From Halisarca cf. caerulea (taxonomy: Eukaryota; Porifera; Demospongiae; Chondrillida; Halisarcidae), in NCBI GenBank assembly GCA_963170055.1, contig CAUJGJ010000444.1, positions 6,675,618 to 6,739,617 of the forward strand: a stretch of 64,000 nt of DNA, given 5' to 3'. Position numbers and translations under genes: made by a program. The notes beneath the pieces are model-generated. The model was given only the letters and a program-made list of their open reading frames with translations, made no database searches and was not told the DNA's origin. Numbering within the stretch: position 1 is the first letter of the stretch; each line of letters begins with the position of its first letter. Below, in pieces: positions 1 to 64,000 of this stretch.

Positions 1-159
1 CACATACACACACATGCACACGCACAACCACACACAGCACATGCATACAGTACAATATATGCACATGTGTACATATTAACTCACCATCATTTCCCTAACA
101 GATTCTATGTTTTCTTCCTGTAAACATGCAGAATGACAACAGAACACAATTCCAGAAAC

Positions 160-168
160 ACACACATA

Positions 169-213
<45 letters not shown>

Positions 214-227
214 ACAAACACACACGT

Positions 228-264
<37 letters not shown>

Positions 265-267
265 AAC

Positions 268-345
<78 letters not shown>
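160..345. repeat. (CA)n microsatellite
   Basis: Nearly pure CA dinucleotide repeat with scattered A insertions and a GTGTA interruption. A looser CA-rich tract occupies positions 1-52. The open frames across it (His-Thr or Cys-Val repeats) are artefacts of the dinucleotide and not genes. Confidence 0.97.
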
Positions 346-413
346 TTTATAATTATACATCACTACACAAAGCCACGTATTACTCAGGGATCTTTCAATT
401 CTGATGATAATCT

Positions 414-477
414 CCAAGTGATTTGAGTTTCCAGGGCCGTAGGCAGCCCACGAGTTTTTTAAACTCGAATCACTTGT
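414..477. repeat. Short imperfect hairpin repeat, family also at 33.8 kb
   Basis: The outer arms CAAGTGATTTGAGTTT and AAACTCGAATCACTTG are reverse complements with one mismatch. They enclose a GGCAGCCCACGAG core. A closely similar block (CAAGTAATTTGAGT, then GGCAGCCCCC, then ATTCGAATTACTTG) lies at about 33827-33882 inside a foldback element, so this is a dispersed repeat and not a unique site. Confidence 0.7.
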
Positions 478-479
478 TT

Positions 480-1460
480 TTCACCTGCACTGGATGGTAG
501 ACCTATACTTGCTGAGCGAAAACAGTGAATACACCATCCAAAGCACAAAAAGAAGAACCAATGTAAGAATTACAAACCTTACGCAGGTATGTTATGGCAG
601 ATTTTGCCATTAAACAAGATGGCTGCCGTCTCCGAACCCCTCGAATCAAACGCCTTGTTTTACCTTCCTGCAGGTTTAAAGCCCCAAGAAACCATTTAGA
701 TAGCGAGTTAAACATTAATTTTATATTTTGTTCATGTGTGATTTAAAGGACCAAAAACGTGTTGTACCTGTTGCATGATCGCAATTCCTCAACCATATCA
801 AAACAAGCAATATGCAAAAAGGCGGAAAGGAAGATCTCTGAGTCTTGATATACAAGTCGATTCACAAGATAGAACATACCCCAAACTTACATATTTGGAT
901 ATGGGAAGGCGCTGCTCCATTCCACGGCTGTTATGTCAAAGGATTTCTGCTTGAACAGAACAGTTGCAGCAACAAAAGGCTGTGCATAAACCGAACGATA
1001 AGACTGACAATCTTCCCATATCCAAAATTGGAAGTTCAGTCCTTTAGGAATAATCTGATAAAGTTTTGAGCATACAGGTAGAGGTTTAGTTCTCTGCCTT
1101 TTTTGACATAACTTTCCTAGAACACAAGACTTCTTCTCTGACCCTTGGTCACATGACCTCACGTGTTCACGTATACAATTTCTGTATCTCACTTGAGGGG
1201 AGCACCAGGCATATATACACATATTTTGTGGTCACAACTTTGGAGGGAAATTAGAATTTCTAAGTTCGATCAGACACATCAACAAGCTCGCAGTCTACTG
1301 CCGTTCAAGTTGCCAACTTTGAAAGCCAGAGTCTCTTCTATTGCTGCTGGTACAACAACAATTCAACTATTCAAATTTTGAAAACAAGTAAGTCAATAAA
1401 AGAATTGTTAGTGTTGAAATGGGCAAAGAGCTCACACAAAACATAAACACACTATTGTGG
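480..1460. other. No gene recognised
   Basis: I see no convincing coding exon here. The only structure is a pair of inverted 15-bp segments (about 894-908 and 1012-1026, core TTTGGATATGGGAAG) separated by about 100 bp, perhaps a remnant of a small foldback element. Confidence 0.5.
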
Positions 1461-1468
1461 GTCTCTGC

Positions 1469-1654
1469 AGTGATGCCACGGAAAACACCAGTTGCCCTTC
1501 TCCTCAACTGTGCGTATGTCCGTACAGGGGTGTCCAGCTTTTTTCAAAACTACCTATTGGGAAAAAGAACAAAACTAGTAGTGGTAAGACCCCCTGCACT
1601 GACACTAGCAGAAGTAGTGATTTTACAGGAGAAACAACCACTACAGCAAATGCA
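1469..1654 (+). CDS. Possible internal exon, Ser/Thr/Cys-rich, unknown product
   Basis: An open stretch is bounded by a plausible acceptor (CTCTGCAG before 1469) and a strong donor (AATGCAG/GTGAGT at 1654/1655). The encoded segment is rich in Ser, Thr and Cys and begins SDATENTSCPSPQLCVC. I cannot assign a family, and no neighbouring exon was found with confidence. It could be an exon of a host gene that starts left of this window, or a chance open frame. Confidence 0.25.
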
Positions 1655-1940
1655 GGTGAGTGTACCATAGGTCCTATCACACAACCTGAGAAAAGGGGAA
1701 CAACTGAAGTAGGCGCATGTGGAACATGTCCACTGACACTTGTATGGCTTCAGTGATCAAAAAATTTATCCTCACTTTTTAGTTTCATTTCTTTCTACAA
1801 ATATACGCTATCTTCTAACAATTAGTACCATCGTGTAGACGGCTGCATTAGCTCTCGTTCAATGTCAAACTTGAAAAAATTTTTAACGTTTTAATGAATG
1901 TATGTGCATTATCCCTAAACATATAAAAACATGAAAAACG

Positions 1941-2225
1941 GCTGGGCGGCAGTGCAGCTTCAAAGCTAAGGGCACAAATGCTGGCATATAGGTTTCTTAT
2001 ATAAGTATCTAAAACTTCCATGTTGGGGATTTAAATATCTCTAACAGTTTTAGAGAAAAACGGATAAAACCACAAATTTAAACCATGGTAGCTCACCTTT
2101 TCGCCTATAACTTGTGAATCAGGCAATGAATCAAATCCCCAACATGGAAATCATTTATTATCCTATAATACAGCCAATAAACCGAAAAAAGCATGCCAAT
2201 AGGCTGTTTGCCACTGCCGCCCAGC
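1941..2225. mobile_element. Foldback MITE-like element, ~285 bp
   Basis: The ends carry the inverted repeat GCTGGGCGGCAGTG (1941-1954 and 2212-2225). A second inverted pair lies inside: CCATGTTGGGGAT near 2019 and ATCCCCAACATGG near 2136. It has no coding capacity. The nested inverted repeats and the size fit a non-autonomous DNA element. I could not define a target duplication. Confidence 0.7.
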
Positions 2226-2900
2226 TATTAAAATTTTGACTAGCCTAGGACTAGCTGGTAGCCATTTTGTCACATGACCATGGCATGATATCGAAAGTGA
2301 TGTCACCTAAAGGCAATGGTAAAGTCGAGTAAAGTAGTGGAATACAGGCGAAGTCTCGTCTATTTTTGTACCTTCGATCGCTGATACGTAACCTTTCGCC
2401 GTTGGATAGCTCTTTAAATTCAGCTTTGGTCACACTTGTATGCGAACCGAATTGCTTTCGAAGATGTTTTTCGGAAGAAGAAAAGATCGAAAAAACTCAA
2501 GCTAGGTAAGCCAGCCCAGAAAGTTACTGACATGTTCAAATTTGATCGAAGGCTTAAGATTCACTTAGTTTCGCATAGCCAGCCTCTTTCCCCTTGATAA
2601 CGTTAAAGATTTTGTAGGATTTTTATGATGTTGTCAACGGACAGGGGCTGGAGACGCGAGACTAGGATTCACGGTAGCCGAAGGCCATTTGACTGGAACA
2701 GTTGTCGATCTTTGCAGTTTCAACAACATGTAAGGCTGTCTTGGAATCTTTACGTGCACAGCAACATTTTTCCTAAGTCACGGGCTGGTCACATGACATT
2801 GCGTCGCAAAGCCACCTAAAGTCGCGAAATTCTTTCTAATAGGCGCCTCCACTGAGATTCTAAGTTTATGGACATGTCCCACATGCGGGTGGGTGCAGTA
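2226..2900. other. No gene recognised
   Basis: Ordinary AT-rich sequence without a supported exon. A motif GGACATGTCCCACATGCGG at about 2870 recurs, inverted, near 22072-22090, and in diverged form near 23233 (GGACATGTCCTACATGCG). It is therefore part of a dispersed repeat whose limits I cannot set. Confidence 0.4.
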
Positions 2901-2911
2901 CAGCAGTCCCT

Positions 2912-4302
2912 GTGGACAGTACCCAAGTAAAAGAGATTAAGGACCCTACTGAACAATTCCAGAAACTCTTTGGCTCAATATGGAAACTGCCAAAATCTTG
3001 GTTTGAAAGGGAAGATACAGGTCGTATGTCTACCTTTAAAAGGTATGTTGAGTCTGTTGTAGCTGCATTTAATGCAAAATGGCATCCCTATGAAGCAAGG
3101 CAGAAATATTTGGACAAATTCTCACTGGCACAGTGGGAAAAATTGGACAAAAATACAAAGTCAAGCCATTCTGCTTCCAAGTGCATAGTCTGTGCTGTAC
3201 AAAACACAGAATTACAACATGCAATGCCAATGAGGCCACATTTTGAGGCTGAAAATGAGGAAAATCTCTATGGCCCATTGGAAAAACTTTCAGCAAAACA
3301 ATTTGCTACAACCAAATATGACAAAATCAATTCATTGTGCCTTTCTTCAACGGGGCAACCATTTGCAGAAGTAGCTATCAATCACATAGACCCTTTCAAA
3401 GAAATAACCAAAAATGCCCAGAAACAATGCACTTCTGACGTCAGCAAGGCCCTAGCTGAGAATGCTGTAATTCGTGTTCATGCACATGACACCAGTTTTT
3501 CAAGATATGACAAACAAAGACTTGCCACAATCTATGAAAGGCCAGACACCACCCAACTGAAAATGTCTAGAAAAAGGCCCCCCCCTGAAAGAGAGTGACT
3601 GCCCAAATACTAGGGACTTCCAAGCCTTATGCAATAAACTGAAAAACTGGGACAACACTACTGAGAAGTTTGTAGGTAGTGCACTGGCAAAAGAGTTTGA
3701 GATCAGTGGGACAGATGCAGGCCATGAAATCAAACTGTTAGCGATAGAGCTAGGTGCTGACATACCAGGACTTGAGGTAGTTTCAAAACCAAAAAGAATT
3801 CTGAAAAAGTATGAAAATTCAGATGTAGGCATGCCAGCACTACCTACCAGTAAGAAATTGAAGTTACAAGAGAAGGAGCTGATCACTCAGTCAGTCTGAG
3901 AAAGAGGGGGCAACTATTGCTGTATTGCATGCAACTCCCATGTAAAGAACTTTGCTAACTACACTGCCATGGTACAAACCTGTAAACTAAGAACCCTACC
4001 AGACATTCAAACTGCTGCTACTTGCGGTGTGATGGGCAAAGTCCCAAACAAACTATGCAGCTTTGAGTCTCTCACCCATGAACAGTTGAGGCAGGAACTA
4101 GTGAGTATGCAGATATATGACTTTCCCCCTAACAACAAGAAAAGCATGACTGACATCCTCAAGGACCACCTCTGTGGGGTCCAGAGGGTGCCAGCTTTAT
4201 TGTTGTTGAACCCCGCTGCTGACCTGTGGGATATGAATCTACTTGACTACACTGTTTTGTCATTTGAGCCCCTTCATGATTTAAAAAGTCACATAGCTAC
4301 TC
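2912..4302 (+). pseudogene. Left half of a decayed, transposon-split gene of unknown function
   Basis: The first open stretch (2912-3598) encodes about 228 residues. It breaks at a run of C near 3580-3588. Reading resumes in another frame through about 3897, then in a third frame with a Cys/His cluster (CCIAC...H...C) from about 3920 to 4302. The last part contains FEPLHDLKSHIAT, which I associate from memory with long uncharacterised, probably transposon-derived proteins of cnidarians and other aquatic invertebrates. MULE-1 is inserted directly after this motif. Removing the element and one target copy gives an uninterrupted frame into 10522 onward, so this and the 10513-12121 segment were one gene. 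The homopolymer frameshifts suggest decay, although assembly error is possible. Confidence 0.65.
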
Positions 4303-4391
4303 GGGAGCCTCTTAAATACGGAATACGGAATAGCGGAATAACGGAATACGGAATAGCGGAATACGGAATACGGAATAACGGAATATGGAAG
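4303..4391. repeat. MULE-1 left terminal inverted repeat with GGAATA array
   Basis: After GGGAGCCTCTTAAA comes a tandem series of 7-8 bp units GGAATAC, GGAATAGC and GGAATAAC. The right end (10429-10512) carries the same array in inverted orientation. Repeated short units at transposon ends are often transposase-binding sites; that role is inferred here. Just inside the left end, two diverged copies of a block containing GCCTGCC and AAGACGAAAC (about 4405-4440 and 4580-4618) form a sub-terminal duplication. Confidence 0.9.
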
Positions 4392-4830
4392 GCTGCGTGC
4401 ACAACGCCTGCCTCTTCGCACCGCGAAGACGAAACGGCGCCGCATCTAACAAAAATGCTAGCGTACGAACGAAAAACAATCGGAACTTAACAGGACGGCC
4501 ACGCTGATTTAGCCATAATAATCTACACCTGTCATCCTTTCCTTTATGACAGGTGAGAAACTTACATGAAGGGCGGTACAAATGCCTGCCCTCTCTGCAC
4601 CACAAAGACGAAACGTCTCGGCCAGCGCCGCCACTTCTATACGTACTTGTAACCATAACTATTATAGATTTGTAAGCCTCTTTGTCTTGGCAGTTCGTTC
4701 AAGTGGTATACATCGCGTACTTGTAGTAGGCGCCATATCTTTGCAGCACAGTTTTCAGTAGTCCAGCCAGCTGGACTAAGTTTTCAGTGACAGACCGCAG
4801 TCAGTTTCCTTGTGAGTGCAATCCCAAAAT

Positions 4831-7800
4831 ATGAGCATGGATGAATCTCCTCCAATAGCAGGCAAATCCGGGAATAAGATGTCATCCTCAGAGGGAAATA
4901 ACACCAGCCAGTGTATCTCACTCATGTAAGTTGCACTTGATGATACTTCTGCTTAAATTTTGTATTATTTCCACAGAGGTCATTATACCTCTTTGGCCAT
5001 TAGATGTAATTTTCCTATTATGTTCAGTGATCAAGGTCAGCTAGGCCCAGGCTAATACCCTAAGTCGATAGGCTGTAGACGGGGCCTAAAACAATGGTAT
5101 ACACTTCATGTGCATATGACCAGTACCAAAGCACGTGTACAGTCGAAATTTATTCTTCATTACCAATAGCCTCTCTTCTTTGCAGTGATAGTGACACATC
5201 AGAAACCACTTCAGTTGTGGATTTGATCACTCCAGTAAAGAATGAGCAAAATGATTCAGAGTCAGATGAGGCATTCTTTCAGAGTTTACTAAACAGGTTT
5301 GTCAATTGAAATTGAATGCCTCTATTGAGGAATGATCTTAAAGTTTCCAAATGTTGTAGTTGTAAATGTATAAATATGTGTAGTCTGTATAGGCCAAAGC
5401 ATGACTTGTGGTGAAAGTTTTAAATTATTTATATAGGCAGTTAGTAATAAGGATTACTTCCATTGGCAATGGATTGCATTTAAAGTTAATGATTCTGTAC
5501 ATACATAAGCTTCGTGACATTTAGTTATAATACTTATCCTCATAATATCACATATGTTTTAAATTAGTGGTTGTCGGTGAGTATGGTGGCCAATTATTAT
5601 TTAATTTATATACTATTCTTGTCCTCCATGCCCCCTCCAGGAAACGTCAGGCCAAAGCAACCTTGTTTGTAGACAGTGATACCACTGATCAGTCTGACAG
5701 TGAATCAGACTCAATTTTCAACCAGCTGGATGAAGACCCCACCACTTATACGAAGTGAGATACAGCAGACTGAGTGCACACTGTACAGTGTAGTAAATTG
5801 TCCTCAATGACATGCTTATTCATGTTACACATGGGGGTATACACACAAGCCTAATATACAGCAACAAAGTAGGTGTAACTGTAAACACGTATTATTTATT
5901 ATTATTATTATTTATTATTATTATTATTATTATAAATAAATAATACGTGTTTACAGTTACACCTACTTTGTTGCTGTATATTAATTAGGCTTGTGTGTAC
6001 CCCCATGTGCAACATGAACAAGCATATATCGTTGACTATTGTTATAATAAACAATTTGGAAAATGCCAATGCATAAACATGTGATAGTATTATGTGATTT
6101 TCTCATGATTCAGCAGTGATCTTGTATTATGTGAAGTGCATTTAATTTTGACAAATAGCTGCCAGCAGTTGATGATAATTAACATTAAAGTTTGCCATGT
6201 TTTTTCATTGTTAGGATGAAGTCTATATGTATAGAGGAGTCCAGTGACACCTCCTTAGAGCACGTGGAAGATTCAGCAGACAGTGATTCATCTGAAAGTG
6301 AAGCTGATCCTTTCATGTCTATGACGTAAGTGCACTCTGTTTATGTCTCGAAACATGCATGGTGCCACACACATGCATGGACACGTGCATGCATGAACAC
6401 ACACACACGCATTCACACATGTGTTAACACACAGCATAATACTGTACATTATGAGCACATGCATGACTGTCATTGCACCGTATAAAATCGTGTTTTACAG
6501 GAAATACATAGAAGTCCTTAATGGTAAACCAGAAGAGTACTATGAAGGTGACAGACGGCTGCCTATCTTCGCCAAGATTCCAGGCAGCAAGAAGCGCCTG
6601 CTGTCGGCAGAGGAAACAATACGTTGCATCCTGCATCCAGGGTATCAAGGCAAACATATTTGCTCTAAAGCACCGACTGCTGTCAACCACAATGTTATGT
6701 TCCTGGTCGATACCTCCAAGCTAGAGGACCCAGCGGATGTTGTATGTGATGACCTTGGTGTCTGGCAAAACAATCGAGTTGACACTCTTCACTTTATTGT
6801 GAAAAGAGACCAACATATGGTCGGTGAAGTCAAGAAATTAAGTGGAAAGAATAGGAACGCAGCTATGTATACAATGAAGAGGGTTTATCGTACCCATGGT
6901 ACTGATAAAACTTTCCGCAAGGTTACAGCCTCAGTCACCGGTAAGTATATGAAATGTAACAACATGTCAATTTGACTGATACAGCCTAATCTCCCTGCAA
7001 GTGCATCTGTAGCACCAGGTCCTGTAGAATGTACTTATACTGTGTCTTCTTGTTGCTTTGCTGCAGATTCTTCTGGCAAACCATATCCCATGGTCCTTAT
7101 CATGTACAAATTTGACGGCGTTGACGAGCACACAGTTTTAGTGAGGCCACACAAGCTTAGCAAGAAAAGCAAGCCCTACTTCCGCACCACACCAAGTGTT
7201 AAGATGCAACTTGGTCATGCTCTTTCCAGTCAGTCACCTAAGGATGCCATTGACTCAGTTACCCAAGACAAGGGTGGCCTGCTACTTGCAAGTAATGCTG
7301 GTAGTATCCCTAGAGATCGCAAACAAGCCTACAACTTGAAGAACCGCCAAAAACAAGGTAGTCAAGGATCCCACTACAGCCGTGACCTCTTGTATGTAAC
7401 CATGGAGCAGTGTAAGCTTGCTGAAAAAGAATGTCGCTTTGTACAAGAGGTAACTTGTGCACCGGAACCAATGGCTATTTTGGCAACAGAGCAGCAGATT
7501 CACGACATGGAGAGGTTTTGCTGTTGCCCCTCTCAATATTGCATCTTAGGAATTGACCCAACGTTTGATCTGGGCGAGTTCAGTGTCACACCTATTGTGT
7601 ACCAAAATTTATTGGTTGTCACCTCTAAAGGGCATTCTCCTTGGGTGTTAGGTCCAATCCTGGTACACTATAAGAAGCAATTTCGCAACTACAACTTCTT
7701 TCTCTCCGGACTCGTTGGACTACGAAGAGTGCTGTCCAACGTACAAGCAGTTGGAACAGATGGGGAGCGCAGTCTCATTGATGCTGTGCACCAACAGTTC

Positions 7801-9957
7801 AAGCATGCAATCCAACTTCGATGCTTCCGTCATCTCCAACAGAATATTGAACGCCACCTTCAACAACACAATGTACCACCATTGACTGTACAACAGTACT
7901 GCAGGGAAATATTTGGATCTGACTCACGGGACGGTGTCCATTTGGAAGGCCTAGTAGACAGCGCTGATGAGCAAGAATTCCACAGCAAGTTGGGTCAAAT
8001 GAAAGCAGTTTGGGACCAACGTGAGCTGGACCTTGGCCAAGAACCACATTTCTACTCTTGGTTTATGAGGAACAAAGCTGAGGATTTTGCTTACAGCACC
8101 TTGAGGGATGTACGTGAGAAGGCTGGACTTGGCAGCCCACCCCGGCCTTACTTTACTAATGCCAATGAAGCAATGAACAGGGTGCTTAAAGAAGCATCAA
8201 AATGGAAGAAGTCGCAGCTACCAGAGTTCATTGACAAGATGAAGAATCTGGTAGAGCAGCAGCAAAGGGAACTGGAGAAGGCCATAGTTTGTACTGGAGA
8301 GTATATGCTCAGGCAGCCTTTCAAAGCCCTTGAGGTGGATCCAGCAAGGTTCTTTAGAATGAATGAAGGGCAACGTTCGCACTATCTGAATATTTTCAAC
8401 ACGTACTCATTGAACGAAGCAGCCAGTGCCACCAATGAAGCCTCTCAGTCTGGTAAAGGGAAGCAAAAAGCCAACAAAAGCAGTATTACAGCCACAGCCT
8501 TGTCTCTTGAGCCAACCCCAGAAGAGGCATCAGCTCTTCTTTCTCTCCCTCTGGAGAGCTTGCAGGGGATTTGGAAGAAAGCAGTGGAGCTAAATAGCAA
8601 CCCCCAGGCGGTATCATCAATGCCAGGCGGTGGGGTTAAGGACTGTTTTGTCCTATCAAAGTCCTCCATGATGCCACATGCTGTCACGGTTAAGGACAGT
8701 GTGTACAGGTGTGACAGCCGCTGCCTCCATTTCCAGTCTCTAGCACTGTGTGCTCACACTATCACAGCAGCTCACAAGCAGGGTGATTTGCCAAGATTTT
8801 TAAATTTCCTTTCTACGAAGAAAATGCAACCTAACTTATACAGATTGGCAAAGCATGGAATGCCTGGCGGTGCTGGCAAGAAGGGGGGTGTTCTCCCACG
8901 GCGCAAAGGGACCAAAAAGAATGTGATTGAAAATGATCCAACCATCATGGCTGCAATTAACACAACACTGGCTCCCACTCCTTCAGCAACCCACACCCCA
9001 ACTATGGCTCCCACTCCTTCAGCAACCCACACCCCAATTATGGCTCCCACTCCTTCAGCAACCCACACCCCCACTGTGGTTCCCACTCGGTCAGCAACCC
9101 GCATCCCAACTATGGCTCCCACTCCGCCAGTAACCCACACCCCAACTGTGGCTCCCACTCGGTCAACAACCCACACCCCAACTGTGGCTCCCACTCCGTC
9201 AGCAACCCACACCCCAACTGTGGCTCCCACTCCTTCAGCAACCCACACCCCAACTGTGGCTCCCACTCCTTCAGCAACCCACACCCCAACTATGGCTCCC
9301 ACTCCTCCAGCAACCCACACCCCAACTATGGCTCCCACTCCTCCAGCAACCCACACCCCAACTATGGCTCCCACTCCTTCAGCAACCCACACCCCCACTG
9401 TGGTTCACACTCGGTCAGCAACTCGCATCCCAACTATGGCTCCCACTCCGCCAGTAACCCACGCCCCAACTGTGGCTCCCACTCAGTCAACAACCCACAC
9501 CCTAACTGTGGCTCCCACTCCATCAGCAATATATACCCCAAATCTTTCTTATCTCTGGGGGGCACCATCATTGTGGACACCACCACAATTACTGGGTGTT
9601 GCACCACAGCCGCATTTGCAACCCCCCACTATGTGGACACCTCCTAGTCCATTTACCTTAATGTTTAAAAAAGGCAACATCAGTGTTTGCTATGGATGCA
9701 GGGCACCCTTTCCCAAGCAACCTGTTGCACCATATGACTTGATTGTCCAGCATCAAGATTTCAGAAAGTACACCTCTCCGGACGGTACTATCAAGCAAAA
9801 GTATGGGAATGTGTACTATCATCTGTCATTAGGGTGCATCAGGGTCAACCAACCGCAATTTGATCCCACAAAGATGATAGTCTCCCAAGAAGTCAAGGAA
9901 CGGGCCACATCTATTCATCATAATTACATATTGGAAGTTCTAGGTGTTTACATTTGA
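4831..9957 (+). CDS. MULE-1 transposase, DDE plus SWIM zinc finger, six exons
   Basis: Proposed exons are 4831-4925, 5186-5296, 5641-5754, 6215-6325, 6501-6940 and 7067-9957. All junctions are GT-AG and phase-consistent, giving about 1250 residues. Exons 1-4 encode an acidic Ser/Asp-rich N-terminus. The last exon holds the transposase core: first Asp in GIDPTF (about 7555), second in GTDGE (about 7760) with CFRH following, and a Glu in NANEAMNR (about 8166). A SWIM zinc finger follows (CDSRCLHF...CAH, about 8710-8758). Next come about 16 copies of a 12-residue Thr/Pro repeat, then a C-terminal CYGCRAPFP zinc-like motif near 9690. The protein should bind the element ends and catalyse cut-and-paste transposition. 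The same domain order occurs in the MULE-2 protein. The frame is intact throughout. Confidence 0.88.
5813..6024. mobile_element. Long foldback element in MULE-1 intron 3, 212 bp
   Basis: The two arms are about 85-90 bp each and nearly perfect reverse complements (for example GTGTAACTGTAAACACGTAT against ATACGTGTTTACAGTTACAC). They are separated by an ATT-rich loop of about 35 bp. It lies wholly within the intron between 5754 and 6215. The size and near-identity of the arms suggest a MITE that inserted recently. Because it is intronic it need not affect the transposase. Confidence 0.88.
8962..9535 (+). repeat. Coding 36-bp minisatellite (Thr/Pro repeat)
   Basis: About 16 tandem copies of a 36-bp unit lie inside the MULE-1 transposase frame and encode variants of TMAPTPSATHTP. 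The array separates the SWIM zinc finger from the C-terminal CxxC domain and probably acts as a flexible linker. The corresponding MULE-2 region is Pro/Thr-rich but not a clean repeat, so the array expanded in one lineage. The opposite-strand open frame (8772-9398) is its shadow. Confidence 0.92.
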
Positions 9958-10214
9958 AGGACCATGCATATACGTATGATTCCATTGAGTTGCGTTTTAA
10001 AGTTAACTTAATTGACTTTCAATAAGTACAGTGTATGATACTTATCTCTGTTGAATTTTCTTTATTAACTCTTTATACCTTCGGACCAACATCATACACC
10101 GCCATACTGCTTTTCGACTGCATTATTTAAAGGACGCTCACCGTTGGCCAGTAAAACACGAGGACCAGTGATAAGCAGGGCAAAGAACTTCCCAAGTAAA
10201 CGTTCCCTTGTTAC

Positions 10215-10313
10215 GTTTGCTAGTGATATCCTTGTAAAACTGTCCAAAGCGTTCTGAAAAATGTTTGCTAGTGATATTCTTGGAAAACTGACCAAAGCGT
10301 TCTGAAAAACGTT
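10215..10313. repeat. Two-copy tandem repeat near MULE-1 right end
   Basis: Two copies of a unit of about 53 bp (GTTTGCTAGTGATAT, then AAAACTG, then CCAAAGCGTTCTGAAAAA) lie side by side between the transposase stop codon and the terminal array. They are sub-terminal repeats of the element. A binding-site role is possible but not shown. Confidence 0.75.
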
Positions 10314-10428
10314 CATGCATGGCGTCGTTGAAGCATAGATACTCTAACTAAACACGAACGTCAAAGTCAATCTCACGCCATTTTCTTACTTCCGTCTTCG
10401 TGTGCACAATGTATATAATATGTCGACG

Positions 10429-10512
10429 TTCTCTACTATTCCGCTATTCCGTATTCTGTTATTCCGTATTCCGTTATTCCGTTATTCCGTATTCCGTGTT
10501 TAAGAGGCTCCC
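10429..10512. repeat. MULE-1 right terminal inverted repeat
   Basis: An array of TATTCCG-type units ends in TTTAAGAGGCTCCC, the reverse complement of the left terminus. It is followed directly by the 9-bp target copy TAGCTACTC (10513-10521). Confidence 0.92.
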
Positions 10513-12121
10513 TAGCTACTCTGTTGCCTCAGATCCCAAGTGTAATTGGCCAGCCAGATGTGAAATCCAAGGTGCAGGAATACCTTGACAACTTTCACAA
10601 AAAAAAACAAACTCTACGGTTCAGACTATAGGAATGCACTGCTCCAGGTCATGCATATACTTGCAGGTAAAGTAGACACAGATGATCCAGTCTATATACT
10701 GATCAGCACACTGGTCAAGATCTCAGAAATAGTGTACTCTAATGACAGCAAGCGATCATCTAGACAGTGCTTGCAATTTTACAACTGTGCTTTCCTGCAC
10801 CATGTGACATACATTGACCTATTCAAACCAGACAGGTCTTCAATCTACTTCCACTCCATGCTAATGCACGGCCCAGTTCAACATGAGCTGGTTTGTAGCC
10901 GTTCAGCTAATGCTGAGGCTGAGGAGCACCTTTTCAAGCAGGCTGGACGTGCAGCCATGAACACTGACCACAAAATAGATGGGTTTGTTGAGTCCTTACT
11001 TATTAAGCTGCAGTGCAAACAACTGGACTCTAGCTACCTGCTACAGTAAGATGTCCAGTGAACATTCTAGAATCAAACAAAGTGCAAAGAATCTCCCTCA
11101 CTACCCTGGGAGTTATTATAGCAAAGAGTTTATCCAGAACCACTTGGGAGAGTTCCAGTGCCACCTACAAAGAATTGCACACTATCTTGTACATGGGGAA
11201 GGGGTGTGGTGGAACAAATCTGCCAATGGTACTGTAATGTTCCTGGATAGTGACCTAGACCCAGAGTATCACACTGAGGGCCCCAATGTGCTACACTTCA
11301 GGAGTGCATCCTTGAAGGACGTCTCCATTAGAGCTACTGAATGCTGGAACAAAGTAGGCCTTCCAATCACAGCTGTGAGAGACTATGACAGTTGTAGTGG
11401 TTCAGTTTTAAATGTAACAGAATTAGGACAAACGTCTAGTGACCTGGAAACACTTGATTCTCAGACTGATGTATCTAAGGCAATGGACACTACTCTATTA
11501 AACACTGAAGGCCCAACACATGCTCACAGTAGTGTCAGTGAATTATGGTCTGTGTCTAATGAATCAATTCCAATGCCACTAACAACTTCCACCCCACAGA
11601 GAAATCAATGCACGCCTGTGGAACAAGAGAGTGCTACAGATGGTAATGAAAAGCCCGAGGAGAGTGAGTCAACAGCAGTGCAATCTGAAGTGACTAACTC
11701 CCCGAAACAGTCACAAACTACTACAACTGCTATGACACAGTCCAGCCATGGATCTCAAACCATACCACAGGCAACTGGGAATAAGTATACATTCCAGTCA
11801 AAACTTGCCAATACACTGAGTACAACTGTAGGTATTTCTCCAGAGTTGAAATCCCTGGATGAATTGAAGACTGCTGGTAATACTAATTCTAATGAGTATA
11901 AAATGTTGAAACATTTTTTTAGAAGAAAGCTAGTGTACTTACGCACTGGATTACAGAAGGAAATAATTGAATTGGAAAGAAATAAACAGAAGAAAACACA
12001 AATGTACAAAAAGTTGTCAAATGATCTTAAGAAAGCCACTGTACTGCTGACTCACACAGGAAAACTCGGGCACAGATACGAATGGCAAACTGGCGCATAC
12101 GGGGCCGAATATTTGAACTAG
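10513..12121 (+). pseudogene. Right half of the gene split by MULE-1
   Basis: From 10522 the frame continues the left half (LLPQIPSVIGQPDVKSKVQEY). It breaks at an A9 run near 10601, continues in another frame (10585-11049), and shifts again near 11045 to 12121. Visible segments include MHGPVQHELVCSRSANAEAEEHLFKQAG and HYLVHGEGVWW, then a Ser/Thr-rich tail and a Lys-rich helix (about 11920-12040). I have seen similar segments in uncharacterised invertebrate proteins but cannot name a function. The three frame breaks plus the insertion make this copy non-functional, unless the homopolymer breaks are sequencing errors. Confidence 0.6.
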
Positions 12122-12576
12122 ACGGGAAGTAGACGATTTCGTCATACGTGAGGAGACAAAACCGTCTAGCTACGTTTGACGCGAAGACGATTACGGTAAG
12201 GTGACGGCGCGCAGACGTGGATCGTGTGTCACACGCGAACGCACCGTCTTTCTAAATACGTTTATGTTGCGAGCTACACGTTGGTAACCATATAAATGTT
12301 AAGAACTGTATAAACTGCAGCTGTACGTATAAGCCATAAAATTTATAATCGATTATGGCTAACTTTGCTCTAAAGAGTGATTTTTCGAAACTATATATAC
12401 ATATTATGTATATACATAGAATGTCAACCAGTAATAAAGTTAACAAATGTAATGTTGAAAGAGAACGATTCAACAATACAGACTACAAATGCATGGTCAG
12501 TATATACAGTGCATGAAGTCAGAAAACAGTGACAATTATTACTGTTCACATAAACTACAAATGCATGTGTGTGTCT

Positions 12577-13039
12577 AATTAGGAAAATCAAAATCTTCTT
12601 CGTCAAGATCTTCCTCATCGGGGGTGTCAGTGTTTGCAGGAGGGATGGGTGGACACAAATCTGATTGCGTTGTAGGGGCAGTGTAGACTGCCCATGCGGG
12701 AACATTCGGTGGGACAGAACATGTCTTTTCAATACCCTTCTTTCTTGCTAACAATTGGAACCCTTTCTGCCTGGGGAGTTTCCCAAGACGCCTATCCAAT
12801 TTTTTAATGAATTTCTTCAACACTATAAAGGAATAAACATGTTTGAGCTTACGTACATGCATACCGATACAAACAATTTGTTGACCATTTACAAGCACCA
12901 TACCTTCTGATCGCCAGGATGGGGAATGATTAATAAAAATGTTATCACCAGTGTCCTCGTCAATGTCAGATTCTTCATCTGACATGCACTTGGGGGACAA
13001 TGTCTTCCATGCCTTTTGTTCATTGTCCCCCTTCAACAC
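12577..13039 (-). CDS. C-terminal exon pair, acidic protein of unknown function
   Basis: On the minus strand the upstream exon ends about 12915 with MSDEESDIDED...SPSWRSE followed by a donor (AG/GTATGG). The downstream exon starts about 12822 after an acceptor (TTTATAG) and encodes LKKFIKKLDRRLGKLPRQKG, ending in an acidic tail at 12577. The pattern SDEE...PWRS...LD followed by a basic stretch is one I recall from uncharacterised multi-copy proteins of invertebrates and fish. It is probably the 3-prime end of a transposon-derived gene; the N-terminus is not visible. Confidence 0.45.
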
Positions 13040-13125
13040 AGTGCTTCTTCTTGTGTAGAGCTATATATTGATAGGGAGGAAAATATAATAGGATAAAACA
13101 TTAATTCATGACAATCTACATAATA

Positions 13126-13172
13126 TATTATATATATATAGATAGATAGATAGATAGATAGATAGATGATAG
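13126..13172. repeat. (TA)n / (GATA)n microsatellite
   Basis: A TA run passes into about nine GATA units. No function inferred. Confidence 0.9.
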
Positions 13173-13595
13173 ATATACGGTACAGGTCAAAAGAAACTAC
13201 CGCTTACGCGAGAGAACAGGTGCGCGATCATTCGAATGTCATGCGCAATTATCATGCGCGACGACCCACGCGATCAATCGAACGAATTACACGCGCGATC
13301 AGTCGAACGAATTACGTACATGAACGACGACCTGACCTGCACAATCTATTCGCACGACCTGACCTGCACGATCGATTCCTCGCAAACCTCTCGGTAATTA
13401 TGTAATATAAAAGGCGGATTTCAAACCCAGTACGTTCAAAGTATTGTAAAACAATTCGGCCAGAACGAATTCAGCGATATCTTCCTTCAGCATTGTTCTA
13501 TAGTTGAAGAAGTACATTGAAGAACTCTACCTAGAATTTACAGTATTCCTGCAGTTCAAATCGCTATAATATCAAACATCAATACTCCTGCTACT

Positions 13596-13949
13596 GTGCC
13601 AACAGCACTTCATCCGCTCGCAGATAGCCAAACTGCAAATATCCTTTCACCAGACGCCACAGAGGACTTCCATATCCCGAAGGGCACTATGGTGGCTTGT
13701 ATGTCTGCTTGCAGGGGTAGGAAGAATCTTGCAGGGCGTCTGTCACTCGCCCTTTTCAGCGACGAGGAAAGGGAGAACAGCAATGTTCGTGGTGTGGTTG
13801 GAAAGAAAGCGCTGGACCACTTGAGAGTGAGTGCCATTAATTCTGCCTGTATACAAGAATACCCACTCCAGCAAGGTGAAACGAAGGATAAAGCGCATAG
13901 AGAAATCCGTATCTCCATTGATGAAGCATGCAGAAGGAAGAAACACTGA
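13596..13949 (+). CDS. BEN-like domain exon, C-terminal
   Basis: An open stretch of about 117 residues contains LSLALFSDEERENSNVRG, then LDHLRVSAINSACIQEYP, then IRISIDEACRRKKH before a TGA. This matches the usual BEN domain layout: a leading Leu-rich helix with FS.EE, a central L..LR segment and a terminal Ile-Asp-x2-x-Arg helix. BEN domains bind DNA in chromatin factors and occur in some transposon and viral proteins. No start Met in good context is seen, so this is likely a last exon. Upstream exons were not identified. A TATA-like ATATAAAAGG at about 13406 might be a promoter. Confidence 0.45.
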   Translation: MPTALHPLADSQTANILSPDATEDFHIPKGTMVACMSACRGRKNLAGRLSLALFSDEERENSNVRGVVGKKALDHLRVSAINSACIQEYPLQQGETKDKAHREIRISIDEACRRKKH

Positions 13950-14779
13950 TATTTGTGACTTTTTGAACGTTATACTTATTATTCGTTTCTTACCTACGTA
14001 CCTTTTCTGTAAAAGTTTTTATTCCGCATTTTGTTGTGATTTCGCGAGATTGATCGCGACAGTGATCATGTACATACGTATGTGTGTGATAACTCGCGAT
14101 TCTCGCGCGATCATATGCATAATAGCATGATGATGTTATATTCTTTCGCAAGATTGATAGTGACGGTGCATGACGACTTTCGTGATAACTCGCGATTCTC
14201 GCACGATTGTAGATAATCACACGCAAATATGCATGATCATGGTAGTTCTTTTGTCCTGTACCGTATGTAGATATACCCTTTTTTGTCTATTATAGAGTTT
14301 TGTGGCTTCTCGATTCTTTTCAGCCTGCTTATTTCTTTCAGGGCTACTACTCTCTAAAAACAGCCGGCGACGAGATTCATAATAGCGATACACTGAACCT
14401 ATGTATATGAAATATACACAAATAAACACCACAAAACAATAAGCCATAAATCTCCTTACGAGAGAGAATAGTATCTTTGTACTTGTTGCTAAATTTGAGC
14501 TTTAGCTGGGCAATTAGGTAGGAACTCACTTTCATGTTCACAGGATTCTTAAATCTGATATATGAAGCAACTATGCACATAATAGACGTTCAATACAAAA
14601 CATACAGGCACAGATGGTGAATACAACCTGCATGCTCGAGACACAATCTCACACCAACTATACTCTATTTCATCAGACACTAACTATAGTTATGTACAGA
14701 CACTTTGGCAGAAACATCACCATGCATACGTATGTGTTCTAATACCAGCAATAGCAACTACAATACAAAATATACACTG

Positions 14780-15260
14780 TCAGGTATAGTTGGTGAATAG
14801 AACTTTAGAGACATGTTCTCACACCAACATCAGCAAAAGTAGCACAAGACAACAATACAGCCACAAGTACAGTTGGTGGATACAACATGAGACATGTTCT
14901 CACACAAACAACAGCAAAGGGAATACTAGACAACTATACAGCCACGAGTACAGTTGGTGGAAACAACATGAGACATGTTCTCACACCAACAACAGCTAAG
15001 GTAACACAAGACAACTATACATCTAGCCACAAGTACAGTTGGTGGACACAACATGTGACATGTTCTCACACCAACAACGGCAAAAGTAACACAAGACAAC
15101 TATACAGCCACAAGTACAGTTGGTGGATACAACATGTGACATGTTCTCACACCAACACAGCAAAGGTAACACAAGACAACTATACAGCCACAAGTACAGT
15201 TGGTGGACACAACATGTGACATGTTCTCACACCAACAACGGCAAAAGTAACACAAGACAA
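14780..15260. repeat. Satellite array, ~81-bp units, left block
   Basis: About six head-to-tail units of roughly 81 bp share the cores ACAGTTGGTGGA, CATGTGACATGTTCTCACAC and AACACAAGACAACTATACAG. A degenerate unit appears as early as 14609. Open frames across it are repeat artefacts. The array resumes at 16000 after an inserted element. Confidence 0.93.
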
Positions 15261-15999
15261 TGACAGAATTTGGAAATTGCCATAACCAGATAACCCCCTA
15301 CAGTGGGCCGTTTCTAAGTTCGAAAACTTAGAGGTCCGTCGCCGCTTGGCCGTTATAATCAAAGGAACTAAATGACACTTCAGCCACGTAGGTATGTGTG
15401 GCGGTTCAACAAAACTTCTATTAGTCCTGGCTATGAAGGACAGTAATAGTAACAGAAAAAGGTTGCTAATAGCAGATCAAATCCTCACGCGATCTTTCAC
15501 CAGTGTGCTATAAGGCCTTTTCCGGGAATACCACCCTTCATCAGTAGCACTGGGTGACATCCTCTGACAGCCAGGACCCAACTGAAAAGCTGAGGATAGG
15601 CTGTACTAAGGACCAATGAAAATCGCTTATTTGATCTGCTCCATCGCTCCATTCCATCGCTTGGCTGTTATTCCTTTGTTCCTTTGATTATAACGGCCAA
15701 GTGGCGACGGACCTCTAAGTTTTCGAACTTAGAAACGGCCCACTGTAGGGGGTTATCTGGTTATGGCAATTTCCAAATTCTGTCATTTTCTACCCCTGTA
15801 ACTAGCTATTTTCAGCAGATCAAATAAGCGATTTTCATTGGTCCTTAGTACAGCCTATCCTCAGCTTTTCAGTTGGGTCCTGGCTGTCAGAGGATGTCAC
15901 CAAGTGCTACTGATGAAGGGTGGTATTCCCCGAAAAGGCCTTATAGCACACTGGTGAAAGATCGTGTGAGGATTTGATCTGCTATTAGCAACCTTTTTC
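15261..15999. mobile_element. Insert of two interlocked inverted repeats, 739 bp
   Basis: Four blocks occur in the order A (15261-15368), B (15455-15640), A-prime (15678-15785), B-prime (15814-15999). A-prime is the near-perfect reverse complement of A, and B-prime of B, so the pairs interlock and do not nest. B and B-prime each also carry 12-bp terminal inverted repeats AGCAGATCAAAT / ATTTGATCTGCT, like a small MITE. The insert interrupts the satellite, with TAACACAAGACAA present on both sides as a possible 13-bp target duplication. No protein is encoded. Confidence 0.85.
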
Positions 16000-16566
16000 T
16001 AACACAAGACAACTATACAGCCACGAGTACAGTTGGTGGACACAACATGTGACATGTTCTCACACCAACAATGGCAAAGGTAACACAGGACAACTAGACA
16101 GTCACAAGTACAGTTGTAGGACACAACATGTGACATGTTCTCACACCAACAACGGCAAAGGCAACACAAGACAACTAGACAGCCACAAGTACAGTTGTAG
16201 GACACAACATGTGACATGTTCTCACACCAACAACGGCAAAGGTTACACAAGACAACTATACAGTCACAAGTACAGTTGGTGGATACAACATGTGACATGT
16301 TCTCACACCAACACAGCAAAGGTAACACAAGACAACTAGACAGCCATGAGTACAGTTGGTGGACACAACATGTGACATGTTCTCACACCAACAACGGCAA
16401 AGGTAACACAAGACTACTATACAGCCACAAGTACAGTTGGTGGACACAACATACGACATGTTCTCACACCAACAACGGCAAAGGTAACACAAGACAACTA
16501 TACAGCCACGAGTACAGTTGGTGGATACAACATGTGACATGTTCTCACACCAACAACGGCAAAGGT
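16000..16566. repeat. Satellite array, ~81-bp units, right block
   Basis: About seven further units of the same satellite, in the same orientation as the left block. Units differ by point changes (for example ACTATACAG or ACTAGACAG). Several are more alike to each other than to the left block. Confidence 0.93.
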
Positions 16567-17278
16567 AGCGCGCAGGAATATTCAGTAAAGGCAGCCATTT
16601 TGTTCACTGAATTGCATAACCAACACATGCATGTTTGCAGACCAGACAACTGAATCATGAGTAATGCACCATCATGGTCTTTAGCCCCCTCCCCCCCCCC
16701 AAAAAAAAAAGAATTATTCCAACTGCAGTGCAAATTACTATAGAGAAAGCACCACTTAAGTCTCAAAATCAGCCTTTAAATGATCTGAAATGGCAAGAGA
16801 TATCACCTTATAATAAACTAGAAACTCAAACTTTCCATTCCAGGGTACGTGAACATACCCCCAAAGACCCTCCTAGGTACATACCCCTCAATATTGCACA
16901 CATCACTGCACTGCGTGTGTTTTATAGACATTTTATTACAATAGGCTACCATGCACGTATTTACATAAATACCCTCATCCATTACTAAAAATAGTTTAAC
17001 ATTAAAGTTATTGGCCCCCTGATTATTACCCTATAAAAAACCCTGCTACATGCATATCAGCATATCAAAACCACAATCATGTCTCACTGTAATGCAAAAA
17101 CTTTGCCCTAAAATTTTCATCCTGGATAGAACCCTGATAATATTATCACAATTAAACATTCAGATTTAATTCTTATGCAAATTCTTCATATTTACATATT
17201 AACTTCCACTGTGACACTGCCACATGCACAAATACATGTCTGCATGTATGCATACTCACAATGTCACACATACAATGC
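16567..17278. other. No gene recognised
   Basis: AT-rich sequence with a C10-A10 homopolymer pair at about 16690-16710. No supported exon on either strand. Confidence 0.5.
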
Positions 17279-17344
17279 CACACACACACACACATGCGCA
17301 CGCACACACACAAACACACACACACAACACACGCGCACGTGCGC

Positions 17345-17378
<34 letters not shown>

Positions 17379-17391
17379 GTACGTGCACACC
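17279..17391. repeat. (CA)n / CG-rich dinucleotide tract
   Basis: CA repeats interrupted by CGCGCG and GTGCGC. Frames across it are artefacts. Confidence 0.9.
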
Positions 17392-17557
17392 CACTTAGGG
17401 GCAAATTACCCCGGTATAACACGTCGTGCGAACTGACCTGAAAATCGTTGGAATCCACGCTTAAACGTGGACCGCGATTATAAAGGTGCCAGTTTATGCG
17501 ATCCCACGCGTTCCGTTGCAAGCTCTCGCGTTTTCCAGATCCCACTTTCGAGGAAGG

Positions 17558-17565
17558 TATAAAAG
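17558..17565 (+). promoter_or_regulatory. TATA box of the P2RX7_C gene
   Basis: TATAAAAG lies about 220 bp before the chosen start codon. The related copy at 36.4 kb has TATAAAAGG in the same place relative to the terminus, which supports a real promoter. Confidence 0.55.
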
Positions 17566-17785
17566 CGAGCTGATGCACCATGTGCGAAAATAAACATGGC
17601 CATCGTATCTCGAATTTGAAAAGCGCGCTACAAAGTGGGCCGGCCTTCTTCTCTCAAAATCAATATCTATCAAGCTGAAACGTTCGAAAATCGGGTAAAC
17701 CTACGGATTTAGGACCGATCATTAAAGTGCGCCGCGCATGGGCCGATTTTCGAACGTGCAGCTTTTTCGGGGCGTAAACCTGGCT

Positions 17786-18433
17786 ATGGCTGGAAGAATC
17801 CGTGCAGCGACTAACAACGACCAACCGTCACATTCTAGGCCTCGAATAGCCGAGGACAATGTATTTGTGCTAGGAGGAGTACAGAATTCGATGCAAGTCT
17901 GCATAAGCTGTTTCTGTGATCCTTGCATTGCGGACCCAGCATTTAGGCCAAGCTTCATCAAAGGGTCATCAGCTTCTAACCCTGGCAACATAGTAAAGAG
18001 ATACAAACTCTATAAAAAGACTTGGTCTTTTCTCCGGAGGGTGGGTCTGTGGGATTTTCTGCCATATAAGGAGAAAAAAGAGAAGATGGGTCACAGGGAT
18101 TCACCAAGAGACATCATCCCATGGTGTATGAAACAAGTATGTACATCCAAACATACACATATAGCATGGCATTGTTGTGTTGAACACTTCTCACAGAAAC
18201 ATACCAGTTAAGTGGACACTCACAAAGTTGAAATGTAATTCAGTATTAGTTCATTTGTGATATGTATAATGGCCCAAATCAATAACGAGCTACATATATC
18301 AAAAGATGAACATTTCAACATGCCAATAGATTTCACTGCCATAACTTACTTCATTCCACAGGAAATTCGCAGACGATTTCCTAACCCCCCTGGTGTACCG
18401 TACAAGGACCACAAGTGGAGTGCTGATGCATAG
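17786..18433 (+). CDS. P2X7 C-terminal (ballast)-like domain protein, two exons
   Basis: Exons are 17786-18136 and 18362-18433 (GT-AG, phase 0), giving 140 residues. The Met at 17786 is preferred over the earlier one at 17738 because the copy at 36667 aligns from the later Met. The protein has a Cys cluster (CISCFCDPC), then YKLYKKTWSFLRRVGLWDF, then RDIIPWCMKQ spliced to EIRRRFPNPPGVPY. The ending pattern, a basic-aliphatic Trp-Cys followed by IR..FP...G.Y, is that of the P2RX7_C domain. That domain forms the cytosolic ballast of vertebrate P2X7 channels and occurs free-standing in many invertebrate proteins. No channel part or membrane segment is present. Its role in the transposon is unknown; accessory DNA or zinc binding is a guess. 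Confidence 0.72.
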
Positions 18434-18452
18434 GTCATGCACTCAAAATTCT

Positions 18453-18483
18453 ATATGGAAGAATCCAAAAGATTCTTCCATAT
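18453..18483. repeat. Perfect 13-bp hairpin after P2RX7_C gene
   Basis: The arms ATATGGAAGAATC and GATTCTTCCATAT enclose a CAAAA loop, 20 bp past the stop codon. It could be a 3-prime UTR structure; no function is shown. Confidence 0.6.
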
Positions 18484-18647
18484 TCTATATATATTATATT
18501 TTATATATAAAAGATTCCTTGTCATGTGTGGAACATTGTGTTATGCATAGAGTAAATTCCCCCATTTGTCATAACTCACGAAATATAGATAGGGTTGTCG
18601 CACCTCGCACTCAATCCTCAAACTGCATGGGGCCAGAGTACTCAGTG

Positions 18648-18662
18648 AAGTGTGTGTGTGTG

Positions 18663-18741
<79 letters not shown>

Positions 18742-18745
18742 ATTT
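18648..18745. repeat. (GT)n microsatellite
   Basis: A long nearly pure GT run lies between the convergent genes of the TTAA element. The long opposite-strand frame 18611-19201 runs through it but is not the transposase C-terminus, which ends at 18918 in another frame. Confidence 0.95.
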
Positions 18746-18917
18746 ACAATGTAATGTGATGTAGTTCACATGATCAGAGTCTCCATCATCATATACTAGA
18801 GGTTCTGCATGGAATACGTCAATGAAGGGATGATCTTCCCTGACATCACCACTGTACATGGAAAATAGTATTAAATGAGGTACATGTTCAGGTGACTGTC
18901 TGACATTCTGGCACTCA

Positions 18918-21161
18918 CTATTGGACAGATTCTTCTGCAGCTGGGTAGCTTGCCACACCACTAACTTGATGCACCCACCTCGTCCAAACTTTCCAACGAA
19001 AATTGTCTGTCTTTGCTTTGCGACATTTAAAAGGGGTGCGGCGGTTTGGACGACGGACATCAACCACCTGTTTTTCGCTGGTGATCTCTCTGTCGACATT
19101 CTCATTCTAGTATACAATGACATGTCCATTAACAGTTGGCACTTTAAATCTATGTACAAGCAGCAGCTTACCCAATCCATGACAGCAATGTCCATCCTCA
19201 TGTGGTATGCTGCATCACCAAAATGGATTCTCTTTGGTAGGTATGACAGGAGGGCATGGTTGAACGATTCAACCCAAAATGTGTCACGACACTACAATCA
19301 ACAGTATAATTGGCAAAATTTGTAATATATGCATATGTATATATAATATGTAAATATTTCAATGTTTGTAATGCATACTCACACGAGCATAACTGTCTGC
19401 ATGCCTGTATATGGCCAGGGACTTTATTTTCTTTGAAAAGGCATCTATTGCTTGAGGATCTGTCAAGATGTCCTTGTTTGCAGTATAATTGGGCCTCTTG
19501 CAATAGGAAGTGTGGTGGCAGCCTGCATGGTTGTCCTGCATAAGGTATATGAAAGACATTTTACACAGCATTCCATAATCCTAGTTGGATATAGAAAATA
19601 CCTTATAGTGCTCTACAATATTTATCAGCAGCTCCCGTAAACGCTGACCTGAACCACCACAGTTAGCCATGGCCCAGTAAGCATGGCGCTTGGTACTGGC
19701 TCCTGCAGTGTATATAGTATCCCATTGACGTATGCATCCAGTATATATATGTTCAATTTGACACAACTCACTCTTGTCACTTATTTGCGGGTGCCACTTC
19801 ACTCCCATGTCCCGTTTTGCCCCCACTGCAATGCTTTTCATGGCATTTGCAACCCTTTTGTGCCTGTACATTTGAGTAAAAAGGAATGTAGTTCCTACAA
19901 GGGATTATGGTACAGTTTCAAATGTATTCTCACCATGCCAGGTATCATAACTATTTTCATATCCTGCTTCTTCCAGCTTCTTTGTGAGCTGAATATTCAT
20001 GTCATGGGCCACCTCTTTCACACCCAGACCTGTACCAAAAGTGGGCCGTGCAAAACCTTCACACAAATGTTAGAACACTGCACCCATGTTTGGAAATAAT
20101 AAACATACCTCGGTCCTGAACAGCACTAAGTACCATCATGGTAGCATCCACCTCACGGGTTTGTGCCACTCTATGTGTTTCCCTGGAGAGGGATTGAACC
20201 CCAACAATCTTGTGTGTCTGTCCAAGGATGCATGGCACAGTGGTGTGATATGCATTTGATGTGGAGTCGTGGCGAGCATCACAGATGACCCACTATTTAA
20301 TAGATGGAAAGATAAGTCTAAGAATATAGTTACTAGCTGTATAAGAATGTACAGTATGAAAGTAACGGTGTGAATTTGAATGCGTACCGCAGGAATATCT
20401 TCTTTTGCTTTATACTCTAATATGGCTGCACTCATAGAGGCTTCTGCCTCTTCATGGATTGCATCCATGTAACTTCTGGTGTGGTACACTATTCATGACA
20501 TAAGACGTAAAGAGAGTAATTCGAAAATGAAACATGCATATGACCAGAGATTATAACTTGATGTTATGAAATTGTCAACCCACTTCCTGCAATGTAATGG
20601 TCATTAACATGACCTATCTTAGCAGCCTTGCTCATGTTTTTGTACTGCTGTGGCAGTACACCAGCCATGGTGAAGGCATGTACCATCCTGCAGTGAAGCA
20701 GTCAAAATTACCCAGCCTGTGTTACTCAATGAACAGAAGAACACTGCATGTACATATAAGTAAACATACCGTGCATTGACTGCAAAGCGATCACCTAGGA
20801 TGGAGGAGCTGAGCCAGCGCCTTTTGTTCTTGCATCCGGGGGCCATACAAACAACATCAGCACAGATGACATGCCCTTTCATGATACTGTCCTCAATCTT
20901 CCAAGCAACAGTGTTGCAGGTGGGGCATCTTCTGGTGACTTCTTGCACAAACAACCTCAGTTGCTGTTCTTCACAAATGTGAAGCTGCCCTCCTTGGTCA
21001 GGGTTATTCACCATGATCTGTCTGTGATCAGATGCGGTCTGGGAGCTATCCTCTGACCTGGAATCCAAACTCCTCTCATAGTGGCCAAGAAGTTCTTCAA
21101 AGACATCGCTGTATGTTACAGCTCCGAGCCTTGAAGAAAGCCTGTCTCTGACAGCTTCCAT
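18918..21161 (-). CDS. DDE transposase of the TTAA element, ten exons, one frameshift
   Basis: Exons, 5-prime to 3-prime: 21161-20770, 20687-20584, 20488-20388, 20292-20109, 20029-19934, 19863-19772, 19702-19602, 19535-19383, 19291-19172, 19106-18918. All have GT-AG borders and all phases agree, giving about 510 residues. Exon 1 has a zinc-binding CPTC...C...C segment. Likely catalytic residues are Asp in ICDARHDST (exon 4), Asp in EVAHDM (exon 5) and Glu in FWVESFNH (exon 9). Also seen are DTWHG, KRHAYWAMANC and the ending DWNENVDRE. I recall this motif order from multi-copy invertebrate proteins; Kolobok membership is inferred from the TTAA target. One base is missing near 19857, which breaks the frame between TKG and VANAMK. 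Otherwise the gene is intact. Confidence 0.78.
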
Positions 21162-21472
21162 CCGCTGGGAAATGCTGGTCTTGTGAAGCTTTTCTGGCGT
21201 TCTTCAGTGTCGACCGTCGAGAAACATTAGAATAATGTTATAATCTTCTTCAAAAGGTCGGAAACTTCCAAATCGCTAAAGAAATACATATTTTTCATAT
21301 GAATATTACGCTATTGTACGTATTTGCACCACTATGTGTCATTCTGTATTTGTATGGACTGTTAACTACACAGTGCACAAGTAATAGTTCCTATGTTTGA
21401 TGTACTTATTTCCAACAGTGGCAGATTTCCGCCATTTTTTCGTCAAAACGCAAAACCGGATGCATCACGCCC

Positions 21473-21480
21473 CTTTTATA
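21473..21480 (-). promoter_or_regulatory. TATA box in the right terminus, transposase promoter
   Basis: On the minus strand TATAAAAG begins 14 bases inside the right end, about 310 bp before the transposase start codon. The terminal repeat itself therefore seems to carry the core promoter. Confidence 0.5.
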
Positions 21481-21501
21481 CTCGCGGTCCACGTTTAAGT
21501 T

Positions 21502-21822
21502 TTAGAAAACGTCTGGATTGGAAAATTCGTCTACTGACTCTGCTGATGCTATCATGCATTCATAATCGTAATCCTCGCCTATATCTGATTTCTGTTTCTG
21601 TTGGGTAACGTCCATAGCTTGCCGAAGATTGGTTGAGAGCGCTACGCTTGATTTGCCTTGACTCATGATTTTTATCTCCTCCATTTCGCTATCGCTACTC
21701 GAAGGTGAAATCAAATGCTGGTCAAAAGGAGAATTGCCCGAAGGACTTGCCATTATGAGAGAATTAAGCAGGTGACACTGAGTACCTGGTAGACGGCGTT
21801 CGTGTTTTGGGTAAAGCGACAA
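21502..21822 (-). CDS. Possible first exon of an unknown gene, cut by the TTAA element
   Basis: A minus-strand frame with an internal Met at MASPSGNSPFDQHL and an acidic Ser-rich stretch ends 8 bases before the TTAA target. It may be a host or transposon exon next to which the element landed. No family is recognised and no donor was confirmed. Confidence 0.25.
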   Translation of the reverse strand: MSLYPKHERRLPGTQCHLLNSLIMASPSGNSPFDQHLISPSSSDSEMEEIKIMSQGKSSVALSTNLRQAMDVTQQKQKSDIGEDYDYECMIASAESVDEFSNPDVF

Positions 21823-21829
21823 ACGGGGA

Positions 21830-22745
21830 CGATTTACGCACGTATATGCTTATGCCCGTCTTTCGTACCGTCTATCATTAGTAGGACGGTATCCGTCTGC
21901 GTCCGCCTTTCAACGCCAAAAGTCCTGTGTCATGTGGCCTAATGCAGAGTATAATTACATACATACGTATGCATGTATGTACATGTAGAGTAAACTTGTA
22001 AGTGACACTTGAATGACTGGTACGTAGATCACGTTGATTGTGATTTACAATATGTCTGAATGGGGAGGTCCGCATGTGGGACATGTCCAAAATCTCGTAA
22101 TGGTGTTAATGAGCTGGAATTTGGCCTAAAATTTCCTACGTAAGGCTTCAAGTCATGTGACACGCGCGTGATGAAGTATTTTGTTCACAGACTCAAATTT
22201 GTTAGCGTTATTCTGCACTCACGCTTTTGCCAATGCTATTTCGGGCACGATTGATCTCAGATACGCTTCTTTTTATAGAAAACTTAAAGGATCGCATTTA
22301 CGATCAGTATTTGTTAGCACGAACTGCAATACATTCGAGATCGAATGATGCCCAGGACATGTACAATCAGTTAATAGGTTGAACGAAGACATTCTAAAGT
22401 ATCAACGTAATACTGACTAGCGCATAGTGTGTTTAAACAAAGATCGCACACCTCGATGTTGCCGATCGCCGACGGTTCGACTCAGGTTTCTTTGTTGCTG
22501 ACGCTGGACTCCAATCAATTCCTGATTTTGCTGAAAATGGCTTATAGATCAGAATGGGATGTTTCCCTCGAACTTGATTTCGCTTGCGTATCGATTACTC
22601 CCTTGTTAATCCACTTCAAGGCTTCGAGATCGTCCTCACTTTGGAGCTACAAAGAAAGTCTAGGATGACGTCACATAAAAAATCACATGACTGTCATGTG
22701 AAAGGCGGCTCTTTGTAAAGGAGATCTTGTCAGCAAACTGCCATG
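21830..22745. other. No gene recognised
   Basis: AT-rich sequence with the dispersed motif CCGCATGTGGGACATGTCC at 22070, shared with about 2870. No supported exon. Confidence 0.45.
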
Positions 22746-22748
22746 TCG

Positions 22749-23018
22749 TGGAGTAAATCAGAGGATCGTCCTAGGAGCCTTCCGAGGGTTTTATCCTTAT
22801 CAGTGTTGGGTACTTCACCTTTTTACCCATGGGGGTTTTGATGCTGCGCTTTTCTAGGGAGTTATTGCGGAATAATTCAGAACATTGTAAGTTTTTCTTG
22901 AATATCTTTAAAACTGTTTTGGTATTCAAAACCCCCATGGGTAGAACGTTAGATATCACTGATAAGAACATTTTAGTCCATATTCTGTGTCTCTAGGCCT
23001 ACGCTCTGATTTACTCCA
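22749..23018. mobile_element. Foldback MITE-like element, 270 bp
   Basis: The ends TGGAGTAAATCAGAG and CTCTGATTTACTCCA are perfect inverted repeats. Two further inverted pairs lie inside: CTTATCAGTG/CACTGATAAG, and ACCCATGGGGGTTTT/AAAACCCCCATGGGT. The whole can fold back on itself. No coding capacity; no target duplication recognised. Confidence 0.82.
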
Positions 23019-23019
23019 G

Positions 23020-24890
23020 TCCAAAAACTGCTGATTGGGACTGTCGGATAAATCGTCGATTATTCGGACACCAAAGGAAAATATTTGGTTCAAAAGTAGC
23101 GCAACAAGTAGCTTAGATATGTTTATACTGCTTTGAGATCATTAACTGTCCATTTTGATTTGTGCAAGTAAGAAACTGAAAAGTTTTGTAGCGAGTAAAA
23201 TCGCCGACTTCGGAAGCCATTCAAGTGCAAATGGACATGTCCTACATGCGTCTGCTTGAATAGGAGCCCAAGACAAGAGTTAATTTTACCTGCAAAATAG
23301 CTGAATATGCTCCCCTCATTGAATGCTGTTGCATGGTAATGAAAGTCTATAGGGTCTATCCTCAAATAGTTGATCACAAACGGTTTTTCTAAAAACCACC
23401 AAATTACCAGAGGACATCTCCACATTTCCTCTCTACTATACACATGTGATGTGTAGTACATCACAACTCCAAATAATGAAGACGATGTTTGCGAGGGAAG
23501 TTACTAAAATTGCAGAATAATGGAATAACAAAAGTGTGGAATAGTGGAATACGTACATATTAACTACACAAATGTTCTTTCAAATCCAAATCCATACCCA
23601 GATTTGTGAAAAATCAAGTCCGAAAATGTGGACTGCAATTATAGAATAGTTTGTACTCCACAGAAGACAATGCGTTTTCCAGAACGCAGGTTAGGAATGG
23701 GTCTAAGGGCGAGCTGATGCACCATGCATGCATGATAATACAAGTATATACTCATTGTTGCACTAGGTAAACAGCCCCCCCCCCCCCCCCCCCCCCCGGG
23801 TGGTACTACACATGAAGCAGTGCTGCATTTCACATGGCACCATAAACAACACCCCACATAGCATAAACAATATGGAAACAGCACCTCACTGGACCCATGC
23901 CTGACAGTAGTTAAGCATAGGCAAACCAGTTTTCTGCTCCACTTCTAACTGGGACGAAATTACTGCAGGGATGTCTACCATCAATGTAAAATATTGTAGG
24001 CAAATAGTTCAGGGAGGAAAGTCCAAAGAAAGTGAGCAAACTTTATTTAAGTAGCTACATATGTTAAGAGTCTGAGTGAAATGAATATAGTAGCACTGTT
24101 ACGTACACTTTATCAACTGCTCTTTACTTTGTCCAGGGAAAAAGAAATACAAGACAAAACCCCTGCAAATTCCACTTAACATCATCTGGATGTAGGAAGG
24201 GCAGCAAGTGCACCTTCCTACACATTAATCCAAGTGACCTGCAACACATGGTGAGAATTGAGTGCAGTGCATCCTTGAGTATTTCTCTAAGACTGTGTCT
24301 ACTTCACATTTGATCAATAATATTGTTTTTGGGGTATTTAGTCATATCCAAGCTCAGGTATCCTTTCATAAATCCTTACCAACCAGTACCAGCTACTGCA
24401 TGCATATGTAATAGAGCCAACACAGCTGGACATTGTGACCTCTTGTTAATTGTGTTTCGTAATGTCTGTCCCTTAATTGTTATTGCATGATGATAGTTCT
24501 GAAACCTTTAGAGGAGTGCGTAACTAGAGTGTAGGATGATTGCATGAGTCCTTTTTGTAAGAGTTGATTTGGCTTGCAAGACTTAGTGTTTCGTGATTGA
24601 TTCGTGCGGCTGTTGCACATATACAGTATGTGTTATTCCCGAATGAATCTCATTTGTGGAAATTACAACTTGAAAACTAAGTACCATGCAAATTAGAGCC
24701 TACATGGTAGCACATGATGGTTTCAATAGCTCTGTGGCTAGCAAAGAACTTTGGGTAATAGTCTCACTACATAGGTATAGCTTGACACCAACACAGCCAA
24801 CTACGTAGGTATGCAGCCACACACACACTTATATCGAACGGTGAAGTCTCAGAATCAGTAGTAATAATATACGTAAGTACGTTCTCCACC
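23020..24890. other. Mostly unassigned; relic transposon ends and C23 run
   Basis: Three items are visible. At 23512-23553 lie irregular GGAATA units like the MULE terminal arrays. At 23610-23735 is a degraded copy of the TTAA-element left end (ATGTGGACTGCAATTATAGA, later GGGCGAGCTGATGCACCATG). At 23775-23797 is a run of 23 C. No supported gene. Confidence 0.6.
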
Positions 24891-24896
24891 CTACAG

Positions 24897-25266
24897 ATGC
24901 AGACGTTGCCAGCCAGAACCAAGTGGCCACCCAAATGGAGGCATATCCATGTACCCCAGTGCCACCAAAGACTCACAAGCCACCGACAACTATAATACCC
25001 CCATCACCACCACCTATAGCACCCCTATTACCATCACCCCCATCACCACCACCTATAGTACCCCCATTACCATCACCCCCATCACCACCACCTATAGCAC
25101 CCCTATTACCATCACCCCCATCACCAACAACTATTACACCCCCACCACCACCACACATCAACACTGCAAACTATGTAGCATCTACGCTACCCCACCCCTC
25201 CCCACCACCACTACCAACACAATCACCACTAGTACCACAACCACACACTTCACCCCTACTAGGTTA
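24897..25266 (+). CDS. Possible Pro-rich exon with 42-bp coding repeat, unknown product
   Basis: The open frame follows a plausible acceptor (CCCTACAG before 24897). It encodes a Pro/Ser-rich segment with three copies of a 14-residue unit (PPSPPPIAPLLPSP-like; 42-bp repeat) and ends at a TAG at 25264-25266. It could be the low-complexity last exon of an unidentified gene or simple-sequence drift. No recognisable domain. Confidence 0.3.
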
Positions 25267-25310
25267 GCATTCTCCAAAAAATTGGAGAGTGTCAACTTAG
25301 GTAATATATA

Positions 25311-25990
25311 AGTTGTATAGATAACTTTTAGATTATGGATATGAAAGCATCAATAATGTAACCTTTATATCATGTATAACTAATTACAATTTACTTACTT
25401 GTTTCAAATCTCAGCTGAGATAGAGATGTCCATGTTGCATGATAGCGCTCGCTGAATCAATCCCGTATACATATGTACATAAAGTGATGACAAATGACAC
25501 AAGCATTGTGCACTGAACGGCCTAAAACTTATTACTAGTAACTAGCTCCTCTCTACACTTGTTCCGCCATCTTGGTTCCACATGGCTCAGGACCGCATGC
25601 ACGCACACAATAATCATGACGTAGTGCAATCACCAGCGTGTAACCGGCGAGGTCACATGACAATAATGTGCCAAACTGACTAAAGTGTAAAGAATTGATC
25701 GCATACCATTTTAAACCACAACACTCCCACATTGTCTCCAATTCTGCCATAACTTACCTGCGTACATTCAATTCTACAGTTAATCTTAGGCTGAAACTTG
25801 ACAACAAATATTGGAGAACATGACAAAGTTTTAGAAAATGGCAATTTTGTCAAAATTTGGAGATATTTTCGACACAAAACTATGAGTGATGAAATTATGG
25901 AGTGCCGAATATTTAAAGAATATACGGTAACTTATTCCTGTATAAATTCACACTTCTCTATTACTATTATATAAATTATCTATTATAAGA
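25311..25990. other. No gene recognised
   Basis: AT-rich sequence without a supported exon on either strand. Confidence 0.5.
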
Positions 25991-26009
25991 CTTTCCTTCA
26001 AATCCATAT

Positions 26010-26095
26010 ATTATATATATATATATACGTATATATATCGTACGAGCGTTACGCACCGAAAGTCCTAATGAAAACAATATAGGGGCTGCCTATGA
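26010..26095 (+). repeat. Dispersed (TA)n...GGGGCTGCC repeat, copy 1
   Basis: A TA run, then CGTTACGCACCG, AAGTCCTAATGAAAACAATA and TAGGGGCTGCC. Related copies lie at 33536-33620 (inverted), 33903-33985 and about 38848-38975. All end in the same GGGGCTGCC block, so this is one end of a repeat family. Confidence 0.75.
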
Positions 26096-26302
26096 TCAGA
26101 ATAAAGTACACGTAATGAATAAACTGTATAGCCGGTTAATTTGGCCAGGATATTAATTTGGCGAATTGGCGGATTTGGAGCCAAGGTACAAATTTATATC
26201 CGCCAACCTTTTAGAGCCCAGCTTGCCATATTTTGATTGCCACGTGTTTTACCTCGTTTTGTTCGATCATGGTAGAGACTTGGTTTGATATGCATCCCTT
26301 AA

Positions 26303-29300
26303 CCCTATGTGCCTCCAATGGGTCCAAATTGGGCCACTTTTTGATAATTTTTGTAGCTTAGGCTGTTCATCCAAACGCGTTGTTTTGGGTATCAAAATGA
26401 AGCTCTACATTCGCAGAATACAAATAAAGAGTCAAACCCTGTCATAATTCATTTATGTGGGTACTGCCTCCCCAAGTCCACGGTGCTCCTCAGATGGTTA
26501 TTTGTGACATCATTTTCCGCATAACATAGTATATTTTGCAGTATTTGTAGCCAAAATGGCGTATCGTTGCAGTAGAATCACCACTGAAGAAGTATTAGCT
26601 TACATGACATGCGATGATTCGTCGGACAGTGAGTACGAAATGACTGAGGAAACCTACGAGGAGTTTGCTGGAGTCAGTGCGCTCGACTCAGATATTGATA
26701 GCGAATGCAGCAGCGAAAAAGAGAGCAACGAAGTCGACGATATTGATCAGGTTGAAACTGGCGAAGATGTAATTGACGAACCACACGAGAGTGACCCCCC
26801 TTTACTAGTTGGCATTTCAGATGAATCCTTACCGGTGAGCTATCATGAAATCGGCGTTTCAAATGAATCCTTACCGTTGCGCCATCATGCAATCGACGTT
26901 TCAAATATATCCTCACCAGTGAGCCATCATGTAATCGGCATCTCTGATGAATCCTTACCGGTGAGTCATCATGTAAACCCGTACGATTCATCTGAAACTT
27001 CCGAAAGTTCTGACAAATCAGAGGAAGATCAAGATAGCGCAGATTCTTTGCAATTGTCTGGTATGGAAAGTGCTCATTCTGAACACCTGAGCTCAACGGA
27101 GACCCACCGTTCTGTTTCAGATTCTGAAAGCAATGAAGAGGAGTCCTCAGATGATACCCATTCTACACTACAGACAGTACAATACGCACGAGGAACTAGA
27201 CCGGTACGTGCAAGGGGGAGGGGTCGTGGCTCGGGCATTCTCAGAGGTGCAAGAGGTGGCAGGAGGGGGCGAGGAGGTCGCTCTCAACTTCAGCGTAGCA
27301 ACTACCTAGATTTTATTCCACGGGAAGCTAGACCGATTAGTGACAAGGACACGGATTTTGTGGAATGGAGTGAATTTATGCCGCTCCGAGAGCCAGGACC
27401 ACAATTACAAGATGATCAACCAGCAACTGAGCTGGATCTTCTTCGTTTATTCATATCAGATGATTTGCTGGACAAATTCATCATTGCAACAAATGCTTAT
27501 GCCGAAACAAAAAAGAATGTCAAGCCAGCAATGTACATACGGTTTAAAAGAACTCCTCTAACAAGAGAGGAGTTATTGCGGTACATTGGTGCTCATTATC
27601 TACTGAGTATCAACTCAGTGAGAAATTTTCGTAAGGCATGGGAAAGGAGAAGCTCACAGGTTTGTACATTCAATATTTGCAACAAATGAATGACTATTAC
27701 CAATTATTGTACCATTGTTTACAGGTTCTTGTCCGTTTACTTGACTTGATGAGCAGAAGCAGGTTTGAAGCGATCAATTCGTTCTTTCATCTTGTTACAC
27801 CTGGTGAAGAATTGGCAAATGCTGACGACCCCTTGAAGAAAGTTCGCCCATTCTATGATGACTTGAAGAGAAAGTCCCAAGAGCTGTATCAACCACTTCG
27901 TGAGTTATCTGTAGATGAGAGAATGGTGAATTCGAAAGCTAGAACTCACTTTCGACAATATATACAGAACAAGCCTACGAAGTGGGGGTTCAAGTTTTGG
28001 GTTATTGCTGACCCAACAGGATATACCTTGGACTACAACTTGTACTGTGGACGCCGGCGTAGTACCACAATTTCTGACAAAGGGTTAGCCTTTGATGTTG
28101 TGATGGAGCTTGCTGATGCCTACCGTTACCAAGGATACATACTGTTTTTTGACAACTTGTATACTTCCCCTGCCCTACTACATGCTCTGAGAGAGGGAGA
28201 CATTGGTGCAACTGGGACACTTCACACAAACAGAAGAGAGGTACCTCCAACAGTTGTACAGCTGCAGAATGCTCTGAAGTGCTCAGATGTCCCACGAGGA
28301 ACTGGCTATTACATTCGTAGCCAACATGATGTTTATGTTTGTTGGAGAGACAACAATGTTGTGTGTGTAATGTCCAATCAATATCCTGGCCATAGTGATG
28401 GAACAATCAAACGGCGAGGACAGAGCCAATCCGGAGTATATGAGTCCTTGGAGATCCCACTACCCTCCCCAATCAAGCATTATAACCAGTTTATGGGTGG
28501 TGTAGACAAATCGGATCAACTAATAAGCTATCATCGAGTGCTGTGGAAGACAAAGAGATATTGGAGGACTTTGTTCTTTCATCTACTAGAAATAGCTGTT
28601 ACCAACGCATCCATACTACACAAGTGGCTTCAAATGGAAGCTGGTGATAAACCCTCTTCTGGTGGCAACTTTCGTGATGCTATTGTATTGTCAATAATCC
28701 AGGACTCCAGCACCACTGCACATCACAGGAGTGTTACAGACTTTACTGTACGTCATGGATCTACTGCCATATTTGGCATTCGCAGAAAGTGTGCTGTTTG
28801 TCGTTCATCGTGTGGCCGTCAGTGCCCTGATTGTCCCTTCACACCAGCTCTATGCCAATCAAGCAGGAAGGATTGTCATGGTAGATGGCATGCAGCTTCT
28901 TACAGTGTCACAAGGGGATACTGGTTTGCTCAAAAGAGTCACCAATACAGGGAAATAGAACGAAAGCATCGTCCAGGATGGCCTATAGGAAGTAAAGATA
29001 AGAAGAAACGGAAATCAACGTAATAGAACCTCTGTAATACGCTGCACACCTTCATTTTCTTTTGTATTGTACGTAAGTATAGAACATCTTGTATACTATA
29101 GAACTGTTGGCAATGCGTAATTTAGGTAAAATTTACTATTTTTTCATGATGCCATAACTCACCTCAAATATGCTTGATCGCCTCAGCGCTTACTTCATCA
29201 AAATGAGTATAAAGAGCTCTCTCGAATGATGTACAATTCGACCCTATCCTATTCTTCTAGAGATGTACGAAAATTCTGAAACTTTGACTGTGCTATTTTT

Positions 29301-29501
29301 CATGTGATTTCTGCGGTTTTCGCTTGATTGCGCAATCGTCACTAATTACTTCCGGAATCAAAATCCATCGCCAACTTCTCTGGCTATTGGTCAACATTTT
29401 GATATGTAACATGTCTATATAGTGCCTACTTTTCAGTCTGATACGACTGATTCAAAAAGGGGTCTCACAAAAAGTACTAATGTATGGGGAGGCACATAGG
29501 G
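26303..29501 (+). mobile_element. Complete piggyBac transposon, 3.2 kb
   Basis: Perfect 14-bp terminal inverted repeats CCCTATGTGCCTCC lie at both ends, flanked by TTAA (26299-26302 and 29502-29505). TTAA targets and CCC-starting ends are diagnostic of piggyBac. One two-exon transposase gene occupies 26556-29023. Neither the frame nor the ends show damage, so the element may be autonomous. Sub-terminal regions (26320-26550 and 29030-29490) are non-coding. Confidence 0.95.
26556..29023 (+). CDS. piggyBac transposase, two exons, intact
   Basis: Exon 1 is 26556-27659 and exon 2 is 27725-29023, joined by a 65-bp GT-AG intron in phase 0 (800 residues). The N-terminus is acidic and contains four copies of a roughly 21-residue repeat around SDESLPVSHH, then an Arg/Gly-rich basic patch. 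The catalytic aspartates are visible at about residue 432 (SVDERM), 511 (LFFDNLYTS) and 629 (MGGVDKSDQ). The C-terminus has the cysteine-rich zinc finger typical of the family (CAVCRSSCGRQCPDCPF...C). The enzyme excises and inserts its element at TTAA without leaving a footprint. The unspliced frame would stop at 27689, so the intron is needed for full length. Confidence 0.93.
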
Positions 29502-29579
29502 TTAAGCAAATACTTCAGTAAGAAGACATAGGAAATGACATCGTCTATGAAGGCCTATTAATTTTTTTATCAAAACGAG

Positions 29580-29998
29580 ATGTTGAAGCAGCTAATGATA
29601 GTGTGGAGGCCACCAACAAACAAGCCGCTACGAGCAGAGTGGGTCTGAAGTACAATAGCTACACCCTGGAGCAGAGAGCTGAGATAGGAAGGTATGCCGC
29701 CAAGTATGGGAACAGCAATGCAGCGAAACAGTATTCTAAAACTCTTCGTTTTCCAAAATTGCTTGAGAAGAACCACGTATACTCTGTTTGCATTCCTTCC
29801 AATTGCATGGATAAGCTCCAGCCAATGGATATCTCATTAATAAGCCAATGAAAGATGGGATGAGGGCCAGGTTCCAGCAGTGGTATGCTGATGAAGTCCA
29901 GACGCAGCTGAAGCAGGTGTCAATTGAAGAGGTCAAAATCAGTGTTATTGGATCCCAGGTGCAGCCATTGAGTGCTAGATGGATTGCCTCTACTTGAT
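29580..29998 (+). pseudogene. Deleted pogo-like (DDE_1) transposase relic
   Basis: The first part encodes a helix-turn-helix-like segment (YNSYTLEQRAEIGRYAAKYGNSNAAKQYSK) as in CENP-B/Tigger-type N-termini. It is joined directly to a C-terminal piece with IPSNCMDKLQPMDISL, the LQPLD motif of DDE_1 transposases, then in another frame MRARFQQWYADEVQTQLKQ. The catalytic core is missing between the two, so this is an internally deleted, frameshifted relic. Confidence 0.6.
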
Positions 29999-30134
29999 AA
30001 GAAATTGAACAGAGGCCTGAGCTTGCCATAAATGGCTTCCATTCTGCTGGTATACTGGATGGTATACTGGATGCCATATCTCAGCTGTTTGGGATTAGGG
30101 CTACAATTTGTGTACATGTATACACGTATGTATG

Positions 30135-30833
30135 CTAAATCAAAACTATTATAATTATTAATAAATGAAAGACTATTGAAAAAACAGAAAATAACAAATT
30201 TTCAAAGCATGCGATTAAGTGTTCACGCATAAAGGGGCCAATTGGCTGTTGACTAGCCAGGGTCACACACACTGCAATGGCAAACACCCACAGTCTGCAT
30301 ACCCATCCTGCTTTGGACACTCTCCCAATTCCATATAGTTAGTTCCATACAACTCAGCTGTTTCTGTATCAATACTTGAGTAAAGAGTCATAGATGAGAA
30401 ATTGTGGTAAACGGCATCCAACAATTGAGGCAACAATCCAGTGATTTCCCCAAGAATGTATCATCTGGATGACATTGTGTTCTCCTCCTGCAGTACCAAC
30501 ATTCTGGCATTTTGCAAAAACTAGGGTTGATCGAAGCCCAGAAACATGTGGAAACTGGCGCTTGATCAACTCTTGAACAATGTTGATGTGTAAATCTGTG
30601 AGCATGCTTCCTGAATCTATTACACTTCTGTCAGCTGAAGTCAAACATGCTACCTTAAATGTGAGCCATATTGGAACTATTGTGGGTATAGTTCCAATAT
30701 GAGATGTCATCAACATCAATGGCCTCAATTTTCCTTTCTTTCTCAGGTGGTTCTTCTTCATCATCCTCTGCAGTGTTGAACTTCTTAATATGTGTTCCAT
30801 CTTTCTTCTCTGTCGTGGTCTGGTGGCCCACAA
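30135..30833 (-). pseudogene. Ulp1-like cysteine protease (C48) relic
   Basis: On the minus strand the catalytic His is visible in GNHWIVAS, the Asp in LIYDSLL, and the Cys in YADCG, with VFAIAVCVTLAS after it. These are in the right order and spacing for an Ulp1/SENP-type domain, but stops or frameshifts lie after YDSLLKY and after DCG. The upstream part QMLTDLHI-like (GSMLTDLHINIVQELI) matches the segment that precedes such domains in transposon proteins. It is likely a fragment of a transposon-encoded protease. It is not joined to the P-loop fragment, which is on the other strand. Confidence 0.6.
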
Positions 30834-31288
30834 GCAGCTTCTGTATCTTCACACTAACTAACGTGGGATTCCCAGTGAAAGTGAAAACTTTTCGTGTGAA
30901 TGTGTATTTTATTTATAGAATTAACTACTTTATTAGTGTACTCTACCTGTGTAATGCTACAGCATCAGATATTGAACAAGTCCAAGCTGTATGGATACTT
31001 TCCAAGATTTTACTGTACTGTCCAACAAACAGCAGAAATTGGTTTATATTTATAGACTTGACAAACTCATTCTTGTCCCCTGTACTTGATACACGGAAGA
31101 AGCAATCCCTGCCAAAGTTGACATGCATAGATAGTATAGTATGCCCCAAGAACTTTGCAGGCTGTTGGACATGTTGGATAGCAGGATGTCAGTACTCCAG
31201 TGTTTGTCCTGTCAGCAGATGTAAAATAGTGTTTCTTTGCAGACAAAAGAAAGAAGAAAAGAAATATTTCATTTACTCTCTTTAAACA

Positions 31289-31840
31289 ATGCAGCTACAC
31301 GTCAATGAGGATGGATATGCCATTGATTCTGACAGTCAGAAGACATTATTCGACTACAAGAAGATTGAGCCCCACCTCATTCCATGCACAGTGGCCCCCT
31401 ACCAGCGTTCACTCCGTCTACTTGTTGAACTATGGAGAGCTGTGGAAGTAATTTCATTGAACATCAGTGCTACTAATCTGTTGACATTTGGCGCCATAGT
31501 TATGAATCTTTATTTTCAAGAACTGGTAGAGCTGAAAGGAGGAGCCCCTGCCATTGTCCTGTAAAACGAACCTGATGTTGGAAAGACAACCATTGCTAGT
31601 TCCGCAATGAGCGCTCTCGGCAATGAAGCATGCAGCTTTAGGGGTATGCAACGGGAGTGCTTTGTGCAACTTGCTTCCCAGACATCACTTCAAGTCTTGG
31701 GCTTATGTATGATGACCCCAACAAAGTTCAAGAAGTTAAAAACACCATTGTAGACTATTATAACGGGATGACACAGGGCTCCTTCAAACATGGGTTAGAA
31801 ACATTATGGGTGCCTTCTGGCCTCCAACTTTTCGCTTAGA
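31289..31840 (+). pseudogene. P-loop NTPase relic, related to the 54-58 kb gene
   Basis: After a leading 91-residue frame ending at 31564, the shifted frame shows a Walker A-like NEPDVGKTT. A further shift gives LGLMYDDPNKVQEVKNTIVDYYNG, which resembles GVDDPSSKKDAEEVVVQLYN of the gene at 53965-57910. The same order (Walker A, then Y/V-DDP with K-x-E and a YN ending) in both suggests a common family of helicase-like NTPases. Several frame breaks make this copy dead. Confidence 0.5.
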
Positions 31841-32023
31841 CACTTCAAAGGTACGTAAATGCAAAAAGATAGTCATTGCACTATATTGGTGATTTGATAT
31901 ACCCTTTACATCCCACTTAGGCTTCTTTCAAGGGTGGTTATCTTACCATTTGAAGGCCAGGCCCAAACAGCTGTATAAAGAAGCTTCTCTTCTCTCAAGT
32001 CCTTGAAAGAGAATGCCTCTCTA

Positions 32024-32945
32024 TTAACCCCTTTCCTACCATGTTAAATCGTTTCCGCATATGCGTTATCTACCACAGACCACATTAGTGGCGCAAAGAC
32101 TTTTAGAGCTTGTATAAGCCTTTTCTGCACATTTTTTCCACTGATTTCTTTTTGAAGACCTTAAACTACAATGCTGATCATTGTTTCATGCTAAGAACTC
32201 CCTCAGGTATCGTTTTCATACGATCTTTAGAGTTATTTTTCGTCATGTGCACTTGTACAAGTTTGGTGCTTGTTCCTACTTGCTCAAAGTCTGACGAATA
32301 GTTTGAGCACTTTGTTTAGTGGACGATTCGTGTACATGCACCGGTACATCGTTTTAAGAGTTCAGGAAATCACATTGTCAGTTGTACTGGGCACAGTTCG
32401 GCTATTCTACATCAGATATTGTGTTCTCCTAGAATCATTGTAAAAGTGTTCAGCATATCTTTGCATTTACAGTACAGGAATGTCAGCAAATAAGCCTCTC
32501 ACTGCTTCTGAACTACTTGATGTCATGGACAACGATGAATGGGTACTCAGTGAGTATGAACTGGAAGATGACACTGAATCTTCAGTTTTGATACCAACAT
32601 CGAATCCCTTGCAAAAGGCTCAAGAGGATTGGGATTCAGATGTAGAAGAAACATTGATTGTAACATCACCACACCAACCATATCCACCTAAAGCATACTC
32701 TCAAAGTTCATGTGTGGGCTGGACTCTCCAAAAGGGGGGCAACCCACATTTGCAAATTTGATCAAATAATAGATGGCCCATTGTATATTAAAATTCTGGA
32801 AGACTTCCTTCTCCCTTTCATTGCTGACAAATTCCAAAGTACACAATTTGATCAAATAATGGATGGCCCATTGTATGTTATCCTGATGGATAAAATCATG
32901 GCCGAAACCCTGCCAAAATGCAGCGAATTTTCTTCAAAATTGTAA
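32024..32945 (+). pseudogene. piggyBac-like 5-prime relic
   Basis: TTAACCCCTTTCC at 32024 resembles a piggyBac end. From 32480 an acidic N-terminus (MSANKPLTASELLDVMDNDE) like that of piggyBac proteins runs to about 32710. A direct duplication of a DQI(I/M)DGPLYVI segment follows (32760-32900) and looks more like a Tc1-type fragment. A matching piggyBac D3 segment lies at 34024, beyond two MITEs. This reads as one old element, deleted and invaded. Confidence 0.4.
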
Positions 32946-33031
32946 TGAAGGCGAAAATTACTTAGCTGAAGGATAAAACATCTTCATAAACCTGATACCA
33001 TTGTTGCAGAGATAGTCTGTTCCTTGATTAA

Positions 33032-33501
33032 CCCTTTATTACTTTTCTGGCTTGCAGCTAGCTGTCGGCGATAATCAAAATCTTCACATCTGCTCGAAAT
33101 TTATATCATTATGCAGCTCATGCATAGTGTATTTAACACGAGCAGTTTCAATGTCATACTACGTCTAGGTAATAGAAGAAAGGCTCTAAAGTATAAGCGA
33201 AAATGCAAATGTATGCTAAGACACGCACACATACAATGATTATATGAAATTATGCAGAGATAACCTCACAATAAAATGGCCACTCCTCGATACGGAAGAA
33301 TTGAAGGCGCATGATTTTAGGTTTGTGTGAACAAATTTTGCTTTACAAGGTTTAAGAAAGCTTCAAAGACAATTAAAAAGGTTTCTGTCACAAAAGCGGA
33401 AGGTAAAAAATAGTGAAAGTCAGGTAGCGAGGGTAGAGCCAATAAAGTGGTCTTTAGGCAACAATGGGTATGTGAAAAATTGTAACGCAGGCAATAAAAG
33501 G
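33032..33501. mobile_element. TTAA-flanked MITE-like element, 470 bp
   Basis: Flanked by TTAA (33028-33031 and 33502-33505). The ends CCCTTTATTACTT and CCTTTTATTGCCT (right end read inverted) match at most positions. It is non-coding, and the TTAA target suggests mobilisation by a piggyBac or Kolobok transposase. Confidence 0.55.
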
Positions 33502-33530
33502 TTAAAGTCTTTTTCCTTTCAGCAGCCATT

Positions 33531-33985
33531 TTTTAGGGGCTGCCGCAGGCAGCCCCTATATTGTTTTCATTTGGACTTCCAGTGTGTAACGCTTGTCCGA
33601 TATATATATATATAAATATATATAATATAGATTTGAAGAAAAGTCTTATAATAGAGAATTTATATAATAGTAATAGAGAAGTATGAATTTATACAGAAAT
33701 GAGTTATAGGAATTGTTTTGAAAACAATTGCCAAATATGGCAATTGTTTTCAAAACAATCGTCCAGTTACAATAAACAGCATGTTCAATGAATGTTCAGC
33801 TGTGCACTAACCCTTCAATGTTTTGCAAGTAATTTGAGTGTGTGGGGCGGCAGCCCCCATGAGTTTTTAATTCGAATTACTTGTTCGCCTACTTCCTGTT
33901 GCATATATATATATATATGAATAGAGTGACATCCGGAATTCGTAATGAAACTAATATAGGGGCTGCCGCAGGCAGCCCCTAAAAA
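33531..33985. mobile_element. Foldback element with GGGGCTGCC hairpin ends, 455 bp
   Basis: Each end carries the 21-base hairpin GGGGCTGCCGCAGGCAGCCCC. The ends are inverted relative to each other over about 45 bp (TTTTAGGGGCTGCC...CCTATATT.GTTTCAT). In the middle (33712-33759) is a perfect 22-bp-arm hairpin, ATTGTTTTGAAAACAATTGC pairing with its complement. It also contains the repeat block seen at 414-477. No coding capacity. Confidence 0.82.
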
Positions 33986-34023
33986 CCCAAGTGAAAAGAA
34001 AGTAAACAAATGGCTCCAGCATA

Positions 34024-34251
34024 ATGGTAGATTGCCTGGCCAGCATACGGAAGTACAACAAGTTTATGGGAGGAGTCGACATAGCAGATGCCAAGAGAAA
34101 GCTGTATAGCTGCTCCCAACAATCAAAGAAGTGGTGGCACAGGGTATTCTACTTCGGTGTGGATGTCGCCTTCAGAATGCACACATCGATTGAATCTTGC
34201 TTATCACATTGCGAGAAACACACCCAACTTCAATTTCGACTGGCTTACTGA
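34024..34251 (+). pseudogene. piggyBac transposase fragment (third catalytic Asp region)
   Basis: The frame encodes KYNKFMGGVDIADAKRKLY followed by KKWWHRVFYFGVDVAFRMH. MGGVD with a downstream WW..FY is the third-aspartate block of piggyBac transposases. The rest of the protein is absent. It probably belongs with the 32.0-32.9 kb relic. Confidence 0.7.
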
Positions 34252-34320
34252 CTTGTGTAAATAAATTTTGTATGTATGTACGTATGTATATTTATTAATA
34301 ATTAATTACGAGGGAAACAA

Positions 34321-34542
34321 GTGTGTCGTGAAGCCTACCGAAGGATTGTTGGGACATCTATTACCAGACTGAAGAAAATATTTGATGATTACCAACTAGG
34401 AATGTGTCAGTATGAGAAAGTGGAGAGAAAGAGGTCAATAGCTGACAAGAGTCAGATTACTAAAGCTTGGATGTCTAGCTATTTTGGCAAAATTGGGGAA
34501 AGAATACCACACTTGGACCAGGTATACATGATACATACTTAA
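34321..34542 (+). pseudogene. Fragment of an unassigned DDE-type transposon protein
   Basis: Encodes CREAYRRIVGTSITRLKKIFDDY then ITKAWMSSYFGKIGERIPHLDQVY before a donor-like GTATAC. The C..AF....G....RL pattern followed by a conserved SYF segment occurs just before the catalytic domain in several multi-copy invertebrate transposases. The identity is tentative; no catalytic residues are present. Confidence 0.35.
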
Positions 34543-34730
34543 GTCTAGATGCATACTTATATACAGTAGTGATCCAGAAAAGTTTACATTCTGTAATTGT
34601 AATACACATCGTTTTGTGCAGTAATGCTCACACAAAATTGTGCAGTATTGCTCACACAAAATCGAAGAAAGACTGACCAACACAGCAGCCATTACTCCAT
34701 ATAACTTCATTAAAATTCATGCATATCATA

Positions 34731-34824
34731 TCACACACACACACACACACTAACACACACACACACACACTAACACACACACACACACACACACATACTA
34801 ACACACTAACACACTAACACACTA

Positions 34825-34855
<31 letters not shown>

Positions 34856-34893
34856 CACACTAACACACTAACACACACACACATACACACACA
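34731..34893. repeat. (CA)n with ACTAACAC variant units
   Basis: Microsatellite mixing CA runs and tandem ACACTA units. Confidence 0.95.
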
Positions 34894-35147
34894 CTGCATA
34901 AATCTGACCATTTTGATATTCATATCTTGATAACGATATGCATAAGCAATCTTGTGTAAGCGGTTGTTGTAACTGCTGCTCCTAGTAAGACCCAATTCGA
35001 AAAACCTGGAGAGCCACGGAGCAGTGTGCGTGATCTGCATCAGTTGTTGTTTTTGTGGTGTATGACTTATAATTGGACGCAATGTCAAGCGACAATATCT
35101 CTCCCTCAAAGACGGCATAGATATTCTGAAGATTCAAGTCTTTGGTG

Positions 35148-35844
35148 TCACTGCCATTGAGCTAGAGACCAAGGGCAGGGGACAAGCCTTTGTTGCCATG
35201 CTTGACGGTCATGGTGGTAAAGAGGCCGCTGAGTTTGCAAAGGAGGTGTGTTTTGCAGCAAATGTCGATGTCCGGATGTGTAGAGGTCTCGGAGAGCCAC
35301 AAGATTGGTATGACTATAGGTAGGGAGCAATGTTTGCTGCACGTGTTTCCTTGAAATCATAGCATAACGGGGTTCCAGCAATTCAAGAAGATCACGAAAT
35401 CCTTCACGTTCAACAATGTGAGCCGGCTGCAAGTCTTTCACTATCATCTGAGAGATACAGTGCGTTATAGCCTTCTGTCGAGGGTTGTTCATGTCAAATT
35501 TTCATTGACTAATGATGCTACAACCCAAATCAGGTAATGTCATCTGATTTGCAGTACTACAAGTACTAATAGGTACCGTACCTCCTTTTGTCTTTGAAGC
35601 TCGTCATACTTTGAAATATGCTTTCTCTACGAAAATTTAAAAGGACAATAGAACAAATGAAGACAGTAATAAGCAAATCTTTAAAGAAAACGAGCTAACC
35701 TTCAAGTGAGTTAAAAAGTTTGACGATATATGCTCTGACTTTTCTGCGAATTTTGGTTTCGCAATTCATACATTTCGCTTCTATAACGTCACCATCTTCA
35801 ATAATATCACGGTAGTAGTCGAAAACTACGTTTCTCTTCGCCAT
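35148..35844 (-). pseudogene. hAT (ZBED-like) transposase N-terminal relic
   Basis: On the minus strand an exon from 35844 to 35700 begins MAKRNVVFDYYRD and contains CMNCETKIRRKVRA, like the start of a BED zinc finger. It ends at a donor (GAAG/GTTAGC). A later segment (35492 down to about 35300) reads AITHCISQMIVKDLQPAHIVEREGFRDLLELLEPRY, the conserved block of hAT transposases that precedes the first catalytic Asp. Frames break after Y-S-H-T, and the dimerisation domain is missing, so this is a truncated relic. Confidence 0.65.
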
Positions 35845-35849
35845 CGCAA

Positions 35850-36340
35850 TAATGCGCGCCTTCTTACCGTTCTCAACTTCCGTTAACTACATCCCGCAGC
35901 ATATACGTACATATAATGTGCTGCACATGAGGAATGTAGGAATTTGCACAGTGTGCACTCAGTCCAATTAAACTCTGTCTAGCCCTATGCCCGTCTAGCC
36001 TCATGTATGTGTAGCCCTATGCTCGTCTAGCCCTATGCCTGTCTTGCCCTTGCCCATCTAGCCATGTACCTGTTTTGCAACTCACCCTTGTTCCAAGTGT
36101 TTTTGGAGGATCCTTTTTTGATAAGGCCTTTTTGTACTTTCCTGTGTCAATCCTACATCCTTTTACCATTTTTAAATGGTTTTTATACACTCTTGTATAT
36201 TATGATTGATTACTACATAATAATTCAGATTGTTCTATTGTTGATTTGAATTGAAGATGGAGCAATAGGATTGGTACCTGACTCATTAATAGGTTTAGCA
36301 GACAGAAGCTTCTGCTATGATTAATTGTTTAATTGACAAC
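35850..36340. other. No gene recognised
   Basis: AT-rich sequence with a short tandem-like stretch of CTAGCCCTATGCC(T/C)GTC units at about 35983-36062. No supported exon. Confidence 0.5.
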
Positions 36341-36348
36341 ATGCTTAA

Positions 36349-37017
36349 ACGTGGACCGCAAGTACATAAACTACCGCGGGTATGATCTTACGCGGTCTGT
36401 TCACGATTAACGCGTTTCTCGAGTTCGCCCAGCTTCAACTGGTATAAAAGGGGCGTGAGGAGCATTGCAAATGGCCGTCTTTCTTTGCGATTTGAAAAAG
36501 CACGCCTAAAGGGTGAGCAATAAACCCAAGGTTTAGGGACGGACAATCACTCGCAAACACTTGCATCCACCCGAATTTCGATCCAATGACACTAAGTGCA
36601 CTGAATTTGCTGTTTTCGTCCGTATCGCCGTCAAAATCGATTTTTAGAGCTTTTTCGGCGCGAAGAATGGCAAGGAGCACACGAGGACCAAATGAAAATG
36701 ACCAGCCGTCACATAGAAGATGAAGAGTTGATGCTGTGCACGTGTTAGGAGGAAGTTCTACTTCGCAGGAACTATGTGTATACTGTTTCTGCGATCCGTG
36801 CGTGGGAAACCAGGCCTTCCTCCCAGATTTCATTAGAGGATCAGCCTCTCCAGATCTAAGCAATGTTGCTAGAAGATTCCGCCTATATAGGAAGGTCTGG
36901 TCCTATCTCAGGCGACTTGGGTTGTGGGATTTTCAACCCTACAAGGCGAGAAAGGGGAGGGCAGGACATGGCAATGCAGCAAGGGACATCATACCTTGGT
37001 GCATAAAACAAGTATGT
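36349..37017 (+). mobile_element. Truncated second copy of the TTAA element (left end)
   Basis: TTAA at 36345-36348 is followed by ACGTGGACCGCAAGTA, the same terminus as the 17465 element. A TATAAAAGGGG promoter (about 36442) and a P2RX7_C exon follow. The copy stops at the exon donor (CAA/GTATGT, 37014). A piggyBac C-terminal relic follows shortly after. The transposase and right end are gone. Confidence 0.75.
36667..37013 (+). pseudogene. Broken P2RX7_C-domain gene
   Basis: It aligns from its Met (36667) with the protein encoded at 17786: the shared NDQPSH start, CVYCFCDPC cluster, YRKVWSYLRRLGLWDF, and RDIIPWCIKQ before the same donor site. A TGA at 36721-36723 interrupts the frame after 18 codons, and the second exon (the IR..FP..G.Y part) is missing. 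Conservation beyond the stop shows that it was once a full gene. Confidence 0.75.
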
Positions 37018-37049
37018 CTATAATAGTAGCAAACCCTGTCTATAATAGG

Positions 37050-37445
37050 AACAAACCCTCTTTCATGTCAAAAACGCATTCCTGTAATAGGAAAGCGAAG
37101 AAATGGTGGCTGAGGCTATTCTACTTTCTGCTGGACATGGCCACAACAAACGCATACATCATACACAAAGAGAGTACCACCATCAAACTCACACAGAAGG
37201 AGTTCATCATGGCTGTAGCGGAGCGGCTGATGTCCTCCTATTCGTCTAGGAAGCGTCCCCCTATCAAGAGTCTACCATCTGGCGTCCGCTTCCAAGGGCA
37301 TCACTTTCCGGACAAGCAACAGACTTCTCACAACTGCTGCATGTGTGAAGACAGATTATGGACTGTTTTCTGCTGTCGTGTTTGTCCGACCATCCTGTGC
37401 TACTTTAAGATCCACAAAAGTGGTCTTCCTTCAACAAGGGGTTAA
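37050..37445 (+). pseudogene. piggyBac transposase C-terminal relic
   Basis: Encodes KAKKWWLRLFYFLLDMATTNAYI and, after about 90 residues, a Cys/His zinc finger (CCMCEDRLWTVFCCRVC...C...H). This matches the segment after the third catalytic Asp plus the C-terminal finger of piggyBac. The catalytic part is absent. It differs in sequence from the intact element at 26.3 kb, so it is another lineage. Confidence 0.7.
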
Positions 37446-38223
37446 AATGACATTGGTTTCAGACAGTAATTATCAAAATTTATCACAGTGACCTGAAAAT
37501 TTATCATCACTTCACCAGCTTGCCAGGCATCCCGTGTACCTTGGATGCTGCTTCAAACAACTCTCGGTTGTCGTAGTGTGGTGAATTGTTACCAACATAC
37601 CAAACAAGAACTGTATCCATCACAGTACAAGTTCCAAATAGCAAATACTAAACGTAGTTCAACTTCAAGGTAAAAAAACACTTTTGTTTGCCAAACACAA
37701 CACAAGATAACACCAACTTCGATCGCCGACTTAAGAGGTTCAACAATTACGCCATAAGTTACATCACACAATGTGGAGGTAACGGTTAACGACTTAATGT
37801 GTTAACGGTTAACTAGTTAATGTGTCAACTGTTAACAGCATTCCGTTAACTGCTACCCTAAAAGAGTTAAGGGTGAAAGATATCATTTCCTTTTCTATGA
37901 TCCGTACCGTTCGAACTCCACTTGGGGGGAAATTGTCCAGCCAACAACATTAAATCAGGCAGCCACAACAGCACAGGAGACAAATTCAACTCCAATGGTG
38001 ATGCCACAATCATCCACCACAGTCACCCAAAAGTACTAATTAATAATTCGTGCTAAGTGGTTTAGACCCCCTTAATGAAAATAAATAGAAGAGAGACAGA
38101 GAGAAAGTGAGAAACTGAGCCAAGAGTACAGTTGAGGAAGAGGAGACTGCAGCCTGTCTCTCCCATAGCATCAGTCTGGTTAGGCAAAACCAACCACTGA
38201 ACGGTGACAGCAGAGCTCGTCTG

Positions 38224-38466
38224 TTGTGGTCCTCCACTGTCATCACCTTGCCCAAGCGAGTGTTCACGTTTGCCTTGAAACTCTCTGACACACACACACT
38301 GACACACAACTCAAAGCTTCACTTGTGGAAGAAGATTACATCTCCTGCATGTAACCTGTGTGGTCAACAGCAAACCCTCTTTCATGTCCTCAATGCCTGT
38401 CCGTTGGAGAAAGGGAGATACAATTACAGATGCGATGTCATTCTGGAATCCATTTATGCCTTTTAG
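38224..38466 (+). pseudogene. Non-LTR retrotransposon reverse transcriptase, C-terminal fragment
   Basis: Encodes LPKRVFTFALKLSDTHTLTHN, then LHLWKKITSPACNLCGQQQTLFHVLNACP. The LHLW..C.LCG..QT..H.L..C pattern is the zinc-knuckle-like segment downstream of many LINE reverse transcriptases. The polymerase core is not present. A short 3-prime remnant is expected from 5-prime truncated LINE insertion. Confidence 0.6.
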
Positions 38467-38843
38467 CAGCTATCATCATCACAGACTGTAACCACAGATC
38501 TCCCTAAGGCCCCGTTTACAAAATAGTTTGCAGAGTTGGCAATTCTTATACGGACAATGTATCCACAATGAAGATTTCATGTTTGCACGATGTGGCGCAA
38601 CCTAGTTTCGGAAGTATGCTAATGAGAAAACAAGCAATTCAAGTATAGAAAACTTGTGGGCCGCCTATTGGCCCTGGAAGCTCAAATCGCTTGGAAATTA
38701 TCGCTATTCACGAAACTAACACTACAAAGATCTCTTCTGCTCCAAAAGACTCTTCGCTGATGAAATGAGGAGCAAACGTTCCAATTTTGTCGAATTATAG
38801 CCGAGAATCGAGTACCGTCTTAACGTCTGCCATATTGTTGACA

Positions 38844-38844
<1 letters not shown>

Positions 38845-38902
<58 letters not shown>

Positions 38903-38985
38903 TATATCGACATCGTTCCGGACCTTACGAACACTTCCGGTGAAAGTAAAAATAATATAGGGGCTGCCTTCTGGCGGCCCAAAAA
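38845..38985 (+). repeat. (TA)n plus GGGGCTGCC dispersed repeat, copy 4
   Basis: A long TA run, then a block with CGTTCCGGACC and ACACTTCCGGTGAAA, then AATATAGGGGCTGCC and GGCGGCCC. It corresponds to the copies at 26.0 and 33.5-34.0 kb and lies just past the 3-prime end of the minus-strand OTU gene. Confidence 0.75.
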
Positions 38986-39006
38986 AAATGGCTGCTGGTG
39001 TAACTG

Positions 39007-41850
39007 CTAAATGCAGCCGCTTGATGAAATCTGAACATATAACTTAGCATTTGGGTTTTCTTGTCTCCTGACAACAGGTGGACAGCTGGTCAAATAAACG
39101 AGTCTGTGCCTTCTGCTTTCCATAGCAAATTTTTTACTGCATGGCAGTGACCCTTGATACAAGTGTGCTATTCTTTTCCGCCTAGAAGTGCTAAGAGATG
39201 GTCTGTTTCCAAATGGATTACCGCACTGAAAACATGAGCACTTTTCTGTACATGGAGTGTTTTGCTTGAGGCAAGGGCAACGGCTTTTATATTTTGCATC
39301 TTTGTCAGCATTGACGCAGAAGTGCTTGTCAGTTTTATCTTTGGTATTTACACCACATCGACAAGATGATGGCAAAGTCACTTTTGGTTTGTGGTGAAGG
39401 GCATCATAATGTCCTGCTCCATGGCCGTTGAAAGCTAAGTATGGAGTATATGGATCACCAAAGCTCCCTTGAGTGTGTCCGCAGTTCACCGGTGAAAAAG
39501 CTACAATGATGAACAAAACTAGTTATTAAACATATATTAACTCCCAACATATTGCTAGTGGCACATGCCATTAGATCTCCTAGTGGAGAGTCGTAATAGC
39601 CACTTTCACAAAAGTTGTTTGCTTCAGCCTCATAATCATTGGAATAGCATTCTTCATACAATTGACGTCTCTCACCCAGCCACTCTTGAGACAACTTCCT
39701 GCGCAAGAACATAATTTTTTCCTCTGATTCTGACAACCTTGAGTACATTTGAAGCACTTGTCCAGTGCTATTACCTGCAGAAGGATGGGTTTTGAGGAGT
39801 TCATCGATAGTTTTGCTAACTGCATGAAAAAAGCAATTGCCATCACCAGGAACAACTAGTCGTTCAAAGTCACGCCCTGATATGTTAGATTCCAGTGCCT
39901 GCACATGTAGGGGGATGTCTTGTAGGTTCATGTCATCCTTTGATGGCGCTAATCTGACTTTGAAAGATTTGAACCAATCTTCAATCTGGGGTACACGTGT
40001 TGTGCTCAGTTCTTTAAACTGTACAAATGAGGCAGATAAATATAGGGCTTTCTCCACAATGTGCCTCAGTGATCTCTTCATACTTTCCGTTGTTACAGAA
40101 TTTGATGCATCAATAGAATGATCCTGAAGTAGACTTTCACACATGCTTTCATACTCCATATCTTGCTTCGGGATAATGCCAAACACTTCTCTCAATGATC
40201 CTGGGCATCCCGGCATAGTGCTTTCATCAATTGGCGGAGGGATGGTACTACAGACCTCCCTCCCTCGATTGTGTTGCTTGCTATTATGAGAATAAAACAA
40301 TGTACTCAGTATGGCATAAGCTAGCAATATTACAATTCTGCTGGTGTTAAAGTGACTGTTGAGTAAGCGGTGCCGTCGTTCATTTTTATTAGTGCCACAG
40401 CCGACAGGAATCCCAGACAAGCAACCCTTTCTGACAGGATTTAGTATATTCTCAACTTCTTTTGCAACTTGGGCATTGATAATAGTATCTCCAGCAATGT
40501 GTGTCCATTTATCAATCCAACTCAATATGTTCTGTTCAATGATGGCTGGCTCTGGAGTGCTAACTGTCCTGGATGTCCCCCAGTCACCTGTTGCTCTGAA
40601 GCACTTTGCAAACTCATCCATACAAGCACTGCTATGCTCATATTTGACAGATATTTTTCTTGTTGTACACTGTATGGCGTGAAACAGATCCAGAGCAACT
40701 GTCACATTACTTCCAAATATTTCTGCAAGTTTTGCTCTGACTTGACAGCAGTTGTCAAAACATATGTACGATATGGGCTTCCCAGCAGACTCATGTCGTC
40801 TCTTGAGATTGTGCAGAAGTGTTTTCACCTCATTGAGGGAATTACTTTTGGTTAACTGCCAGCAAAGGACTTGTCCATTCTCATTAACTACAATAAATGC
40901 ACTGTCATATTGTGTGATCCACATTTGCTCTCTCTGATAACCTATGTTAGAGGCAACTTTGAAGGTGTGGTCGAATGATATCCATTGGCCTGCTGTGACT
41001 TTTTGCATAGCATTAATGTACCTATCTTCAATCTCCAAAAACCTTGACAGGAAGCACTTTGTGATAATGTCATTACTAGGACTAGAGACTATTTGTGGCA
41101 AATTTGTCACAGGCATGTGCACCAAAGTTTCCTTGTTTGTAGAGGTTTTCATCATATATAGTTGCAGGAAAAGGCTTTCAATTGAATAAAATGTATTACC
41201 CTGTGCAACAAGACCAAAAACCAGATCGACTGCAACTCTTGTGAATCCACAGCGATGCAAAAGCACAAATGGAACTGATACTAACTTTCTTGCCTCTTCT
41301 AGAAGTCATGACTCAAGAAGCGCTGTTTACATAGAGGGCATTGGTAAAGACGGCTAAGTAAAAGTATACATTGGTTGGAATCATACAATGTCCTTGGTTG
41401 TAGGTTTGAGCTTCCATCAGTCCAGAGGTCAGTAACAGTTAATGTCCTGTCCATTGCAGGAGAGCAAAGTGGGCAAGGCAAGAGTGTTCCAGTGTTTAAC
41501 GGGTCCCATACCAGCACAGCAGGATACTGTGAATTCCTCGATTCAATGACACCACCAAATACGATCCCTGTGAATGGTGACAGAAAGATGTGCATGCATG
41601 TTGATTTTTGCCATTGAGCACATTAAGGCTTATGTACAATGATTTCCTTACATCGCAAACAACTTGGGTCACTGCGATTTGAGTGCTCACCTCTGCATGA
41701 ACAAAATGATTGCTTGACTTCTTGAAGGTAATCCTTAACCTCCTGTGAGAGATGCTGCCTTCCACCAGAAACACAAGTCATGAATAAGATGATGATAATA
41801 AACTTAAAAATAGTTTGAGGGGACATGCTACATTCCTTTGCCTCAAAATC
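39007..41850 (-). pseudogene. DDE transposase fused to OTU protease and CXC motif, frameshifted
   Basis: Three overlapping minus-strand frames form one protein. The N-terminal part (41850-41299) has a CPLC...CPLC zinc pair and breaks near 41300. The main frame (41266-39455, 603 residues) holds likely catalytic residues Asp99 (SFDHTF), Asp171 (CFDNCC) and Glu296 (TNKNERRH). An OTU domain follows (VVPGDGNCFF, Asp475/Cys478). A shift near 39500 leads to the last frame, with the OTU His (GHYDAL) and a CXC/tesmin-like Cys cluster (CPCLKQNTPCTEKCSCFQCGNPFGN pattern). OTU enzymes remove ubiquitin; a role in protecting the transposase is conjecture. Two single-base shifts suggest a recently dead copy or sequence error. 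The superfamily is not assigned. Confidence 0.72.
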
Positions 41851-42215
41851 ACCCACACTAAGTCTTGTGATATGTGGTATGAACTACTATGCTACAGGGG
41901 GACCCTTTAAAACGCGGATTACGGAATACGGAATACGGAATACGGAATAACGGAATAAGGAAAATGGCCGACGAGAGAGAGCGCGCGTCGTTGTCAGTCA
42001 CGATCGACTTCAAGCACTTTTGGTACCGTCGTCGTTTATATCGTCGCTGGGATGATTTTCGCTTGTAGTTAGCTACGCATTATCATCGCTGCTACTGGTC
42101 GGCTGCAGTTAACTGACTAGTCGGCTGCTGCATCGGATACGCGATACAGCGTTAGTTGTTGATTGGTACGCTAGCAGCTGCTGAAATCATTAGCCTCGTG
42201 CTAAGAGCGTGCCTA

Positions 42216-45200
42216 ATGGCTATGGAAGGTAGATCTCCTCCTCGAAAAAAATCAAGGTAATTTGCTTACTTGACATAAGCAATCGTAGACAATTCTGTTT
42301 TTAATATGCAACCTTTGTTATTCTTTTATATTAGATCTGGGTGTATAGGTCCTATAGTGCTGCTAAGGTTAGTTTGAGAAGAGCGACTTCTGCTGCACTT
42401 TCCCTAGTTACATGTATACACACCCATGTGCTTTTCTATCCCAATGCAGTGACAGTGACTCAGGCTCTGACATCAATGCAGAATCGGATATTGAAGAAGT
42501 TATTAGTTTGATAACCCCAACGAAAATGGACAATATCACACCAACTGCAATGTCAGAATCAGTTTATAATCTGTGAGTATAATATACTCAAGTAGCATGC
42601 ATGCAAAAATGCCATGCCATGCCAGACATTTACCACAGCTGCACTATTTTTTGGCAGAAGTAGCAGTGATTCAAAATCCGATGCGGTGACTGAATACTCA
42701 ACTCATACCAGTGATTCAGGATCTGACAGTGAAGATTCTACCCATCCAATGGATAACATCAAGTAGGTTTGCATTTAATCATTATTTACGTAGCAACTGC
42801 ATGTTTAACTTTGTATTGTATAGTCACATCCAGTGCCCTAGCTGCCATTGTAAGTTGTAATAGTACAATTTTGACTTTGCTTTAATGTCCTTCATCACAG
42901 ATTGTACCTGCGAAATCTAGGAAATAAAGATCCAGAGCATTATGAGGGTGATGTGATGCTTCCCATCTTTACACGAATAAACCAAAGCAGAAAACGGTTG
43001 TTCAATATAGAGGATATTGTTTCTACTTTGTTGTGGCCCACTTTGGAGAAGAAATTCATCTGCAAAAGGGTTCCTGTTGTTGTTTGCCACAATGTTTGTT
43101 TTCTTGTGGATACCGACACGCTGTCTGATCCTGCCGACGTTTTGTGCGATGATATGGGAGCCTGGAAGAACAACCGGGTTGATTCAGTTGCTGTAGTGGT
43201 CTCGCAAAATGAGAATGAAATCACAAATGTCAAGCGTATAAATCCATCTGTTAGGCTAAATACGAACATGTACACGCTCCAGCGGGTGTACAGGATACAC
43301 AAAACTGACAGTACATTGAGGAAGATCATTTCTACTATGTTTGGTAAGTCTTTTATGAGTGCCTATGCAATGCTATGCATAAATATACAATGATTGCTTT
43401 GACTCCGGGTGGGAATGCCAAGTCCACTTCTGGATTTGTTCGCAGAATGCACAGTGTGAAGAAGAACCTGAAAGAAGCCTTGAAATCGGCACCACCAAAG
43501 GAAGCTATCGACAAAGTCATGACCTCCATGGGAGGGCTGATGCAAGCTACAAGTGCTGGTCAACTGCCCCTTAGTACTCAACAGGCATACAACCTCAAAC
43601 ACAGTATGAAGCCAAAGGATGTACCAGGGCCATCTAGAGGAAAGGGCCGAGATTTGCTGTACAGTGTCATGGAGCAATGTAAGGCTGCACAGAAAGGTGA
43701 TCAATTTGTGCAAGAGGTCACGTGTGCCCCTGAGCCAATGGCAGTGCTCTCAACTAATCAGCAGCTTTTGGATCTCAACCGCTTCTGCTGCAACCCATTG
43801 GATTTCGGCATCATGGGTATTGATCCCACATTCAATTTGGGTGAATTTAGTGTGACCCCGATTGTATACCAACACTTAATGGTTCGAGATAGGAGGACTG
43901 GAAAGAGTCCATGGATGCTAGGGCCTATATTTGTGCACTATCGAAAGGAGTTCAGAAATTATAATTTCTTTCTCTCCAGTCTTGTTGGCCTTCAACGTGA
44001 GCTTGCAGGGATCAAAGCCATTGGAACCGATGGTGAAAGAGCCCTGATTGAGGCATGTATGCACCAATTTAAGGAAGCCATTTTTCTTAGATGTTTCCGG
44101 CATCTACAGAAAAACATAGAGCGCAAACTGCAAGCTGAGGATTTCCCTGTTGCTTCTCAGAAGCTTTACATAGTTGATATTTTCGGCAGAACGGATCAAG
44201 ATGGTGCACATTATGCGGGACTTGTTGACTGCCACACTGAAAATGAGTTTCAAGTGCAACTGGAAGCCATGAAGAACGTTTGGGATAAGCGTGAAAAGGA
44301 TATATTTGGGGAAAACCACAAGCCTTCATTTCACACTTGGTTTGTTCGAAACAAAGCTTCCGACTTCTGTGAAGGTGCTCTAAGAGATGTGCGGGAGCTT
44401 GCAGGTCTAGGGAGCCCTCCTCTTCCTTATTATACTAATCCGAATGAGTCCATAAATAGCACATTGAAGAAGAAAGTCAACTTCACCAAGCAACAGTGGC
44501 CAACCTTCAACAACCTAATGAAGGAATTTGTGTCACAGCAAAAACGAGAAGTGGAGAAAGCCATTGTGGGAGGAGGAAAGTTCGAACTGCGCACTGAGTA
44601 TGAAAGCCATGGCATTTTTGAAGCTGGAAAATGGTGGAAAATGTCAGAGGAGCAGAAGAAACTCCACCTTCACAAATTTCACACCTGCACTGTTTCAAAC
44701 CCAGTCAGTCAATCTGCTATTGTTGCTGCAGGTATGTTGAGAAAAGGCAAAGAGAAAAAAGCACATGCGGCATACAAGCCCTCGGACCAGAACAAGTCTT
44801 CAACCACCAATCTAGCTGTCACTGTAGATAATGCACTGACAATGCTAGACATGCCGCAGGAAACTATTGAGGGAATATGGAACAAGGCTACAAGGTTGAT
44901 AAATGATGCCCAGGCTCTCTCCAATGTTCCTGGCGGTGACCCACTTGATTACTTCGTACTATCTACATCCAACTGTCAACCACACATGGTTAGGTGTAAA
45001 TCACATCCAGAGACAGCCGAATACAAGTGTGACGATCACTGCATCCACTTCAAGTCCCTTGGATTGTGCTCACATACAGTGGCCGCATCTCATAGCAATG
45101 GAGATTTAGCAAGATTTCTAAAGCACTTTAACCTCTCCAAAGGTTCCCCGAATCTATTTCAAATGGCTAAACATGGAATGCCTCAAGGTGCTGGGAAGAA

Positions 45201-45861
45201 GGGTGGTCGTTTACCACGAAAAAAAACCAAGGCAGTAATTCCACTCACAACAACCGTAGTCCCAACCACAACAGTGACAGTGGAAGTACCTGAAAGGCAT
45301 CAGCAGGAGCCAGTATCCCCTTCCTTTGTATCAGGACCACTCACACCAACATTTCCAACACAGGCACCTAGGATGACACGTATACCAATACCAACATCGG
45401 TAACTCAAGGAAACGTGATAGCAGCATGTCCACCACCAAGGTTGACAACACCAACTCATCCCAACCAATCTGTGATACACGGTGCAACACCACCCAACAT
45501 TCTCCAACCAGTATTTCCATCCCCTCCGACACCATTCAAACTCGTTTTTCTCCATGGAAATATCAGCATATGTAGTGGTTGTCACCAGCGCTTTCCCAGG
45601 AAGACATCAGGTGCTTTTGAGGACTCCCCATATAATGTAGTCTTGCAACACTTCGAAGATAGATTTTTCACAAGTCACACTCACACTGGCCGCCCACAAT
45701 CAAAGAAAGGGAACGGCTATTATCATGTGTATCTTCCCTGTGTAACCTCTAATTGGCCGCATTTTACACCAGCATTGATAGTTGCAGATGAAGCGGTTCG
45801 TAGCAAGTTAGATGAAAAGCACAAGCATCTATTAATGCAAAACTTCGGCTTGAAACTCTAG
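42216..45861 (+). CDS. MULE-2 transposase, DDE plus SWIM zinc finger
   Basis: Exons are 42216-42256, 42450-42572, 42658-42762, 42901-43343 and a large last exon from near 43360 to 45861. A 33-base mini-exon at 42335-42367 would also fit in phase. The core has Asp in GIDPTFNLG (about 43822), Asp in GTDGERALIEA (about 44028) and Glu in NPNESINS (about 44445). A SWIM finger (CDDHCIHF...CSH) lies near 45030-45075 and a C-terminal CSGCHQRFP near 45575. The protein is clearly homologous to the MULE-1 protein but lacks its minisatellite linker. The join between the fourth exon (ending in phase 1) and the last exon is unresolved: no well-placed acceptor restores the frame. A small deletion may have damaged this copy. 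Confidence 0.82.
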
Positions 45862-46260
45862 TCTAAGAGCTATTATTATCCATTATAGTAGAACTGTTAC
45901 AGTAGAATCAGCTATGCACTTTAGATGAATTGGAAGTGTGTGTGTGTGTGTGTGTTACAGTTAAACGTGACACTTTTTTGTCTATGGTATAGCTTGAAAA
46001 TCTACATGATCCACAGTAGAAGTTATTAATTCCCCGACGTCGAATAACGAACAAAAACAACGTTCACGGCGAAAGAAGAAAGAACAGTGATTTCTGCAGT
46101 GCGGTGATTCCGAAAGTCGTCCTATGACAACAGGAACAGTGCGTGAAGTCGATCTTGACTCAGAAGACGACGCTCGCGTTATGCGTAGCGTAAAGTCGAT
46201 GGTGACTCACGACAAGATGAAGTTCATGTTCGGTTACTTGACACACCAGAACTTCTCGTC
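45862..46260. other. MULE-2 3-prime flank and sub-terminal region
   Basis: Non-coding sequence with a short (GT)n at about 45938-45955, between the stop codon and the right terminal array (46270-46317). Confidence 0.7.
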
Positions 46261-46419
46261 GGCCATTTTCCTTATTCCGTTATTCCGTATTCCGTATTCC
46301 GCGTTTTAAAGGGTCCCTGCTACAGGGAGTTGTAAGCACCTACTGGGTAGGGGTAGGTGCATGGGTACCGTAGGCTATTATGTCTGGTATCACTTCCTTA
46401 TCACCTAATGACATCATAC

Positions 46420-46531
46420 TTCAAAAGAGCTGCTTGGGCAGTATATAAAATATGATACTCTTTCATCCATGCAGTGCACAAACGAAAGATTACTTACTGC
46501 GTGTGTGTGTGCATGTGTGTGTGTGTGTGTG

Positions 46532-46582
<51 letters not shown>

Positions 46583-46726
46583 ATGTGTATGTGTATGTGC
46601 ATGTGTGTGTATGTGTGCCTTGCAACCTCTGACTATTTCTATTCAAAGACAGTAAGGCATCACCACCTGTAGAAGGTGGGTATTAGACTCTCACCCAGAT
46701 ATGGGCCCAGCTGCCCCAATGGATGG

Positions 46727-46772
<46 letters not shown>

Positions 46773-46774
46773 GT

Positions 46775-46824
<50 letters not shown>

Positions 46825-47110
46825 AAAGTGTACCACTGCCCTATCATCCCATACATCAAAAGAGCTGCTTGGGCAGTAAATATGATACTCTTTCATCCAT
46901 GCAGTGCACAGAGGAAAGATTACTTACTGTCAACTGTAAGTGCCCTAAGGTCATGAGAATCAATCAAGCATGTGAAGTGACAGCCCACCACCAACTTGTG
47001 TGTGTATGTGTGTGTATGTGTGTGATGACATTTATAGGTAAATGGAGTTAACACGACTGGGCAGGGGTGGCCAAAGCGCCAGATTCAATTAGATAATCCG
47101 TCCTTGTCAT

Positions 47111-47156
<46 letters not shown>

Positions 47157-47260
47157 TGTATGTGTGTGATGACATTTATAGGTAAATGGAGTTAACACGA
47201 CTGGGCAGGGGTGGCCAAAGCGCCAGATTCAATTAGATAATCCGTCCTTGTCATCTCGTA
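46420..47260. repeat. Duplicated microsatellite-rich block
   Basis: (GT)n at 46500-46610, (AC)n at 46730-46820 and (GT)n at 47112-47166. The segment around AAAGAGCTGCTTGGGCAGTA with CATCCATGCAGTGCACA occurs twice (about 46423-46500 and 46856-46930). A ~90-bp segment beginning GATGACATTTATAGGTAAAT occurs twice (about 47024-47110 and 47168-47258). A ~110-bp repeat at 46619-46730 recurs twice at 53.3-53.6 kb. No genes. Confidence 0.85.
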
Positions 47261-47619
47261 TTACCTGACCTCTTAGATGATATCCGCTAGAACAGAAGTA
47301 AGGGGGGCATTAAGGGTACTCATCTGATTGATAGTGGGAGCCTTTGATAGCAATTTTGCAGGATCTCTGGATGCTCAATCGTCTGTCCAGTCACCTTTAC
47401 TTTGAATCCCTCGTCTGCACGTGCAATAGACCTTGTGGTCAGTTGTTTGCGATCATATTGTGGGTATTGGTGCTCGTTGGCCGCCTGCTTGTGGACTGCG
47501 CTCTTTTACTGCCTTGGTTGCTTGCTGGTTATTGCACTGCTGTCTGCATTGCTGCCGGTTATCCGTTCCCTAACTGTGCTCCCGCTACCTCGCCGTGTTC
47601 TCGTGTAGCCTGCTTCCCG

Positions 47620-48112
47620 ATGGCGTCTCCAGTGTCTACTTCAGTGATGTCCAGTCGCCCTTCGACCGAGGTTCCGGGCCCCCTCACCACGACTCCAGCG
47701 ACTGCCGTGACCGTGTCGACTTCCACGCTCCCCTCGCCTGGCCAACAGCTGGACATGCTCCTCAATCTTCCTCCTGAACGGCTGCGCCTATTACTTCAGC
47801 TAGCAGCATCCCAAGGCCCGGTCAGCAGCGATCCAGTGACGTCGTCCCCGTCCTCAACAGTCGTGCCGTCATCAGCCCTCTTGAATGGTGGTATCCTGCA
47901 TGGCGACGGCAACTCCGGTGAGTTAAGCACAACGGGCATGGTGCGTTAATTTATTTGTCCAGATAGGGCTTCCATAGACCAAGGGGCACTTCAGTCGCAT
48001 GGTAGAGCGCTGAAAGGTGCGTTTACAGGACCTTAGATTAGCGCCAGGATGATGCCAGCACCCACCCTTCGATGGCACATGTGGGCTTGATGGTGTGTGT
48101 GTGTGTTTGTAT

Positions 48113-48154
<42 letters not shown>

Positions 48155-49627
48155 GTGTGTGTGGGCGTGTGTGTGTGGGCGTGGGCGCGTGTGGGTGTGG
48201 GGGGCGTGTATGGGTGTGTGCGGGTGTGCATGTAGGTGGGGTGTGCATGTGTGCTTGCGTCAGTGGGTCTGTGTGGGCACACAAGCATGTGTGGGTGTGT
48301 GGGTGTGTTGGTGTGCACGTGTGTGTGTGTGTGTGAGGGGGATTTGGGCGCGGTTGCATGTAGGGGGGGGCGTGGGTTGGTCTGGGTGTGTGGGTGCATG
48401 CACTCCTAAGTATGGGTAGGTGGGAGTATGTGGGCACAGCCGTGGGCGTGCATACATGGAGGGGTGGGTGTGCGGATATTGGTGCTCGGGGTGATGGTGG
48501 CCAGTACACGCGCCTGCTTGAAGAGGGTGTACGTAGCTCAGATGCACAGGTGTTGCTGCATGTGGACAGATGTGTGCCAAGGACATGGATAGTCGGGTCC
48601 TAGAATGGGCAGGCACGGTGGTTTAATCATATACTCCCCCCCCTCCCACTTTTTGGGGAGATCACAAAGACTCTTTTTACGCCTCCCCTCTTCACTCTCA
48701 GGATGGTCATCATCGTTGGGTTCCCTGGAACATGTTCAGGTCTCCCAAGGGCTTCCTGCCAGCACACTTGACCCGACTGTCGCTTCGCTGATGGCCACAG
48801 CCAGTGGATCAGGAATTCCTTCCGTCGCGGTGGGCACACCTAAGCTGAAGATTTGCGATACAGGGGAGCCACTCTCCTCCAAGGTGATGCAGCAACTCCA
48901 AACCCTGGAGTTTGTTGAATTGCATGAGTTTCTGCCAGCCCCACTCCTGAGGGCATTGGAAGGCATGGATCCATCCTCATGCCCATCCCACAGTTGCTGC
49001 AATTCTGTTTTGGGGGACTGGCAGAAGCGCCGAACTAAAACAGTGGGAGACGTCTTCACATGGATGCTGTGCTTCCATCGCTTCACAGCTGCAGCATCGA
49101 CCTACCACCCACACAAGGTTGGCCAATTCATGGCCTATGCCAACATCGTGGTCCGAGTCCACCTGGAATTTGAGGGCGATGGTTGGCGGGCCTATGATCG
49201 TGCTTTCCGCCTGCAGTCATCGGGACAGCCATCGGTGGACTGGTCAGCCCTGGACCTCCCACTCTATGCCAGGATATTCACAGCACAGTCGAGGCGTCGG
49301 AATTGCTGCCGATATTGCGCAGGAAGAGACCACCCTTCCAATACCTGTCCGTGGGGCGTGGACGTGGCTCTTCCGATGGGACCATATGGCAGGCAGGGAT
49401 CCACTGGATGGGACACCCCAGTCTGCCATTCCTGGAATATGGGATTCTGCCGCTTCCCAAACTCCTGCTCCTTCCGTCACGTGTGCTCAAGGTGCCACGG
49501 GTCCCACAGGGTTCGAGAATGCCCCACTTCACATCCTCGTCAATGGCCCCCCATACCTCCTCCAGTGGACACTTCTCGGCGACCAAGATTTGGAGGGCTT
49601 CCTCCACCCCCTCCTTTTCGACCATGA
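47620..49627 (+). CDS. DIRS retrotransposon Gag-like protein, two exons
   Basis: Exon 1 runs from the Met at 47620 (MASPVSTS) to 47917 and exon 2 from 48702 to 49627. The donor CCG/GTGAGT and acceptor CTCTCAG join in phase to read GNSGWSSS. The 784-bp intron contains a large GT/GC-rich microsatellite (48090-48440). The protein is Pro/Ser/Thr-rich, then helical, then VDWSALDLPLYARIF followed by Cys/His clusters (CCRYCAGRDHPSNTCP and CHSWNMGFCRF...CSFRHVCSRCHG). This layout is typical of DIRS-element Gag-like proteins, which bind the element RNA. Met 47620 is chosen because the frame upstream lacks domain content. The role of the intron is inferred. Confidence 0.78.
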
Positions 49628-49983
49628 CACCCCTTAACCAGGATCAGTGATCAGCAGCTACTTAGGCTTAGGACCTTTAAGCATTCATTCAGGCATGGAG
49701 AGCAAGAGACAGCTTATTACTCTCCGGTGTAGTTGTATGTGTTAATGGTGTGGTAACACCATAACCGCCTAATCATGATTATTAATAATGCAAAGCTGAA
49801 AATGTTAAATGCATGATCGTGGCAGAACTGCCTGCGGGGGTGGGGGGGTTGCCATAGCTAGGCTGGTGGTCAGAGCTCCTCCCTTTTGAGCGTAGGGTTT
49901 GGTTGGCTTGCAAGAGGTTTAGATAGTTGCTTTACTGGCGGCACAGCTGCATGACACACCCACGGTATCTCTCCTCCTCACAG

Positions 49984-50948
49984 GTTCTTCCTACGTGTAT
50001 TCGTCTGATCTGCACAAACTTGAAATGGTCCAAAGACCTGTGCCGTTACTGCCTGCCGGCCTTCCAGCGGTGCTCCCATCCCCTCTACGAGTGCAGGTGT
50101 GGGAAAAAGCCTTGGAGACGCATCCAGACAGGTGGTACCAAGATTATGTGGTACAGGGTTTGCACTCAGGATTTCGCATAGGCTTCCATGGGAACCGCAG
50201 GCGGCTACAATCTGCTAAGCGGAACATCCCATCAGCTTACGAGCATAGTGACATAGTGGACAAGTACCTGGCAGACGAACTGGGGGCTGGGCGCCTGGTG
50301 GGCCCCCTGGCCCAGCCTCCACCATGTCTTCAAGTCAGCCGGTTTGGAGTGATTCCGAAGGGGTCCCAGCCAGGGAAGTGGCGTCTTATCGTGGATCTGT
50401 CTTCTCCAGAGGGTGCGAGTGTGAATGATGGGGTCAGTGAAGACCTGTGTTCCCTACGCTACCCTTCCTTTGACGTTGCAGCAAAGCTCCTGTTACAACT
50501 GGGCCCTGGGGCACAGATGTCCAAGCTAGACATTAAAGAGGCCTACAGAATGGTGCCAGTCCACCGAGAAGACTGGTTGCTCTTGGGAATGCAGTGGCGG
50601 GGTGCGTACTACCTCAATACCCGCCTCCCCTTCGGCCTGCGCTCTGCACCCAAGATTTTCACAGCAGTGGCGGATGCCCTGCAGTGGATCATGCTAGCGA
50701 ATGGGATCACATCGTTTATCCACTATTTAGATGACTTCTTTTTTGTGAAGCCACCTGGACTAGGTGGAGCAGCCCTTTCTCGTGCCTTGGCCCTATGGGA
50801 ATCACTTGGGGTTCCTGTAGCGCCCAACAAAGTGGAAGGTCCCAGCACCACAATATGTTTCTTGGGTCTAGAATTGGACTCTTCCACGCTCACAGGCCGG
50901 TTACCTGCAGACAAACTAGCCCGCCTTCAGCAGCTAATGGCAGACTAG
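49984..50948 (+). pseudogene. DIRS reverse transcriptase, ends in premature TAG
   Basis: An open frame follows an acceptor (CCTCACAG before 49984). Motifs visible are FGVIPKGSQPGKWRLIVDLS (finger), KLDIKEAYRMVPV (first catalytic Asp), LPFGLRSAPKIFT and the YLDD box (about 50727-50738). At 50946-50948 a TAG interrupts the frame, and the same frame then continues with RKRDLLSLIGVLQHATAVV, the usual RT-RNase H connection. The domain therefore looks complete but is separated from RNase H by a stop. Confidence 0.85.
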
Positions 50949-51709
50949 GGAGACAACAAGGTTTGCCGGAAGCGGGATCTTCTCTCTCTAATTGGGGTCT
51001 TGCAGCATGCTACAGCAGTAGTTCGCTATGGCAGGTGTTTTTTGCATTACATGATCGACCTGGCCACCCGTACCGAACAGTTGCATCACCACACTAGGCT
51101 CACAGGGAGTTTCGGTCAGACTTGTCGTGGTGGTTGACTTTTGCCCCTCACTGGAATGGCTGTTCACTCCTAACTCCTGCCTTCTTGTCCACTCCGGATG
51201 TCGTGGTCCACACTGATGCTTCAGGGTCATGGGGTTTTGGAGGTTTCTCGGCTCAGGGCTGGTTCCAGGGCGTGTGGCCAGAGAATTGGAAAGCCCAAAA
51301 CATCACTGCCAAAGAGCTTCTGCCTATTTTGCTTGCTGCAGGCACGTGGGGCCCCACCTGGGAGGGGAAGGCTGTTGAGTTTAAGTGTGACAACCTGGCC
51401 ATTGTGGGAACCATTGCTTCGTGGCGCAGCAAGGAGCCACTAGTAATGAACCTACTCAAGGGGCTTGCCCTACTAGCCATGCATTTCGGGTTCCACTTAA
51501 AGGCATCTCATATTGTGGGGACCCAAAATTCTGCAGCAGATGCTCTGTCCCACAATGACCTCCCATCCTTTCTCTCACAGGTTCCAGAGGCATTACCTCG
51601 CCCATCCCCAGTTCACCCAACTCTGGAGCAGCTCCTCTTACGTCAACACCCGGATTGGCTCTCCAGCGGTTGGAGGGCCGCCTTCAGCACTTTCTGTCGG
51701 CAGGTATAG
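50949..51709 (+). pseudogene. DIRS RNase H region
   Basis: After the connection segment, a frameshift near 51115 leads to DLSWWLTFAPHWNG and the RNase H domain with HTDASGSWGFGG, ITAKELLPIL, FKCDNLAIV and SAADALSHN. These supply the Asp-Glu-Asp-Asp catalytic set. The frame is then open to 51709, overlapping the recombinase start. Confidence 0.85.
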
Positions 51710-52634
51710 CTGAATCTACAGCCCGCTCTTATGCATCTGGACAGCGCCGGTACCTGCAATTTTGTGACCAATACAATCAGTCTGCTTTCCCAGCCTCTGA
51801 ACAGTTGCTAATGCTCTTTGCGGTACACCTCGCAGATCAAGGTTTAAGCTGGCAGACCATCAAGAGCTATCTTGCAGCTGTCCGCCACCTCCACATACTT
51901 CGGGGATCCCAGTTCCCATGTCTGGATGGGCCTCTCCCCAGGCTTCAACTGCTATTGCGGGGTGTCAAGCGGCAGTCCTCTAGAGCTCACCCAACACGAA
52001 CAAGGCTGCCAATCACCCCCCAGATTCTGCAGGGGATTCGGGATCATTTATTCACCCTCCCATGTACTTGGGATCGCCGGATGCTCTGGGCGGCAATGAA
52101 TGTCTGTTTTTTTGGGTTTCTTCGGTCAGGGGAGATTTGTTGTCCAACAAGCTCCAACTTTGACACCTCAGAGCATTTAACCTTGGGTGATATATCTCCT
52201 TGGACAGTCGCACAGCACCATCAAAGATGTTTATAACGATCAAAGCCTCAAAGACTGACCCCTTTCGGGCTGGGGTCACAATAGTAATGGGGGCAACCGG
52301 GCATGATCTGTGCCCTGTTGCAGCAACGGTGCCGTTCCTGTCCCTGCAAGGAGCACAGGAGGGTCCCCTTTTCAAATTCTCAGATGGCTCCTTCCTGACC
52401 AGACCACGATTTGTACAGGAAGTCCGTTCTTTGCTTACAGCCATTGGAGTTAATGCAACCACTTACTCCGGCCATAGTTTCCGCATCGGGGCAACCACAA
52501 CAGCAGCAATTGCAGGAGTCGAGTCTCACGTCATCCAGACCATGGGGAGGTGGAGTAGCTCAGCCTACTTAGCCTACATCAGATTACCAAGGGAAACGCT
52601 ATCGGGAGTCTCAGCCCAGCTGGCTGCACAATAA
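51655..52634 (+). pseudogene. DIRS tyrosine recombinase, one frameshift
   Basis: The N-terminal core-binding part (STARSYASGQRRYLQFC, LSWQTIKSYLAAVRHLH) is followed by the catalytic Arg in FGFLRSGE (about 52120). The frame shifts near 52200 and continues with KASKTDPFR, then GHSFRIGA (His-x-x-Arg, about 52470), MGRWSSSAYLAYIRLP with the nucleophile Tyr, and a stop at 52634. The enzyme would integrate the circular DNA copy of the element. The frameshift disables this copy. Confidence 0.85.
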
Positions 52635-52639
52635 CAGTT

Positions 52640-53280
52640 CACTGTGCCCATTGGTAATTACTTAGGGGCTTACCGGACAGTGTGTACAGTAGTGGTTACA
52701 GTCGTTTGGCATGCATGTATTTGTGAGAGTGTATAAGAAAAGTAATGGCTTGACCCTTCATTACTACATGTGTGGTATTATGTACGTCGGGTTCATAATG
52801 TCGGGTTGGCTTGGGGGAAGTTCCTCTTCTTGGGCCATAATACTCAGTTGTCACTGCGTTATTACTCGGTTTCTCCCCCGCCGGAAGTCGAACGCTTGCA
52901 GACCGGAAGTGCTATCACGTGACCGAGGGCTAGGCGGTAAGGCTAACTGGCACGTTAATATACTTGGATTTTAGATAGATGCTATAGAGGCTATTTGAGG
53001 TTAGAGGCAATAGAGGCTGCTTGTGGCATGGTATTGATAGCCGGTTGTTGAGTTGCGTACAAACCGTTAATTTGTAGGGTTAATACTTAATTTAGGACTC
53101 ATCGGTAGTGACAATTAAGGGGTTATCCCTTGCCCAGTCCTGCGCTCTCTCCAAAGGCTACCTTCTATATGGAGGTCATGTGCTCAGCAGTCATGAGCTT
53201 ATTGAACGGTAGGTTGTGTGAAGTTGTGTATTGAATTTTCCAGGAGTGTTAATGTGTGTGTATTTGTATGTGTGTGTATG
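52640..53280. other. DIRS 3-prime flank, no gene recognised
   Basis: Likely contains the right end and internal complementary region of the DIRS element, but I could not delimit them. No other exon. Confidence 0.45.
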
Positions 53281-53286
53281 TGTGAC

Positions 53287-53573
53287 TTGCAACCTCTGAC
53301 TATTTCTATTCAAAGACAGTAAGGCATCACCACCTGTATAAGGTGGGTATTAAACTCCCACCCAGATATGGGTCCAGCTGCCCCAGCTATGGATGGCTAG
53401 ACACACACACACACTTTTTTTTCCACTTCATCATTAAACCGGAGGTGCATGGCTGGTGGCTTGCAACCTTTGACTACTTCTATTCAAAGACAGTAAAGCA
53501 TCACCACCTATATAAGGTGTGTATTTGACTCTTACCCAGATATGTGCCCAGCTGCACCAATGGATGGCTGGAC
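53287..53573. repeat. Two copies of a ~110-bp repeat linked to (CA)n
   Basis: Two direct copies (about 53287-53400 and 53459-53573) share GCAACCTCTGACTATTTCTA, CAAAGACAGTAAGGCATCAC and CCCAGATATGGGTCCAGCTG. Each runs into a CA tract. The third copy is at 46619-46730, on the other side of the DIRS element, in the same orientation. Confidence 0.88.
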
Positions 53574-53622
53574 ACACACCCACACACCCACACACGCACA
53601 TACATGCACACACACACACACA

Positions 53623-53681
<59 letters not shown>

Positions 53682-53706
53682 ACACACATACACACACACA
53701 CACATA

Positions 53707-53770
<64 letters not shown>

Positions 53771-53783
53771 CACATACACACAC
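53574..53783. repeat. (CA)n microsatellite
   Basis: Long CA run with a few CATA units. Open frames across it are artefacts. Confidence 0.97.
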
Positions 53784-56072
53784 TCGTGGCTTCAATTTGC
53801 CCCTTAGCTGTGGATCACTTACAGGTCACATACACAAACCACATGCACCCCCCCCCCCCCAAGTTCAACCACAAGGACACACACACCCAAGTTCCACCCA
53901 TTGATAGATCCAATAAAAGGAGCTGTCATTTTAGTCAGGCTTTTGTGCTTATGTAGTGCTCATAATGGAGGGAGAAATTATTCCCAGTGATAGGTCTGAA
54001 CAGGAAGATGGAATGTCTGTTACTACCCTTGACGATATCAACCTGTCCACTTCAGTCTGTGATGCAGGTGAGTTTGCAACTGCTGTATTTGAGTTTACCT
54101 CTCTTAAGAATGCACTAATTGTATGGGAATGAGGGTTATTGGCCATCATTATACTGGTTACCTATTTCATAATTAAAGTACATACACTTTGTGTGGCCTC
54201 AGTAGCTTAGCAGTCATTAGTTTCACTTTGCAACCTTTATAGAAACTCGTTTTCATGAGGATGCGGAGAGACGCACTTTTGTTCTGCTTGTGAAAGGGAA
54301 GTATAAGGCAGTTTCGAACTTCACGTTTACACTCGTCAGCAATGTGATATGTGAGAGCAGACCACATCTAAGTGGTTACCTTCTTGAAGTCTCGACAACG
54401 TCAGATCCAAGCAGCAGGTATGATTTTGTGTAACTGCATGAGGATACATACAAATTTGTGTAAAACATGCATGTAATCCCAATTTGCCATCAGAAACACT
54501 ATACTCTAATAGCTCCTTTATAGATGCACACTGTGACTGATAGATAAATGCAATCCAATGTAATGCACGACCCATGCACCATCGCGACATGTTAGATAAC
54601 TATTGCAGCTACACATAGATGTATAACTTCATCCCTATTGACCCACCATCACCACATGGACGTTGGATAACTTCATGGTATTCATTCGTTCCACAAATCT
54701 ATTATAACTGCTGCACAATTGGTATAATAATATTAGACGTATTTATTTTTTACATTTATGTGTTATCAAAATAGTGCATATTATGCACAACTTTGCATTT
54801 TGCCAGGTTATGCTATGTTACAAATGATGGGCTACATGTAAGAAGTCAATTCATTAAAGAATTGAACAGATCCTATAAGCAGGGAAACCTGCTTTGTAAC
54901 CTAAATGAGAAAGAGGTAACCGAATTCTTTCAGTTTAAAAATGTGAATGGTTGCCCAAGCAAAAAACTTGCCCTGTTTCCGGGACGACAGCCAGACGGCA
55001 CCTGGGTTCTGGATGGAGAGACCTACATCAGTGCGGCAGGGGAGGAGCTCGAATCTAGTATGGTTGATTACATTTGGGTCCACCACCTAGTGGCAGAAAC
55101 TGTACAGGGAAATCGTTATGAGCCATTTTGCATCGAGAAGCCTTTATCATCTGCACCCCTCAAGGCAATGATCAGTGCCATGATCGAGTGCAGCTATATT
55201 GGCATTGGCTGCTGGCGCACTGACACTCCATTACGATTCTGTTAGGGAGGTACTGAATAATTTTCCTGTCCCTGTCCTCTACGGAGAGGCAGGGACAGGA
55301 AAAACAACAGCACTAAGGTGTGTGATGGCTGCTATAGGTGCACCAGAGAACATCTATAGTAAGGTGACAGCTGCATCAATTAGATCAACACCATCTCGAT
55401 CGAGTTTACCAGTTGGAGTGGACGACCCAAGCTCCAAAAAGGATGCCGAAGAGGTTGTTGTTCAACTCTATAACAGGGAAGCGGTTTACACGGTAACACA
55501 TAGAATGCAAATTCCCAGAGCTGGAATTATCATGACCACCAACTTTCCCCTGGATTCCTCTGCAAGGTGTGTATATACAAATTGAATAACACAGTGTGCA
55601 AATTAATTTAGTTTTGTATAATGAACAGTGCACATGTGTGCTTCATCTTGGTCTTACAACAGTTATCACCATGCCGTATTTTTTTTCATGTTTGATGTTA
55701 ATTAACCCAGGAGTGCAACAAGATGTCTACTGATCCCATTTAAGAGACCATCCCTCAAGACCAAGGTTGCAGGTCACTACAGGCTGAACAAGAGCTTGTC
55801 ATCAGTCTCCGGAGGGATAGTGTACCTAATTGGACTAGGCAAGGAATTCATGGAAACTGGTATGAGAGAAATGGATTAGAACATCATTCCACACCTGCAA
55901 ATGATATTTCCTGACGAGGCATTTCACTGCATCATCCCTCAATATGCAGCTTTAAAGTGGTTTAGTAATAAGGTACGTACGCACGTGTTCCAGCTGTAAC
56001 GAAGTACTGCATGTGCGCATGGGGCCATCGTTTATTACGTATGCTATAGCATGCAATTTATGTACCTTTATA

Positions 56073-56118
56073 CACCTAGTGGGTAGGACAATTGACTAAT
56101 TGTCCTACCCACTAGGTG
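56073..56118. repeat. Perfect 21-bp hairpin in an intron
   Basis: The arms CACCTAGTGGGTAGGACAAT(T) are perfectly repeated in inverse with a GACT loop. It lies in the intron between 55972 and 56401. It may be a tiny foldback insertion or a structured RNA element. Confidence 0.85.
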
Positions 56119-57596
56119 CATGATTGATACCTAAATAGCATACTATATATGTATATTCTTATAGTACATGTTCACATACTGTGGAACTTGCTTAATAAGT
56201 ACATCGAGCCCAAAGGGGACACTAAATCAGTATATATTTGATCAAAGGTACTATCAGGGTTGGTATACACAGGGACAGAATAATTATAAGGTCTGGATTA
56301 TCCAAGAGTATGTAATATCTAAACCAGGTACTCATATCAAGCATGTTCCACTGACAGTGTAATTTAATGCATGTGTACCATAATTGTGTACTTCCTTCAG
56401 CTGATTAGAGATCTCAACATTCCTGATTTCAAGGAGAAAATGGACAATTTTTTCTCCAAAGAAATCACAGAATCGGTGAGATCATTTCAATTGGAGAGAA
56501 CACCAACACATGATGGAGGGCAAGACACTGACAGTGACCACATTGAATGCTTTGTTCAAAATGTTCTGCAGTGGGCAGAAGGAAAGTCAAGGGGGGGAAA
56601 TTTTACAATGTGTAAAATATCAAACCAAAACCAAACAATTCATGTTTGTAACTGGAGAGCTACCTGTAGATGCAGCAGTGAGCTCTAGATTCTTAAATGC
56701 TGCGCATCCAAAAAAACAGAACCCCTTGTGCTTCAAGGCACTGCTCGTAATTTTCTCTCTGCCCATGCCATGCAACACACTCCTCCCATTACTGAGGTGA
56801 GTATAATAATGTCTATATTGTAGTACATTTGCATGACATTGTTCATCATAATATAATTATATATATGCACCCACATTGAATACCTTTGAATGAATAGCAA
56901 TTATAGCAGGTTATTTTGATTCAAATAATTTTGCAATTCTGTGCATTTTTTCATCAAACAAAGCACTATATATATGTACCAATTGTGTACTAGCATGCAG
57001 CTAACAGTTTAGCATGCCCTGTCTTCATGCCTCCACATGAGCTTATTGGTATAGGGTTTCACTTGTATATATCATGCACATGTAATGTCTACTTCTGAAA
57101 AAGCATTATAATATAATTTATTGTTAACACTCTTAATAGATCGGAACTGGACCAGCAAACTGCACAACTAAAAAAAAGATGCATTGTGGTCCACGAAACA
57201 TGTCTTCGTCGTGATGTAGTGAAGGAACTTCAAGCAGGTCAGTCCTCTTAGGCTATGTATTCTGTATGACATTATAGTGTGTACAGTACTATGTAAACAC
57301 TCAGTTAAGACCAGTTGAAAAAACCCTTGACTATAATTATGCATACAAGTCATTAAATAAAAAGTACATGAACAATTTGATGCAGGCTTTAACATATAAG
57401 TTAATTCCTTGATGTATGCATTTCTTGCACAACTTACATTATATTACCACACTATAATTATTGAAATGTGATCTTGCACACTTCTATACACCTGGACCCA
57501 TGCATACATACATACACATACCTAAATTACACTCTTTCAATTTGATTTTTTTAGTTGTTAGACCACTATGTCAGGAAGAGGAAGTAGAGACAAATT

Positions 57597-57720
57597 GGCA
57601 GGAGGAAGAGAGGAGACTCCAGGAAGAGGAAGAGAGGAGACGCCAGGAAGAGGAAGAGAGGAGACGCCAGGAAGAGGAAGAGAGAAGACGCCAGGAAGAG
57701 GAAGAGGAAGAGAGGAGACA
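57597..57720 (+). repeat. Coding purine minisatellite (Glu/Arg repeat)
   Basis: Tandem GGAAGAGGAAGAGAGGAGAC-like units within the penultimate exon of the P-loop gene encode EEEERRRQ repeats, predicted to form a charged coiled coil or single helix. Confidence 0.85.
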
Positions 57721-58060
57721 GCGGGAGAAATCGAAAAGAAAACAAAAACAGCCAGGTATAATACTGTGTATTCATTGTGTGAGGAAATTTAAACTTATAC
57801 TTTGCTTCTTACCTCATGCAGCCAAATTGAAAGCTAAAAGGACAAGAAGCAATGGCCCTGTGGCACCATTCTCAAAGAGCCTTTGCTTTGGGGACAAAAT
57901 TCAAGACTAGCACCTCTAATAACAGATAACTTTAAATTTCTTATTCTATATTCAATTTGCATGTATTCTAACTACAACATGTAGTGGATTTTTATAGTTT
58001 AGTACAGTGTAATGTCTTGCATTCAAATAATTAATTAATGAATTATCAGTACACGAAAAC

Positions 58061-58764
58061 GTGACTGCAAATAATAATGTTGTGCAATACACTTTGCACA
58101 AGTCAGATTTCAAAGATGCCATTGCTCTTCGATATGACTTGCCCCTACAACGCCTACCATCTCACTGTGTGTGTGGCCATCTGTTCAGTGTGGATCATGC
58201 AATGACCTGTCCCACGGGAGGGTACACTTCAATCCGGCACAATGAAGTCAGAGACCTGACAGCATCGATGCTGAAGCAGACTTGTCCCGTGATGTGCAGG
58301 TGGAGCCTCATCTCCAACCATTGACTGGGTCGACCCTGGAGCTAGACTGGACATCTCTGCTTGCGGTGTCTGGGGTGGGCGATTTGAAAGGACATTTTTT
58401 GACGTCAGGGTCAACCCAAGTGCCAATCAAATCGTTCCACTCCATTGCAATAAGTATTCTGGTAGCATGAGATGGAAAAGATCAAAGCACCAGAGTACTC
58501 GAGATAGAACACTCCTCTTTCACCCCCCTGGTCATGTCAGCAACAGGAGGCATGGGACCTCTAACCACCGTTTTCTACAAGAGACTGGCTGCCATACTGG
58601 CCGAAAAGAAGGGTACGCAATACAGCAAGACCATTCAGTGGATCCGATGCAAACTCAGTTTTGCTCTTTTAAGAACCGCCATCCTGTGCATCAGAGGTTG
58701 CAGATCCACATACAAGCCCCATCATGAAGATGCCATCGCCCTCCAGATTGTGGGTAACATCTAA
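58061..58764 (+). pseudogene. Retroelement protein fragment, downstream of reverse transcriptase
   Basis: The first frame contains DAIALRYDLPLQRLPSHCVCGH, then FSVDHAMTCPTGGYTSIRHNEVRD. After two frame changes another segment reads GGMGPLTTVFYKRLAAILAEKK, then IRCKLSFALLRTAILCIRGCRS. I recall both segments, in this order, at the C-terminus of multi-copy reverse transcriptase proteins of corals and sponges. The RT core is absent and the middle is frameshifted. A 5-prime truncated copy is the simplest reading. Confidence 0.6.
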
Positions 58765-58972
58765 CTATTATTATGTATCAACATACATGTTCTTTACTAC
58801 TAACCTTATATTGCTTGACATAATTGTTAGAAGCTGTATTGTTATTATTTTCATTATGACGTCACTTGGTTGAAATAAAAACATAAATACATAAATAAAT
58901 AATGTTGTGCATGTAGTATAAACTAAATTATTGTGATGCGAGTATAATCAATTGCAAGCTACATGCATCTAT

Positions 58973-59079
58973 CTGCAACATCTACTACATCTACTACATC
59001 TACTACATCTACTACATCTACTACGTCTACTACGTCTACTACATCTACAGCATCTACTACGTCTACTACGTCTACTACC
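58973..59079. repeat. 9-bp minisatellite (CATCTACTA)n
   Basis: About 12 tandem 9-bp units with A/G variants (CATCTACTA, CGTCTACTA). No coding significance. Confidence 0.93.
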
Positions 59080-59186
59080 GTATTGTTCCTAATTAAAGCA
59101 CCCCTAAAAATTCAAGTTTGCTTTGATAGGCTCTCACTGATAGGGCACTGTAAATAGACATCCTGTCTAGGTGGCCCTTGGGTAAG

Positions 59187-60028
59187 GGAGGCGCTTAGCT
59201 AATTAGGGATCGAATTACAAACAACAAATAAAATGGCAGTGCTTACGGAGTTGAAATTATTGGAAAGTGTAAGCCTAAGGTATACAGGGTACAATACCAA
59301 TGTTTAAGCTGTAGCTAGTCACCATGATAGACCTTTCTTATTTCTTGAACTGTTTCATCTATTTTTGTCTGTCTGGTGTGTTTAAACTTCAGTAAACACG
59401 GAACTTCCATTTCTCCACAAACTTCTTTAGTTCTTCTGCACTTGTCTGTCACTTCACCAGTGATTATACCCCTATCTGCAATAAAATAGAAGCAAATCTT
59501 CACTATTTCTTTTGGTAGGTGACCCACAATCTGCTTGCATTCTGATTTGGAATCTGCTGGAGTACCCGCAATTGTGTATTTGTCTTTGGTGTTACCATTT
59601 TCGTGGAAAGTTAATTTAAAAATTCATCCCCAATATAGGGTCGCCATGCACACTTCTTTGTATACATGATATCCTCTCACTGCACATGGTACAGTTGCTT
59701 CTATGAACTGCTTCTCAGGTTGAGAGGCCATTATCCAGACAGATATAGTACTAGTCTGTGATCTAGTGCTTGATTGCAAAATTCTCCTCTCTTCTGAAAG
59801 GGCACTGATAGGTTTGAAAAAGTGACTATGTCCTGAAACTTGGCCATTTCACAATAATAATTGCCAAGTACCCCTACTTATGGTGTATACCAGCAGGATC
59901 AATGGGATAAACCATAGCTGTATCAAGTCTCTACTGAAACCCTATGATCTAATGCAATGCATTATGGTTGCAGACACAGCAGGATACCCAAGTGTGTTTA
60001 GTATGACCCCTAATTACTAAGCGCCTCC
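59187..60028. mobile_element. TIR-flanked element, 842 bp, with relic minus-strand ORF
   Basis: The ends GGAGGCGCTTAGCTAATTAG and, inverted, GGAGGCGCTTAGTAATTAGG match with one indel. Inside, a minus-strand frame (59527-59315) encodes HLPKEIVKICFYFIADRGIITGEVTD...EVPCLLKFK. I associate this with short uncharacterised repeat proteins of invertebrates. No target duplication was identified, and the superfamily is unknown. Confidence 0.6.
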
Positions 60029-60070
60029 AATAAATCAATATTTGAGCCTTAGGCTCATCCTATTAGTAGT

Positions 60071-60123
60071 CTCGCGTAGCCAGACCCTACTCTCCCACAC
60101 ACGGCAAGAAAGGGTCTGGTCTT
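60071..60123. repeat. Inverted repeat CCAGACCCT...AGGGTCTGG
   Basis: CGTAGCCAGACCCTACTCTC and AAGAAAGGGTCTGGTC form a short imperfect hairpin, about 150 bp before the DUF6589 gene start. It may be the end of a MITE or of the element that carries the gene. Confidence 0.55.
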
Positions 60124-60272
60124 CCGTGTATTCAAAAATTCTTCCACCCACGTGCATTTCTCGACCACAAAGCACATTTTATCACCTCATATTTGCATAC
60201 TTAATGAGATTGACGTGGCGATGTACGCATAATCGTTCCGTACTGCTTTCATGCCGCTTTACGGCGCTTTGG

Positions 60273-63200
60273 ATGGAGCAAGCAGCCTGTTGTGTCTGTG
60301 GGAATCCTGCAAGGGACAGGAGACGACGTGTTCTGCTTTCGGGCACTAGTGTGACAGCCAATACTGCAAGAACGAACATTGAAGCGTTTTATCGCGAAGA
60401 AACGGGTCAGGACGTCTCGTTGGACGACTTATTCAGTGCTGGCAGCTACATATGCAGCTCGTGTTCTGGATACTTGGAGGAGTATCCCAAGCTAAAGAAG
60501 AAATGGGAGCAAGTACAGCAGTTTTTGAGCGACCACCTGCCATCAGCTTCCACCATGGGCCTGGATACACCTACAAGGAGGAGCAGACCTCCATTTCCAA
60601 CACCTCTAGCAATGTCCACCCCTAAGAGACTTCGAGCTGAAGCTGCAGTCCACAAGTCTCCACAAGTGCAAGTAAGAGATCTGCACTTTTACCTGTATGT
60701 AGGTATCCATATTAGAACAAATGCAGTCTTGCTAACAATACTGTTGAATCCCCATGCATATAATTAGTTAATGTGAACTCCCATTATAGCACTGCATTCA
60801 GAGTCCCGTGTGTAGTGTAGTACAATTATGTCTCTTGATAACCAGAATTTCAATAACTATAAAATGTTTGTTGGTCCTTAGGACCTGTGTAGGTTCCAGT
60901 TAGCGAGATCAGGCTGTCAACTATAGGATCAATAGTGTTAATGAAGTGTTCCATGTACACCTAATATACACCATTATGATAAGTCAAGCGCTTTTTGAGT
61001 CATCAAGAGTACCGCATGCATGTAAAATGCCTTCTATTCCACCTTTTATAATTATATACGTATCTCCTAATGCATGTGTTATTTTGTAGGTTGGTGTGTA
61101 CTACCCTTCGAGGACAGTATACTACAGGCCACAAGCAGCCGAGAAGCTCGTGATCAAAGGACTATGCACCTCTGCCTTTGGCCGAGTTAGAAAGGGCTTG
61201 ATGTCCCATAAGAAGCTTCAGCAAACAGCAATGGAAGGTCTGGTGAGGCTACTCAAAAAAGAGCTACAAGTTGTGTCTGTGTTCCTGGCCTCACAAGCTC
61301 CTAGAGACCCAAGAGCACTCATGGAATTCAGCTGGGGGGGTCTCTATAGAGAATTCCAAAAGACATGCCCTCATCTCCTCACATTCCTCATGAGAACTCT
61401 ACCCCGACACAAGAGGGATGCACAGCAGTTGTTTGTGGTATTACTGGTCGCCATACTAGCCAAAGCCAGAAACAATCATGCACATTTGGTGCAGCTGGTG
61501 ATCTCCATGATCCTTATGTATGGACACAGCTCTGCGCAGGTATGGGTATATTGTAATGTGTTCACTTCCAGTAACAGGATAGCCATATCAATAAAATATT
61601 ATTTGAAAAATAGTGTGTTTTGTAAACAGTACCATGCATGCACATATATTTTGCTCATACATACGTATGCATGATTGCATCAGAAATATGCTTTCATGGT
61701 AATTGCGCATGCATGAAATTCTACTATTTTACATTATTCTCCACTTTGGAACAATACAGACCCATGTCCGCTTGCAACCACTGATGTTGACAGTTCACAG
61801 AAGCACTCTGTTCAAGATGCAAGACATGCTTTCTAGTGCTTGTGGATGTCAAGTTGAAGAATGGAAATTGCAACTGGAGTCAATCTTGGAACAGAACCTG
61901 AAGGTTAATTTGTACATTTGTATTCACATCAGACATGCAGTCAAATTTTATTTTGTTTCATACAGGAATTGGACATGGCAAACTTCTTTCTAGGTGCTCG
62001 TGAGGACATTCTGGATGTTTCCAGCACTCGACTGGCAGTGATGACTATCGATGTCCCTGGAGACGAGTCTTTGCTGATCAATTTGAGCTATAGCACTGAC
62101 CAGTCGGCCCATCTGTCCATGAGGGATCATTCCAGTGCTGTGGTTTCAGTACTGGACAGTGATCATGATGTGCACATGAGGTCACCACCTCTCAGCCCAC
62201 CAGTACCATCACTTGGCCATGAAAGTGACAGTTTGAGTTTGATAGATGGAGAAGTGGAGTCAAGTGAAGACGATTGGAGTGACTCTACTGAAGTATTGGC
62301 AAGCGTGAGTCATGTCAATCTGCATGCCAGAAATTTGAAGTTGTTGTAGTATTGCCACTATAGCTATATATATTATCAACCTGTATCTTTGCAGACGACT
62401 TGGTATGGATACAAGATTGTGGGAGACAATGTGGACAAGTCTCTTAGAGCTCGCCATCAAACTCTGCTGAGCACGAACAAATCACTCCACTACTTCCACA
62501 CATATGCTGTCATGGACAGGGTGGACCTTAGCAGCTGCTCAGATGAAGCACCTAGTGGAGAGACAGCTGTTGACATCGAGAAATTTCTGCCTTCCAGAGT
62601 TGAGGTGGCCACAATATTGAGTAGATTTCATGTGTTCATTTCACGGTAAGTAGTGTTGCCCATGTTTTGTGTAATAGTGAAATATGGAATGAAAATGAAG
62701 CTCCATGCAATAAAGTTGTATAATTGTAAATTTTGTATTTCCTACAGCATACTGCCGGAAGTGGTACCGGCCTTACAGGGGAGGGAACATCGCAGGAAGG
62801 TTCAATGGCACATTCCTCATAGCAGATCGCAAGAAATGAAACAGAAATCACGCTGTGTAAGTGGGTACATAATGGTCACTGCATGTATATATGCTTGTAT
62901 GTATCAATATTATTCTTCATGTGTTTTATAGGTTCCCCTGGGCATAATCCTTAGGAACGAGAATGTTGTTTTTGAGATGATGCACATCATGAAGGAGCTG
63001 CAGGACAGGTATGTGCCCAAGAAAGTGATCGACACACCAACCCTGAACTGCGAAGTATTCCATAAAGTTCTGATGGGTGGGGATCAGCTGACAGTGGCAA
63101 GATGCAGGGGAGCACATATGGGTAGGAAGAATGAAACCACCCCCTCAGAGCAGCTTCGTGGCCTGGTGCCAGTCATTGAGGATTGGCATGCGAAACAGTG

Positions 63201-64000
63201 TTTTTTGGAGGTATGTGCACATGCAATGAAAGACTCATGATCATACATTAATATAGGGAATGGATGTATAGTTATATATAATATTTCATACAATATTATG
63301 CAGGTCATTTGGAAGAGATTATACAGCCAGGTATCGGCTGCAGAGAAGGGCACACTCTACCAGTTGCGGAACCTAATTCACCGGACATCAGTGCCAATCA
63401 ACCCAAAGAAGGGGATGAACGAGAGTGAGGATTTCATGGAGACTCTGCTGAGAGGACATGTGCTGGCTTCAGCTTGCCAAATTTCTGGTGTTGACCTCCT
63501 GTCAAAGGATGTTGCAAGCCACATCACCACTGAGTCACTGGCCCAGAAGATCCTGGATTCTTTCATCAGTCCATACTTTTTCCCCGAGGAGCCTGCAATG
63601 TCTAACGACAAGGTCCACAGCTATGTGTGCGATTTCCTGTGCTTGGCATTGATATGGTTCTCATTTCAAGATGCTGTAAGGGAGGGAGATGGCCCACAAG
63701 TGATTACGCTCTGGAAGGTATTCATGATTGCATTTCGGTGAGTTATACATGTTCCTGATATCATTGGCTAGTGTGCATGCACTATGTAAATTATATAGTT
63801 TTGACTTGCGTTACTATAATATTTCTATACACAGACTGGAACACCGCAACAACTATGCCCATGAAGCAATGAACCTGCAGGTGCAGTTGCACATGCTGCT
63901 CTCTGAGCGACTGCAGCAGCAGGTTATATGGGGACGCTTCGTCAATGCCAGTGGAGGGGAAGGTCGGAATATCTCCTGCGATTTACATATGGAACACTTA
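60273..64000 (+). CDS. DUF6589-domain protein, nine exons seen, runs past window end
   Basis: Exons are 60273-60671, 61090-61539, 61760-61903, 61966-62304, 62395-62645, 62748-62856, 62932-63210, 63304-63737 and 63835 onward, all GT-AG and all phase-consistent. This gives 857 residues so far without a stop. The N-terminus MEQAACCVCGNP...CSSCSGY forms a C..C/C..C zinc-finger-like unit. Later come YAVMDRVDLSS, ILRNENVVFEMMHIM, GGDQLTVARCRGA, PVIEDWHAK and, at the edge, NASGGEGRNISCDLHMEHL. The GDQLT-WHA-NISCDLHMEHLN order is the signature of DUF6589, abundant in cnidarian and sponge genomes. Its function is not established. High copy number elsewhere suggests a mobile origin; the clean frame suggests an active or domesticated gene. 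GDQLT Asp could be catalytic, by inference. Confidence 0.85.

Follow-up and report, generated by a model that had tools for sequence, protein, structure and literature searches.

What kind of mobile unit pairs a transposase gene with a small gene resembling the P2X7 ballast domain (P2RX7_C), and does that small gene serve transposition or merely travel with it? The question is raised by a locus in a 64,000-nucleotide stretch of the Halisarca cf. caerulea genome (the window), in which ACGTGGACCGCGA occurs exactly at 17465-17477 on the plus strand and at 21482-21494 on the minus strand, with TTAA outside each occurrence (17461..17464 and 21495..21498). These 13-bp terminal inverted repeats, located by an end search, lie on the side of the small gene (left) and of the transposase (right), and the unit including the TTAAs occupies window 17461-21498. 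At up to two mismatches, ACGTGGACCGCGA matched three times in the window against 0.39 expected, and none of 100 shuffles gave three; there are 45 instances genome-wide of TTAA plus a ACGTGGACCGCGA-type end (at most one mismatch), and none in the reversed control. Full-length copies, which the sequence-only reading had proposed to seek in the source genome, were recovered as 13 near-full-length units bounded by both ends (3.9-4.65 kb, four subfamilies), all with TTAA at both ends. Because the empty-site counterparts of three sister insertions (L040, L042 and L051) have a single TTAA, a TTAA target duplication is shown for these sisters. The end matches, shuffles and reversed control bear out the proposal of one TTAA unit with exact inverted ends, and the gene models of the window and its sister copies do the same for the convergent arrangement of its two genes.

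The transposase gene is on the minus strand and encodes a DDE-type protein, for which at least 11 exons were modelled instead of the ten counted earlier. Comparison among copies placed exons 2 (20584..20687), 3 (20388..20488), 7 (19602..19702), 8 (19383..19535), 10 (18919..19106) and 11 (18770..18851); because exon 11, the last modelled, has no stop codon, a further exon is likely. Alignment with a Kolobok-type transposase of the Kol0 group (throughout, this genome's copy linked to a match of Pfam PF20478, the P2RX7_C profile, and not the Repbase entry) placed the first D in exon 4 (20109..20292; motif DARHDS), the second D and the DxxH motif DTWH in exon 5 (19934..20029) and the presumed catalytic E, in motif VESFN, in exon 9 (19172..19291). 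In the L051 transposase, D227, D293, D312-T-W-H315 and E439 align colinearly with the Kol0 motifs and, judged from sequence, are probably the catalytic residues. The window copy is broken. Its start region is missing in comparison with L051 and L053: exon 1 (20770..21184) lacks its 5' part and start codon, homology to exon 1 of L051 starting only at base 47 of the latter, and 247 bases of L051 are absent at 21184. In addition, exon 6 (19772..19863) is frameshifted by a one-base gap relative to L051. Open transposase copies occur elsewhere in the genome, and transposase exons are present in 13/13 near-full-length copies. Splice sites agree across five modelled copies (L051, L053, L040, L043 and L046) except for the exon-3 donor, which is GC in L043 and could be located only approximately in L046. 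A TATA-like GTATAAAAGGGGC (21469..21481, minus strand), immediately internal to the transposase-side terminal repeat, is found in all 13 near-full-length copies and may be a promoter element of the transposase. An NCBIfam scan of the L040 transposase alone gave no match, and a Mut7-C match (E 0.03-0.11) was under its own cut-off and was taken as chance.

The sequence-only reading knew of no described link between transposons and P2RX7_C, but such a link had been published in 2022 for KolX, the second protein of the TTAA-targeting Kolobok Kol0 transposons, which carries the P2X7 ballast domain (Kojima & Bao 2022, PMC9587614); the same source proposes that P2X7 arose by fusion with the KolX ballast domain. 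The window unit looks like a divergent relative of this Kol0-type group. Window-type transposase matched the Kol0 transposases adjoining PF20478 genes at six of eight loci (tblastn E 8e-7 to 1e-12; 21-26% identity). With Kolobok the window type has in common this transposase homology, the 4-bp TTAA duplication and a DDE transposase with C/DxxH between the second D and E, but its termini are 5'-AC in all 13 units, instead of the 5'-RR ... YY-3' stated for Kolobok (PMC9587614), and it is therefore filed here as Kolobok-related and not as Kolobok proper. As to a KolX with a ballast domain, the feature stated for Kol0, all 13 units carry a KolX relative whose resemblance to KolX spans the C-terminal half. 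The same genome contains a bounded Kol0 unit of 3.6 kb (C369:2223065-2226688) with a THAP frame, a transposase frame and a PF20478 gene. Kol0 and the window type share the TTAA duplication, a DDE transposase with DxxH, a separate KolX and, in this genome, convergent gene order. They differ in their ends (5'-AGGGACACTGCC, i.e. RR with 5'-AG, in the Kol0 unit; 5'-ACGTGGACC in the window type), in their transposase genes (one long core frame with the THAP frame separate upstream, versus a gene of at least 11 exons for which Pfam gives no THAP match) and in KolX, which is canonical in the former and reduced in the latter; in the tree, the Kol0 branch is very long (8.4 changes per column).

Among named proteins, the window transposase is nearest to PF20700 'Mutator-like transposase' proteins of Halichondria panicea, Ephydatia muelleri, Amphimedon queenslandica, Montipora and Acropora (33-48% identity to the organism-named matches from these sponges and corals); PF20700 is absent in some of these named matches. 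The L040 transposase matched PF20700 at 27.5 bits (cut-off 26.5), L051 did not match, and the Kol0 frame of L059 fell just under with 25.9. It is hardly credible that the unit belongs to piggyBac, the other TTAA-specific superfamily. The TTAA target is common to both, a KolX-like C-terminus has been reported in a few piggyBac families, and the five-cysteine KolX of the window resembles the piggyBac-borne proteins described (PMC9587614), but the transposase is unrelated: the spliced L051 and L040 proteins and the window exon frames gave no match to PF13843, the piggyBac catalytic domain, whereas Kol0 transposases and, for L040, PF20700 were matched. Among the piggyBac matches compared (116 of the 119 listed; 116 of 508 candidates scored), no KolX-piggyBac link was seen in this genome, and 1/45 P2RX7_C places and 1/33 window-type places lay within 6 kb of such a match.

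The small gene, on the plus strand, is intact in the window and encodes 140 residues in two exons. Exon 1 (17786..18136) runs from the start codon to IIPWCMKQ and its donor GTATGT, and its reading frame and splice site are conserved across four subfamilies. Exon 2 (18362..18433) is EIRRRFPNPPGVPYKDHKWSADA, including the stop; a GT/TG microsatellite that is longer in L051 (18650..18740) lies between the two convergent 3' ends. Its coding sequence recurs unchanged in L051 and L053. Copies that bear the ends and lack the small gene had been set beforehand as grounds for rejecting the proposal, and none was found among the 13 near-full-length units bounded by both ends: 13/13 carry the KolX exons, and 12 have them as an open frame with its start codon, the start being lost in L047. 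Two further diverged copies, L061 and L062, have an intronless KolX in the same convergent order; inverted ends were looked for at both, and none were found.

The reading of the 140-residue protein as a P2RX7_C protein holds only in a reduced form, as a remote relation of its C-terminal half that shows in profile-profile comparison alone. PF20478 itself gave no match at E<=1, an outcome named in advance as speaking against the identification, and none was obtained for the relatives P0001, P0017, P0019, P0020, P0021, P0022, P0024, P0027, P0028, P0029 and P0034; P0018 was under the cut-off with E 0.028, and the weak relative P0032 (E 1.3e-3 to the family) passed at 32.4 bits. When the small protein, its relatives or the family profile were searched against PDB sequences, P2X7 was not returned; canonical KolX matched solved P2X7 at E 5e-17. 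A predicted AF2 model of relative P0006 (22 sequences; mean pLDDT 73, pTM 0.62) drew no PDB chains in Foldseek. These blank searches are what one would expect if the protein were unrelated to P2RX7_C and its zinc-cluster and FP-G motifs were alike by chance, but we consider this very improbable, in view of the profile-profile comparison and of the equivalent placement of the gene, in the same orientation, next to a homologous transposase. In hhalign, window-type versus canonical KolX gave a probability of 95.6 and a score of 55.7 (best of 100 column shuffles, 20.2), and when the window side was restricted to the five subfamily proteins the probability was 88.2 and the score 40.7 (best of 100 shuffles, 28.1).

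The relation spans the C-terminal 50-75 residues, including the IPxC...IRxxFP..G motif, which hhalign indicates to be common by homology; the N-terminal Cys cluster is unaligned. The P2RX7_C or ZCD proteins (P2X7 tail, NANOR and invertebrate 'P2X purinoceptor 7-like' proteins) have N..R..xYR, IPxC, IRxxFP and G in their C-terminal part in common with window KolX. In contrast to them, window KolX is without the cysteines that canonical KolX has at CC and CIT, shows a C-x2-C-x-C-x2-C cluster in their place, has about 20 extra residues before IIPWC, and has no Pfam match. Several animal relatives of P2RX7_C genes bear the database name 'P2X purinoceptor 7-like'. The window protein has five cysteines; in the family alignment (15 of 22 rows reach the C-terminus), three Cys columns are occupied in 15/15, one in 14/15 and one in 7/15, giving four (near-)invariant cysteines that would bind one zinc, as against the seven conserved zinc-site cysteines of P2RX7_C. 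The P2X7 ballast binds GDP (PMC9859053), and of the rat GDP-site residues, R546 and R578 alone are stated to be conserved in invertebrate proteins (Rump et al.). In our reading of the canonical KolX alignment with P2X7, R574 and K583 are likewise replaced. P transposase uses GTP. In view of these replacements, we give a conceivable guanine-nucleotide role of KolX low weight, although Rump et al. maintain that GDP binding by the sponge domain is still possible.

Taken at about three chances in four, our main reading is that the window holds a transposase-dead, TTAA-targeting DNA transposon whose transposase is distant from that of Kolobok (Kol0) and which carries a reduced KolX relative on the opposite strand. 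The suggestion that transposons spread P2RX7_C relatives agrees with their distribution in this genome, since most lie beside their own transposase. A Kol0 transposase match lies within 5 kb of 31/45 PF20478 places, 29 of the 31 being convergent; the coupling due to chance, assessed for 34 of the 45 places, averaged 0.59 and never exceeded 4. Likewise, 26 of the 33 window-type KolX places have a window-type transposase within 6 kb, convergent in all 26. No listed transposase is nearby at seven window-type and 14 canonical places, which we guess to be fragments or decayed copies.

The sequence-only reading had left it open whether the small protein is a second transposition protein or cargo. 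We favour the former over the latter because both genes look constrained between subfamilies and are paired convergently. Purifying selection on both genes, put forward as a check, is indicated between subfamilies: dN is 0.19-0.38 for KolX and 0.18-0.33 for the transposase, dS is saturated in 7/9 and 8/9 pairs, respectively, and measurable omega is 0.16-0.18 and 0.09, whereas within subfamilies selection looks relaxed, with KolX changes of 8 nonsynonymous to 1 synonymous (L046/L049) and 3 to 0 (L040/L041). If KolX were cargo, in other words a ballast gene of the host that was picked up a single time and has since travelled with the element without contributing to its transposition, the convergent order would not be expected to persist in two very distant transposase clades (29/31 and 26/26 coupled places) and in L061 and L062, nor dN to be similar in the two genes, the synonymous sites being mostly saturated. 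Neither the present data nor the available text of PMC9587614 assigns a function to KolX, and vertebrates did fuse the ballast domain to a receptor (PMC9587614); even so, cargo seems improbable.

The transposase would cut the element out and join it into TTAA, and KolX would act as a second protein, either within the transposition complex or in its control. To move, the window copy would depend on transposase supplied from another locus, and the transposase promoter (the TATA-like box next to the end) might be shut off while transposase occupies that end. Alternatively, KolX might stand outside the complex altogether as a control protein, either counteracting silencing by the host or acting as a repressor; it would then be comparable to the anti-silencing proteins encoded by certain Mutator-like elements of plants. 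The small separate gene, reading inward from the opposite end, would suit such a control protein, as would the unrelated second proteins of other Kolobok lineages (PMC9587614), which imply that the second slot does not always have the same function. No silencing-related domain is found, however, among the Pfam matches of the small protein or its relatives, and we regard this role as possible but doubtful. Returning to a part in transposition, a wider idea, which we hold to be rather unlikely, is that KolX is an ancient and indispensable partner in TTAA-specific transposition, kept by two clades at near-saturation distance, cut in one of them to the C-terminal half and a one-zinc site, and with relatives in some piggyBac elements (PMC9587614), TTAA being the common denominator; the human P2X7 ballast would then once have acted in target choice or strand transfer.

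Apparently new here is a very distant clade of transposases, rich in introns, with 5'-AC termini and without a THAP match, that comes with a reduced KolX of its own. In one genome, P2RX7_C genes are found mostly beside a transposase, and their 45 places suggest that transposition could explain the observations of Rump et al., as far as the text of that paper available to us goes. A second, distant transposon clade, whose cut-down KolX is missed by Pfam, is added to the first; this reduced form narrows down to the C-terminal half what transposition requires of the domain, and the small window-type KolX provides a means to study what role the P2X7 ballast had before a receptor acquired it.

The window copy is bounded by perfect inverted ends, ACGTGGACCGCGA at 17465-17477 (plus strand) and 21482-21494 (minus strand), with TTAA flanking both on the outside, and the sequence-only reading of the unit was borne out on this point. 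TTAA followed by ACGTGGACCGCGA, with at most one mismatch, has 45 occurrences across the 194.5-Mb genome and none in a reversed control. Paired ends bound 13 units of 3.9-4.65 kb (L039 to L047, L049, and L051 to L053) and the shorter derivatives L048 (1.9 kb), L055 (0.85 kb) and L050 (0.69 kb); L054, L056 and L057 are degenerate or incomplete copies. The insertions L040, L042 and L051 lie inside repeats with unoccupied copies elsewhere, to which the two flanks of each insertion, joined at one TTAA, were aligned. A single TTAA was found at the join in each case (L040, 88% identity with one gap over 138 of 204 bases; L042, 82% with six gaps over 155 of 204; L051, 95% with no gaps over 204 of 204). 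More diverged copies of the L040-site repeat carry CTTAG (L020) or CTAAAA (L017 and L004), and other satellite units at the L051 site have mostly TGAA, and TTAA in one; none of these has a duplicate either. TTAA target duplication is taken as shown in these three sister copies, and by likeness the window copy probably produced one too; no unoccupied counterpart of its own insertion site was found. The window itself contains an unoccupied counterpart of the L040 site, a dispersed repeat copy with a single TTAA (38720-38971), and the left end of a second copy (36345-37032), which belongs to subfamily B, is 97.8% identical to L040 and has a premature stop in KolX exon 1. To its right, the rest of the window showed nothing more that is homologous to L040.

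The transposase gene has at least 11 exons. It was modelled in five copies (L051, L053, L040, L043 and L046), whose splice sites agree apart from the exon-3 donor: L043 has GC there, and in L046 its position is approximate. All five models are open throughout, yet none reaches a terminal stop codon, and therefore the last exon is missing from them. Exon 3 contains an in-frame stop in L049 and none in L046. In L041, L042, L044, L045 and L052, all 11 exons align gap-free to L040 at the nucleotide level, without translation (exon 3 of L041 over 96 of 101 bases). The window copy lacks the start region, with a gap of 247 bases against L051 at 21184, and its exon 6 has a one-base frameshift; because of these two defects, what had been read as a ten-exon transposase is a pseudogene.

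The small gene, window-type KolX, consists of two exons (17786-18136 and 18362-18433), and its start codon, donor and acceptor are present in every unit but L047, which lacks the start (12 of 13). In the deletion derivative L048, most of the transposase is gone and the KolX gene is still open. Intronless KolX genes stand beside diverged window-type transposases in L061 (3186-3692) and L062 (2448-2942), which have the same gene layout and in which inverted ends were looked for and not found; the intron has been gained or lost inside the window-type clade.

The 140-residue protein had been assigned to P2RX7_C, but it has no PF20478 match, and searching the PDB with a family profile recovered no P2X7; in the same genome, canonical KolX, which mostly adjoins Kol0 transposases, matches P2X7 at E = 5e-17. 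Profile-profile comparison relates window-type KolX to canonical KolX (score 36.5, best of 60 shuffles 22.3; deeper alignments scored 40.7 and 55.7, where the best of 100 shuffles each reached 28.1 and 20.2). The alignment covers the C-terminal half, through N..R..xYR, then some 20 inserted residues, RDIIPxC, VR..FPNPP and PY. In the accessible text of PMC9587614, P2X7 has seven zinc-site cysteines, whereas the window-type family has five cysteine columns (three at 15/15, one at 14/15 and one at only 7/15, counted over the rows of the family that have the C-terminus, 15 of 22). The predicted structure of P0006, a relative 55% identical to the window protein, has a mean pLDDT of 73, and Foldseek returned no PDB chain for it.

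Pfam placed the L040 transposase slightly above the cut-off for PF20700 (Mutator-like transposase) and gave no convincing match for that of L051. By tblastn against the eight best PF20478 loci of the genome, taken with 1.5-kb flanks, the window-type transposase is related to the transposases adjoining canonical P2RX7_C genes at six (E = 8e-7 to 1e-12). In alignment with Kol0 transposases, the D of DxRxDS, a second D, DxWH and E are all colinear. The nearest named proteins come from sponge and coral. The window types form one supported clade in the transposase tree, in which the Kol0 branch measures 8.4 changes per column, and therefore their exact relation to Kol0 is unsure.

The 47 PF20478 matches in the genome represent 45 places, and 31 of these lie no more than 5 kb from a Kol0 transposase match, convergent in 29, compared with a chance expectation of 0.59 on average and 4 at most (random placement of the 34 of the 45 places whose contigs have a known length). 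For window-type KolX, counted with 55 of the transposase matches listed, a transposase lies within 6 kb at 26 of 33 places, always convergent; without a weak KolX match overlapping a transposase on C40, the count is 25 of 32. One bounded Kol0 unit (C369:2223065-2226688; L059 from 3566 onward and L060) has TTAA and perfect 19-bp ends, AGGGACACTGCCACCAAAA, and holds a THAP frame, a transposase frame open for 609 residues and a PF20478 gene. Frames of piggyBac type (PF13843), another TTAA-specific load on this genome, are very many (at least 119 matches, with 116 of 508 candidates scored), and many are stop-free.

Where the window copy matches other subfamilies by blastn, the alignments fall in exons and ends. 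For nine representative between-subfamily pairs, our own Nei-Gojobori script gave dN of 0.19-0.38 for KolX, with dS saturated in seven and omega of 0.16 and 0.18 in the two measurable pairs (dS 1.19), and dN of 0.18-0.33 for the transposase, with dS saturated in eight and omega of 0.09 in the single measurable pair. In both genes the smallest distance is that between subfamilies C and D. Within subfamilies, KolX changes are 8 nonsynonymous to 1 synonymous (L046/L049) and 3 to 0 (L040/L041); selection there looks relaxed, as would be expected of copies decaying once inserted.

A search for literature joining the P2X7 ballast domain to transposition, or Kolobok to KolX, found the single paper PMC9587614; searches naming P2RX7_C with transposition, or P2X purinoreceptor 7 with transposase, found none. 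According to its accessible text (Kojima & Bao 2022), KolX of Kol0 matches P2X7 residues 476-595, P2X7 originated by fusion with KolX, NANOR is likely a domesticated KolX, and a few piggyBac families encode a protein like the C-terminal part of KolX with most of the seven cysteines missing. No description of a KolX-carrying clade with 5'-AC ends was found in these searches and the accessible main text of that paper.

The transposase would recognise the ends, excise the element and insert it at TTAA, as its family and the target duplication suggest. TATA-like GTATAAAAGGGGC abuts the end on the transposase side in all 13 units, so transposase bound there could shut its own promoter; the P element is a precedent for such shut-off. 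KolX is read inward from the opposite end. That KolX is kept with two distant transposases, in unchanged order and under constraint, speaks for its taking part in transposition or in the control of it, and not for cargo.
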